A stretch of DNA of 35,940 nt from a virus, in the IMG/VR virus record IMGVR_UViG_3300048835_000243, positions 1 to 35,940 of that record, one strand, 5' to 3'. Numbering within the stretch: position 1 is the first letter of the stretch; the number at the start of each line of letters is the position of its first letter. Under the pieces are notes generated by a model. That model saw only the letters and a list, made by a program, of their open reading frames with translations. It did no database searches and was not told the DNA's origin. The translations under genes were made by a program, and so were the position numbers. Positions 1 to 35,940 of this stretch are shown piece by piece.

Positions 1-715
1 TAAAGATAAGTGCCGGCTTTCCGATACTTGAACTTTTCTTTGCACAAGCTAAAGCAAATGCAGTTTTACCCATACCTGGCCTTGCCGCTAAAACTATAAA
101 CTCTCCACCTCTCCAACCTCCTGATTTTTTAGTGAGATTTTCAATTGGCGTTGCTATTCCTGCTTCAATAGTTCCATCATGGATCTTCCTTCCTTTTTCG
201 ACAACATCATCGTACAACTCGCCTATTCTTACAGGATCGTTATTTGATGTGAATTTATTGATCTTGTTTAATTCCTTGTACGTACTCTCGATACTCTCAA
301 ATATATTCTTGGAATCATCATAACCATTTTCAATTACTAAGTTACCCAATTTGATCAACTCCCTTGCAAGGAATTTCTGGTAGATTATTTCTGCATGATA
401 TAGAACGTGTGCAGAAGATGTGATTTTTTGGGTCAAAGTAATTAAATGGTATTGACCTCCTACATTTTCCAATTGCTTCCTATTGATCAATTCCTGTGAT
501 ACTGTCAACAGGTCCACTGAATCACCTCTGGAAGTCAAGTGTGCAATTGCTTCAAAAATCTTTTGATTGGCATCGAGGTAAAAACATTCTTTTTTAAGGA
601 ATGAAGAAATTTTCTCATAGGTGTCCGAATACACCAACAAAGCCCCGATTATAGCATTTTCTAAATCGGTGGCCTGTGGTGGTATTTTACCTGTTACAGT
701 TGATTTCTGATTCAT
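1..715 (-). CDS. dnaB: Replicative DNA helicase DnaB, C-terminally truncated by the window edge
   Basis: Hexameric helicase that unwinds DNA at the phage replication fork. About 238 residues are visible. The N-terminal part has the DnaB helical-domain signature (PQATDLENAIIGALL, near residue 13). The Walker A loop of the RecA-like domain (ARPGMGKTA) falls near residues 210-218, and the frame then runs off the left edge. The ATG at 713-715 comes one base after the TAG stop of the HTH protein upstream, so the two genes are probably co-translated. As the last visible gene of the early operon, it gives the phage its own helicase instead of borrowing the host's. The family call is secure; the ATPase core beyond Walker A cannot be seen. 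Confidence 0.93.
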   Translation of the reverse strand, partial: MNQKSTVTGKIPPQATDLENAIIGALLVYSDTYEKISSFLKKECFYLDANQKIFEAIAHLTSRGDSVDLLTVSQELINRKQLENVGGQYHLITLTQKITSSAHVLYHAEIIYQKFLARELIKLGNLVIENGYDDSKNIFESIESTYKELNKINKFTSNNDPVRIGELYDDVVEKGRKIHDGTIEAGIATPIENLTKKSGGWRGGEFIVLAARPGMGKTAFALACAKKSSSIGKPALIF

Positions 716-716
716 T

Positions 717-1355
717 CTAACCTATTGGTATGTTATTGTTCATTTCGCTTGCTGATCCTGCATCAACTTTGGTTCGATCCTTTGACATTCTAATAAAGTT
801 AGCCAACCTTCTTTTCATATCAAAGTACTTCATGGATTCAAACCTTAACCCATTTTCTGGTTTATCTGTGCTTTCTTCTGTCCAATAGGAAACAAAATCA
901 TTAAATAAATCAATAGTCAAACTACTTTTATACTTAGGATCAAGTTTCAATTCTGCAGCGATTATTTTTGCACTGTTCTTAAATCTGATCATTGTGCCAT
1001 TATTTACAGCTCTAATTTCCTCAATAGACTTTTTGGGTTTTGTTGTTTTGGTTTTTTCAACAATTACTTTTTTTGGCAGATCTTGATTACTAGGATTGTC
1101 GTTTAAAACAAATTCTTCTTTCAGTTTGTGGTACTTGACATATCCATACTTGGTTAACTCCTTGATCGCTGTTTTAACGCTCTGAGTGCCACAATTATTA
1201 TCTTTGGATATTTGGGTCAAAGTAAACCCACTCATATCAAGGTGTGAAGCTAAATAAAGGAAAACTCCCTTACTTGAATGTGATAACCTTGGATCTCTTG
1301 CAAGGGTTTTGTGAATAGTCACACTAACCCCTTCTTTTTTTGTGATGATATACAT
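717..1355 (-). CDS. Helix-turn-helix replication protein (helicase-loader/initiator type)
   Basis: A 212-residue protein. Residues 10-75 form a winged-helix-like domain (GVFLYLASHLDMSGFTLTQI followed by an SVKTAIKELTKYGYV recognition segment). This resembles the N-terminal domain of phage replisome organisers that sit next to dnaB. A Lys-rich linker (about residues 95-112) leads to a helical C-terminal domain rich in basic residues, with FDMKRRLANFIRM near residue 185, which could contact DNA or helicase. It lies directly upstream of dnaB and downstream of the recombination genes. The start is ATG at 1355, preceded by an AAACATTT-containing leader. Replication role is inferred from fold and context; exact initiator versus loader function is not resolved. 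Confidence 0.7.
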   Translation of the reverse strand: MYIITKKEGVSVTIHKTLARDPRLSHSSKGVFLYLASHLDMSGFTLTQISKDNNCGTQSVKTAIKELTKYGYVKYHKLKEEFVLNDNPSNQDLPKKVIVEKTKTTKPKKSIEEIRAVNNGTMIRFKNSAKIIAAELKLDPKYKSSLTIDLFNDFVSYWTEESTDKPENGLRFESMKYFDMKRRLANFIRMSKDRTKVDAGSASEMNNNIPIG

Positions 1356-1376
1356 AAATGTTTGTTTTTTTTAAAG

Positions 1377-1589
1377 TTAACAATTTTGTTGGATATTCCT
1401 GTCTAATTGACGGTTTTTCAGAACACTAACAATCCATTGCTTCAAAGGTTCTCCACTTCCCATTACCTTATGGGTTATCCAGAACTCGCCACTTTTATCA
1501 GCATTAATTTCATAATCGTTACCATCTTGACAAGTTCCTAATGACTCGATCAAGTGCTTTGCTATATCATTAAATTCTTCTTCATCCAT
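1377..1589 (-). CDS. Small acidic protein of the early operon, function unknown
   Basis: A 70-residue protein starting MDEEEFNDIAKHLIESLG. It has an acidic N-terminal half, a central tract predicted as beta strand (GEFWITHKVMG) and a basic tail (SVLKNRQLDRN). No catalytic motif or membrane segment is visible. It lies 5 bp downstream of the RecE-like nuclease gene and 21 bp upstream of the HTH replication gene, so it is surely in the same transcript. Possible roles are a modulator of the recombination or replication proteins, but nothing in the sequence decides this. Confidence 0.7.
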   Translation of the reverse strand: MDEEEFNDIAKHLIESLGTCQDGNDYEINADKSGEFWITHKVMGSGEPLKQWIVSVLKNRQLDRNIQQNC

Positions 1590-1594
1590 AACTA

Positions 1595-2473
1595 CTAAAT
1601 TTTAGGTTTATACCATCCTGTTCTTTGAACTGATTCGTAAGGAGTCATAAACCTCCAAAATGAATGACTCTGGTGCCATAGGTTATGATCAATACAATAT
1701 TTAAAAGCCTGTAATACTTGAAGATAAAACCGCTTAAATTCATGCAACAAACTTGGATCACATCTGAACTTATTTATTCCGAATGGTTCACTTGTTTCAA
1801 CAACTAGCCAATAGTAATCAGGATAAACAAATTTAGTTCTTTCAATTGCCAATGTATAACCTCCTGCCTGTAGGCCATAGTCAAAATTCCATATTGATTT
1901 TTGAAACTTGGATCTTTCAGCACTTTGCGATGTCTTTAAATCACATATCCAAGGAACACGATCATAATAATCAGATCTCATATCCAACTTGCTTAAACTC
2001 CTTAATCCTGTCTCACGATCCGTCCAATAGATTTCATCCTGCACACTTGCCTTACCTTCCAAGAACATCTGAACATCTTCATGGTTTATAGCCCTTTGAT
2101 ACATCTGAAAACAGTTATCGATCTCTTGTGCTGTAACACAAAGTTTACCAACATTGTCTGCTAGAAATTCAGCTTTCGCCGCCCTTGATCCAGTTCCAGA
2201 AAAAACAGGCATTTCTACAATTGTACTATCTACAAGTTCCGGCTGTAATAACATTAATTCAAAAACATTTCCTGTATCAAATGCTTTACTTGATTTCTTA
2301 TCACCGATCTTGTATTGAATAAAATCCCATGGACTTGTAACAAAGTGTTTTAAAGCCGAATAACTCAATCTAGGATTTTCAAGAAATTCAGCAATCATAT
2401 GCTGATAATCTGGTGCATCTTCCTTTTGGATCTGCTTCAACTTATCCCATAGAGGTGTTTTACTTTTTACCAT
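1595..2473 (-). CDS. RecE-like PD-(D/E)XK exonuclease
   Basis: Probably resects double-stranded DNA ends for phage recombination. The 292 residues carry the layout of the exodeoxyribonuclease VIII-type PDDEXK domain: LSYSALKHF near residue 36, a TGNVFELMLLQPE segment near 68-80, an acidic residue in KLDMRSDY (Asp164), the catalytic DLK (Asp178, Lys180) and a QAGGY helix (Gln202). It overlaps the end of the upstream putative annealing-protein gene by 14 bp, a coupling common for exonuclease/annealing pairs. The His of the usual GxxxH motif is replaced (GNVFE), so metal binding may rely on other residues. Nuclease family is confident; the RecE assignment rests on size and neighbour. Confidence 0.8.
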   Translation of the reverse strand: MVKSKTPLWDKLKQIQKEDAPDYQHMIAEFLENPRLSYSALKHFVTSPWDFIQYKIGDKKSSKAFDTGNVFELMLLQPELVDSTIVEMPVFSGTGSRAAKAEFLADNVGKLCVTAQEIDNCFQMYQRAINHEDVQMFLEGKASVQDEIYWTDRETGLRSLSKLDMRSDYYDRVPWICDLKTSQSAERSKFQKSIWNFDYGLQAGGYTLAIERTKFVYPDYYWLVVETSEPFGINKFRCDPSLLHEFKRFYLQVLQAFKYCIDHNLWHQSHSFWRFMTPYESVQRTGWYKPKI

Positions 2474-3230
2474 TTTCTTTCTGTTTTTTAGCTAATACCT
2501 TTATTTGCTCCCTTACCAATCTTGAAAACTTCATATTTGGAATCCATTCAGTTTGCTGATTTGCCCATTCAACTAGATCAAGCTGATCAGTGAAAGTATA
2601 TATCGTATTAAATACATCTTCTGGTAGATCAGTTTCTTCCACTTGACTTTCAGCTTCTTCCATTCCTTGCATTTCTTCTGCAGGTGTCGGTTCATATCCT
2701 GCCGCTTTTATCAAGAACGCAAAACTCATTCTTGCCGCCTTTCCTATGGCTCTGGTTTGGGCCATTGACAAGATACTATATTCATCAAAAGTATGCTTTG
2801 CTGTTTCTTCATTGGAACACATGGCAAAAGCCTGTGACATTATAGACTCCTTACCATCTTTGTAAGAAACAAATTGTGCTTCTGCAAAATACTTGTAAAG
2901 TTTAGTAGAATGTTTTTTCTCAACTTTCTGTCTATTCACCCAGGCCATCCATTTAAATTCTACAGGAGCATAACTAGATTCATTTTTATAAGAAACTATC
3001 TTTCCTGTCAATCCCAACAATCCTGCAGCGAATTGCCAACCCTCTACCAAAACATAATCCTTATTCTGGATCACTGTTGAAAGATTTTGGCTCTTTACAT
3101 AGGTTGCAACTTCCTGTGCAATTTTCACTACTTCCTGCGGATCTGTCAAACCGAATTTCTTCATGTCCGATTGAGTTACAATTAACTCTTGTTTCTCCCA
3201 TGGCTTTAAACTATTTTCTTCCATCTTCAT
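2460..3230 (-). CDS. Putative single-strand annealing protein (Rad52/RecT-like)
   Basis: A 256-residue protein with a conserved-looking core: DYVLVEGWQFAAGLLGL near residues 58-74, a beta-rich middle, and FDEYSILSMAQTRAIGKAARM near 148-168, followed by an acidic linker (EEMQGMEEAESQVEETD) and a basic C-terminal tail (KVLAKKQKENGKK). The gene precedes the RecE-like nuclease with a 14 bp overlap, the usual place for the annealing partner of a phage recombinase. The annealing role is inferred from this pairing and general architecture; I cannot assign a family by motif alone. The first ATG (3230) overlaps the HTH gene by 20 bp; an ATG two codons later is equally possible. Confidence 0.6.
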   Translation of the reverse strand: MKMEENSLKPWEKQELIVTQSDMKKFGLTDPQEVVKIAQEVATYVKSQNLSTVIQNKDYVLVEGWQFAAGLLGLTGKIVSYKNESSYAPVEFKWMAWVNRQKVEKKHSTKLYKYFAEAQFVSYKDGKESIMSQAFAMCSNEETAKHTFDEYSILSMAQTRAIGKAARMSFAFLIKAAGYEPTPAEEMQGMEEAESQVEETDLPEDVFNTIYTFTDQLDLVEWANQQTEWIPNMKFSRLVREQIKVLAKKQKENGKK

Positions 3231-3453
3231 GAATATAAATGATTAGTGAATCTAATGACATACCCGACTCTTTGGATAATTTCTTCAATTGAGAAATGGT
3301 CTGCATGTTTTTACCGGCACGCCAATTATGAAGTGTTTGGCTTCCTTTCAAACCCAACATATCTTGGATTTCTTTCAGCGTAGGACGAACGCCTTTCTTC
3401 TCTTGGATTTTGGTCATAGCCTGATCCAAGTCAACTCGAACTTGTTTTACCAT
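3211..3453 (-). CDS. XRE-type helix-turn-helix regulator
   Basis: An 80-residue DNA-binding protein. Residues 25-48 (TLKEIQDMLGLKGSQTLHNW, then RAGKN) match a Cro/C1-type HTH, followed by helices that pack it (ISQLKKLSKESGMSLDSLIIYI). It is the first gene of the leftward early operon and follows an AT-rich control region with a perfect tandem 14-mer repeat at 3513-3540, which it may bind. The gene overlaps the next by 20 bp. Because it shares a transcript with recombination and replication genes it could be an autoregulatory Cro-like factor. No oppositely oriented repressor is visible, so lysogeny cannot be inferred. Confidence 0.82.
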   Translation of the reverse strand: MVKQVRVDLDQAMTKIQEKKGVRPTLKEIQDMLGLKGSQTLHNWRAGKNMQTISQLKKLSKESGMSLDSLIIYIHEDGRK

Positions 3454-3465
3454 AATGTTTAGAAT

Positions 3466-3510
3466 TTTGATGTTACTATAAATGTTGACTCCAAATGTAT
3501 ATAAATATAT
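3466..3510 (-). promoter_or_regulatory. Candidate early promoter and leader of the HTH/recombination operon
   Basis: Reading leftward, TATACATTTG contains TACATTTG, a fit to the Bacteroidota -7 element TAnnTTTG (plus-strand 3492-3499). It lies about 40 bp before the ATG at 3453. No convincing TTG -33 box is present at the usual distance. The leader then reads AACATTTATAGTAACATC, similar to the leaders of several other genes in the window. Confidence 0.45.
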
Positions 3511-3512
3511 TG

Positions 3513-3540
3513 ATAGATAAAAATATATAGATAAAAATAT
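3513..3540. repeat. Perfect tandem 14-bp direct repeat (candidate operator or iteron)
   Basis: Two exact copies of ATAGATAAAAATAT follow one another without spacer, at 3513-3526 and 3527-3540. They sit just upstream of the likely early promoter and next to the replication genes. This could be an operator for the 80-residue HTH protein or an AT-rich iteron at an origin. Two copies are few for an origin. Confidence 0.6.
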
Positions 3541-3900
3541 TTTGACATGATCATAACTAGATACACCCTGCCCTATGCCTTACATATAAGTATTGCCGAT
3601 AACCAAAGAAAAAAATCAATGGCAGATTAGCCTTTGTTACAGAAGTGCCTTAACTTCTTTTTTCACAACTATTTTCCTTTCGGTATGTATAGGGCTGTGT
3701 TGTTGGCAGGTAGAACATTGCACAGACTTTTTGTTGCGTATAACATAAACTGCAAATTAATCTACACTAATAAAGACTTCGCTTGATTAATTCGCCTTAG
3801 TTTGAGGTTTTGGATCTTATGTCTTGGAGTAGGTCAAACAGTGGAAACACCTAACTTGCATCTTAAATTAAGAAGTTCAAATGTAAAATAAAGTTTTGAT

Positions 3901-3932
3901 AAAAAAAAACAGCCCTAAAAGTTTAGGACTGT
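3901..3932 (-). terminator. Rho-independent terminator ending the late operon (second of two)
   Basis: Inverted arms ACAGCCCTAAA (3909-3919) and TTTAGGACTGT (3922-3932), one mismatch and a 2-base centre, followed on the minus strand by a run of eight or more T. It lies downstream of the lysis genes and faces away from the early operon. Confidence 0.85.
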
Positions 3933-4018
3933 AATTTTAATCTTTCGATCTATGCAATTGTTCCACCGTTTGCCTGACAAATATCGTAATTAATTTTAAA
4001 CCACCAAAATAATGACAT

Positions 4019-4055
4019 AAAAAAAGCCATGTAACTCCTATCGTGTACATGGCTT
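4019..4055 (-). terminator. Rho-independent terminator ending the late operon (first of two)
   Basis: Perfect 10-bp arms AAGCCATGTA (4024-4033) and TACATGGCTT (4046-4055) around a 12-base loop, followed on the minus strand by a T run. It comes about 75 bp after the last lysis gene. With the terminator at 3901-3932 it forms a tandem stop that insulates the early region from late transcription. Confidence 0.88.
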
Positions 4056-4129
4056 CTAAACATTTATATCACAACATCACTTGTGAAGTAGCCACAAAGA
4101 TATTGCTTATTTTGGACTTCCAAAAAAAT

Positions 4130-4546
4130 CTACAACAAAAATAAGAATAGTATGATTGCACCAGTTCCTATAGAACCATGAATACCTCCATTGATATAAG
4201 CCTTTCTCTTGGCTTTTTTACTATCATTGATCATAAGGTTCAACTTACTTATAATTTCCTTCTGTGATGGAACTATAATGTTCCTGTATTGATCTATTTG
4301 ATTATTCAAAACAACCTCTGCTTCTTCATGCTCCACAATGATATTTTTTAGCATTTTATTTTCTTTCTGCAGGTATTCTACCTGGGCCTTAGATTTTTGA
4401 AAGTTAGAAAACACATTATTCAAAGAATCACGATCAACAGAAATATTATTGGTTTGCCCTGATAAACTGACGCAGAATAGAATCCCGAACACTATTAGGT
4501 AAGGTTTTGAATTTCTTATTAAGTTCATTGATTTTTGCTTTTTCAT
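4130..4546 (-). CDS. Outer spanin-like lysis protein (signal peptide, coiled coil, C-terminal anchor)
   Basis: 138 residues if read from ATG 4546; an internal ATG six codons later is also possible. An N-terminal hydrophobic segment ends in a likely signal peptidase site (VSLSGQ, near residue 30). A long heptad-rich stretch (about 40-105) follows, then a C-terminal hydrophobic helix (TGAIILFLFLL). Its first 101 bp lie inside the 3' end of the neighbouring membrane coiled-coil gene in another frame, the nested arrangement of Rz/Rz1 spanins. It is not an orthodox Rz1: there is no lipobox cysteine, and a C-terminal transmembrane helix takes its place. The spanin role is inferred from topology, overlap and the endolysin nearby. 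Confidence 0.6.
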   Translation of the reverse strand: MKKQKSMNLIRNSKPYLIVFGILFCVSLSGQTNNISVDRDSLNNVFSNFQKSKAQVEYLQKENKMLKNIIVEHEEAEVVLNNQIDQYRNIIVPSQKEIISKLNLMINDSKKAKRKAYINGGIHGSIGTGAIILFLFLL

Positions 4547-4838
4547 TGTTAAGGATTTTTACATTCTTGTTTAAATCTAATTTCAAACTTTCAATTTTTT
4601 CCAAAACATCTGAATACTGAACTTCTAAATTATCAACTGTCTTTTCAGCTTCGTTAATTGTGGAACTTAATTTTTCAATATCTTCTTTGTAACGCTCTGA
4701 AAGTTTTTTTGTGAGGGTTTTGTTGTTGAAATAAAGATATGCTAGGAAAATGAACATAAAGCCTAAAAAACCATACATAAAATATAACTTGCGTTTTTCT
4801 GGACTTATTTTGTTGGAAAATTTTATTTCTTCATTCAT
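4446..4838 (-). CDS. Inner spanin-like lysis protein (Rz-type topology)
   Basis: 130 residues. A short charged cytoplasmic N-terminus is followed by one transmembrane helix (YGFLGFMFIFLAYLYF, about 22-38), then a long coiled coil rich in Lys, Glu and Leu reaching into the periplasm, ending RDSILRQFIRANQ. This is the N-in, C-out layout of an Rz i-spanin. The gene lies just downstream of the endolysin and its 3' end overlaps the next gene by 101 bp in a different frame. Sequence identity to Rz is not visible, so the name rests on topology and context. Confidence 0.62.
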   Translation of the reverse strand: MNEEIKFSNKISPEKRKLYFMYGFLGFMFIFLAYLYFNNKTLTKKLSERYKEDIEKLSSTINEAEKTVDNLEVQYSDVLEKIESLKLDLNKNVKILNNEKAKINELNKKFKTLPNSVRDSILRQFIRANQ

Positions 4839-4849
4839 TGTTTTTCGTT

Positions 4850-4930
4850 TTATTCTTCAAAATGTTGATCAATAATATCATTGTGAAATTCATCTAACAT
4901 TTGAATTATTTGGGTTGAATTTATTTGCAT
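4850..4930 (-). CDS. Possible 26-residue translationally coupled ORF
   Basis: The stop of the endolysin gene overlaps an ATG (TAATG at 4928-4932), opening a 26-codon frame MQINSTQIIQMLDEFHNDII, ending DQHFEE. It is acidic and soluble and ends 11 bp before the i-spanin start. The overlap is the kind used for termination-reinitiation, and TAATG is used elsewhere in this locus. It may also simply keep ribosomes on the message towards the next gene. No function can be assigned. Confidence 0.4.
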   Translation of the reverse strand: MQINSTQIIQMLDEFHNDIIDQHFEE

Positions 4931-5286
4931 TACCTCTGCATTTCAAAATGTGGTGTATCCATAAATCCGTCCGCAATTCCGTTTTTATTAAAGTCTCCGC
5001 CCCAACGGTTCTTATCATGGAGCGATACCCAATAATCCCCCAATGGCTTAACATCCTCATATCTGTAGGTAAGATTTCCGTTTATAAAGAAATTAAAATC
5101 AACGGCCAATCTATCCAAGTGCTTACTGTTAAGGGTTTGGCTTTTGCCTTCTGCCTTTAACCGCTTTTGCTCTTCCAATGACCTCCAAGCGTGTCCAAAG
5201 GTCAATTCTATTCCTATGGTATAAGCATACTCAATAAGGCAACCGATGTTCCTTGTAAAAATCCGCTGTGCCTGGCCTAGTGTCAT
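4930..5286 (-). CDS. M15-family peptidase endolysin (VanY/DD-carboxypeptidase-like)
   Basis: A 118-residue zinc peptidase that should cut peptide cross-bridges of the host wall at lysis. It carries the M15 motif SxHxxxxAxD (SKHLDRLAVD: Ser54, His56, Asp63) and the second zinc/catalytic pair HxE (His113, Glu115 in TPHFEMQ), with a WGGDF turn near 95-99. The domain is complete and compact, with no separate wall-binding domain and no signal peptide. It therefore needs the adjacent holin-like proteins to reach the periplasm. The gene starts on the last base of the upstream membrane-protein gene and is followed by spanin-like genes, forming a standard lysis cassette. Confidence 0.88.
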   Translation of the reverse strand: MTLGQAQRIFTRNIGCLIEYAYTIGIELTFGHAWRSLEEQKRLKAEGKSQTLNSKHLDRLAVDFNFFINGNLTYRYEDVKPLGDYWVSLHDKNRWGGDFNKNGIADGFMDTPHFEMQR

Positions 5287-5642
5287 TATCTTAACGTTTT
5301 TAATAGTGTCTTAATTTCCTGTAGATCTTCACCAATACGTTTTTGATTTTCACGTATGATGATCAGCTGTTCTTTTTCTTCAACAGACATATGTCGGTTT
5401 TTATCTTCCATGTGGCGCATTAACCTTTCTTTTTCGACTTCTGAAACAATGTACTTTCCATTTCTAGCAATTGTTTCTGTCTTTTGACTTTCGGTATCAA
5501 ATGTTCTATTGTTAATTGCATCAACAGCTTTAGGAACAAATGTAACTAAGTAACCTAACATCATTGTCAATAAAGAAATTACAAGTGCTTTGTAAATCCA
5601 CTCATACCGGTTTCTTACTTTATCTGTCATAGTATAGCTCAT
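5286..5642 (-). CDS. Single-pass membrane protein with coiled coil in the lysis cassette
   Basis: 118 residues: a short N-terminus, one transmembrane helix (ALVISLLTMMLGYLVTFVP, about 19-37), then a charged, mostly helical tail (EKEQLIIIRENQKRIGEDLQ). ATG 5642 overlaps the upstream holin-like gene's stop (ATGA), and its own stop touches the endolysin start. This position suggests a holin partner, antiholin or anchoring factor. The sequence alone does not decide which. Confidence 0.65.
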   Translation of the reverse strand: MSYTMTDKVRNRYEWIYKALVISLLTMMLGYLVTFVPKAVDAINNRTFDTESQKTETIARNGKYIVSEVEKERLMRHMEDKNRHMSVEEKEQLIIIRENQKRIGEDLQEIKTLLKTLR

Positions 5643-5995
5643 TTTCTTTTGAAACCATCAACTGATTCCTGTTTTAAGAAATTAGTTTTTCTCTTTGCAT
5701 ATGATATAATCAAATCAGGCGCTCCACCTATAATTGCATATATTATAGATCCTAAACTTGTAATATCCTGATTTGCAACCTTAGCAACATCTGGTGCAAT
5801 AAGCCAAAAAACCACTGCACAAGTTATCGACAATAAAAACGAAAAAATAAGTCGGTTAACATTGTCCTTTAAAAAGAAAACCAAATCAAATCTTCTTGGG
5901 CTTTTTTGGCTGTCCTTGTCTCTTTTAAGTATGTCATACCATAAAGCTGCAAAGTAGCATACTATTGTAATAATAATCCATTTATATTCTTCCAT
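5639..5995 (-). CDS. Holin-like multi-pass membrane protein
   Basis: 118 residues with three hydrophobic segments: WIIITIVCYFAALWY (about 6-20), LIFSFLLSITCAVVFWLIA (about 49-67) and a weaker one near 80-96. The C-terminus is strongly basic (KRKTNFLKQESVDGFKRK). Size, topology, charged tail and a place just ahead of the endolysin fit a class I-like holin that opens the inner membrane. Its ATG overlaps the stop of a 28-residue membrane ORF (TAATG). Holin assignment is inferred, since holins share little sequence. Confidence 0.65.
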   Translation of the reverse strand: MEEYKWIIITIVCYFAALWYDILKRDKDSQKSPRRFDLVFFLKDNVNRLIFSFLLSITCAVVFWLIAPDVAKVANQDITSLGSIIYAIIGGAPDLIISYAKRKTNFLKQESVDGFKRK

Positions 5996-6081
5996 TACTT
6001 CTCTATTATATATGGTTCCACTCTCTTGACCACAACCATCATTAAGATGTAAATGAGTGCTATGGTGAGGTATGGGTCCAT
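5995..6081 (-). CDS. 28-residue membrane miniprotein upstream of the holin-like gene
   Basis: ATG 6081 opens the frame MDPYLTIALIYILMMVVVK, ending RVEPYIIEK. It is one transmembrane helix flanked by a short acidic end and a basic end. The gene starts 4 bp after the pectate-lyase stop, and its TAA overlaps the next ATG (TAATG), so it fits exactly between two genes. The helix and tight packing support a real coding gene. It could be a pinholin-like or antiholin peptide; that is speculation. Confidence 0.6.
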   Translation of the reverse strand: MDPYLTIALIYILMMVVVKRVEPYIIEK

Positions 6082-6085
6082 TGGT

Positions 6086-7504
6086 TTATAATCTATATTT
6101 AGTTGGCCCCAAATAAAAGAAAGGGCTTATTGTGCTTCCTATTCTAAATACTGTAGGGGTTATGCTTGTTTCAGGACTTACTCCTGCGTCTCCTTTACCT
6201 ACCCTGTAGTGCATAAACTCTTCGAGATTTAAATACCCATCAGCGTCGTCATCACCGCTATACGTTTCGTCCAAGTCGCCCCATCTTGCCATTTCCCAAT
6301 CGTCTCCCATTCCATCATTGTCAGTATCCGTATATGCGGTTCCAGAGGCTAGTGTAGGCAGCCCTGTTGTTCCCGCTTCACTACTTGGAAACGAACCAGT
6401 CGAGCCATTTGCACCATCTGCCAATATATGAGCATCCAAATCATCTACTCCGCTGGGCAGCCATGCCCTAGCCCCTGCATTGTCCAACACATAAGCCTTA
6501 ACCAAACTTGATGCCATTGCAATATGTTCGCTACTTACGTTAGGTGTGCCTGTGGTATAGGCCGAAATATTACTACTTACAGAAACAGAACCTCCGTTAA
6601 ATGTGTTATCAATTTGATACAATCTTGAAGTTGAAAAATCCGTCAATCCACTTGGAGGGCAATTGCCTGATGAGCAGGTTTCCCAATGTATGGTGTTGGC
6701 AATTTGAGTGGATGGCCCGTCCTCAAAAACATTGCCAATTGCATCCACCCAATTACCTGCCGTTGGATTTATCCCTAATCCATAATTATAGATAAAATTA
6801 TTAACCTGTTCCCATTTATCTGAATCGGTAGAACTTCTAATATTTCTTTCATTAGAATGGGCTAAATAATTTGCTATAAATGAAATATCTGAAATATTTT
6901 TACCCCAAAGAATAACATTTTTACTGTTAAATGGTTCTGAAATTATTGAATTCTGAACGGTCATATTGTTTACCGTTACACCCCCCCCGGTGCCAGTTTC
7001 TACACTAAAATTTTCATCGCCTCCCCATGACACAGAAATATGGTCAAACATATAATTTTGGAAAGTTCCAGATTGTCCTTGGCTTTGTATTCTAATAACA
7101 TCTTCTTCCTGTGAAACTGCTGTATCACCTCCCCTAAAGCGCATATCAGTAATAATTATATTCTGGCCATAAATATAGGTTTCATCATTATAGACAGTTA
7201 TCCCATCCCCAGGAGCGGACATCCCCCAAATGGTAATGTTATCCCCCGTTATGCCAAGGTCAGTACTTAATGTTACAGTTCCAGAAGTTCTAAAAATTAT
7301 ATTCCCACCACCAGCACTATCGGCATCCGCTAAGGCTTGTCTAAGACTACCTGCGCCACTATTATTTGTATTGGTAACAAAATATAATCCATATCCCCGA
7401 CCGCCCGTAGTGTATCTGCCGTGACCATGCGCCCAAGGAAGGGCTAAGGTCTGCCCCATCATTAATAAAGGAAATAAAAGAACTATGTAGGTGAGTTTAT
7501 TCAT
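6086..7504 (-). CDS. Secreted pectate lyase-like enzyme (PL1-type beta-helix)
   Basis: 472 residues, likely to cut pectin-like or other uronic-acid polysaccharide by beta-elimination. A Sec signal peptide (residues 1-19) precedes a right-handed beta-helix fold: SLRQALADADSAGGGNIIF (53-71), a SAPGDGITV turn (96-104), ITDMRFRGG (118-126) and DHISVSWGGDENF (154-166), all typical of bacterial PL1 lyases. AHSNERNIR lies where the catalytic Arg is usually found. The C-terminus has calcium-binding aspartate loops (DTDNDGMGDDW and DDDADGYLNLEEF), as in secreted Bacteroidota enzymes. It sits among fibre and lysis genes and overlaps the next upstream gene by 4 bp. GATC sites are absent and base composition looks richer in GC than the head genes, consistent with acquisition from a host-like source. 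Confidence 0.85.
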   Translation of the reverse strand: MNKLTYIVLLFPLLMMGQTLALPWAHGHGRYTTGGRGYGLYFVTNTNNSGAGSLRQALADADSAGGGNIIFRTSGTVTLSTDLGITGDNITIWGMSAPGDGITVYNDETYIYGQNIIITDMRFRGGDTAVSQEEDVIRIQSQGQSGTFQNYMFDHISVSWGGDENFSVETGTGGGVTVNNMTVQNSIISEPFNSKNVILWGKNISDISFIANYLAHSNERNIRSSTDSDKWEQVNNFIYNYGLGINPTAGNWVDAIGNVFEDGPSTQIANTIHWETCSSGNCPPSGLTDFSTSRLYQIDNTFNGGSVSVSSNISAYTTGTPNVSSEHIAMASSLVKAYVLDNAGARAWLPSGVDDLDAHILADGANGSTGSFPSSEAGTTGLPTLASGTAYTDTDNDGMGDDWEMARWGDLDETYSGDDDADGYLNLEEFMHYRVGKGDAGVSPETSITPTVFRIGSTISPFFYLGPTKYRL

Positions 7505-8064
7505 GGAATTGTAACCGTTATATCATCAAAAAATATCTTTCTGCCCGTTGGGGTGTCGCTATCTGATTGGATAAGAATATACCTCGTTGCTGCCGAACCA
7601 GTTGTAGTTCCAGATAAGGTGTATTCTGTCCAAACTGTAGTAGAAATTGTAGTTACGGCAATAGTGGAGGCCCAACCACCCCAAGATGGAAGCTCTATGT
7701 TCCATCTGCTAGTGCCAGCTTCCTCATAAGCCCATATCTTGACCGTTACCGCTGTGGATGGAGGCAATACTGCGTTGGTAAATGAAAATGTACCATTACT
7801 AGTTGCTCCCGTGGTTCCTGCTGTTAATTCCAATCTATAAGATCCATCATGTGGGCTTGTAGCGGTAGATGCTATTGTAGGGCTGTTTGTTCCCACGGTG
7901 AAACCTGTGGTAGCATTAACTTCACTATCTGGATTAGCAGCGTTGGCAAATGTATATAAGTTTGTAATACCACCGCCCCCCGCTTGTTGGATACTAGCCA
8001 ATAACAAGTCCTGCTGCCCATAAGCACTAAAAGAAAAAAGTAATATGATTAATAAACTCCTCAT
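7501..8064 (-). CDS. Exported jelly-roll (carbohydrate-binding-like) protein
   Basis: 187 residues. A short signal peptide (MRSLLIILLFSFSAYGQ) and a Gly-rich hinge (QQAGGGG) precede a beta-sandwich of about 145 residues. It shows the pattern of a carbohydrate-binding module: SPHDGSYRLELTAG, VKIWAYEEAG, WTEYTLSGTT, and a closing strand IFFDDITVTIP. It ends in a 4 bp overlap with the pectate lyase gene, and the pair may act together on surface polysaccharide. It could alternatively be a virion decoration or receptor-binding domain. Ligand unknown. Confidence 0.65.
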   Translation of the reverse strand: MRSLLIILLFSFSAYGQQDLLLASIQQAGGGGITNLYTFANAANPDSEVNATTGFTVGTNSPTIASTATSPHDGSYRLELTAGTTGATSNGTFSFTNAVLPPSTAVTVKIWAYEEAGTSRWNIELPSWGGWASTIAVTTISTTVWTEYTLSGTTTGSAATRYILIQSDSDTPTGRKIFFDDITVTIP

Positions 8065-9765
8065 TTATTCCAAGTCTAAAAAGTAGTAGTAAACGGTTCC
8101 CTGTATTACCGTTCCTTTGATTACCGATAATGTATTTGTTGAAAATCCTGCCGTCCCAGGTATTTCCGTTGCCCCTGTTATTGTGGGTTCACTTGCCATG
8201 TCTATAAGTATATCAAATGAAGCCCCGTTGCGTACCGTTGCGTTTAGTGTCCATGTTGCCGTATCCGTGGAAGTGTTGTCTATGGTATAATAACCGTCCA
8301 AAGGAATAACCGTGCCTGTGAAGGTTGTTGCCGGTGATGCATCTGTTGGAATTGAAAGTACATCTGTTCCCAATCCTGCCGCTTCTATCTGAGCCACCGT
8401 ACCCACATAAAGACTATCTATCGTTACAGGGGAATCTGGGTGCAATTGGATTCCAGAACCTGTAACACCTGCAATTTCCGCATCCACATAAGCCTTATCG
8501 GTCAAATCGGTTGCATCGGTTGGGTTTCCGCTTGCGTTTATTTTGGCTATAAGTTCATATACTCCACCATAATTGATTTGATTTGAATTTTGTCTGGTGA
8601 AAAGAAAATCACCATCCACTTGCGAAGGTTCTTTTCCAAATGCCCATCTTTTATCGGAAACACCATACACCTGACCGTTATAAATAGGATTATTAAAAAG
8701 TCCTATAGCAAAAGTGTTATCGCTGGACCAAGTATTCGATGTTGCCAACCCCCCTTTCTCCGAATCCAGTTCATTAATAGCTGCTTGCCCTGTAGTAGCT
8801 GCAATATTTCCAGATGGGGTATTATCGATTTCGGACATATCATAATCAAGCATTGCCTTCAATTGCGGAATAGTTCCGTCTATAGGAGGGGCAGCACTTC
8901 CCGTATTGTTCAGTTTTATGCTGTTGGCTGCCATGTCCGCTAATTTGGCGTTGGTTATGGAGCCGTCTGCTATAGTTCCGCTACCAGCTACGGAATCTAC
9001 ATAATCCTTATCAGCCAAATCGGTGCCAACTGTGGGAGTACCAGTATAATTTAAAGTGTATAATGTACTGAATGAATCATTATGACCAATTTCATATTGC
9101 CAAACTAAACTTCTATCAGTATCAGATATAGTCCCACTTCTTAATAATTGCCACTTGGCATTATCAGTTACATCTTTTTGTTTCCAAGATAAACTGTTTA
9201 ACTGTACACTATTAGATGATACTAAACCTGTAAAATTAGTTGTACCTGCGAATGAATTAGTAGTAGTCCATGAATTAACCGAGTTTAATCTACCGAATTT
9301 AGTATCTAAGTCAAGTACATCATCTATAAAATTATTAACTGTTGTAGCTTGTAGATTCCCAGTTATATTACTTATAATTGGCGATGATGGTGTAACCGTT
9401 GCTAGTTTAGTAAGTGCTATACCTGCTGAACTGTTTATATCATTATTAGTTATAGTTCCATCCGCTATCTTTGAAGTGGTAATAGCATTGTCTAATATTT
9501 CAGTTTCTGATACTTGATCAAGCTGAGAAAGATCACCCAAAGACAAGTCGGCAATATCAGATGCCAAAATATAATTATCCCACGAAACCCCATTCCACGA
9601 AGCTAAAGAATTATTTATGCTGTCATAATAAATCTCACCTCTTATTGGTGTGCTTGGCGCATCCTTTGGAGCAATCCTTAAACCATCTGATTTAGGTATT
9701 TGTCTTTGGCCATAAATAGATCCAGTTGCAAATAACAGTAGTACAATGTAAATTAATTTTTTCAT
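8065..9765 (-). CDS. Tail fibre/adhesin with an N-terminal signal peptide
   Basis: About 566 residues. The ATG at 9765 is preferred over a GTG one codon earlier, because it overlaps the previous stop as TGATG. Residues 1-20 ([20 protein letters not shown]) form a convincing Sec signal peptide. The next part ([20 protein letters not shown]) is a head seen in Bacteroidota phage fibres. The body is low-complexity and strand-rich with partial repeats ([38 protein letters not shown]), typical of trimeric fibres, and ends in a beta-rich domain. A signal peptide on a fibre is odd, because virions assemble in the cytoplasm. One base separates it from the jelly-roll gene. Confidence 0.72.
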
Positions 9766-9944
9766 CACTTATTTTTTCTAGTTGTTGACTCATAAAACAC
9801 ATTTCCATCTTCATCCAGTAACTTGATGGTGTCACCATCTTTTACCATGGTTGGAGTGTCTTTCCTCTGGTTTTTCAATATGATTATAAACCAAATAATT
9901 AGACCTATTGAAATAAGATCCAATGCAATTCTTAATATTGTCAT
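9765..9944 (-). CDS. 59-residue single-pass membrane protein of the fibre locus
   Basis: ATG 9944 opens [20 protein letters not shown], continues with IILKNQRKD, and ends in a soluble acidic-basic tail ([16 protein letters not shown]). It has one transmembrane helix (about 5-23) and then a cytoplasmic or periplasmic tail. It is coupled on both sides: ATGA overlap with the preceding gene and TGATG overlap with the fibre gene. This precise fit and the amphipathic design support a real gene. A membrane protein beside exported fibre proteins suggests a role at the envelope; function unknown. Confidence 0.7.
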
Positions 9945-10405
9945 GATCCGTGCGTTGTGTTAATATATGCTTTAATATTAGGGTAACTATCTGTGGCTGC
10001 ATCATAAGTGTTCCATGGGAGATCTTTAACGATCCCTGTAACTTTTCTCATGCTATTTCCTTCATCAAAACCATCAATTATATCATTTATCTCTACTGCT
10101 TCATAATCACCTTCGAGATCAGCTTTCCATACTTGAAGAAAACCTATAACGGCTAACCTAGTTCCTACCAATCCAGAAGGGCCAACTAATGAAATGCCAG
10201 TTCCCCACTCCCCTGCTGTTTTTGGGCCATAAAGAATATTGGAAGTTTTATCTATATAATAATCGGTATTACTTCCAAGTGCCGGATTTGGAACACCAGT
10301 TCCAGACAACAAAGCCCCACCAGTTCCTGCATTTAAGGTTACTCCCGACTCAAAAATTTCTACTTCAATGGTATCACCATTATCAGTCACTATTGTTTTA
10401 GACAT
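9941..10405 (-). CDS. Tail fibre/collar-associated protein
   Basis: 154 residues. The N-terminus has a beta-strand repeat (TIVTDNGDTIEVEIFESGVT), and the middle carries a fibre-head signature (NTDYYIDKTSNILYGPKTAG) found in many phage fibre proteins. The C-terminal half holds acidic and aromatic segments (WKADLEGDYEAVEIND). It overlaps the upstream gene by 8 bp and the downstream membrane-protein gene by 4 bp. Most likely part of the adsorption apparatus; precise role not resolvable. Confidence 0.65.
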   Translation of the reverse strand: MSKTIVTDNGDTIEVEIFESGVTLNAGTGGALLSGTGVPNPALGSNTDYYIDKTSNILYGPKTAGEWGTGISLVGPSGLVGTRLAVIGFLQVWKADLEGDYEAVEINDIIDGFDEGNSMRKVTGIVKDLPWNTYDAATDSYPNIKAYINTTHGS

Positions 10406-10757
10406 CTGAAAATTCTTTTATTGTTACTACGTTAAATTTGCCACCGATAAAAATCTTTTTATCACCATCAGGATATTCTACAAGTAAATGCCAGTAATAC
10501 TTTGCAGGAGTTAATTCAATCTCTTTGATCTCACCAACCTCTACCAAACATAATCCGGCATCATTAATAGTAACTATTCCTGTTTGAGAATCTTCATTAA
10601 TGTAGAATTTTGAAGTCGAACTTCTGAAAACTTGAAACCTTACAATGCATGAAGTCAGATCCACAAGTTCTTCATTTACATATCTTTTTAATGCAAAAAC
10701 TCTTGCCTCTAATGTAGTTCCCTGAATAACATCATTAAAATTATAAACTGCAGCCAT
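10398..10757 (-). CDS. Baseplate/fibre-attachment protein (BppU N-domain-like)
   Basis: 119 residues from ATG 10757 (MAAVYNFNDVIQGTTLE). A GTG 14 codons upstream would add a poor hydrophobic stretch, so the ATG is preferred. The sequence alternates beta strands and turns and includes TAKYYWHLLVEYPDGDKKIF-like spacing (near 85-105), a layout shared with small upper-baseplate domains that anchor fibres. It is the first gene after the tail tip and is preceded 64 bp upstream by the dyad at 10822-10835. It probably opens the fibre/lysis transcription unit. Family identity is tentative. Confidence 0.55.
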   Translation of the reverse strand: MAAVYNFNDVIQGTTLEARVFALKRYVNEELVDLTSCIVRFQVFRSSTSKFYINEDSQTGIVTINDAGLCLVEVGEIKEIELTPAKYYWHLLVEYPDGDKKIFIGGKFNVVTIKEFSDV

Positions 10758-10821
10758 GTCAAACGTTTTACCAAAAATGGCAATAATAATCCTAAACACT
10801 ATTAATCCGTAATCGGCAGTT

Positions 10822-10835
10822 TTATAGTAGTAAAT
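10822..10835 (-). promoter_or_regulatory. Late-unit dyad, copy C
   Basis: TTTATAGTAGTAAA on the plus strand, with arms TTTA/TAAA around TAGTAG. It lies in the 84-bp gap between the tail-tip stop and the ATG at 10757, with which it is spaced by 64 bp. The same word occurs before the tape-measure and scaffold genes. Candidate late promoter element or activator site. Confidence 0.6.
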
Positions 10836-10841
10836 TTTTTC

Positions 10842-13800
10842 CTACTGCTGTCCGATCCTAGTAGCTCTCCAAATTCCACCTACTTTTACAAGCATACACA
10901 ATGTATCAGTTATTGAAACTGAACCATAAGATCCTGCAGAATGAGAAAACTCAATTGTATTACCATCTGATCCTGCAATAGTCTTTGTACCCTTTGCTTG
11001 AAACAAAATCATCCTTCCATCAAGGTTGTTTATTTCACTAGGTAAATATGTAGTGTAATTTATACCAGAGGCATAAACATAACAATCAGTAGAATTTAAT
11101 GTTACTCCACTTGTTATTGCTCTTACAGAAGTATAAAGACCCCTACACATTATTCTTTCAAACCAACCACCAAATGTAGGTGCTCTTTCGTTTACAGTAG
11201 CATAATTATTGGTTGCTTTTCCATAAACTCCAATTACCGAAGTATTGCTACCTCCACCATAAACCCTAAGTTTAGCACGAACATCTGCTTTAATACCCAT
11301 CTTCTTAGTAAAAGCACCTTCACCTGCAGTAGATCCGTTAATTGAATTTCCTGCAAAATTTAAGTTCAAACCATCAGTATCTAATATTGAGGTGGCTGAC
11401 TCTTGTGATGCATTTCCAGAATGAGTAGAAATTATTTGCCCTGTAGAACTATCTATTTTGATCGTTTGCACTACTACAGATGCGGTATCAAGTTCATTGT
11501 AAATTGTCTTATTACTTTTAAGGGTAATTACCCCTGTATTTCCGTTAAACTGTAACCTTGGATCTGATCCTACTACTGTCTGACTAGATATTTTTCCACC
11601 GTTAATAATGAAGTCCGCAATGTTTGCTGATTCTGCTAAAAGTAGATTTGTGGCGACACTTTCAAATTGAGCACCGAAATTCTGAAACCTACCAACAACA
11701 AATGAAGATTGAACCAAGGCATCAGTAAAATTATAAATGTAGTATGTGCTTCCTGATTTTACTACATCACGTCTTACGGAATTATTGTAAAGTGTCATTC
11801 CATTATAGAAAACTCCTCGATAAACAAGTCCTGGGCCATCTGAACCATCAGTGCCAGGTACACCATCATCACCTCTAAACTTTGACCACACATAATCAGC
11901 TTTATTAGTACTTTCAGATGCATCAAATTTGTTAACTGCAATTCCTATGTATTCAGTAAATGCATTAGGAATATCATATAAGCCAGTTCCATCTGCGTTA
12001 TTAGAATATTTGATCCAAGTATATCCCTGCAAACCATCTACGCCATCTACTCCTTTTATTAGAGACCAAGAATAATCTGCAGGATTTGTACTTTCTGTTG
12101 TAGTAGGTTTGTTATAGGCAAGACCAATATATGTTTTTCCAGTTGGATCGTTACTTAAACCAGAACCTCCTGCAGTATCGGCATATTTGATCCAAGTATA
12201 AGTTGTGGTTCCTTCACCGTCCAATCCTTTTGCTGCCATTATTTTCCACTTCGTTATATCTGTAGGTGGTGCACCGGAAAACAAGGTTCCTATCGCAATA
12301 TAAGTGCTTCCAGAATAATAAACCGCATCATCTTTGGCGTAAATAGTGGTATTATTATAGTCACCCCTCCATAAAGGCAAAGAACCCTCGCCACCAAATT
12401 TATTCTGAAATAACGCCCCTTTTATAGTTAATGTATTTGGATTTGTCACATTCCAATCCATCCCGTTAAATCCACCATCACTAAGTAATAAACTGCCATT
12501 ATCAAGATCAAGATAATTATATCCATTTAAACTTTGGATCTTTCCTGTAGTGATGAACTTTCCATTTATAAAAGTTTGCCCGTAAGTAAGCGAAATATTT
12601 CTTCTGATTGCTCCATTAGTTAAAATTCCTGCATGAAGGAAACCAAGTAAAAAAGTATATAAACCTGCACTATGATCAATTTTCTTTTGCTCTAACGAAT
12701 ACTCGATTATTCCTTGATTTGTTGTTGGATTACAAACAGCATAAATATAGTATGCATGATCATTGATAAGATCTACCGTATTTGAAGGTATTGCAAATTC
12801 TTTTACTATTGGCTCAATCGTGAAATGAACCAAAGTACATGAAGTATTATATATTTTGTTTTTTATGCCGTACCTATTAGGATCTAACTCTAAACCAACA
12901 ATGTTCATGTTTAACGGCTTTGCACCTACGCTTAATGCAGCCGTCTCAATTGATAAAGGTTTGATTTTCTCATTGTTGAAATATCCATCTACATCAAAAA
13001 TATCTTTGGTAACTGTGTTTAGATCCTTTACTTTTTGAGCGATTCTTATTCGCTCGGCAGTTCGATCAATTCTTTCTTTTACAATATTTTCATTATTAAC
13101 CTCAATTCCTATTTGCACCCTGTTTAGTAGAGTAACAAACGAATTGTTTCCAACCTTGATCACGTATTTATATTGATCTGCCAAACTTTGCTGAATTTCA
13201 ACAACTTTTGTAGATATAGTAATTCCAAAGTCAGTATCAACAATTTGAATAATATCGCCTACATTCAATGTAACCACGTTGGATCTAAACCAAACATGAT
13301 CTGGTTTTATTTCATATATAACATTTGGAACGCTATACTTTGCCAAATATTCATTGGCCCTGCTCAACAATTCTGTTTCTGCTGCAGTTATATAGCTTTC
13401 AGGCATTACAATATCATGTATAACGTATTGATCACCTACTTGTGGTTTTGATATTGCATTTGGCAAAGTTTCATCCTGATCAGTAGTAATTGCAATTAAA
13501 GTAAACTCTTTTGTGGTATGGTTATACTTTTCAACTTCGAACTCATATCCTGCCAATAATCCAGAATTAAAAGTCACTTTTGCAATACTACTTGATAATT
13601 GATCGTTTAAATCAAAATCAATTGAATAATCTTTGAATTTTGTTGGATCTAACAAATCAATGTCTTGAACATTAGCTAATCTTCTTGGGTAAATATCTTC
13701 AAATATTACCGACTTCTCAATGACACCAAATGTTGAAATATTGTTTTCAATGTATTTTGTTCCGGACGTTAATTGCAACCGCCTTGATCCATAATCACCA

Positions 13801-14447
13801 TAAATGATATTTCTTTCAGATCCATAAGGGTACAATCGAGTCATAAACTGACCATCGTTTAACTCTTTTCTTTCAATATCACGTAAACCATTTTTAAATT
13901 GAAAACTCAATGCAGTAGCAACACCAACACTTTCAGCTACATTAAATGAAAGACCGTTGTCGGCAAATTTATATTCCAGACCAAATTCTACACAAATCTT
14001 CTGCAGTGAACTTAGACAAGTATCTTGATTAAACTGTATGTTTTTAAAACTTGTAGTCGGGTATGTTCCTACACCATAAACACCTGTTCCACCTGCTCTA
14101 TTCATGTTGTCTCTGATCAGGAAAACAAAAGTTTCAACTGTTCCTGATAAATAAAAATCATTGATACCATCCAGAAGAAATAATGCCTGATCATAATTAT
14201 ACTGTGGCGCATAAAAGTCTACATTGTACAGGAAAGAATTGGATTTTGATTTTTTAATTACCGGCTGTTTTATAGCCTTGTATTTTCGGCCCCTCCAATT
14301 TATGAAATCACCGATCCTAACATCAACAAAAGTTTCCAAACTAAAAGTCATGTTAATCACGTGTTCACCCATTAAAGTATGTTTTAAAATACTATTATCA
14401 TCAATAGGTGCATCTACCACATTTATTATACCTCTGTAAATTATCAT
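10842..14447 (-). CDS. Tail tip / tail-associated protein with duplicated surface modules
   Basis: 1201 residues. The first 400 or so resemble the structural hub of a siphophage tail tip (FINWRGRKYKAIKQPVIKKS, near 50-68, then Dit-like and hub-like beta domains). A mid region is followed by two related 59-residue modules beginning YTWIKYADTAGG and YTWIKYSNNADG (about 745 and 805). These look like carbohydrate-binding repeats and share an 18-base DNA word at their start. Next come collagen-like glycine repeats (GDDGVPGTDGSDGPG) and a C-terminal region with a shaft-like domain. It overlaps the distal-tail gene by 4 bp (ATGA). No protease motif was recognised. The module composition suggests host recognition as well as structural function. 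Confidence 0.8.
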   Translation of the reverse strand: MIIYRGIINVVDAPIDDNSILKHTLMGEHVINMTFSLETFVDVRIGDFINWRGRKYKAIKQPVIKKSKSNSFLYNVDFYAPQYNYDQALFLLDGINDFYLSGTVETFVFLIRDNMNRAGGTGVYGVGTYPTTSFKNIQFNQDTCLSSLQKICVEFGLEYKFADNGLSFNVAESVGVATALSFQFKNGLRDIERKELNDGQFMTRLYPYGSERNIIYGDYGSRRLQLTSGTKYIENNISTFGVIEKSVIFEDIYPRRLANVQDIDLLDPTKFKDYSIDFDLNDQLSSSIAKVTFNSGLLAGYEFEVEKYNHTTKEFTLIAITTDQDETLPNAISKPQVGDQYVIHDIVMPESYITAAETELLSRANEYLAKYSVPNVIYEIKPDHVWFRSNVVTLNVGDIIQIVDTDFGITISTKVVEIQQSLADQYKYVIKVGNNSFVTLLNRVQIGIEVNNENIVKERIDRTAERIRIAQKVKDLNTVTKDIFDVDGYFNNEKIKPLSIETAALSVGAKPLNMNIVGLELDPNRYGIKNKIYNTSCTLVHFTIEPIVKEFAIPSNTVDLINDHAYYIYAVCNPTTNQGIIEYSLEQKKIDHSAGLYTFLLGFLHAGILTNGAIRRNISLTYGQTFINGKFITTGKIQSLNGYNYLDLDNGSLLLSDGGFNGMDWNVTNPNTLTIKGALFQNKFGGEGSLPLWRGDYNNTTIYAKDDAVYYSGSTYIAIGTLFSGAPPTDITKWKIMAAKGLDGEGTTTYTWIKYADTAGGSGLSNDPTGKTYIGLAYNKPTTTESTNPADYSWSLIKGVDGVDGLQGYTWIKYSNNADGTGLYDIPNAFTEYIGIAVNKFDASESTNKADYVWSKFRGDDGVPGTDGSDGPGLVYRGVFYNGMTLYNNSVRRDVVKSGSTYYIYNFTDALVQSSFVVGRFQNFGAQFESVATNLLLAESANIADFIINGGKISSQTVVGSDPRLQFNGNTGVITLKSNKTIYNELDTASVVVQTIKIDSSTGQIISTHSGNASQESATSILDTDGLNLNFAGNSINGSTAGEGAFTKKMGIKADVRAKLRVYGGGSNTSVIGVYGKATNNYATVNERAPTFGGWFERIMCRGLYTSVRAITSGVTLNSTDCYVYASGINYTTYLPSEINNLDGRMILFQAKGTKTIAGSDGNTIEFSHSAGSYGSVSITDTLCMLVKVGGIWRATRIGQQ

Positions 14448-15235
14448 ACTCTGAATAGATTTAAATCAAATTTTGCTAATCTTTTACCTCTTTTTTCCAC
14501 CTTGAACCCCACTGCAAAAAATGTAGAAAACAAGTAGGTTTTGTATTTAAAAGTCAATGGCTTTGCAGATGCCATAAGTTTTTTAAACGATTCCATCTTT
14601 ATCAAAAGATCCTGTGATGATGATGCTATACAGTAACATTCCAACTTGAATGAATTTAAGCCCCTGTAAGCGCTTTTCTTTTGCGCTAGGTTATATTGTG
14701 TTATAGAACTCGCTTTTGCTTCTGAGACAGTAGATAAATCATGTATCTTGCTTATTACAATGCCAAAGGAAGAAAACTTATAACCATCCAAACTAATATC
14801 TGGTGCAGGAGTGATCTTTGTTGGCAAAACTCCATTGAATACCGGAATTCTTTCATAAAACCTGATTTTTACAGTGTCATTAGCCTTAAATCTTCTGTGA
14901 TCATAAATCCTGTCAACAACTACATTGTATATCCCTAAACTACCTGATCTTTCAGTTAACTCTAAAGTAGTTGGATTTGCTGTGTTTTTATATAATTGTA
15001 CAAAATTGTCAAAAGGATTTAAATCATCATCAAATGTACCATCTTGTACTCTTGGATCATAAAGAAACTCAACATCTATATTTCTTCCCTGCCATGCCAT
15101 TTGTGAGAATATAGGCTGAATTGTATCCCCCCAATCATAAGCGTATTCATCTAATCGCCCAGGCATATCCAATGCCCCTGTAGTCTTTAAAGGAATTAAG
15201 CCCCAATGTTTTGTATCTGTACCTCCAATTTTCAT
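14444..15235 (-). CDS. Distal tail protein (Dit-like)
   Basis: 263 residues. The N-terminal half has beta-strand segments (DTKHWGLIPLKTTGALDMPG, MAWQGRNIDVEFLYDPR) typical of the Dit ring domain that joins tail tube and tip. The C-terminal half has a second beta domain ending KYKTYLFSTFFAVGFKVEKR. It lies between tape measure and tail tip, the canonical Dit position, with one-base and 4-bp junctions on either side. Assignment rests mostly on position and size. Confidence 0.72.
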   Translation of the reverse strand: MKIGGTDTKHWGLIPLKTTGALDMPGRLDEYAYDWGDTIQPIFSQMAWQGRNIDVEFLYDPRVQDGTFDDDLNPFDNFVQLYKNTANPTTLELTERSGSLGIYNVVVDRIYDHRRFKANDTVKIRFYERIPVFNGVLPTKITPAPDISLDGYKFSSFGIVISKIHDLSTVSEAKASSITQYNLAQKKSAYRGLNSFKLECYCIASSSQDLLIKMESFKKLMASAKPLTFKYKTYLFSTFFAVGFKVEKRGKRLAKFDLNLFRV

Positions 15236-18200
15236 TATGATAAACTTTTTTCAATGTTCAACAATCGCTGATTTGTAACACCTATTTGATCTATTATCTG
15301 ACCAGTATTTACAGAAATCATTGAAAGATACAAATTGCTCTCCCTTGCTGCAGCCAAACCAATAGAAACATCTACTCTGATTCCATTGACTGCCCCTGCC
15401 AATACATTTGCCGTATCTTCTGTAATAGTAGAGATCTCACCAGTTAAACCTTGCCTATCTAATTTGTCTGGTTGGAAAATATCAAACCCAAAATCTTCAC
15501 TGGCGCTTTGCGCTTCCAATAATGCTTTATTAAAATCATCTGTCAAAGTTTTACTCTGTTCAAAGAATCTTGCAAAATCATCTACCCAATTTCCATCACC
15601 TCCAAGATCGTAAGATCGTTTCATTTCTTCTTGCAATTTCTTAAACTGCTCGGAAAATATTTCATCAAAAATAAGTTGCTCTAAGATGTTTTCTAAAACT
15701 TCCGAAATTGTTTGACCCATGGCTTCTGCAGCATTTCCACCCTGCTCAAAGGTAGTTACCAAATTATCCCTCAAACTATTTCCAAGACCTCCGGCTAAAG
15801 TGTCCAATACATCTTCGATCTGCTTTCTTGCTTCTTCCATTTGATCCGTCCACTTAATGGTATCTTCAATAAGTAGCTTCGTTTTTTTGTTTACCAAATC
15901 TTGATCGATAAGGGTTTGGGCCAATTCCTTATTAAACTTTTCTTGACCATCTGCAGATCTTTGTACTAGATCAGGATATTCAGCTAATAATTCTCCAAAT
16001 AGATCCTTTTTCTTTTTGCCACCAAACAACCCAACTAAACCACCAACAACAGCACCAATCGCAGCACCTACAAAACCTCCAACAGTTGCGCCTAATGCGG
16101 CTCCTGCTCCTGCACCTGTTCCTATTGCACCCCAATCAATAGCATTTTTTTGTCCTAGCTTAGCCTGTCCTTCCACAAGTTGATCAATACTTTCAGAATA
16201 ATTAACACCTGCATCGGTCAATGCTTCCATAGCTGCCTGCAACTCATTAATATAATCAGTGGTGAATATGTTTCTATTTATAGACTCCCTTGCTAAAATT
16301 TGATCATTCAGTAATTGGTTGTACTGCTTTTGGTACCCGATAACTGAAAGGTAATATTCTTCCTCGGCCTTTTTCCTTTTATCTGATGCATTGACCACTA
16401 GGCCAATTAAGGTAATGGCACTAGAAACACCTGCAGATATTTTTTCTGTAGGACTAGCGTTTTTATCCAATGCCGTAAATAAATTATCCAATTGAGATAC
16501 AACACCCTTAAAAGCCTTTATCAAATCAGAAGTAATTGTGTCGCCGGCATCTTCAAATACAGTAGCAACTTCATTCAAGCTAGTTTTAATTACTTCAATG
16601 TTGTTTTGCCATTTCTGCCTTTCACCTTGGTTTATCCTGGAAATGATCTCTAACTCTTGATCACTTCCTTTTTCTGCCTGTTTTAGTTTTTTATTCCAGT
16701 AATCGATATAACCATTTAATTGCTGATTAGTGAAAGATTGTAGAGAAATATTAACTCCTTCATACAAGCTAATTTCTGTTTCAATATTATCCTTAGCTAG
16801 ATCCAACTCTTTTTTCTTGGCATCTATTATCGTTTTCAGTTTATCCCTTTCAGCTTGATCAATTGCTGCCCTCCACTTTTTATCAAGTGCTGACAATTCT
16901 TTTTCAATGGCATTTATAGAAGTCCTGTCTACTTTAATATTCTGAACCAGTGGTTGTATTTCAACCTCAATTTTCTGTACGTCATTGTCTCTGGTGAAAC
17001 CACTTATTCCGGCTTTCTCTGCTGCTTCTGCAATTGCTTTTTGCTCGGAAATACTGTTTTTGTACAGTTCCAATTGATTCTGTAGGAAAGTATAATAATC
17101 TTCACCTTCTGATAACAATTGTTTATTTATCTCCAAAGCCCTGTCTTTTCCTAATTGGACAATCTCATTTTCATAAGCCTTGTATGCTTTTTGTTTTTCA
17201 GCCAAATACTTTTCATATTCTGAAAGATCGTTTCCAAGGTCGGCTCCTTCTGTATCAGTTACTGCAGTGGGTTTAAATTCAATTATCTCTGCCCTGGCTT
17301 GGCTTTCTTCTCCAAGTAATGCGTTCAACTCTCTTTGTGCTTTCAACTGGTCTTTTCCGAGATCTCTTAAAATAGCATATTGACTAACCAGAACTCTAGT
17401 TTTTGAAGATCCCAACTTTTCAATTTCAGTCACTTGGTCGTTAAATGATCTGCCTGAATTTTTATCAATGGTAGCTCTTACAAATTCGTTCTCACGATAC
17501 AACTTGTTAATTTCTTCTTGAACTACTTTTTCCTGACTTTGGAACTCTCTTAATTTTTCAGAATATTCCAGTCCTTTCTTTGCAACTGCTTCTTTGTTAT
17601 ACTCAAGGGTTATCCTCTTTAAAAGCTGTTCATTAACACCGATTAAAGCACTTTCAATTTCACCAGTATAAACACCTTCGTTTTTGATGTTTTCCAAAAA
17701 TGAGGGGTACTTGTCTTTTAATATGTCAATGATCTCTATTTTTCTTTCTTGGGCAACACCACCCCTTTCAAGTTCATCCCTTAATTGCTGTAGTTCCACC
17801 CTTTCCTTCTGGTATAGATCTGCTGCAAAATTACTGGGATCTGTCAAGTCAACAATAAATCCCGCAGCCTTATTTGCCACATCAAGCAACTCATTTCCAA
17901 TAGATTCTGTCAATGCCCTAACTCTGTTTCTTAGGATCTCAATTTGATTGATCTGCCCTGATGCCATTACACTAAATGCTTTTCTGGCGCTCCCTGCTGC
18001 TGATTCAATATCTCTAAGATCTTCTGCTGCTCCTTTTGCGTTCTTTCCTGTAGTAGCCAATATTGCACCAACGGCTTCAATTGTTCCTGTGGCTTCCTGT
18101 AGTTTTTGCACAGATCCATTTGTCCGTTCTGATACTTCTTGCATGGCATCCTGAAAAGTATAGGCTTTACTCCAACCATCACCAAGTTCCTTATTAACCC

Positions 18201-18897
18201 CGATCAATGCGGCTCTTATTTGGGTAAATGCCTGTGCTGTTGGTACACCTTGTTTCGTCAATGAAGCAACGGCTGCCAATATCTCATTATAAGAAACTCC
18301 CAATGAAGCCGCCAAAGGTGCCGCCTGTGACATGGAAGAAGATAATTGAGCAAAATTAGTTTTACCTAACTCTACCGTCTTGAACATGGCATCTGCAATC
18401 TGATCTACATTTTCTGCAGATTCACCAAATGCGTTCATGATAGTTGTCAAACCATCGGCTGCGGTTAATGTATCGGTAACACCTGCAACGGCTGCTTTAC
18501 TCGCTGTCTCCAAAACTCGCAATCCTTCTGCACCATCATATCCTGCAGATACCACTTGATAGTAAGCCTTGGCAAGTTTTACAGGATCATCAAGGGTTTG
18601 TTGTGATAATTGGAAAATGTCACTTCCTATGCCTTTAAAATCAGCATTAGCGGCTTTTGATATTGTCCTTACCTCCAACATGGCCTGTTCATAGATCTTG
18701 GCAAATTGGAATGCTTCATTGGATATTGCTGCAAATGCTGCTGCTGCACCAACTGCTAAACCGGCAAATGGATTTATTTTGCTGATAGCACTACCTAAAC
18801 TACTAATGATATTTATTGCATCAAATTTACCTTGCTCTAATCCAGAATTGTCCAACCCTGTCGCAAAGAATAGCGAATTTTCACCTCTAACTGGCAT
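15235..18897 (-). CDS. Tail tape measure protein
   Basis: 1220 residues, the largest product here. It sets tail length and is ejected with the DNA. The N-terminal 330 residues match the phage minor tail/TP901-type tape-measure domain (NPFAGLAVGAAAAFA near 42, then a helical region ending near 330 in ASGQINQIEILRNRV). Long coiled coils fill 350-800. A glycine/alanine-rich hydrophobic stretch at about 920-958 (IGAVVGGLVGLFGGKKKKD) is the membrane-active segment found in many tape measures. The gene is first in its unit: a 65-bp leader separates its ATG from the dyad at 18963-18980. Size implies a tail of roughly 180 nm if about 1.5 angstrom per residue holds. Confidence 0.92.
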   Translation of the reverse strand: MPVRGENSLFFATGLDNSGLEQGKFDAINIISSLGSAISKINPFAGLAVGAAAAFAAISNEAFQFAKIYEQAMLEVRTISKAANADFKGIGSDIFQLSQQTLDDPVKLAKAYYQVVSAGYDGAEGLRVLETASKAAVAGVTDTLTAADGLTTIMNAFGESAENVDQIADAMFKTVELGKTNFAQLSSSMSQAAPLAASLGVSYNEILAAVASLTKQGVPTAQAFTQIRAALIGVNKELGDGWSKAYTFQDAMQEVSERTNGSVQKLQEATGTIEAVGAILATTGKNAKGAAEDLRDIESAAGSARKAFSVMASGQINQIEILRNRVRALTESIGNELLDVANKAAGFIVDLTDPSNFAADLYQKERVELQQLRDELERGGVAQERKIEIIDILKDKYPSFLENIKNEGVYTGEIESALIGVNEQLLKRITLEYNKEAVAKKGLEYSEKLREFQSQEKVVQEEINKLYRENEFVRATIDKNSGRSFNDQVTEIEKLGSSKTRVLVSQYAILRDLGKDQLKAQRELNALLGEESQARAEIIEFKPTAVTDTEGADLGNDLSEYEKYLAEKQKAYKAYENEIVQLGKDRALEINKQLLSEGEDYYTFLQNQLELYKNSISEQKAIAEAAEKAGISGFTRDNDVQKIEVEIQPLVQNIKVDRTSINAIEKELSALDKKWRAAIDQAERDKLKTIIDAKKKELDLAKDNIETEISLYEGVNISLQSFTNQQLNGYIDYWNKKLKQAEKGSDQELEIISRINQGERQKWQNNIEVIKTSLNEVATVFEDAGDTITSDLIKAFKGVVSQLDNLFTALDKNASPTEKISAGVSSAITLIGLVVNASDKRKKAEEEYYLSVIGYQKQYNQLLNDQILARESINRNIFTTDYINELQAAMEALTDAGVNYSESIDQLVEGQAKLGQKNAIDWGAIGTGAGAGAALGATVGGFVGAAIGAVVGGLVGLFGGKKKKDLFGELLAEYPDLVQRSADGQEKFNKELAQTLIDQDLVNKKTKLLIEDTIKWTDQMEEARKQIEDVLDTLAGGLGNSLRDNLVTTFEQGGNAAEAMGQTISEVLENILEQLIFDEIFSEQFKKLQEEMKRSYDLGGDGNWVDDFARFFEQSKTLTDDFNKALLEAQSASEDFGFDIFQPDKLDRQGLTGEISTITEDTANVLAGAVNGIRVDVSIGLAAARESNLYLSMISVNTGQIIDQIGVTNQRLLNIEKSLS

Positions 18898-18962
18898 ATC
18901 TAAAATGTTTTAGCTAAAAGTACTTTGTTTAGTCAGTACGCTTTTAGTAACTTAAATCCCAA

Positions 18963-18980
18963 AGTTTATAGTAGTAAACT
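18963..18980 (-). promoter_or_regulatory. Late-unit dyad, copy B
   Basis: AGTTTATAGTAGTAAACT, perfect 6-bp arms AGTTTA/TAAACT around TAGTAG. It lies 65 bp upstream of the tape-measure ATG and also 9 bp upstream of the ATG of the divergent plus-strand gene at 18990. It could therefore act on both. Confidence 0.6.
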
Positions 18981-18989
18981 GATGAAATT

Positions 18990-19193
18990 ATGACACACAT
19001 TCCACCATTCGAGGACTATTTGACATTTCCTTTTGAATATTACAAAAGAGTTGGAAATACAATCTACCTCCGAAACAAGCATTTAGAATTTAACTTTGAG
19101 GCCGATCAAGAGTACTTAAAAGTATTTGATCATAAGTATGAACTCAATGACTTTATTATGATTTTCCTTCCAGAAATGACTAGACTTAACTAG
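18990..19193 (+). CDS. Lone plus-strand 67-residue protein, function unknown
   Basis: The only convincing plus-strand gene in the window. 67 residues, starting MTHIPPFEDYLTFPFEYYK and ending FIMIFLPEMTRLN. It is rich in aromatic and acidic residues and has the look of a folded small soluble protein, with no repeats or membrane helix. It fills the gap between the tape measure and the chaperone frameshift product. It runs tail-to-tail with the latter (4 bp overlap of the stops) and starts 9 bp after dyad B. The opposite strand has no open frame here. It could be a regulator or an anti-host protein; nothing identifies it. Confidence 0.6.
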   Translation: MTHIPPFEDYLTFPFEYYKRVGNTIYLRNKHLEFNFEADQEYLKVFDHKYELNDFIMIFLPEMTRLN

Positions 19194-19926
19194 CTTTCGT
19201 CTGGCATCATGCCACTAAGTATATTGAATAAATGAGGTTGCTTTTTTTCTACCTTTCCACCATCCTGATCCTTTTTTAATTTACTCTCGAATCTAGGAAC
19301 ACTGGCACTAAGCATTATCAGGTTTTGGAAGGAAATTTTATTTCTGCAGTAATTATAAGTCATACCGAAATGACTCATGCACGTTCCTACGAATTGATAA
19401 GGGTTAAAACGGTTATCTTCATCTTCTAACTCGTTTTCGTCTCCTTCTCTATTTTCATCATCATCATCGGGTTTAGTAGCTTTACAATTTGGGTACAGGG
19501 TAAAAAAAAATCAGTCTTACATTTTGCCATTGACTCATGAAGTATAATTGCCATTTCTTCTGTAGTCAAATTATCAAGTAAAAAAGGCACATACCATAAG
19601 GGCATTTCTTTTTTTGAATAACCATGGGAAAAAATAGCAATCATTTCGCACATTTCTTTCAGATACCTAAGATATTTTACATTTTTGGAATCTTCACTGA
19701 ACACTTCATCAGGTATGCCCAGGGCTATAACACCTATTCTTTCCAGTGTAGACAATACAGGTGGTTTTACCTCAAACGTAATTTCTTCTTTGTCTTTTAG
19801 GGCTTCTGGCAATTCAGTATTGTTTACCACTTTTACGTGATACTTACTAGGTCTACTGATCAAAGCATTTAAAACCTGTTTCTTGCTTTTTATCTCTACT
19901 TCTGGGGTAATGGGTTCGGTATTCAT
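19190..19926 (-). CDS. Tail assembly chaperone, frameshifted long form (gpGT-like)
   Basis: Most siphophages make a second chaperone by -1 frameshifting ahead of the tape measure. Here the reading frame from ATG 19926 reaches a run of nine T on the minus strand (plus-strand A9 at 19502-19510; codons GAT TTT TTT TTA). A -1 slip enters a frame that stays open for 106 more residues to the stop at 19190, joining a highly acidic linker (DDDDENREGDENELEDED) to a C-terminal domain. The total is 245 residues, and 737 nt equals 245 codons plus stop minus one re-read base. The C-terminal domain would recruit tape measure. Slip efficiency is unknown. Confidence 0.83.
19426..19926 (-). CDS. Tail assembly chaperone, zero-frame short form (gpG-like)
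   Basis: 166 residues if the ribosome does not shift. The first 139 residues form the helical domain (YLRYLKEMCEMIAIFSHGYS near 86-104; LLDNLTTEEMAIILHESMA near 116-134). The zero-frame tail after the slippery run is short, with an unlikely Met run (NPMMMMKIEKETKTS), as expected for an out-of-frame coding region. It should coat tape measure together with the long form. The gene follows the island terminator and has its own upstream region with TTTCGACTAA. Confidence 0.85.
   Translation of the reverse strand: MNTEPITPEVEIKSKKQVLNALISRPSKYHVKVVNNTELPEALKDKEEITFEVKPPVLSTLERIGVIALGIPDEVFSEDSKNVKYLRYLKEMCEMIAIFSHGYSKKEMPLWYVPFLLDNLTTEEMAIILHESMAKCKTDFFLPCTQIVKLLNPMMMMKIEKETKTS
19502..19510 (-). 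promoter_or_regulatory. Slippery T9 run for -1 ribosomal frameshifting
   Basis: Nine consecutive A on the plus strand read as T9 on the mRNA strand. Codons GAT-TTT-TTT-TTA allow both tRNAs to slip one base back onto TTT-TTT. The two chaperone frames overlap exactly here, and the product composition changes from improbable (four Met) to coding-like (acidic linker) only if the slip happens. Confidence 0.78.
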
Positions 19927-19978
19927 TGATAGTGCTTTATGAACAATTTTCGACTAAATTATATAATATCTACCTAAC

Positions 19979-20009
19979 AAAAAAAAGGAAGGCCATCAAA
20001 CCTTCCCTT
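19979..20009 (-). terminator. Terminator at the end of the tail-tube/chaperone island
   Basis: Arms GGAAGG (19987-19992) and CCTTCC (20001-20006), extended by A/T pairs, around an 8-base loop, with a run of T on the minus strand. It lies 20 bp after the RadC-like gene's stop and before the chaperone leader, and separates the island from the tail genes. Confidence 0.8.
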
Positions 20010-20029
20010 TCCCAATTTAAAAAACACAA

Positions 20030-20500
20030 TCACAACCAACTTTCATCTGCAAAGCTGACATAAGATTCACGTGTATAAATCAAATGATCAAGTAAACTTA
20101 TGTCAATCATTTTTGCTGCTTCTTTTACTCTTTTGGTCAAATCCCGATCTGCGTTGCTCGGCCTTAATGTTCCTGACGGATGGTTATGTAATAATATCAA
20201 TCCACATGCTCTAACTTTAAGTGCTGTAACCAATACATTTTTAATGTCTACCAGACAACCATTTGAAGATCCAACTGATAATTCTGAAACCGCAATTACA
20301 TCATTGGAATTATTCATGCATATAAGATGAACTTTTTCGTTAAGATCAATTTGATCATCATCGATTACCGTTCTTACTAGGTCGTTAGCCGATCTGGAAG
20401 ATGTAATTTTAAACCTTTCTGATTTTGGCACTTTCTGAATGTATTTAAGTTGTACCTCTGATACTTTAATGGATTTGCCTGATTTAGTGTAATTTTTCAT
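20030..20500 (-). CDS. radC: RadC-like JAB-domain metalloprotein
   Basis: 156 residues, the length of a bare RadC/JAB domain. It carries the JAMM zinc motif: His105-Asn-His107-Pro-Ser, then Ser115-x-x-Asp118 (HNHPSGTLRPSNAD), with Glu55 upstream in LNEKVHL as the usual acid. It lacks the N-terminal helix-hairpin-helix of cellular RadC, as is common in phage and island copies. RadC proteins appear often in mobile elements and antirestriction clusters, but their reaction is unresolved. Last gene of the island, followed by a terminator; leader contains TTTAAACATTTATAAAAACATC. Confidence 0.88.
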   Translation of the reverse strand: MKNYTKSGKSIKVSEVQLKYIQKVPKSERFKITSSRSANDLVRTVIDDDQIDLNEKVHLICMNNSNDVIAVSELSVGSSNGCLVDIKNVLVTALKVRACGLILLHNHPSGTLRPSNADRDLTKRVKEAAKMIDISLLDHLIYTRESYVSFADESWL

Positions 20501-20533
20501 TGTGTGATGTTTTTATAAATGTTTAAACTAATT

Positions 20534-20872
20534 TTATAATTGTGTGTACATTTCAGTTGTTTTAGAAAATATATTTGTGAGCATATCACAATATACCCCT
20601 TTGTACTCTTTAAGAATATGTATTTCGGTTCCGTTAACCTTAATAAATTCCATGTCATAAAGATCTGAACACCTTCTGTATATGATTTTCATATAGTTAC
20701 ATTTACTTAGGTTCCTCTTTAGCTTGAATATGGTTTCAACGTCTCCATTATCTTTAGTTGATCTGAATTTTGGTTGTGTTCCTGTCATTGCAAAAAATCT
20801 ATTCCCTCCAAGGCTTTTTATCAACTCTTTAATTACGATTTCCTCATAATCCAATTTACTATCGTTTTCCAT
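20534..20872 (-). CDS. Island protein of unknown function (112 residues)
   Basis: Small soluble protein starting MENDSKLDYEEIVIKELIKS. It has mixed helix and strand (GNRFFAMTGTQPKF near 37-50, CNYMKIIYRRCSDLYDMEF near 68-86) and three Cys, two of them in the second segment. No motif known to me is visible. It sits between an equal-sized unknown and the RadC-like gene in the same leftward transcript of the island. Confidence 0.7.
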   Translation of the reverse strand: MENDSKLDYEEIVIKELIKSLGGNRFFAMTGTQPKFRSTKDNGDVETIFKLKRNLSKCNYMKIIYRRCSDLYDMEFIKVNGTEIHILKEYKGVYCDMLTNIFSKTTEMYTQL

Positions 20873-20899
20873 GTTTAATATATTTAGTATGTAATGATA

Positions 20900-21238
20900 T
20901 TATTTGTACTTGGCTAAAAGGTCATATAAAGCCTTTTCCAGAATGGCAATTTCTTCGCCATAAATTCCATCGACGGAATCAATCTCAAAATCAAGTATTG
21001 CATCTTTCATGCTGTTAGATCCTGTAGAGAAATTCAATTCGTTTTTATCTAACCATTGATTAAGAAATTCAAGTTCAAAATCTGACCTGTTACTAAGTGC
21101 TAGGAATTGGGTTTTGAAATGATCATACATTATTGATCCGTCACGATACATTTCCCAAAGGTTGTACTGGATCTCTGATCTTTTAATTTGAACTAGTGCG
21201 TTCACAAAGTTTTCGGAATGAATAAAGGTAGTTTTCAT
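20900..21238 (-). CDS. Island protein of unknown function (112 residues, acidic)
   Basis: Starts MKTTFIHSENFVNALVQIK and includes a strongly acidic C-terminal half (DAILDFEIDSVDGIYGEEIA). Mostly helical; no membrane segment or catalytic motif. First gene after the island's second palindromic promoter (21282-21295), with leader AAACATTTAACATC just before the ATG. Acidic small proteins of this kind in phage islands can be DNA mimics, but that is speculation here. Confidence 0.7.
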   Translation of the reverse strand: MKTTFIHSENFVNALVQIKRSEIQYNLWEMYRDGSIMYDHFKTQFLALSNRSDFELEFLNQWLDKNELNFSTGSNSMKDAILDFEIDSVDGIYGEEIAILEKALYDLLAKYK

Positions 21239-21281
21239 GATGTGATGTGATGTTAAATGTTTAATTATACAATAAAGATAG

Positions 21282-21295
21282 TATAAATATTTATA
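21282..21295 (-). promoter_or_regulatory. Palindromic island promoter element, copy 1
   Basis: TATAAATATTTATA, a perfect 14-bp palindrome, about 45 bp upstream of the ATG at 21238. On the minus strand it is followed by TATCTTTA, a near fit to the Bacteroidota -7 box (TAnnTTTG), then the leader AAACATTTAACATC. The same arrangement recurs at 23109-23122. Confidence 0.55.
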
Positions 21296-21320
21296 TATCC
21301 AAAAGAAAAACTATTTAATT

Positions 21321-21692
21321 CTAAAAAAGAAAACTTCTTCGATATTTTTCAAATGCATCATACCTTAAATGGCACAATTGACAAAGTGCCTTTAGTCGAT
21401 CATCACTTATATTCTCATTTTCTTCATCATGATCTAAATGGGCAATTGTAAGGATTACTTTAACAGTCTTTACAATTCCATCTATTTTTTCACGTTCTGC
21501 ATCTTCAATGCTCCTGAACCATATTGTTCTTTTTTTGTATTTTCCATTTTCTTTTACATTAAGTTTTATAGAGTAAACATTTGAATGGTTTTCTAATCCA
21601 CAATTCTCACATTTATCACACGCTCTATTTAATATTCTTGGCCTTATTTCTGTTAACCAGTTGTCTGGGTACTTATTATAATCAATTGGCAT
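21321..21692 (-). CDS. HNH-like nuclease
   Basis: 123 residues with two zinc-binding CxxC pairs (Cys28/Cys31 in CDKCENCG; Cys104/Cys107 in LCQLCHLRYD), flanking a His-Leu-Asp-His core (AHLDHD, His85-Asp89), the HNH beta-beta-alpha metal finger. Such proteins are common in phages as homing-like, packaging or defence nucleases. Here it is distant from the terminase genes, so a packaging role is less likely. It shares its transcript with a winged-helix protein and several unknowns. Confidence 0.83.
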   Translation of the reverse strand: MPIDYNKYPDNWLTEIRPRILNRACDKCENCGLENHSNVYSIKLNVKENGKYKKRTIWFRSIEDAEREKIDGIVKTVKVILTIAHLDHDEENENISDDRLKALCQLCHLRYDAFEKYRRSFLF

Positions 21693-21939
21693 TTTGTTCT
21701 ATTTTAATTAATTCTACAACTCCTTTTATGGTTATCTGGTATTCGTTTTCGTTTTCACATTTCATAATCAATTCCAGTTTAATAAGATTACTCAATAGGT
21801 ATTCGGTAACAACCCAGGCTGACCCGTGTTGAATTTTTTCGTGCAATTCAGTTCCAGTTATTCCACACAAGTTAATAGGTCTTATCAATATAGATAGAAC
21901 CATTTTCTGATGCCTTGAAAGTGGAATTCGTGTTTTCAT
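21682..21939 (-). CDS. Winged-helix DNA-binding protein
   Basis: 85 residues. Fold cues: SRHQKMVLSILI helix, TGTELHEKI helix, then AWVVTEYLLSNLIKLELIM recognition helix and a wing (NENEYQITIKG), the order of a MarR/PadR-like winged helix. The 3' end overlaps the HNH gene by 11 bp. Possibly the regulator of the island or of host genes; targets unknown. Confidence 0.65.
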   Translation of the reverse strand: MKTRIPLSRHQKMVLSILIRPINLCGITGTELHEKIQHGSAWVVTEYLLSNLIKLELIMKCENENEYQITIKGVVELIKIEQNAN

Positions 21940-21944
21940 TATTT

Positions 21945-22094
21945 CTACTGTACCTTTTCAATCTTCAATATATGAATAGAAGTAACATTCAAGTTTGAAG
22001 AAAACGTCTCAATGGCTGACAATATACCAAATGCAGGTATTACTATTTCACTGATTCCGCAATGGTTCCTATATGTGATCTTATAATTGTTCAT
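21945..22094 (-). CDS. 49-residue coupled island ORF
   Basis: ATG 22094 overlaps the stop of the upstream gene (ATGA), opening MNNYKITYRNHCGISEIVIP, then AFGILSAIETFSS and a basic end (ILKIEKVQ). The composition looks like a small beta-alpha protein. It ends five bases before the winged-helix gene. Its gap-filling fit and coupling support it; function unknown. Confidence 0.65.
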   Translation of the reverse strand: MNNYKITYRNHCGISEIVIPAFGILSAIETFSSNLNVTSIHILKIEKVQ

Positions 22095-22579
22095 ATCTTG
22101 TTAATTTCACTAAATGACTTCCATCCAACTTCTGTAAAATTTGTAGAGTAAACTTCCTTTCTGGGTTTTATTGGTCTCCAATTTGGATCGCAAAATAATC
22201 TATAATGCCAGACATCGTTTTTTATTCCAACATTAGAATAAGGAGGTTCACACCACACTAAATTTTTACTAAATCCAAAAAACATTTCAACCAATTTATG
22301 AGCTATCTTCATTTTGTGGGGTTTCCTATTTCCAAATTTATCTACAAAACTGATTGACAAATGATAGCACCTTTCATAATCTGGATTTTTCCACCATCCA
22401 CAAGTATGGTGCCCAGAATCCCTTGTGAAAATAATCATAGCATCATACTTTTCAATCCAAAACCGGCAATTCCAAAAATAGTCATTTGGTTCTGGCGTAT
22501 TGAATATTCCTTTAGCTGAATTAACTACAACGGTTTTTATTATTTGATTCTCACTCATGTTCATACTTAAAACTCTCAT
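22091..22579 (-). CDS. Cys/His/Trp-rich island protein, function unknown
   Basis: 162 residues. A compact central block, FTRDSGHHTCGWWKNPDYER (near residues 51-70), is rich in His, Cys and Trp and may bind metal. Other conserved-looking motifs are MFFGFSKNLVWCEPPYSN and FCDPNWRP. The start is MRVLSMNMSENQ; internal Met at 6 or 8 is also possible. Similar small proteins are seen in flavobacterial phages as far as I recall, but I know no function. Lies between two small unknowns, coupled to the next gene. Confidence 0.65.
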   Translation of the reverse strand: MRVLSMNMSENQIIKTVVVNSAKGIFNTPEPNDYFWNCRFWIEKYDAMIIFTRDSGHHTCGWWKNPDYERCYHLSISFVDKFGNRKPHKMKIAHKLVEMFFGFSKNLVWCEPPYSNVGIKNDVWHYRLFCDPNWRPIKPRKEVYSTNFTEVGWKSFSEINKI

Positions 22580-22582
22580 GAC

Positions 22583-22852
22583 CTACTGTTTTTCTAAATC
22601 GATTTCTATTCCAAATAAATGATGCGGTATAAATCTGTGCTGTAGATTGAGTTTGACCATGATCCTTATACTTGATCGGCTCATTCTCAAAAATTCGCTA
22701 TCCGCATAGTAAAGAGTCTTGAACTCCTTGGGTGCTACATGATCAAGGAACTCATAATATTTTATCACTTTTCCTTGTTTCAACTCTAAAAGATCGTTTT
22801 TAAGCGTTCTGATGCGTTTATTTAGCAATGGGGTTGGTATTGTGTCTCTCAT
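22583..22852 (-). CDS. Small basic island protein, function unknown
   Basis: 89 residues, basic (MRDTIPTPLLNKRIRTLKND; FLRMSRSSIRIMVKLNLQHR), largely helical with no membrane segment. Could bind nucleic acid. 51 bp separate it from the 54-residue gene upstream; same leftward transcript. Confidence 0.65.
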   Translation of the reverse strand: MRDTIPTPLLNKRIRTLKNDLLELKQGKVIKYYEFLDHVAPKEFKTLYYADSEFLRMSRSSIRIMVKLNLQHRFIPHHLFGIEIDLEKQ

Positions 22853-22903
22853 ACGTTGTTTCGCTGTGGTGTTATACGTGGTGACTTCCTGTGGGTTGTT
22901 TGA

Positions 22904-23068
22904 CTATATTCCAGAATGGATCTCACAAAGTAATGCAAGTTCGGGCAACATTTCATCAAACTTGGCTTTCATTTCAGCTATTTGATTAGGATCTGACCCA
23001 AAATTATAGGCATAGGTAAGATCTTCATTGAAGTCAAGTAACTTCTTTATAAGTTCGTCGGAGTTCAT
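22904..23068 (-). CDS. 54-residue acidic protein opening the island
   Basis: ATG 23068 opens MNSDELIKKLLDFNEDLTYA, continues AYNFGSDPNQIAEMKAKFDE and ends LALLCEIHSGI. Amphipathic and acidic helices, no other domain. It is the first gene after the terminator of the head/tail-tube unit and the palindromic promoter at 23109-23122, with the leader AAACATTTAAACATC before its ATG. The promoter and leader make it a sound gene although it is short. Confidence 0.72.
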   Translation of the reverse strand: MNSDELIKKLLDFNEDLTYAYNFGSDPNQIAEMKAKFDEMLPELALLCEIHSGI

Positions 23069-23108
23069 GATATTGTGATGTTTAAATGTTTATTACAGTA
23101 AATATATG

Positions 23109-23122
23109 TATAAATATTTATA
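23109..23122 (-). promoter_or_regulatory. Palindromic island promoter element, copy 2
   Basis: Second TATAAATATTTATA palindrome, about 40 bp before ATG 23068. On the minus strand a TATATTTA box and the leader AAACATTTAAACATC follow, as at 21282-21295. The early promoter at 3.5 kb has a related AT-rich motif. Candidate early-type promoter of the island. Confidence 0.55.
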
Positions 23123-23141
23123 TAAAAAAGATAAATCGAAT

Positions 23142-23170
23142 AAAAAAGCCCATCTACGAATAGACAGGCC
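23142..23170 (-). terminator. Terminator after the tail tube gene
   Basis: Arms GCCCATCTA (23148-23156) and TAGACAGGC (23161-23169), two mismatches in the stem, tetraloop CGAA, with a T run on the minus strand. It ends the capsid-to-tail-tube unit 21 bp after the tail-tube stop. Confidence 0.65.
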
Positions 23171-23191
23171 AATTCAACTAATCAATAAACA

Positions 23192-23719
23192 CTATGTTAC
23201 CGCTACCTTTTTAATGGTGTACGGTGCCCCTTTTGTACCTCCTGCGGAAACTGGTGTATTAGCCGTAGCTGTCACATCAATTGCCAATAGGTTGTTTTTA
23301 GTGATCGTACCTTGATGCCTTGCAGAAATTTTAGCATAAGGGAACTCAATTGTCATGTAGAATCCATTGATTGCCTTACTGGTCAATCTAACAGACAGAT
23401 AAGTATCTGCTATACTTTCTGGTGCATCCCATGTTTTTGTTCCATCAGTGTACGTACCACCCATCAGTAATACTAATGCATCCCCGAAAACTTCAAATAA
23501 CCTAAAGGTTAAAATGTTTGGGTTTGCCGCTGCAGATAATGTCAAATAGGCATCTTCCTGCTCTGTGGTTATCGTTTCTTCATTGGCTTCCGAACCATCG
23601 AAATTAGTAGAGTTTAGTTCAACTACGTTAAATTCTGTCAAACTTGCACCCATTATCCCATCACCTGGGGCACCGATCTCAATCTTCGCAACACCTAAAA
23701 CGTTATCATTCTTTGCCAT
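23192..23719 (-). CDS. Major tail tube protein
   Basis: 175 residues, mostly beta: LGVAKIEIGAPGDGIMGASL near 8, EETITTEQEDAYLTLSAAAN near 42, MTIEFPYAKISARHQGTI near 121, and a final KGAPYTIKKVAVT. Length and beta-sandwich pattern fit siphophage tail tube proteins. It follows the tail-terminator gene and, in the usual order, would be followed at once by chaperones; here an island intervenes. Its leader contains TTTAACATTATAAAATTT. Confidence 0.8.
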   Translation of the reverse strand: MAKNDNVLGVAKIEIGAPGDGIMGASLTEFNVVELNSTNFDGSEANEETITTEQEDAYLTLSAAANPNILTFRLFEVFGDALVLLMGGTYTDGTKTWDAPESIADTYLSVRLTSKAINGFYMTIEFPYAKISARHQGTITKNNLLAIDVTATANTPVSAGGTKGAPYTIKKVAVT

Positions 23720-23731
23720 GATTTTTAAATT

Positions 23732-24133
23732 TTATAATGTTAAATAATTTATTTTGATATTGTAAAAAAACTTTCCCTTACTCTCTTGGCTCTTGAAAAC
23801 CCCTTTATCATCTTCAATGTTTAAATGAAGTGTAATTTGGTGATCTTCAAAATAATGCTCCTTTTCATTTACCAGTGGAAAGATAAGATCCACTAATTCC
23901 TTCATCCTTTTCAAATTTGCTACATCTTCATTAATGCCCATGATATGAACGTTAATATTTAAGAACCCCTCTTGTAGATATTGGACCCGATTGTTCAAAA
24001 GATTTATGCAAACGTTTTCATTCTGATCACCCATTTCTTCATCGCCTATGATCACTTTCCCACTGATCTCGGTTTTTAGTACCGGATTCAGGATCTTGAA
24101 AACTCCCGATAATATATCAAAACTGGATTGCAC
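23732..24133 (-). CDS. Tail terminator/completion protein
   Basis: 133 residues, with an SFDILSGVFKILNPVLKTEI N-terminus and a strand-rich C-terminus (YFEDHQITLHLNIEDD). Position between the HK97 gp10-like gene and the tail tube fits the tail terminator of siphophages, which caps the tube and joins it to the head. Overlaps the upstream gene by 17 bp. Sequence support is moderate. Confidence 0.68.
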   Translation of the reverse strand: MQSSFDILSGVFKILNPVLKTEISGKVIIGDEEMGDQNENVCINLLNNRVQYLQEGFLNINVHIMGINEDVANLKRMKELVDLIFPLVNEKEHYFEDHQITLHLNIEDDKGVFKSQESKGKFFYNIKINYLTL

Positions 24134-24566
24134 TTAGTAAATTTTTAAACTCGTTGTCACTTGGTACACTGCCTGTAATAACATCATACCCCTTTGTTTC
24201 TACATACGCTGCATAGCGCATCCCTGCTACCCCTATCAGAACATATCCTTTTGGATAAAGTTGGGCAATTTCGTTGGCGTATGCCAATCCAACTGACTTC
24301 CCTTCAATGGTATTCGCCTTACTAGACCCTGCAAAGTTTCTGGTAACGACTTGACCATCCCTAAGAATTAAGTAACCAATGCTACTTCTTAAATTTCCAG
24401 TTCTGTCAATATAGGTACTTATAGTTCGCGCTCTATTAATAAACTGTTCGCCCTGATAAGCTAGAACATTTATTGCTCTTTCATCATACTCCTTCCTTCT
24501 CTGATCCAGAACGTTTTCGATCTGCTTAGTAGTAAAGAGTGCTTTCAGTCCATTTAATTTAGCCAT
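24117..24566 (-). CDS. HK97 gp10-like head-tail/tail completion protein
   Basis: 149 residues. N-terminal long helix (QRRKEYDERAINVLAYQGEQ near 22-41) and the gp10 family end motif YAAYVETKGYDVI (about 119-131). Members act at the head-tail junction or in tail completion. Overlaps the upstream adaptor gene by 13 bp and the downstream terminator gene by 17 bp, so translation is coupled. Confidence 0.78.
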   Translation of the reverse strand: MAKLNGLKALFTTKQIENVLDQRRKEYDERAINVLAYQGEQFINRARTISTYIDRTGNLRSSIGYLILRDGQVVTRNFAGSSKANTIEGKSVGLAYANEIAQLYPKGYVLIGVAGMRYAAYVETKGYDVITGSVPSDNEFKNLLSAIQF

Positions 24567-24850
24567 ATCACTGTGTGGGTTTGCATTGGTATAATTCTAA
24601 CTATATCCCATTTTCTACCCTCATAGCGAAATAAGGTATTCTCCATACCAAACAGTTTTAACACACCCTTAGATTTTGGCATGAAAAACTTAGCGTTATA
24701 CCCCCTGTCCAGTCCGCTTTTATGCTCAAAACGTCCTGTTAATGAAATGGTGGTACATTCGTTTTCAGTTACACCTACGATCCCATCTTCTGTATCAGTT
24801 AGCAACTCTGGTACAATTAATTTGGCCATATGTGGGTATCGTGTTATCAT
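24554..24850 (-). CDS. Head closure/stopper-like connector protein
   Basis: 98 residues from ATG 24850; an internal ATG (MAKLIVPELL) seven codons in is also likely. Beta-rich small protein (TTISLTGRFEHKSGL; RKWDIVRIIPMQTHTVIWLN), with the size and C-terminal strands of SPP1 gp16-like stoppers. Overlaps the upstream connector gene by 4 bp. Assignment comes from order: capsid, connector, stopper, gp10-like, terminator. Confidence 0.62.
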   Translation of the reverse strand: MITRYPHMAKLIVPELLTDTEDGIVGVTENECTTISLTGRFEHKSGLDRGYNAKFFMPKSKGVLKLFGMENTLFRYEGRKWDIVRIIPMQTHTVIWLN

Positions 24851-25170
24851 CCTAGTTTAGTGATCTTCAAATCTAGTTTTGTGTAACCTAATTCTTGGTA
24901 CTTATCATCGTTATACTTCAAGTAAATGTTTCTGGCCCTCAACATCAATATATCTCTATTTGCCTGTACTGTTAACTCACCTTCTCTATAATTGGGAACG
25001 GTGGCTAATTCCAAATAAAGATCTGCTGAAATCAGTTCCATACTTTTCAATTCACTAGCCGTATAATCATCGGTCATTTCAACCCCCCTGCTTGTGAACG
25101 CCAACTCGATTACTCGATCTGGAACGTTCACAAATGTTGGGTTAGATTTTATAGCATCTTCGATAGTCAT
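24847..25170 (-). CDS. Head-tail connector (adaptor) protein
   Basis: 107 residues, helical (ASELKSMELISADLYLELAT near 38-57; ANRDILMLRARNIYLKYNDD near 68-87). This matches small alpha-helical adaptor proteins such as SPP1 gp15/HK97 gp6 that bind under the portal. First connector gene after the major capsid gene. Family name not certain. Confidence 0.65.
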   Translation of the reverse strand: MTIEDAIKSNPTFVNVPDRVIELAFTSRGVEMTDDYTASELKSMELISADLYLELATVPNYREGELTVQANRDILMLRARNIYLKYNDDKYQELGYTKLDLKITKLG

Positions 25171-25182
25171 TGCACTAAGGTA

Positions 25183-26259
25183 TTAACTCCAAGTTGTTGC
25201 GTTTAGAGTGTTCAAAAGGAAAATTCCTTTTACATTGTTTAGGGTCGGGAACGCTACTGACTCCCCTTTGGTGTAAACCCTGAATGGGTTTCTGTCATTC
25301 CAACGAGTGATCCGTACTATATCCCTGTTTGCTGCCATTGCTGCAGGATCAGCATATCCTTCCACTTTTTCCTCTGCAGTCAAAGTAAATTGAGTGCTAC
25401 CGGCAGTGGGTGAAGATAGGAAAGCAACTTTTCCTGTACTCCATGGGCTGTAAGTGGTCAATGATCCATCTTTACCTTCAATTGTCACAGTTGAATCTAT
25501 GATAACAATAGGTGGTAAACCATTGCTGTTCAAGATCACATTGATCTGTTCCAAGGTAGGAGATAAGTAACCTACAGACAATCCTAAAAGGCCAGAATAC
25601 TGCTCTTTAACTTCGGTTGTCGCTCTCATAAGGTCAAAGGTAGTTTCTTCCATATAAATGGCCTGTACTTTGTACCCTTTGCCTTTAGCGTATCTTACAC
25701 GCTCTTTCAAATCTGCAATTGGTTTTGCAGTTGCTGCAGTACTCCAAATAACGGCTGCACCTTTCTTGTTTCCAGAAGGAATACCAAAGGTCGCTTTGGT
25801 CAACACTCCAATGTTGTTGGAACTGGTAATATCTACAACTCCTGTAGACAAAGCCTGCATTGCCATTTCTTCCAATCTCATATGCACACCCCTGTAAGAT
25901 CTTCCAACATCACCAAATATGATCTTATAGATCTGTGCTTCCAATCCTCTAGGGCTGTTCTGTAAAGCATAAAGGTTGTGTAACTGCTTCTCGCTAACTT
26001 GATTCAAAAGAGATATTTTCTCGATTGCACCAGTCTGCATAGTCGCATCAGGTCGTTTTTTTAGCCTTGCACTAGAATCGTGTGCAATGACATCAGCACT
26101 AATGGTCAAATCGCCATCAGCTTCCAAACTCTCCCAAGATAAATTCGATGTGAATTGGGCAGGGAACAAACTTCTATATGCGAAGCTTGGCTCTTGTAAT
26201 CCAGCTAATACCACTTCTAAGGCTTTCTGGGTTACGTCTTGAAATCTTTTAATTGCCAT
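25183..26259 (-). CDS. Major capsid protein
   Basis: 358 residues. N-terminal arm (MAIKRFQDVTQKALEVVLAG), a domain with RLEEMAMQALSTGVVDI near 126-142, then an alpha/beta core with KGYKVQAIYMEETTFDLM near 194-211 and a C-terminal strand cluster (RITRWNDRNPFRVYTKGE). This resembles HK97-fold capsid proteins of the E-type group. The gene follows a scaffold and a decoration-like protein, the standard head order, and its leader contains ATTAACATTTAATATT. The first 30 residues may be cleaved or used as an arm; no protease gene is visible. Confidence 0.88.
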   Translation of the reverse strand: MAIKRFQDVTQKALEVVLAGLQEPSFAYRSLFPAQFTSNLSWESLEADGDLTISADVIAHDSSARLKKRPDATMQTGAIEKISLLNQVSEKQLHNLYALQNSPRGLEAQIYKIIFGDVGRSYRGVHMRLEEMAMQALSTGVVDITSSNNIGVLTKATFGIPSGNKKGAAVIWSTAATAKPIADLKERVRYAKGKGYKVQAIYMEETTFDLMRATTEVKEQYSGLLGLSVGYLSPTLEQINVILNSNGLPPIVIIDSTVTIEGKDGSLTTYSPWSTGKVAFLSSPTAGSTQFTLTAEEKVEGYADPAAMAANRDIVRITRWNDRNPFRVYTKGESVAFPTLNNVKGIFLLNTLNATTWS

Positions 26260-26296
26260 TTCTTAAATATTAAATGTTAATAAATTATTTTGATCC

Positions 26297-26659
26297 TTAT
26301 ATGAAGGAAATACCGGGCAATGCTCCTTTTACGGTTGCATTGATTGCAAAAGGCAATTTAGCTTCGTTCACTACCCCTCTTATACAAATTGATGCATAAG
26401 GTTTTGCTTTAGGAACTTCTTGATACAGAATACCTACTACCTTATCATCGTCAGCTTCCAAGTTAGCTTCCAACAAAGGTCGGTACTTACCTGAAACAAC
26501 AATGATCGGTGTTCCTTCTGGAATATAACCATCAGAATCATACTCTGTAGTTACTCCTGTCAAATCTAACTCTGCACCGCCAGGTACATCAGCTAACATT
26601 TTTTCGACTACATTCTTACCTCCTGTAACAACGCTATCGCTACCAATAATCTCTGCCAT
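26297..26659 (-). CDS. Capsid decoration/stabilisation-like protein
   Basis: 120 residues with beta-rich segments (GYIPEGTPIIVVSGKYRPLL near 44-63; DKVVGILYQEVPKAKPYASI near 72-91). These match the small decoration proteins that sit between scaffold and capsid genes. It may bind the outside of the head. The assignment rests on size, fold and order. Confidence 0.68.
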   Translation of the reverse strand: MAEIIGSDSVVTGGKNVVEKMLADVPGGAELDLTGVTTEYDSDGYIPEGTPIIVVSGKYRPLLEANLEADDDKVVGILYQEVPKAKPYASICIRGVVNEAKLPFAINATVKGALPGISFI

Positions 26660-26680
26660 GTCTTAAATTTTAAAAATTAA

Positions 26681-27400
26681 TTAAAGTTGTTTTGCCATTT
26701 CAGCCAATTCTTTTTCGTCGGCTGTGGTCATTTTGCTTTGGTTTTTGTCCGTCCTGTCACTAAACGAATAGGTATCCGTTCCTGCGATGTCCGTGTAAAC
26801 TTCTGCGTATTCAGTCTCAAGCGCTTCAATCTGATCATCCACGCTAGTTTCTGATTTAAGATCAATACGACTAATCCACTTCGTTTGAAGATTTTTAGGC
26901 AACTTGCTTTTTTCCATTTTACCCTTGGCTTCATCCAATTTAGAATTAACCTGATTCTTATTTTTAATAGAATCTAATTCTTGCGTCACCGAATCCAATT
27001 TAGACATCATTGCCTTAACGTATTCTGGCGTATCATCAGGTAATTTAGTGGTCGGTTTATTTTCTTCACCTTCCTCATTGTAATCATCCTGTAAAAATCT
27101 CTTTTTGAATGTTTTGATTCCACTATCGACCTTTTTGTCGTGTGCCGATTGCATCACCTTTGACATTGATAGGATCTTGTCAAATCCTAATTTTTCAACT
27201 GCCTGAACTAATAGTGGACTTGTAGCCAATTCGTCTACAGTTAAAGTGGTTTCATCACTGTCTGCATCCACTACTGGCAAATCATTAATAAAGGCATTGA
27301 TTTCTGCTTCTGTTTTGTTTTCAAACATTGAAGCTAGACCCTCACTCATTCCCGCCAATTTTAAAGCGTTAATCAGTTTTACTCTGAGTTTCTTATTCAT
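26681..27400 (-). CDS. Scaffolding protein
   Basis: 239 residues, highly charged and helical: Glu/Asp-rich linker (DYNEEGEENKPTTKLPDDT near 105-123), coiled coil (AMMSKLDSVTQELDSIKNKN near 129-148), basic C-terminal part (AKGKMEKSKLPKNLQTKW near 158-175). This is the composition of the GP20-like scaffolds that assemble the procapsid and are then removed. It is the first gene after dyad A (80 bp upstream) and opens the head/capsid unit. Confidence 0.8.
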   Translation of the reverse strand: MNKKLRVKLINALKLAGMSEGLASMFENKTEAEINAFINDLPVVDADSDETTLTVDELATSPLLVQAVEKLGFDKILSMSKVMQSAHDKKVDSGIKTFKKRFLQDDYNEEGEENKPTTKLPDDTPEYVKAMMSKLDSVTQELDSIKNKNQVNSKLDEAKGKMEKSKLPKNLQTKWISRIDLKSETSVDDQIEALETEYAEVYTDIAGTDTYSFSDRTDKNQSKMTTADEKELAEMAKQL

Positions 27401-27480
27401 AATTATTACGATTAGATTAAATTAATTTCGACTAATGTAATATTGAATAGGGCAACTTAAAGAATAATGACAAGGTTTTT

Positions 27481-27496
27481 ATTTATAGTAGTAAAT
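27481..27496 (-). promoter_or_regulatory. Late-unit dyad, copy A
   Basis: ATTTATAGTAGTAAAT, 5-bp arms ATTTA/TAAAT around TAGTAG. It begins at the last base of the TGA stop of the upstream gene and lies 80 bp before the scaffold ATG. Compared with copy B, both flanking positions differ in a compensating way (ATTTA/TAAAT versus GTTTA/TAAAC), so the dyad symmetry is kept. Confidence 0.6.
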
Positions 27497-27816
27497 CATC
27501 GGTATGCGTAAATGACCGCATATATTGTAGACTCCGAGATCATAAGAAGCCTTTCAAGATCCTTCACACACTCGCTATGAGTTTTATCATCGTTACTGTC
27601 AATGTACCAATGTATAAATACTCTCCTGCGTTCTAAGTGCTTCTTGGACTTTCTTGGCATGGTGAACTTTATCTTATTTTTCTTCAAATATCGCTCAAAT
27701 TTTTTATGCACCAAAACAACCTCTTGGAATTGTATAAAGATCTGCTCATGCGTAATCAGTGGCTCCCACTTCTGCAAGTATCTTTCAGTCGTACTAAGTA
27801 GTTTGGCTTTTCTCAT
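27496..27816 (-). CDS. Small basic HTH-like protein in the head cluster
   Basis: 106 residues, basic (KKFERYLKKNKIKFTMPRKS near 38-57, then KKHLERRRVF). The C-terminal segment (SECVKDLERLLMISESTIYA) looks like the second and third helices of an HTH, ending VIYAYR. It overlaps the gp7-like gene by 4 bp and is followed at once by dyad A. It might bind DNA, perhaps acting on late promoters or packaging, but no evidence goes beyond its shape and place. Confidence 0.6.
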   Translation of the reverse strand: MRKAKLLSTTERYLQKWEPLITHEQIFIQFQEVVLVHKKFERYLKKNKIKFTMPRKSKKHLERRRVFIHWYIDSNDDKTHSECVKDLERLLMISESTIYAVIYAYR

Positions 27817-28859
27817 TTGGTCACATGGCTTTTAATAGCAAAACCTTCTTTAGTGTTCTTGAAATTATCTGCAATGAAGTATGGTTTATTCTTGTAACCC
27901 TTAATTGTATCGGAATTTGCATTTAAGAACTTTTGGGCACGTGCCGGTATAGTTGTTATGTCTTTTGAAGTTCGTGCCTTAGTGTTTACGAAATTGATAA
28001 ATTCCTTCTGATTCATCAGTACTGTGGTGGTAAAACATAAGCAATTGGGGTGCCAACCTAAGAATTTAAAACCTTTTGGGTACTCTCCTTGCAATTCATC
28101 ACAAATGTCATATTTAGGGTGTGCGTTGGATAAATTGACTTTAATTCCTTTTACGAAATCCAATGTCTGCACTCTTTCATGATCAGCATATCGATATGCA
28201 ATATTGATTTCGTTTCTGGCAACTCTCAATGCATTCTTATAACTGGATCTATAAACACCCTGCCCAGGCTTGTAGAGTTTTGCAGGTGCCGATAAAACTA
28301 ATTTACCTTCATCGTTTCTGATCCTTCTAAACCTTTTGTCGGGTTCTTTCAGGTATGCTTTAATATCTCTTGCCAAACTAGGTGCATCCCTTCCCTCTGC
28401 CAAACCTTCCTTTATGAAAAATTCCATTTGCTCTTTGGTTTGTTCATCCAACTTCCAAACTCTATCAGATAAATTCAACCCTTTCATTCTGTAATTCTTC
28501 CAACTTGTCAAGGCCGTTAGATCCCTGTAGAACTGTCTTTCACGATCTTTGGTGTCAAGATCCATTCCACGCAAATAACTTGTGGTCTGCAGATCCAAAC
28601 AATCATTTGCTAGATTCTGACCAGATCCAATATTAACTAGAAGATTCCTTTTGAAATCAGCATCCAAACCTAATAGTATTTTTTCCACCTCTTTTTCAAG
28701 TTGTGCATTTCCTTTCCATACATCAGATTTGGATTTGGATTTGTAGCGTTTCAGGACTGCAGCAAGTTCATTCGCTTTTTCCGAATAAAGCCTACTCATT
28801 TGGTTATCCTGTTTAGACAACAATGAAACTAATTTTCTATGACATAGATTTGTTGCCAT
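27813..28859 (-). CDS. Head morphogenesis/minor capsid protein (SPP1 gp7/Mu gpF-like)
   Basis: 348 residues. The C-terminal third carries the family motif of His247 and Cys253 (NAHPKYDICDEL) with GWHPNCLC (His270, Cys273, Cys275), preceded by RVARNEINIAYRYADHER (213-230). Family members bind the portal and travel with DNA as minor head components. It overlaps the upstream small gene by 23 bp and follows the portal cluster. Confidence 0.87.
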   Translation of the reverse strand: MATNLCHRKLVSLLSKQDNQMSRLYSEKANELAAVLKRYKSKSKSDVWKGNAQLEKEVEKILLGLDADFKRNLLVNIGSGQNLANDCLDLQTTSYLRGMDLDTKDRERQFYRDLTALTSWKNYRMKGLNLSDRVWKLDEQTKEQMEFFIKEGLAEGRDAPSLARDIKAYLKEPDKRFRRIRNDEGKLVLSAPAKLYKPGQGVYRSSYKNALRVARNEINIAYRYADHERVQTLDFVKGIKVNLSNAHPKYDICDELQGEYPKGFKFLGWHPNCLCFTTTVLMNQKEFINFVNTKARTSKDITTIPARAQKFLNANSDTIKGYKNKPYFIADNFKNTKEGFAIKSHVTK

Positions 28860-29118
28860 TCATTGATTCTTTTACCATTTCCATAATTTCATAGGTGTCA
28901 CATTTTACATAAAAATCAAAACCACCTGCAGTAATAATAGAAATTCGGTTATCTTTTTCATATGATGCTAAAGTGTCTATCGTATAAAACCAATGCAGAT
29001 TAACTTTATCATTCCATAATACCTGATCATCATCACTTCCTAATCCTAGTTTTCTTAAATTTTGACTTTCATCATCATCCATATAAACTAGCAATGATAT
29101 TGGGCTGAATAATATCAT
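28837..29118 (-). CDS. Small protein of the portal cluster, function unknown
   Basis: 93 residues if read from ATG 29118. The start MILFSPISLLVYMDDDESQN has an internal Met at 13, before an acidic stretch, which may be the true start. The body is strand-rich (NRISIITAGGFDFYVKCDTY). Two bases after the preceding gene's stop; overlaps the gp7-like gene by 23 bp. Possibly a structural accessory of the portal vertex. Confidence 0.62.
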   Translation of the reverse strand: MILFSPISLLVYMDDDESQNLRKLGLGSDDDQVLWNDKVNLHWFYTIDTLASYEKDNRISIITAGGFDFYVKCDTYEIMEMVKESMNGNKSMS

Positions 29119-29120
29119 AA

Positions 29121-29480
29121 CTAACTTTTTATTCGTTTAATTGATTGTGGGCTAATAAGCCACTCTCCTGCTTCCGAAGGAACAAAAGGGGCTAACTCTT
29201 TCATAAGTCTAATCCTTAGTTTGAATTTACTTGCGTGGGTCGTTACTAACACATGACAATCAGCAACACATGGAGTAATGAAAAAAATACCTTGTGGTAT
29301 TGATGTATTTACTTTAAAACCGATTATGGTTTTTAGATCATTTACATCATGCCTTGACCTAAAAGTTAATGCTGTTCTTGAATATGCCGAACTGTAATTT
29401 TCTTCTTTCCAAAAATTCATGAAAGAATTGATTTTTTCCTTGATCTCTTTTTTTTGATCCAACTCTAATTGCTTTTCCAT
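29121..29480 (-). CDS. Protein of unknown function next to the portal
   Basis: 119 residues. Helical N-terminus (DQKKEIKEKINSFMNFWKEE) then beta-rich segments with a Cys pair (GIFFITPCVADCHVLVTTH near 68-86) and RIRLMKELAPFVPSEAGEW. It reads like a small alpha/beta fold resembling NTF2-type proteins, which is only an impression. Its start overlaps the portal stop by one base, so it belongs to the head operon. Confidence 0.65.
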   Translation of the reverse strand: MEKQLELDQKKEIKEKINSFMNFWKEENYSSAYSRTALTFRSRHDVNDLKTIIGFKVNTSIPQGIFFITPCVADCHVLVTTHASKFKLRIRLMKELAPFVPSEAGEWLISPQSIKRIKS

Positions 29481-30829
29481 TATTGAGGTAAATTAAATGT
29501 TTCTCCTAGTGTTTCGCTAGATTCCGTTTTGATCCTTTCCAATTCACCTTTGGTATCGGTTACTAATGGATTGTGTTCTAATGCCGATTCCTGTGACATT
29601 ATTGATTTATTTCCAGTAGCTACTGAAAGATTCTCAATTATTTCTGTTAGGTTTTCAGGCAGAATACTTGTGAACTTCACATCAATATAGATCTCTCTAT
29701 TAGGATTTCCAAGTTTAGCACCTTCCATTCCGGACCGAATTAGGCTTATTGTTCTTTCAACAAATGGTTTATAAATAGATTCATTGAAACTAGCTTTTAT
29801 GATACTATTCAGGAACATCAGTTTTAATGCGATTCCTGAAACGTTTCCAATGCCTTTCAGGTTGTTTAACGATAGATCTGGGGTTGCTGATAGGTCATAT
29901 ATCAAAGCCTTGGTTATTTCAAATTCTAACTTGGTTGACTCTGGTGCTGAATCCCAACCTACTACATCAAGATCACTAGGAATAATTTGGCCTTGTGGGG
30001 TTTCAATTAGATCCATCATGTAAATTGACCCTGTTTCGTCTCTTGTGGGAACGTTATCAATATTTCCAGTGGCTTTGAAAAATGGACTAGAAAAATAATC
30101 GTTAGTATCAGCGAATCTACTAAACCTATTCTCAAAACGATCAATGAGGTGTTTTACTGATTCGTACTCAACTTCTTCTTCTTCTAAATAAACTATCGGC
30201 ATACGATCAAAGAAGTGTTTGGTTGGTGCTTGAGTCTCAACTAGATCTTCTCCTGATCCTTCCCATACTCTCACTGTGGTTTGATCAAAAATATAGTATC
30301 TGTCTACTTCTTCACCTGCTTCATTCTTTACCTTGGTATTCCACATGAAACCATCTAGGTTATCAAAATCATCAAAATTAGGGTACATTGTTCCTTTCCT
30401 TGGATCTAGGTTGTGTACTGACAATTTTAAACCTCCATTCAATTCATCTTTCACTATCCTGAACAATAAGGCCGATTGTCTAAATGCCTTTGCCTGTTCA
30501 CAACATTTCAATAGTAGTCCATCTATTCTAATAGACTTCCATGCTTTTTCTAATTCATTAATATCTTCATCGGCAATTAACTGTACTGGCTTTCCGAATA
30601 AGAACGCTGCAGAAGTTTGAACTATTTGTTTCTGGAAAGGAATTGGGATCTTGTTTACCTCAACGGTTTGCTTTTTTACAGTTTTGTCCTTTCGTTTTCC
30701 TACTTGGGTGTCTCGCTGTGTTCTTTCATTTTGATATTCTGCAATGTGATCACCATTTTCAATTGCATTTTCTTGAAATATTTCGATCACTTTAGATTTT
30801 TCAAGTGCAATAATATCTGTAAAGTTCAT
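29480..30829 (-). CDS. Portal protein (SPP1 gp6-like)
   Basis: 449 residues; forms the dodecameric ring at the head vertex through which DNA is packaged. N-terminal segment KKQTVEVNKIPIPFQKQIVQ (53-72), the LHNLDPRK element near 133, the VKHLIDRFENRFSRFADTND helix (224-243) and the SATPDLSLNNLKGIGNVSGI loop (313-332) match the SPP1 gp6 portal family; YKPFVERTISLIRSG lies in the crown/clip helices. Position directly after terminase is canonical. Size fits (about 450-500 in the family). Confidence 0.9.
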   Translation of the reverse strand: MNFTDIIALEKSKVIEIFQENAIENGDHIAEYQNERTQRDTQVGKRKDKTVKKQTVEVNKIPIPFQKQIVQTSAAFLFGKPVQLIADEDINELEKAWKSIRIDGLLLKCCEQAKAFRQSALLFRIVKDELNGGLKLSVHNLDPRKGTMYPNFDDFDNLDGFMWNTKVKNEAGEEVDRYYIFDQTTVRVWEGSGEDLVETQAPTKHFFDRMPIVYLEEEEVEYESVKHLIDRFENRFSRFADTNDYFSSPFFKATGNIDNVPTRDETGSIYMMDLIETPQGQIIPSDLDVVGWDSAPESTKLEFEITKALIYDLSATPDLSLNNLKGIGNVSGIALKLMFLNSIIKASFNESIYKPFVERTISLIRSGMEGAKLGNPNREIYIDVKFTSILPENLTEIIENLSVATGNKSIMSQESALEHNPLVTDTKGELERIKTESSETLGETFNLPQ

Positions 30830-30867
30830 GTTGTATAATGTTTTGATTCTTACAAATTTATATTTAT

Positions 30868-32391
30868 TTAAGCTATTCTGCCACCTATATTCACTTTTGT
30901 TTTTATCACCCTTCCTACTGCATTAGAAACTTCCTGTAGAACTGCGTAGCAAAGAAGATCAAACATATCATCATGCAAATCATTAGGGAAAGTAATTATT
31001 TGATTAATAAACTCCTCATTCCATCCACCAGATATAATCTTAACCTTTTCACTGGCACATGATGGCTGTGCATACTCACCTCTGGTAAACTTACCATATG
31101 AAACATGAAGGTCGTTAATTCTCATTACATTGAAGTTTCCATATTCTTCCTGTGCTAACATACTCATAAGCCCTGGGCCCGAACTTTTGTACTCGATCCT
31201 GATATTACTCCTACTGTCGTAACCTTGTGAATGAAAGTAACCTCTTGAAAACTTTAGGAACTCATTTAATTCTTTGTAGAATGTAATACAACTTTTAATG
31301 TAGATCTTTCCTTTGAATACATAATAGGCCATTACTGCGGATGGATCGTTTTTGGTCTTTTCAGTAAAGGCACCATCGATTAGGAAATGAACTGGCACTT
31401 CTTCTGGGTTAAAAGGTAGTTCACTTTCCTGAACAATCTGAAACCACTCCCTTTGCATCATGCCACCATCCAATGGTGACGGTCTTTGTTGTTTTAGGGA
31501 TGCAAATTTGTACGGACTGGTTCTTTTATCTTTCAGGTGGTTTTCTGCTGAATGTTTAGCTTCCCATAATGCTTCATTCAATACTCTAGGATCTTTCACT
31601 TTCAGGGCTTGCTTGATCGGTGGTGCTGCATCTTCTTTTAATGCCGGCAAAACAATCACTGTCCATTTCTTTGCAACTTCGCCATCGTACTTTGGATTTT
31701 TAGGATCAAACAACCGCCCTGCCAAATCATCTTCATGCCATCTGGTAAATAACATCAATTCACAACTATCATTGTTTAGTCGGGTTGACCATACTTCGTC
31801 GTACCAATCCCAGAGTGTATCTCTATACAAAGGCGAATTAGCCTGTTTCCTGTCTTTTATTGGATCATCAATAATTCCATATTCAACAGTATCAGAAGTA
31901 AGTCCTGTGCCTACCCCTACGCTTTTATATGATCCCTTATAACCTACTGTCTCATAATATTTAGAATTCCTTAATTCGTTATCAGCTTCAACACCTGCTT
32001 TATTTAGATAAGTTTTAGGAAATACTTCTGCATATCGTTCTGATTCAATTATGTCTTGAGTAGATCTATTAAACTTGGAACTAACCCCGATCTCATATGA
32101 TGCACAAGCAACTTTTGCCTTTGGTCTGGTGCCATGTATAAATGCAGGAGTTATAATACTACTCATTGTCGATTTACCATGTTGAGGTGGAATGAAGATG
32201 GCTAACTTTTTGATCTTCTTATCTACCCACAATTGAAGATAATCATATACTAGAACATGAAACCATTGCAGTGAATAATCTGGCAACATAGCTTTGGCAA
32301 AGGCCGCTAGTTTCCTTTTTGCTAACTGGTTTTCAAGTCTCCTAAGATCTTCTAATAGTTGACGTTTACTTTTTGTTTTCGACAACTCCAC
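30868..32391 (-). CDS. terL: Terminase large subunit
   Basis: 507 residues. The ATPase motor has Walker A PPQHGKST (68-75), Walker B YGIIDDP (171-177) and an LMLFTRWHEDD (212-222) coupling segment. The C-terminal nuclease is RNase H-like: FLIDGAF with Asp339, and FPNDLHDDMFDLLCYAV near 473-489 holding the late Asp residues. This is the packaging motor that drives DNA into the procapsid and cuts it. It overlaps the small subunit gene by 26 bp. The PPQHGKS Walker A is that of the phage terminase group often annotated COG5362. Confidence 0.94.
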   Translation of the reverse strand: MELSKTKSKRQLLEDLRRLENQLAKRKLAAFAKAMLPDYSLQWFHVLVYDYLQLWVDKKIKKLAIFIPPQHGKSTMSSIITPAFIHGTRPKAKVACASYEIGVSSKFNRSTQDIIESERYAEVFPKTYLNKAGVEADNELRNSKYYETVGYKGSYKSVGVGTGLTSDTVEYGIIDDPIKDRKQANSPLYRDTLWDWYDEVWSTRLNNDSCELMLFTRWHEDDLAGRLFDPKNPKYDGEVAKKWTVIVLPALKEDAAPPIKQALKVKDPRVLNEALWEAKHSAENHLKDKRTSPYKFASLKQQRPSPLDGGMMQREWFQIVQESELPFNPEEVPVHFLIDGAFTEKTKNDPSAVMAYYVFKGKIYIKSCITFYKELNEFLKFSRGYFHSQGYDSRSNIRIEYKSSGPGLMSMLAQEEYGNFNVMRINDLHVSYGKFTRGEYAQPSCASEKVKIISGGWNEEFINQIITFPNDLHDDMFDLLCYAVLQEVSNAVGRVIKTKVNIGGRIA

Positions 32392-32773
32392 GCAATTCAG
32401 TTGTTAAATGTTCCATTTGCTCCAAAATTTCATCATCAGATTTAGAAGCCAACATTTCTTCTATCGGATCTGTTTTCTTGATCTCAAACCTTTCAACGTA
32501 ACCTCTGGATTTACCTTTAGTTTTTAAGTAGAAAATGATACCTGTCATATTTCCACCTTGGATCTCATTGAATAACTTTCCTTCCACATAGTCCAAAGTT
32601 ACATTTAGAATATCGTCTACCCTGGCTTTGTAATCTTCATCTTCTGTTAACCAACGGTAATGAGTTTGCCTTGATAAATTAGCTTTTGCACATGCTGTCG
32701 ATACGACTCCCAAAGTCTTTTCAAGACACTCTATTAGCCGATCCTTTTTAATATTGTCACTTTTGTCATTCAT
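32366..32773 (-). CDS. terS: Terminase small subunit
   Basis: 135 residues. A terminase-type HTH (VVSTACAKANLSRQTHYRWL, near 23-42) recognises the packaging site. A helical segment (YKARVDDILNVTLDYVEGKL) and an acidic C-terminal tail (DPIEEMLASKSDDEILEQME) for the large subunit follow. The gene sits just upstream of terL, with a 26-bp overlap. Its leader contains ATTAACATTAAAACTTT. Confidence 0.86.
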   Translation of the reverse strand: MNDKSDNIKKDRLIECLEKTLGVVSTACAKANLSRQTHYRWLTEDEDYKARVDDILNVTLDYVEGKLFNEIQGGNMTGIIFYLKTKGKSRGYVERFEIKKTDPIEEMLASKSDDEILEQMEHLTTELRGVVENKK

Positions 32774-32810
32774 CGTTTAAAGTTTTAATGTTAATGCTTT
32801 ACCCAAAAAA

Positions 32811-32838
32811 AGCCAAATAACGTAATGTTAGATGGCCT
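32811..32838 (-). terminator. Possible weak terminator before the terminase unit
   Basis: Minus-strand arms AAGGCCA and TTGGCTT (with a bulge) precede a short T run. It would end the small upstream genes at 33075-32869 and separate them from terS. The stem is imperfect and the loop long (16 bases). Confidence 0.35.
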
Positions 32839-32868
32839 TAAAGGTAACAATAATTAACTACTGTTTAA

Positions 32869-33075
32869 TTACTTGGACAATAGTAATATTTCTGATTCAA
32901 TTTGCTCAACTGTCATGTCATGCTCATTAGCTAGATACCCTACAAAGTGCCTTAACCTGTCAATAGCAAAAGTTTGTTTCTGGTCTGGAAGATTAGGAAC
33001 TAAAACGTTTCCAAATTTAGTCATGATTTTTAGCAACTTAATAACCTCTCTTAATGCGTTTTCTTTCTCATTCAT
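32869..33075 (-). CDS. Small helical protein, function unknown
   Basis: 68 residues, starting MNEKENALREVIKLLKIMTK; a heptad-like helical N-terminus, then RLRHFVGYLANEHDMTVEQI. No catalytic or membrane signature. Overlaps the DUF3560 gene by 8 bp and is followed by a possible weak terminator before the terminase genes. May be an early or regulatory accessory. Confidence 0.65.
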   Translation of the reverse strand: MNEKENALREVIKLLKIMTKFGNVLVPNLPDQKQTFAIDRLRHFVGYLANEHDMTVEQIESEILLLSK

Positions 33076-33715
33076 CTGCCCACAATTTTTTAGCTATTTC
33101 AACCTTTCCTTTCAGATCCTTGACTTTCTTTGTAGCATAGGCCAATGAATATGAATGAGCTCTTTTGATCGTGCCGTCCTTCAAACCTTTATGGTAATCG
33201 GTTGCATGATCCAACATGATCTGGAAGAACTCTAAACTCTCTGGCATTGATAGGTCAATCTTATTTGCCATGCTTTCCCAATAATCAGTCCTTTGTCGGT
33301 ATGCTTCTGCTTTTTGACTTTCATCCATAGCATTGCTCATTCGTTTCCAATTTCGGTCAATCAGCGCCCTATGCCTTTTCTCTGAATGGTGTCCAACTTT
33401 GATCGGCTCGGCAAGTCTTAAAAAGTCCTTTCCTTCATTACTCCTTTCAAACCACTCTGCACTTCTTTTTTCGGCATTGTCTGCCCACTCATTTAATTTC
33501 TCTGATTTCCTTCTGGCTCTCTCTTGATTGTTAAAACCATCGGCTCTAGTGATGGAATAATAAAAATGATCATCCTTTTGGAAAACTAGGTTGTGAACGA
33601 TATGCTCATTCTCTTTGCCGTATTTGGTTTCGACAATAATGGTTTCTCCTTTTTCGTGTTCCTGATCGCATTGAGCGACAAATACATTCGGGCAATATTT
33701 TCTGTAAATATTCAT
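33068..33715 (-). CDS. DUF3560-like protein
   Basis: 215 residues. Its HHSEKRHRALIDRN motif (about 109-122) and heavily charged helical layout (RKSEKLNEWADNAEKRSAEW near 69-88) match the DUF3560 family of phage and plasmid accessory proteins, whose function is not known. Preceded by a leader with TTTAATCATTTATACATAACATC. It lies at the GATC boundary: GATC sites are frequent inside this gene, and none occur to its right. Confidence 0.72.
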   Translation of the reverse strand: MNIYRKYCPNVFVAQCDQEHEKGETIIVETKYGKENEHIVHNLVFQKDDHFYYSITRADGFNNQERARRKSEKLNEWADNAEKRSAEWFERSNEGKDFLRLAEPIKVGHHSEKRHRALIDRNWKRMSNAMDESQKAEAYRQRTDYWESMANKIDLSMPESLEFFQIMLDHATDYHKGLKDGTIKRAHSYSLAYATKKVKDLKGKVEIAKKLWADE

Positions 33716-33750
33716 GATGTTATGTATAAATGATTAAATTTTTATTTTTT

Positions 33751-33801
33751 GATAACGTAGTATATAATACATTTAAAAACGTATCATATACGGTCGTTAG
33801 C
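33751..33801. repeat. Imperfect inverted repeat in the spacer left of the lipoprotein gene
   Basis: Arms at 33751-33770 (AACGTAGTATATAATAC core) and 33781-33801 (GTATCATATACGGTCGTT core) pair with 1-2 mismatches and one bulge around a 10-base loop. It contains CGGTCGTTAG, related to the GTCCGTT words in the three other spacers of this tract. It lies just past the stop of the lipoprotein gene. Confidence 0.55.
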
Positions 33802-33812
33802 GGTAATGCAAA

Positions 33813-34289
33813 CTACCTCACAACCTTACCTTTAACAGTCATATCCCAACTACTAAAACTACCATTCAAAATGAAAGAACCAGTCCTAAATTCATCAGTA
33901 ATCTTAGTTCCAACGCTAACACTATTATAGAAGTCTTTATCCACAGGAAGTTCAAATTCTATTGCATTCATACCGTCTTTTATATGTTTGCCAATATCTA
34001 AACTTACACGAGATTGCTTCAATCTAATCTTTAAAATGTAATGTGGTGTTTTTCCTGAATTGTATATATTCAGTTCTTTTAATTTCTCATTCAAAGAAGC
34101 AATCTCTTTCTGCTTTGAGTTTGTAAGACTTGAAAGATTTTGAACTTCCTGTTGAATAGTAGTTCTTTCATTTTTCAAACGCTCAATATCTAATTGAACA
34201 TCTTGTTTACTTTCACACGAAGAAAGCACTACCGCTAACATCGCATATAAAGCAATAGCGGTTTTTGTGTTAAATTTAAACTTTGTCAT
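33813..34289 (-). CDS. Lipoprotein with coiled-coil domain
   Basis: 158 residues. A lipobox LSSC (residues 22-25; MTKFKFNTKTAIALYAM, then LAVVLSSC) marks export and lipidation at Cys25. A coiled-coil helix (about 30-75, IERLKNERTTIQQEVQNLS) and a C-terminal beta domain (KTPHYILKIRLKQSRVSLDI; SSWDMTVKGKVVR) follow. Not a standard virion protein; more like a host-type envelope protein. Possibly a lysogenic-conversion or superinfection factor. Confidence 0.7.
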   Translation of the reverse strand: MTKFKFNTKTAIALYAMLAVVLSSCESKQDVQLDIERLKNERTTIQQEVQNLSSLTNSKQKEIASLNEKLKELNIYNSGKTPHYILKIRLKQSRVSLDIGKHIKDGMNAIEFELPVDKDFYNSVSVGTKITDEFRTGSFILNGSFSSWDMTVKGKVVR

Positions 34290-34364
34290 TTCTATTTTAT
34301 TTTAGTTGTTAATTGAAAATTTCTTCTTCGTAATCCGCTACTGCTTATATGCGTAGCCGTTGTG

Positions 34365-34428
34365 CTTCATTAAAACGAAAGCACAACATGCAATATAAAA
34401 CATGCTGGCTTCCGTTCTTTTAATGAAG
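34365..34428. repeat. Long imperfect hairpin in the spacer between the lipoprotein and small-protein genes
   Basis: Arms CTTCATTAAAA (34365-34375) and TTTTAATGAAG (34418-34428) are exact inverses. The centre is CATG-10 bases-CATG, and outer bases extend the pairing imperfectly towards GTGC (34361-34364) and TGTGC (34431-34435). It lies in a 184-bp spacer. The AGCCGTTGTGC word beside it recalls the other spacers. Confidence 0.6.
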
Positions 34429-34473
34429 TTTGTGCTATTGGGAAGGAAAATAATAATGCCTCCCAACGCTCAA

Positions 34474-34725
34474 CTACTTTTCAATTACAGGCCAATTCCA
34501 ATTCATAGGCTCATCTCCTTTATTCGCAGAAGTTACCCACAAATCCAAATTTCCATCTGTAATCACTTTCAAGTTCACGCACTCATCACTCCAAACGGCT
34601 GTAATGATTGCAGGTAACTTGTCTTGCGTGTTGCAGCCTCCATTTAAGGTGCTCGCTGCTTCCATTTTGGCTTTATCAGCCTCTGTTGTGTTGTAAATTA
34701 CAACTCTACCAATTGTTGGTTTCAT
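34474..34725 (-). CDS. Small phage protein (83 residues), function unknown
   Basis: The start at 34725 (MKPTIGRVVIYNTTEADKAK) is preferred over an upstream ATG at 34761 that would add 12 unrelated residues. It has a beta-strand core (AIITAVWSDECVNLKVITDG) and a Trp-rich end (WVTSANKGDEPMNWNWPV). Similar short proteins with GR-V and W-rich ends are common in diverse phages as I recall, but no function is known to me. Confidence 0.7.
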   Translation of the reverse strand: MKPTIGRVVIYNTTEADKAKMEAASTLNGGCNTQDKLPAIITAVWSDECVNLKVITDGNLDLWVTSANKGDEPMNWNWPVIEK

Positions 34726-34832
34726 AATATAAATGGGTTTTACAAAGCCCGCCCAAGGCATTATTATTTTTGTTCTTCGTAGTTAAGTTCTGTGCTAAAT
34801 TCCGCACGTTTCATATTGCTGTCCGTTGTAGT

Positions 34833-34857
34833 GCATTAAAAACTATTTCTTTAATGC
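34833..34857. repeat. Hairpin spanning the zinc-ribbon gene's stop
   Basis: GCATTAAA (34833-34840) and TTTAATGC (34850-34857), perfect 8-bp arms, 9-base loop containing the stop codon. Near it lies GTCCGTTG (34821-34828). No T run follows, so a terminator is doubtful. Confidence 0.5.
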
Positions 34858-35160
34858 TCGGTCTGTATAATCTCGCTGTACAAAGTTTCCGCATTTCCAA
34901 CAGGTTTTATTACCGTCTTTAGGTTTAGTACTTTTGCCAGTATCATAGCCACAGCGAGTGCAAGGCTTATACCAAATGTCAAAGTCACCTAACACACGTT
35001 TGGGTTTGTTTTTACTGTGTACAACAACAGGTATAGCAAATAATTTTACTATATCCTGTGCCAAAGCCTCAAACTTATCTGTAAAAATCGCATCGTTAAA
35101 ATTATCTACCTCACTTTTATAGGCGTGTAATAATTCCATTATGTATTCATTTTTTGCCAT
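34843..35160 (-). CDS. Zinc-ribbon protein
   Basis: 105 residues. The C-terminal half carries Cys67-x-x-Cys70 (CTRCGY) and Cys87-x-x-Cys90 (CWKCGN), a four-Cys zinc ribbon, flanked by Lys-rich loops; the first 50 residues are helical (YIMELLHAYKSEVDNFNDAI). Could bind nucleic acid or serve as an adaptor. Found between the methyltransferase and the small W-rich protein in the GATC-free tract. Confidence 0.75.
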   Translation of the reverse strand: MAKNEYIMELLHAYKSEVDNFNDAIFTDKFEALAQDIVKLFAIPVVVHSKNKPKRVLGDFDIWYKPCTRCGYDTGKSTKPKDGNKTCWKCGNFVQRDYTDRALKK

Positions 35161-35197
35161 TGTTTCTATTTTTTAGTTTTTAAATACGTAAAATTAC

Positions 35198-35227
35198 ATT
35201 GCCATACCCACGTCCGTTACCTGCAAT
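35198..35227. repeat. Hairpin in the spacer after the methyltransferase gene
   Basis: ATTGC (35198-35202) and GCAAT (35223-35227) form a short stem around CGTCCGTTACCT, with an outer ACGTA/TACGT pair. The GTCCGTT word is shared with the spacer at 34821 (AGCCGTT at 34355 is similar). Confidence 0.45.
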
Positions 35228-35228
35228 A

Positions 35229-35940
35229 CTACGTTAGTACTCTTTTACAGGCAGTTTCGTAATATTCAGGGTCTTGCTCCATCATAACAAAGTTTCTACC
35301 AAGATTTTTTGCTCCTAATCCTGTAGTCCCGCTTCCGCAAGTATTATCAAGTATCAAATCTCCTTCATTGGTGTAGGTTTTAATCATATACTCAATTAAA
35401 GCTAATGGTTTTTGCGTTGGGTGTAACTTCCCTTCTCGTTCAGCAGTAACAAAATACTGTACGCTTCTTGGATTTCTCAATCCTGTTTTATTCTCTATTA
35501 AATTACCATTACCTATCTTACCAACTGCTTCTATTTCAGTTCTTTTTTCCTTGCCTTTATTATATGGTTTACCCTTTGTTTTTTGTGAGTTGTAAGTTGG
35601 TTTCTTTTTGTAAAACACCATAATATCTTCGTGTGCTATTAAAGGCATTTGTTTAGCAAAAAGAAAGTTGGTAGCCTTAGACTTTTCCCATATCCAATCA
35701 TATCTATACATTTTCACATTACTTGTTCGTAAAAAAGAACTGAAAGGCTCTCTTCCAAAAAGAACTATTGCACCATTATCTTTAATTACTCTCTCGTATT
35801 CACTCCACAACTCATCAAAAGGTATTATCGTATCCCATTTACATTTTGTAGTTCCGTATGGTAAATCGCAAAAAATCATATCAATACTTTTGTCATCTAC
35901 ATATTTCGGCATCAATTCAAGGCAATCCCCTTTATATATT
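35229..35940 (-). CDS. DNA methyltransferase (beta-class N6-adenine/N4-cytosine), 5' end outside the window
   Basis: About 236 residues visible; the frame stays open to the right edge with IYKGDCLELMPKYVDDKSID, so the true start lies further right. The catalytic motif IV reads DLPYG (close to DPPY), near the N-terminus; the cofactor motif I reads DNTCGSGTTGLG near the C-terminus. This order (IV before I) is the beta class. It transfers methyl groups from S-adenosylmethionine to DNA, but the target is not readable from sequence. No restriction partner is visible in the window, so it may be an orphan used for antirestriction. Confidence 0.88.
   Translation of the reverse strand, partial: IYKGDCLELMPKYVDDKSIDMIFCDLPYGTTKCKWDTIIPFDELWSEYERVIKDNGAIVLFGREPFSSFLRTSNVKMYRYDWIWEKSKATNFLFAKQMPLIAHEDIMVFYKKKPTYNSQKTKGKPYNKGKEKRTEIEAVGKIGNGNLIENKTGLRNPRSVQYFVTAEREGKLHPTQKPLALIEYMIKTYTNEGDLILDNTCGSGTTGLGAKNLGRNFVMMEQDPEYYETACKRVLT

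Follow-up and report, generated by a model that had tools for sequence, protein, structure and literature searches.

A fibre, jelly-roll and lyase cassette whose products probably leave the cytoplasm before joining the tailed virion

The assembly of tailed phages is taught as a cytoplasmic process. The closest counterparts of the locus described here lie in the Cellulophaga phages phi39:1, phi10:1, phi19:1, phiSM, phi18:3, Nekkels and Ingeline, in which, as in our sequence, consecutive fibre and lyase genes follow the tail genes. Each gene of these runs carries a Sec signal, nearly always with Gln at +1, and many of the products are flagged as structural by MS/MS. The signals go unmentioned in the Cellulophaga phage records examined and in a paper on flavophages that includes a list of pectin lyases. 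The Cellulophaga lyases are 27-31% identical to the one described here and are often fused behind long fibre domains; a separate jelly-roll gene, present in our sequence, is absent from the Cellulophaga runs examined. A virion-borne polysaccharide-degrading enzyme at a tail-fibre locus is likewise found among tailspike depolymerases such as Dpo31 of Cobetia phage Carin1. Unlike the present cassette, however, neither Dpo31 nor the beta-helix gene of Vibrio phage 1.021.A has a signal.

Signal-bearing and SAR phage endolysins (PMC6116005) are also late proteins that pass through Sec before lysis, but these are lysis enzymes and not virion components. The phages of Porphyromonas gingivalis carry Sec-signal genes that obey the Bacteroidetes Q-rule, whose function is unknown and which have been read as modifiers of the outer membrane (Matrishin et al. 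2023, PMC10367356); the genes in our sequence, in contrast, encode fibre and lyase proteins with evidence of virion membership in relatives. These P. gingivalis phages were the sole source of Q-rule phage proteins in the open-access papers searched. The structurally similar lyases VexL (6fi2) and PfPL1 (9buj) are cellular enzymes with 16-20% identity to the phage lyase in structural alignment; the substrate of the phage enzyme is a prediction. A search confined to the open-access literature returned no earlier report of exported phage fibres or depolymerases; priority is not thereby established.

Gene layout and Sec signals of the cassette

The window, by which we mean the whole stretch analysed, is a 35,940-base IMG/VR record of a siphovirus, with genes of terminase, portal, major head, tape-measure and tail endopeptidase type all on the minus strand. 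The tail genes are followed by the fibre, jelly-roll and lyase cassette and then by the lysis genes, an M15 endolysin and probable spanins (Table 1). The fibre reading frame opens with GTG at 9768, the start at 9765 in the first-pass annotation being an ATG one codon on, and the start codon of the lyase overlaps the stop of the jelly-roll gene. The best folds for the jelly-roll protein, from a low-confidence model, are CBM61/16/4, and the lyase has Asp-rich repeats of the Ca-binding type at its C-terminus.

Table 1. Coordinates of the cassette and neighbouring genes in the window (a slash marks the predicted cleavage site)
Feature	Position	Strand	Basis and remarks
Tail fibre protein, 567 aa	8065..9768	-	PHROG tail fibre E=7.9e-9; N-terminus conserved, C-terminus swapped in sister phage L022
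Fibre Sec signal peptide, Gln at +1	9709..9768	-	Rule-based scan; identical in L022
Fibre mature N-terminal segment, candidate virion-docking domain	9574..9708	-	Domain shared, among 10 phages, by the fibre that comes first in the cassette
CBM-like jelly-roll protein, 187 aa	7501..8064	-	ORF; fold matches
Jelly-roll Sec signal peptide MRSLLIILLFSFSAYG, Gln at +1	8017..8064	-	Rule-based scan
PL1-fold polysaccharide lyase, 472 aa	6086..7504	-	PHROG, phmmer, AlphaFold model
Lyase Sec signal peptide MNKLTYIVLLFPLLMMG, Gln at +1	7454..7504	-	Rule-based scan
Signal-less protein of 154 aa, immediately upstream of the cassette; candidate adaptor of the tail tip in the cytoplasm	9941..10405	-	Position only
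133-aa protein without signal; candidate tail-tip/baseplate adaptor	10398..10799	-	Position only
Tail protein with prophage endopeptidase tail domain, 1201 aa, without signal	10842..14447	-	Pfam PF06605 E=7e-11
M15 peptidase endolysin	4930..5286	-	Pfam PF13539, PHROG endolysin
Probable o-spanin with Q-rule signal (..SLSG/QTNN)	4130..4546	-	Scan; spanin role from layout
Probable i-spanin, coiled-coil TM gene overlapping the probable o-spanin	4446..4838	-	Layout

Sec signals were called with a rule-based scan for a positive n-region, an uncharged h-region and small residues at -1 and -3. All three cassette proteins (3/3) were called, each with a small residue at -1 and Gln at +1, and the reading frames and the scan thus agree with the first-pass description of three consecutive genes that each begin with a Sec signal. 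By the same scan no signal was found in head or tail genes of the window outside the cassette, nor on any of the non-cassette virion proteins flagged by MS/MS in the tabulated genomes (0/73). The false-positive level corresponds to 15 calls among 348 control-genome ORFs of at least 150 aa; genuinely exported or membrane-bound products, such as lambda Lom and Rz, account for several of the 15, and in one of them Gln occupies +1. Mis-annotated start codons were considered as a source of the signals and rejected, since the signals open with the earliest start codon in frame and are seen again from phage to phage.

In Bacteroidota, unlike related phyla, most substrates of signal peptidase I expose a Gln that is cyclised to pyroglutamate (Bochtler et al. 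2018, PMC5837995), and 77% of the signal-peptidase-I substrates of P. gingivalis expose Gln (PMC10653852). The Q-rule sites on all three proteins therefore mark their signals as host-type export signals. This kind of cleavage site suggests a Bacteroidota host, and the evidence suggests a place for the phage among the viruses of marine Flavobacteria.

A sister phage (L022/L028) is 95% identical to the window in the 1201-aa tail protein. Its fibre has the identical signal and keeps about 45 mature residues, beyond which the C-terminus is different; its jelly roll differs from that of the window and its lyase is about 39% identical. Despite these swaps, the signal and the Gln are retained in all three proteins (3/3), and the retention of signals while the rest is exchanged indicates that selection acts on the signal itself. 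The comparison of the two phages, together with the matches to tail-fibre PHROGs, reveals the features of a receptor locus, namely a conserved N-terminus and a variable C-terminus at the site of the tail fibre. The Q-rule sites and the signals kept through module swaps strongly support, at the level of sequence, the reading that the three genes encode exported proteins.

Virion proteins in relatives and spread of the signals

In the depositors' GenBank notes (notes, not spectra), an MS/MS flag assigns 14 signal-bearing proteins to the virions of five Cellulophaga phages, among which siphovirus, myovirus and podovirus types are all represented. The flagged proteins are gp25 and gp26 of phi39:1, of which gp26 is the lyase, gp91-94 of phi10:1, gp08 of phiSM, gp101-104 of phi19:1 and gp85-87 of phi18:3. 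In phi19:1 and phi18:3 every gene of the signal-bearing run is flagged. By these notes the 14 signal-bearing products of the relatives are virion proteins, with co-purification of periplasmic proteins a possibility. The earlier proposal that export would place such products outside the virion is contradicted by these 14 proteins with the same kind of signal; exported or in the virion is a false choice, because these signal-bearing proteins of the relatives are annotated as virion proteins.

The products could instead be secreted helpers that cut capsule, free progeny or block receptors before or at lysis, in which case the MS/MS flags in relatives would reflect contaminants. This we consider unlikely. 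The clear Sec signals would suit such a role, as would the precedents of exported phage endolysins (PMC6116005) and of VexL as a natural periplasmic capsule depolymerase, and in GenBank an MS/MS note is missing for the lyases of phi10:1 and phiSM. The helper role is, however, at odds with the flagged proteins, among them the two runs that are flagged throughout. The cassette genes also belong to the run of tail genes, in which their reading frames overlap or adjoin, and the PHROG matches of the fibre are to tail fibres; no other large fibre candidate is evident in phi10:1 downstream of the tail tip.

A scan of IMG/VR with a lyase profile returned 33 loci. Cassettes of the Bacteroidota type are found in the window and in loci L022, L032, L040, L029, L055, L065 and L075, and in the Cellulophaga phages phi39:1, phi10:1, phi19:1, Nekkels, Ingeline, phiSM/phi38:2, phi13:2, phi18:3 and phi19:3. 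When the N-termini are read by eye, 36 of 38 cassette proteins from unrelated Bacteroidota phages have Gln at +1, against a mature Q frequency of 2.6%; the exceptions are phi19:1 gp104 and the lyase of L032. An automatic filter, which discarded any site that had H, P, E or K in its vicinity, accepted 29/38, and seven of its nine rejects are [AGS]/Q by eye (the window lyase, the L022 jelly roll, phi39:1 gp25, the fibres of L032 and L084, and two genes of L086). Across 33 cassette proteins, the start Met, the +1 Gln and one Gly are the only nearly invariant residues. The domain directly behind the signal is common to the first cassette fibre of 10 phages, on which the profile was itself trained, and we propose that this domain docks the fibre on the tail.

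That the signal and the following domain move as a unit, with a receptor domain exchangeable with signal-less phages, would also be expected of an uncleaved hydrophobic N-terminus that serves as a virion anchor or packaging tag with no real export. An anchor of this kind is disfavoured because the +1 Gln is nearly invariant: the residue is of consequence to signal peptidase and glutaminyl cyclase alone, and an anchor would have no use for it. Moreover, marine phages without the Gln use AxA-type sites instead, and the hydrophobic stretches would require a membrane or a tail pocket. The anchor thus seems to us improbable, and where the first-pass annotation had left the N-termini as either cleaved or anchoring, the Q-rule sites favour cleavage.

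The three marine phage contigs in question (L033, L034 and L044), which are unlike the Bacteroidota ones, have three or four successive signal-bearing genes with the lyase last. Their cleavage sites are of the AxA type without Gln, and the L033 terminase and its counterpart in Vibrio phage 1.021 share 61% identity. Such sites would fit a signal tuned to the peptidase of the host. No signals were found on the checked fibre and tail proteins of phi14:2 (crAss-like), phi18:1, phi46:1, phi38:1, 11b, 6H and RAP44, or on those of Vibrio 1.021.A and Carin1, and lambda gave one spurious call (an Stf fragment). The signal-less g081 of phi14:2 shares a domain with 46% identity with the signal-bearing gp53 of Nekkels. 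A fibre as such therefore needs no export, and the signal trait is frequent in some lineages but not universal.

Two lyase matches from human-fecal 'Bacteriophage sp.' records (L009, L010) were set aside because their gene neighbourhoods, with TonB/SusC-like outer-membrane proteins and lipoproteins, are bacterial and not those of a phage. Cysteine pairing, considered as a sign of periplasmic folding, gave mixed counts and was given no weight. The O-glycosylation sequon D[ST][AILMVT] (PMC12871550) is depleted in the signal-bearing cassette proteins to 0.58 of the shuffled expectation (14.6 kaa non-redundant), versus 0.99 in 232 control segments; the held-out set gave 0.64. The depletion is driven by DT (0.42; DS 0.77), is a post hoc observation, and has a Fisher p=0.09 against the controls. 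It is suggestive of periplasmic exposure and was not counted as evidence.

The lyase and its likely target

The first-pass identification as a PL1-like pectate lyase is upheld by matches to the PHROG 'pectate lyase' (E=1.5e-30) and, with phmmer, to 9buj (E=7e-15). The AlphaFold model (pLDDT 80.7) is a right-handed parallel beta-helix that matches PL1 structures, the best in the PDB being PfPL1 (9buj, E=6e-15) and the second best VexL (6fi2), a periplasmic depolymerase of bacterial capsule; classical pectate lyases match with E of 1e-8 to 1e-3. Among 17 relatives, R220 is invariant, D154, H155 and D163 are nearly invariant, and W160 is invariant or nearly so. R220 and D154/H155/D163 are the putative equivalents of the PelC catalytic set. 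The score against the NCBIfam PelZ model NF041900 is 92.7 bits, below the curated cut-off of 840 bits; to judge by this profile, the enzyme is related to PelZ and is not PelZ.

Among cellular enzymes, those closest to the lyase (47-48% identity) are encoded in exopolysaccharide (EPS) loci of Flagellimonas onchidii and Muricauda, where the neighbouring genes specify a nucleotide-sugar epimerase, a UDP-glucose 6-dehydrogenase, a glycosyltransferase and a MurJ-type flippase. The comparison with host lyases that had been suggested earlier was run as a quick-method tree, and places the window lyase in a clade with 98% support together with the Flagellimonas/Muricauda lyases from EPS loci and that of an integrated element. 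This element lies in the same F. onchidii strain and encodes a signal-bearing fibre and a lyase, together with an endolysin and a G2P-type replication protein, by which it resembles a relative of ssDNA phages rather than a tailed prophage.

The lyase of this element is 85% identical to the strain's own EPS-locus lyase, as might be expected if cassettes had been put together from captured fragments of host genes for secreted adhesins and lyases, with the signals as functionless remnants. The host copy, however, has a lipoprotein-like signal (..LTSSC) and the phage-like copy ..LSCG/QETI, so that the signal has been replaced and not inherited. As signals also persist through swaps, and are present on fibres and jelly rolls with no host source seen, we regard capture of this kind as very improbable.

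A role in feeding by the host had also been raised; the lyase would then be a lysogenic-conversion or feeding gene that lets the host eat algal pectin. The PL1 fold and the filing of PHROG 27797 under auxiliary metabolic genes are consistent with it. The reading is not supported, because the nearest cellular lyases sit in EPS-synthesis loci and VexL is the second-best structural match; in addition, the gene has a late structural position beside tail and lysis genes, and its homologue gp26 of phi39:1 is flagged as a virion protein. We give it next to no credence. The other half of the earlier suggestion, softening of the host's own matrix, fares better: the likely target, as predicted from the company of the related lyases, is the host's own uronic-acid capsule or polysaccharide, and not algal pectin.

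A possible route through the periplasm

We favour, with some reserve, the reading that a Bacteroidota siphovirus encodes, in these three genes, a receptor-binding and depolymerase cassette, and that the products are virion proteins which are exported by Sec and docked at lysis. Late in infection, each pre-protein would be translocated by Sec; cleavage by signal peptidase I would expose the Gln, to be turned into pyroglutamate by the glutaminyl cyclase of the host. All three products, namely the fibre, the jelly roll that binds sugar and the lyase that depends on Ca, would then fold and wait in the periplasm, which is the expected waiting place because no T9SS C-terminal sorting domain was found in 33 cassette proteins with Pfam and NCBIfam. 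Lysis would bring the exported parts together with fibreless tails set free from the cytoplasm, to whose tips they would attach; for the fibre, the contact would be made by the conserved domain that directly follows its signal. When a new host is met, the lyase would cut through its uronic-acid capsule or exopolysaccharide, and it may likewise remove that of the host being lysed.

Fibres and tailspikes are classically known, from T4 and P22, to attach in vitro to finished particles. What is observed comprises the signals, the type of cleavage site, its retention through swaps and the MS/MS-annotated virion membership in relatives; from these we infer cleavage, the stay in the periplasm, docking at lysis and the substrate. 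With signals selected for cleavage on proteins that are virion members in relatives, periplasmic maturation and attachment at lysis would be the simplest reconciliation.

It is plausible, if somewhat less likely than not, that this represents a second assembly route of tailed phages, consisting of Sec export, maturation by host signal peptidase (and, in Bacteroidota, glutaminyl cyclase), periplasmic storage apart from the virions and attachment at lysis. Such a route would be used by siphovirus, myovirus and podovirus types of Bacteroidota, by the integrated ssDNA-phage-like element and, with the cleavage site tuned otherwise, by phages of other phyla. Contrary to the accepted assembly of tailed viruses, parts of the tail probably exit the cytoplasm before joining the virus. 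If receptor-binding proteins do cross the periplasm, intracellular virions would be non-adsorbing, the fibres would gain host modifications, and co-infecting phages could share fibres at lysis.

Lyase-bearing runs outside the Bacteroidota type

The marine phage contigs L033, L034 and L044 each carry a run of three or four signal-bearing genes in which the PL1-type lyase stands last. The signals of these runs lack the Gln of the Bacteroidota type, and the hosts probably belong to other phyla. The two human-feces records, despite their public label, appear to be bacterial polysaccharide-utilisation loci.

Coordinates and accessions of the compared features
Feature	Locus	Position or accession	Source
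Signal-bearing gene run, PL1-type lyase	L033	1694-4963	marine phage contig
Signal-bearing gene run, PL1-type lyase	L034	2499-9362	marine phage contig
Signal-bearing gene run, PL1-type lyase	L044	6516-9500	marine phage contig
'Bacteriophage sp.' record	L009	MT835948	human feces
'Bacteriophage sp.' record	L010	MT835778	human feces
Exopolysaccharide-locus lyase	L083	3494-5242	Flagellimonas onchidii XY-359
Cassette lyase of phage-like element	L084	3998-5470	Flagellimonas onchidii XY-359
Overlapping spanin pair (probable)	window	4130-4838

Signals, shared domain and glycosylation motif

The outer member of the window's probable spanin pair has a Q-rule signal (small residue, then Gln), with a hydrophobic C-terminal stretch in place of a lipobox. 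A domain of 46% identity is common to g081 of the crAss-like phage phi14:2, which has no signal, and gp53 of Nekkels, a signal-bearing siphovirus fibre. D[ST][AILMVT], the motif for O-glycosylation in Bacteroidota, falls below expectation in the signal-bearing fibres of Bacteroidota-phage cassettes (0.58), a deficit driven by DT, and is not depleted in other phage proteins (0.99).

Probable lyase exchange in Flagellimonas onchidii

Around the L084 cassette, L166 and L167 of the same strain contain an integrated element. Besides a signal-bearing fibre and lyase it encodes an M15 endolysin, small membrane proteins and a replication protein of the G2P type, and it looks like a relative of ssDNA phages. 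Because the L083 and L084 lyases of this one strain are 85% identical across 383 aa, their sequences point to a recent exchange between the host capsule locus and the phage fibre locus.
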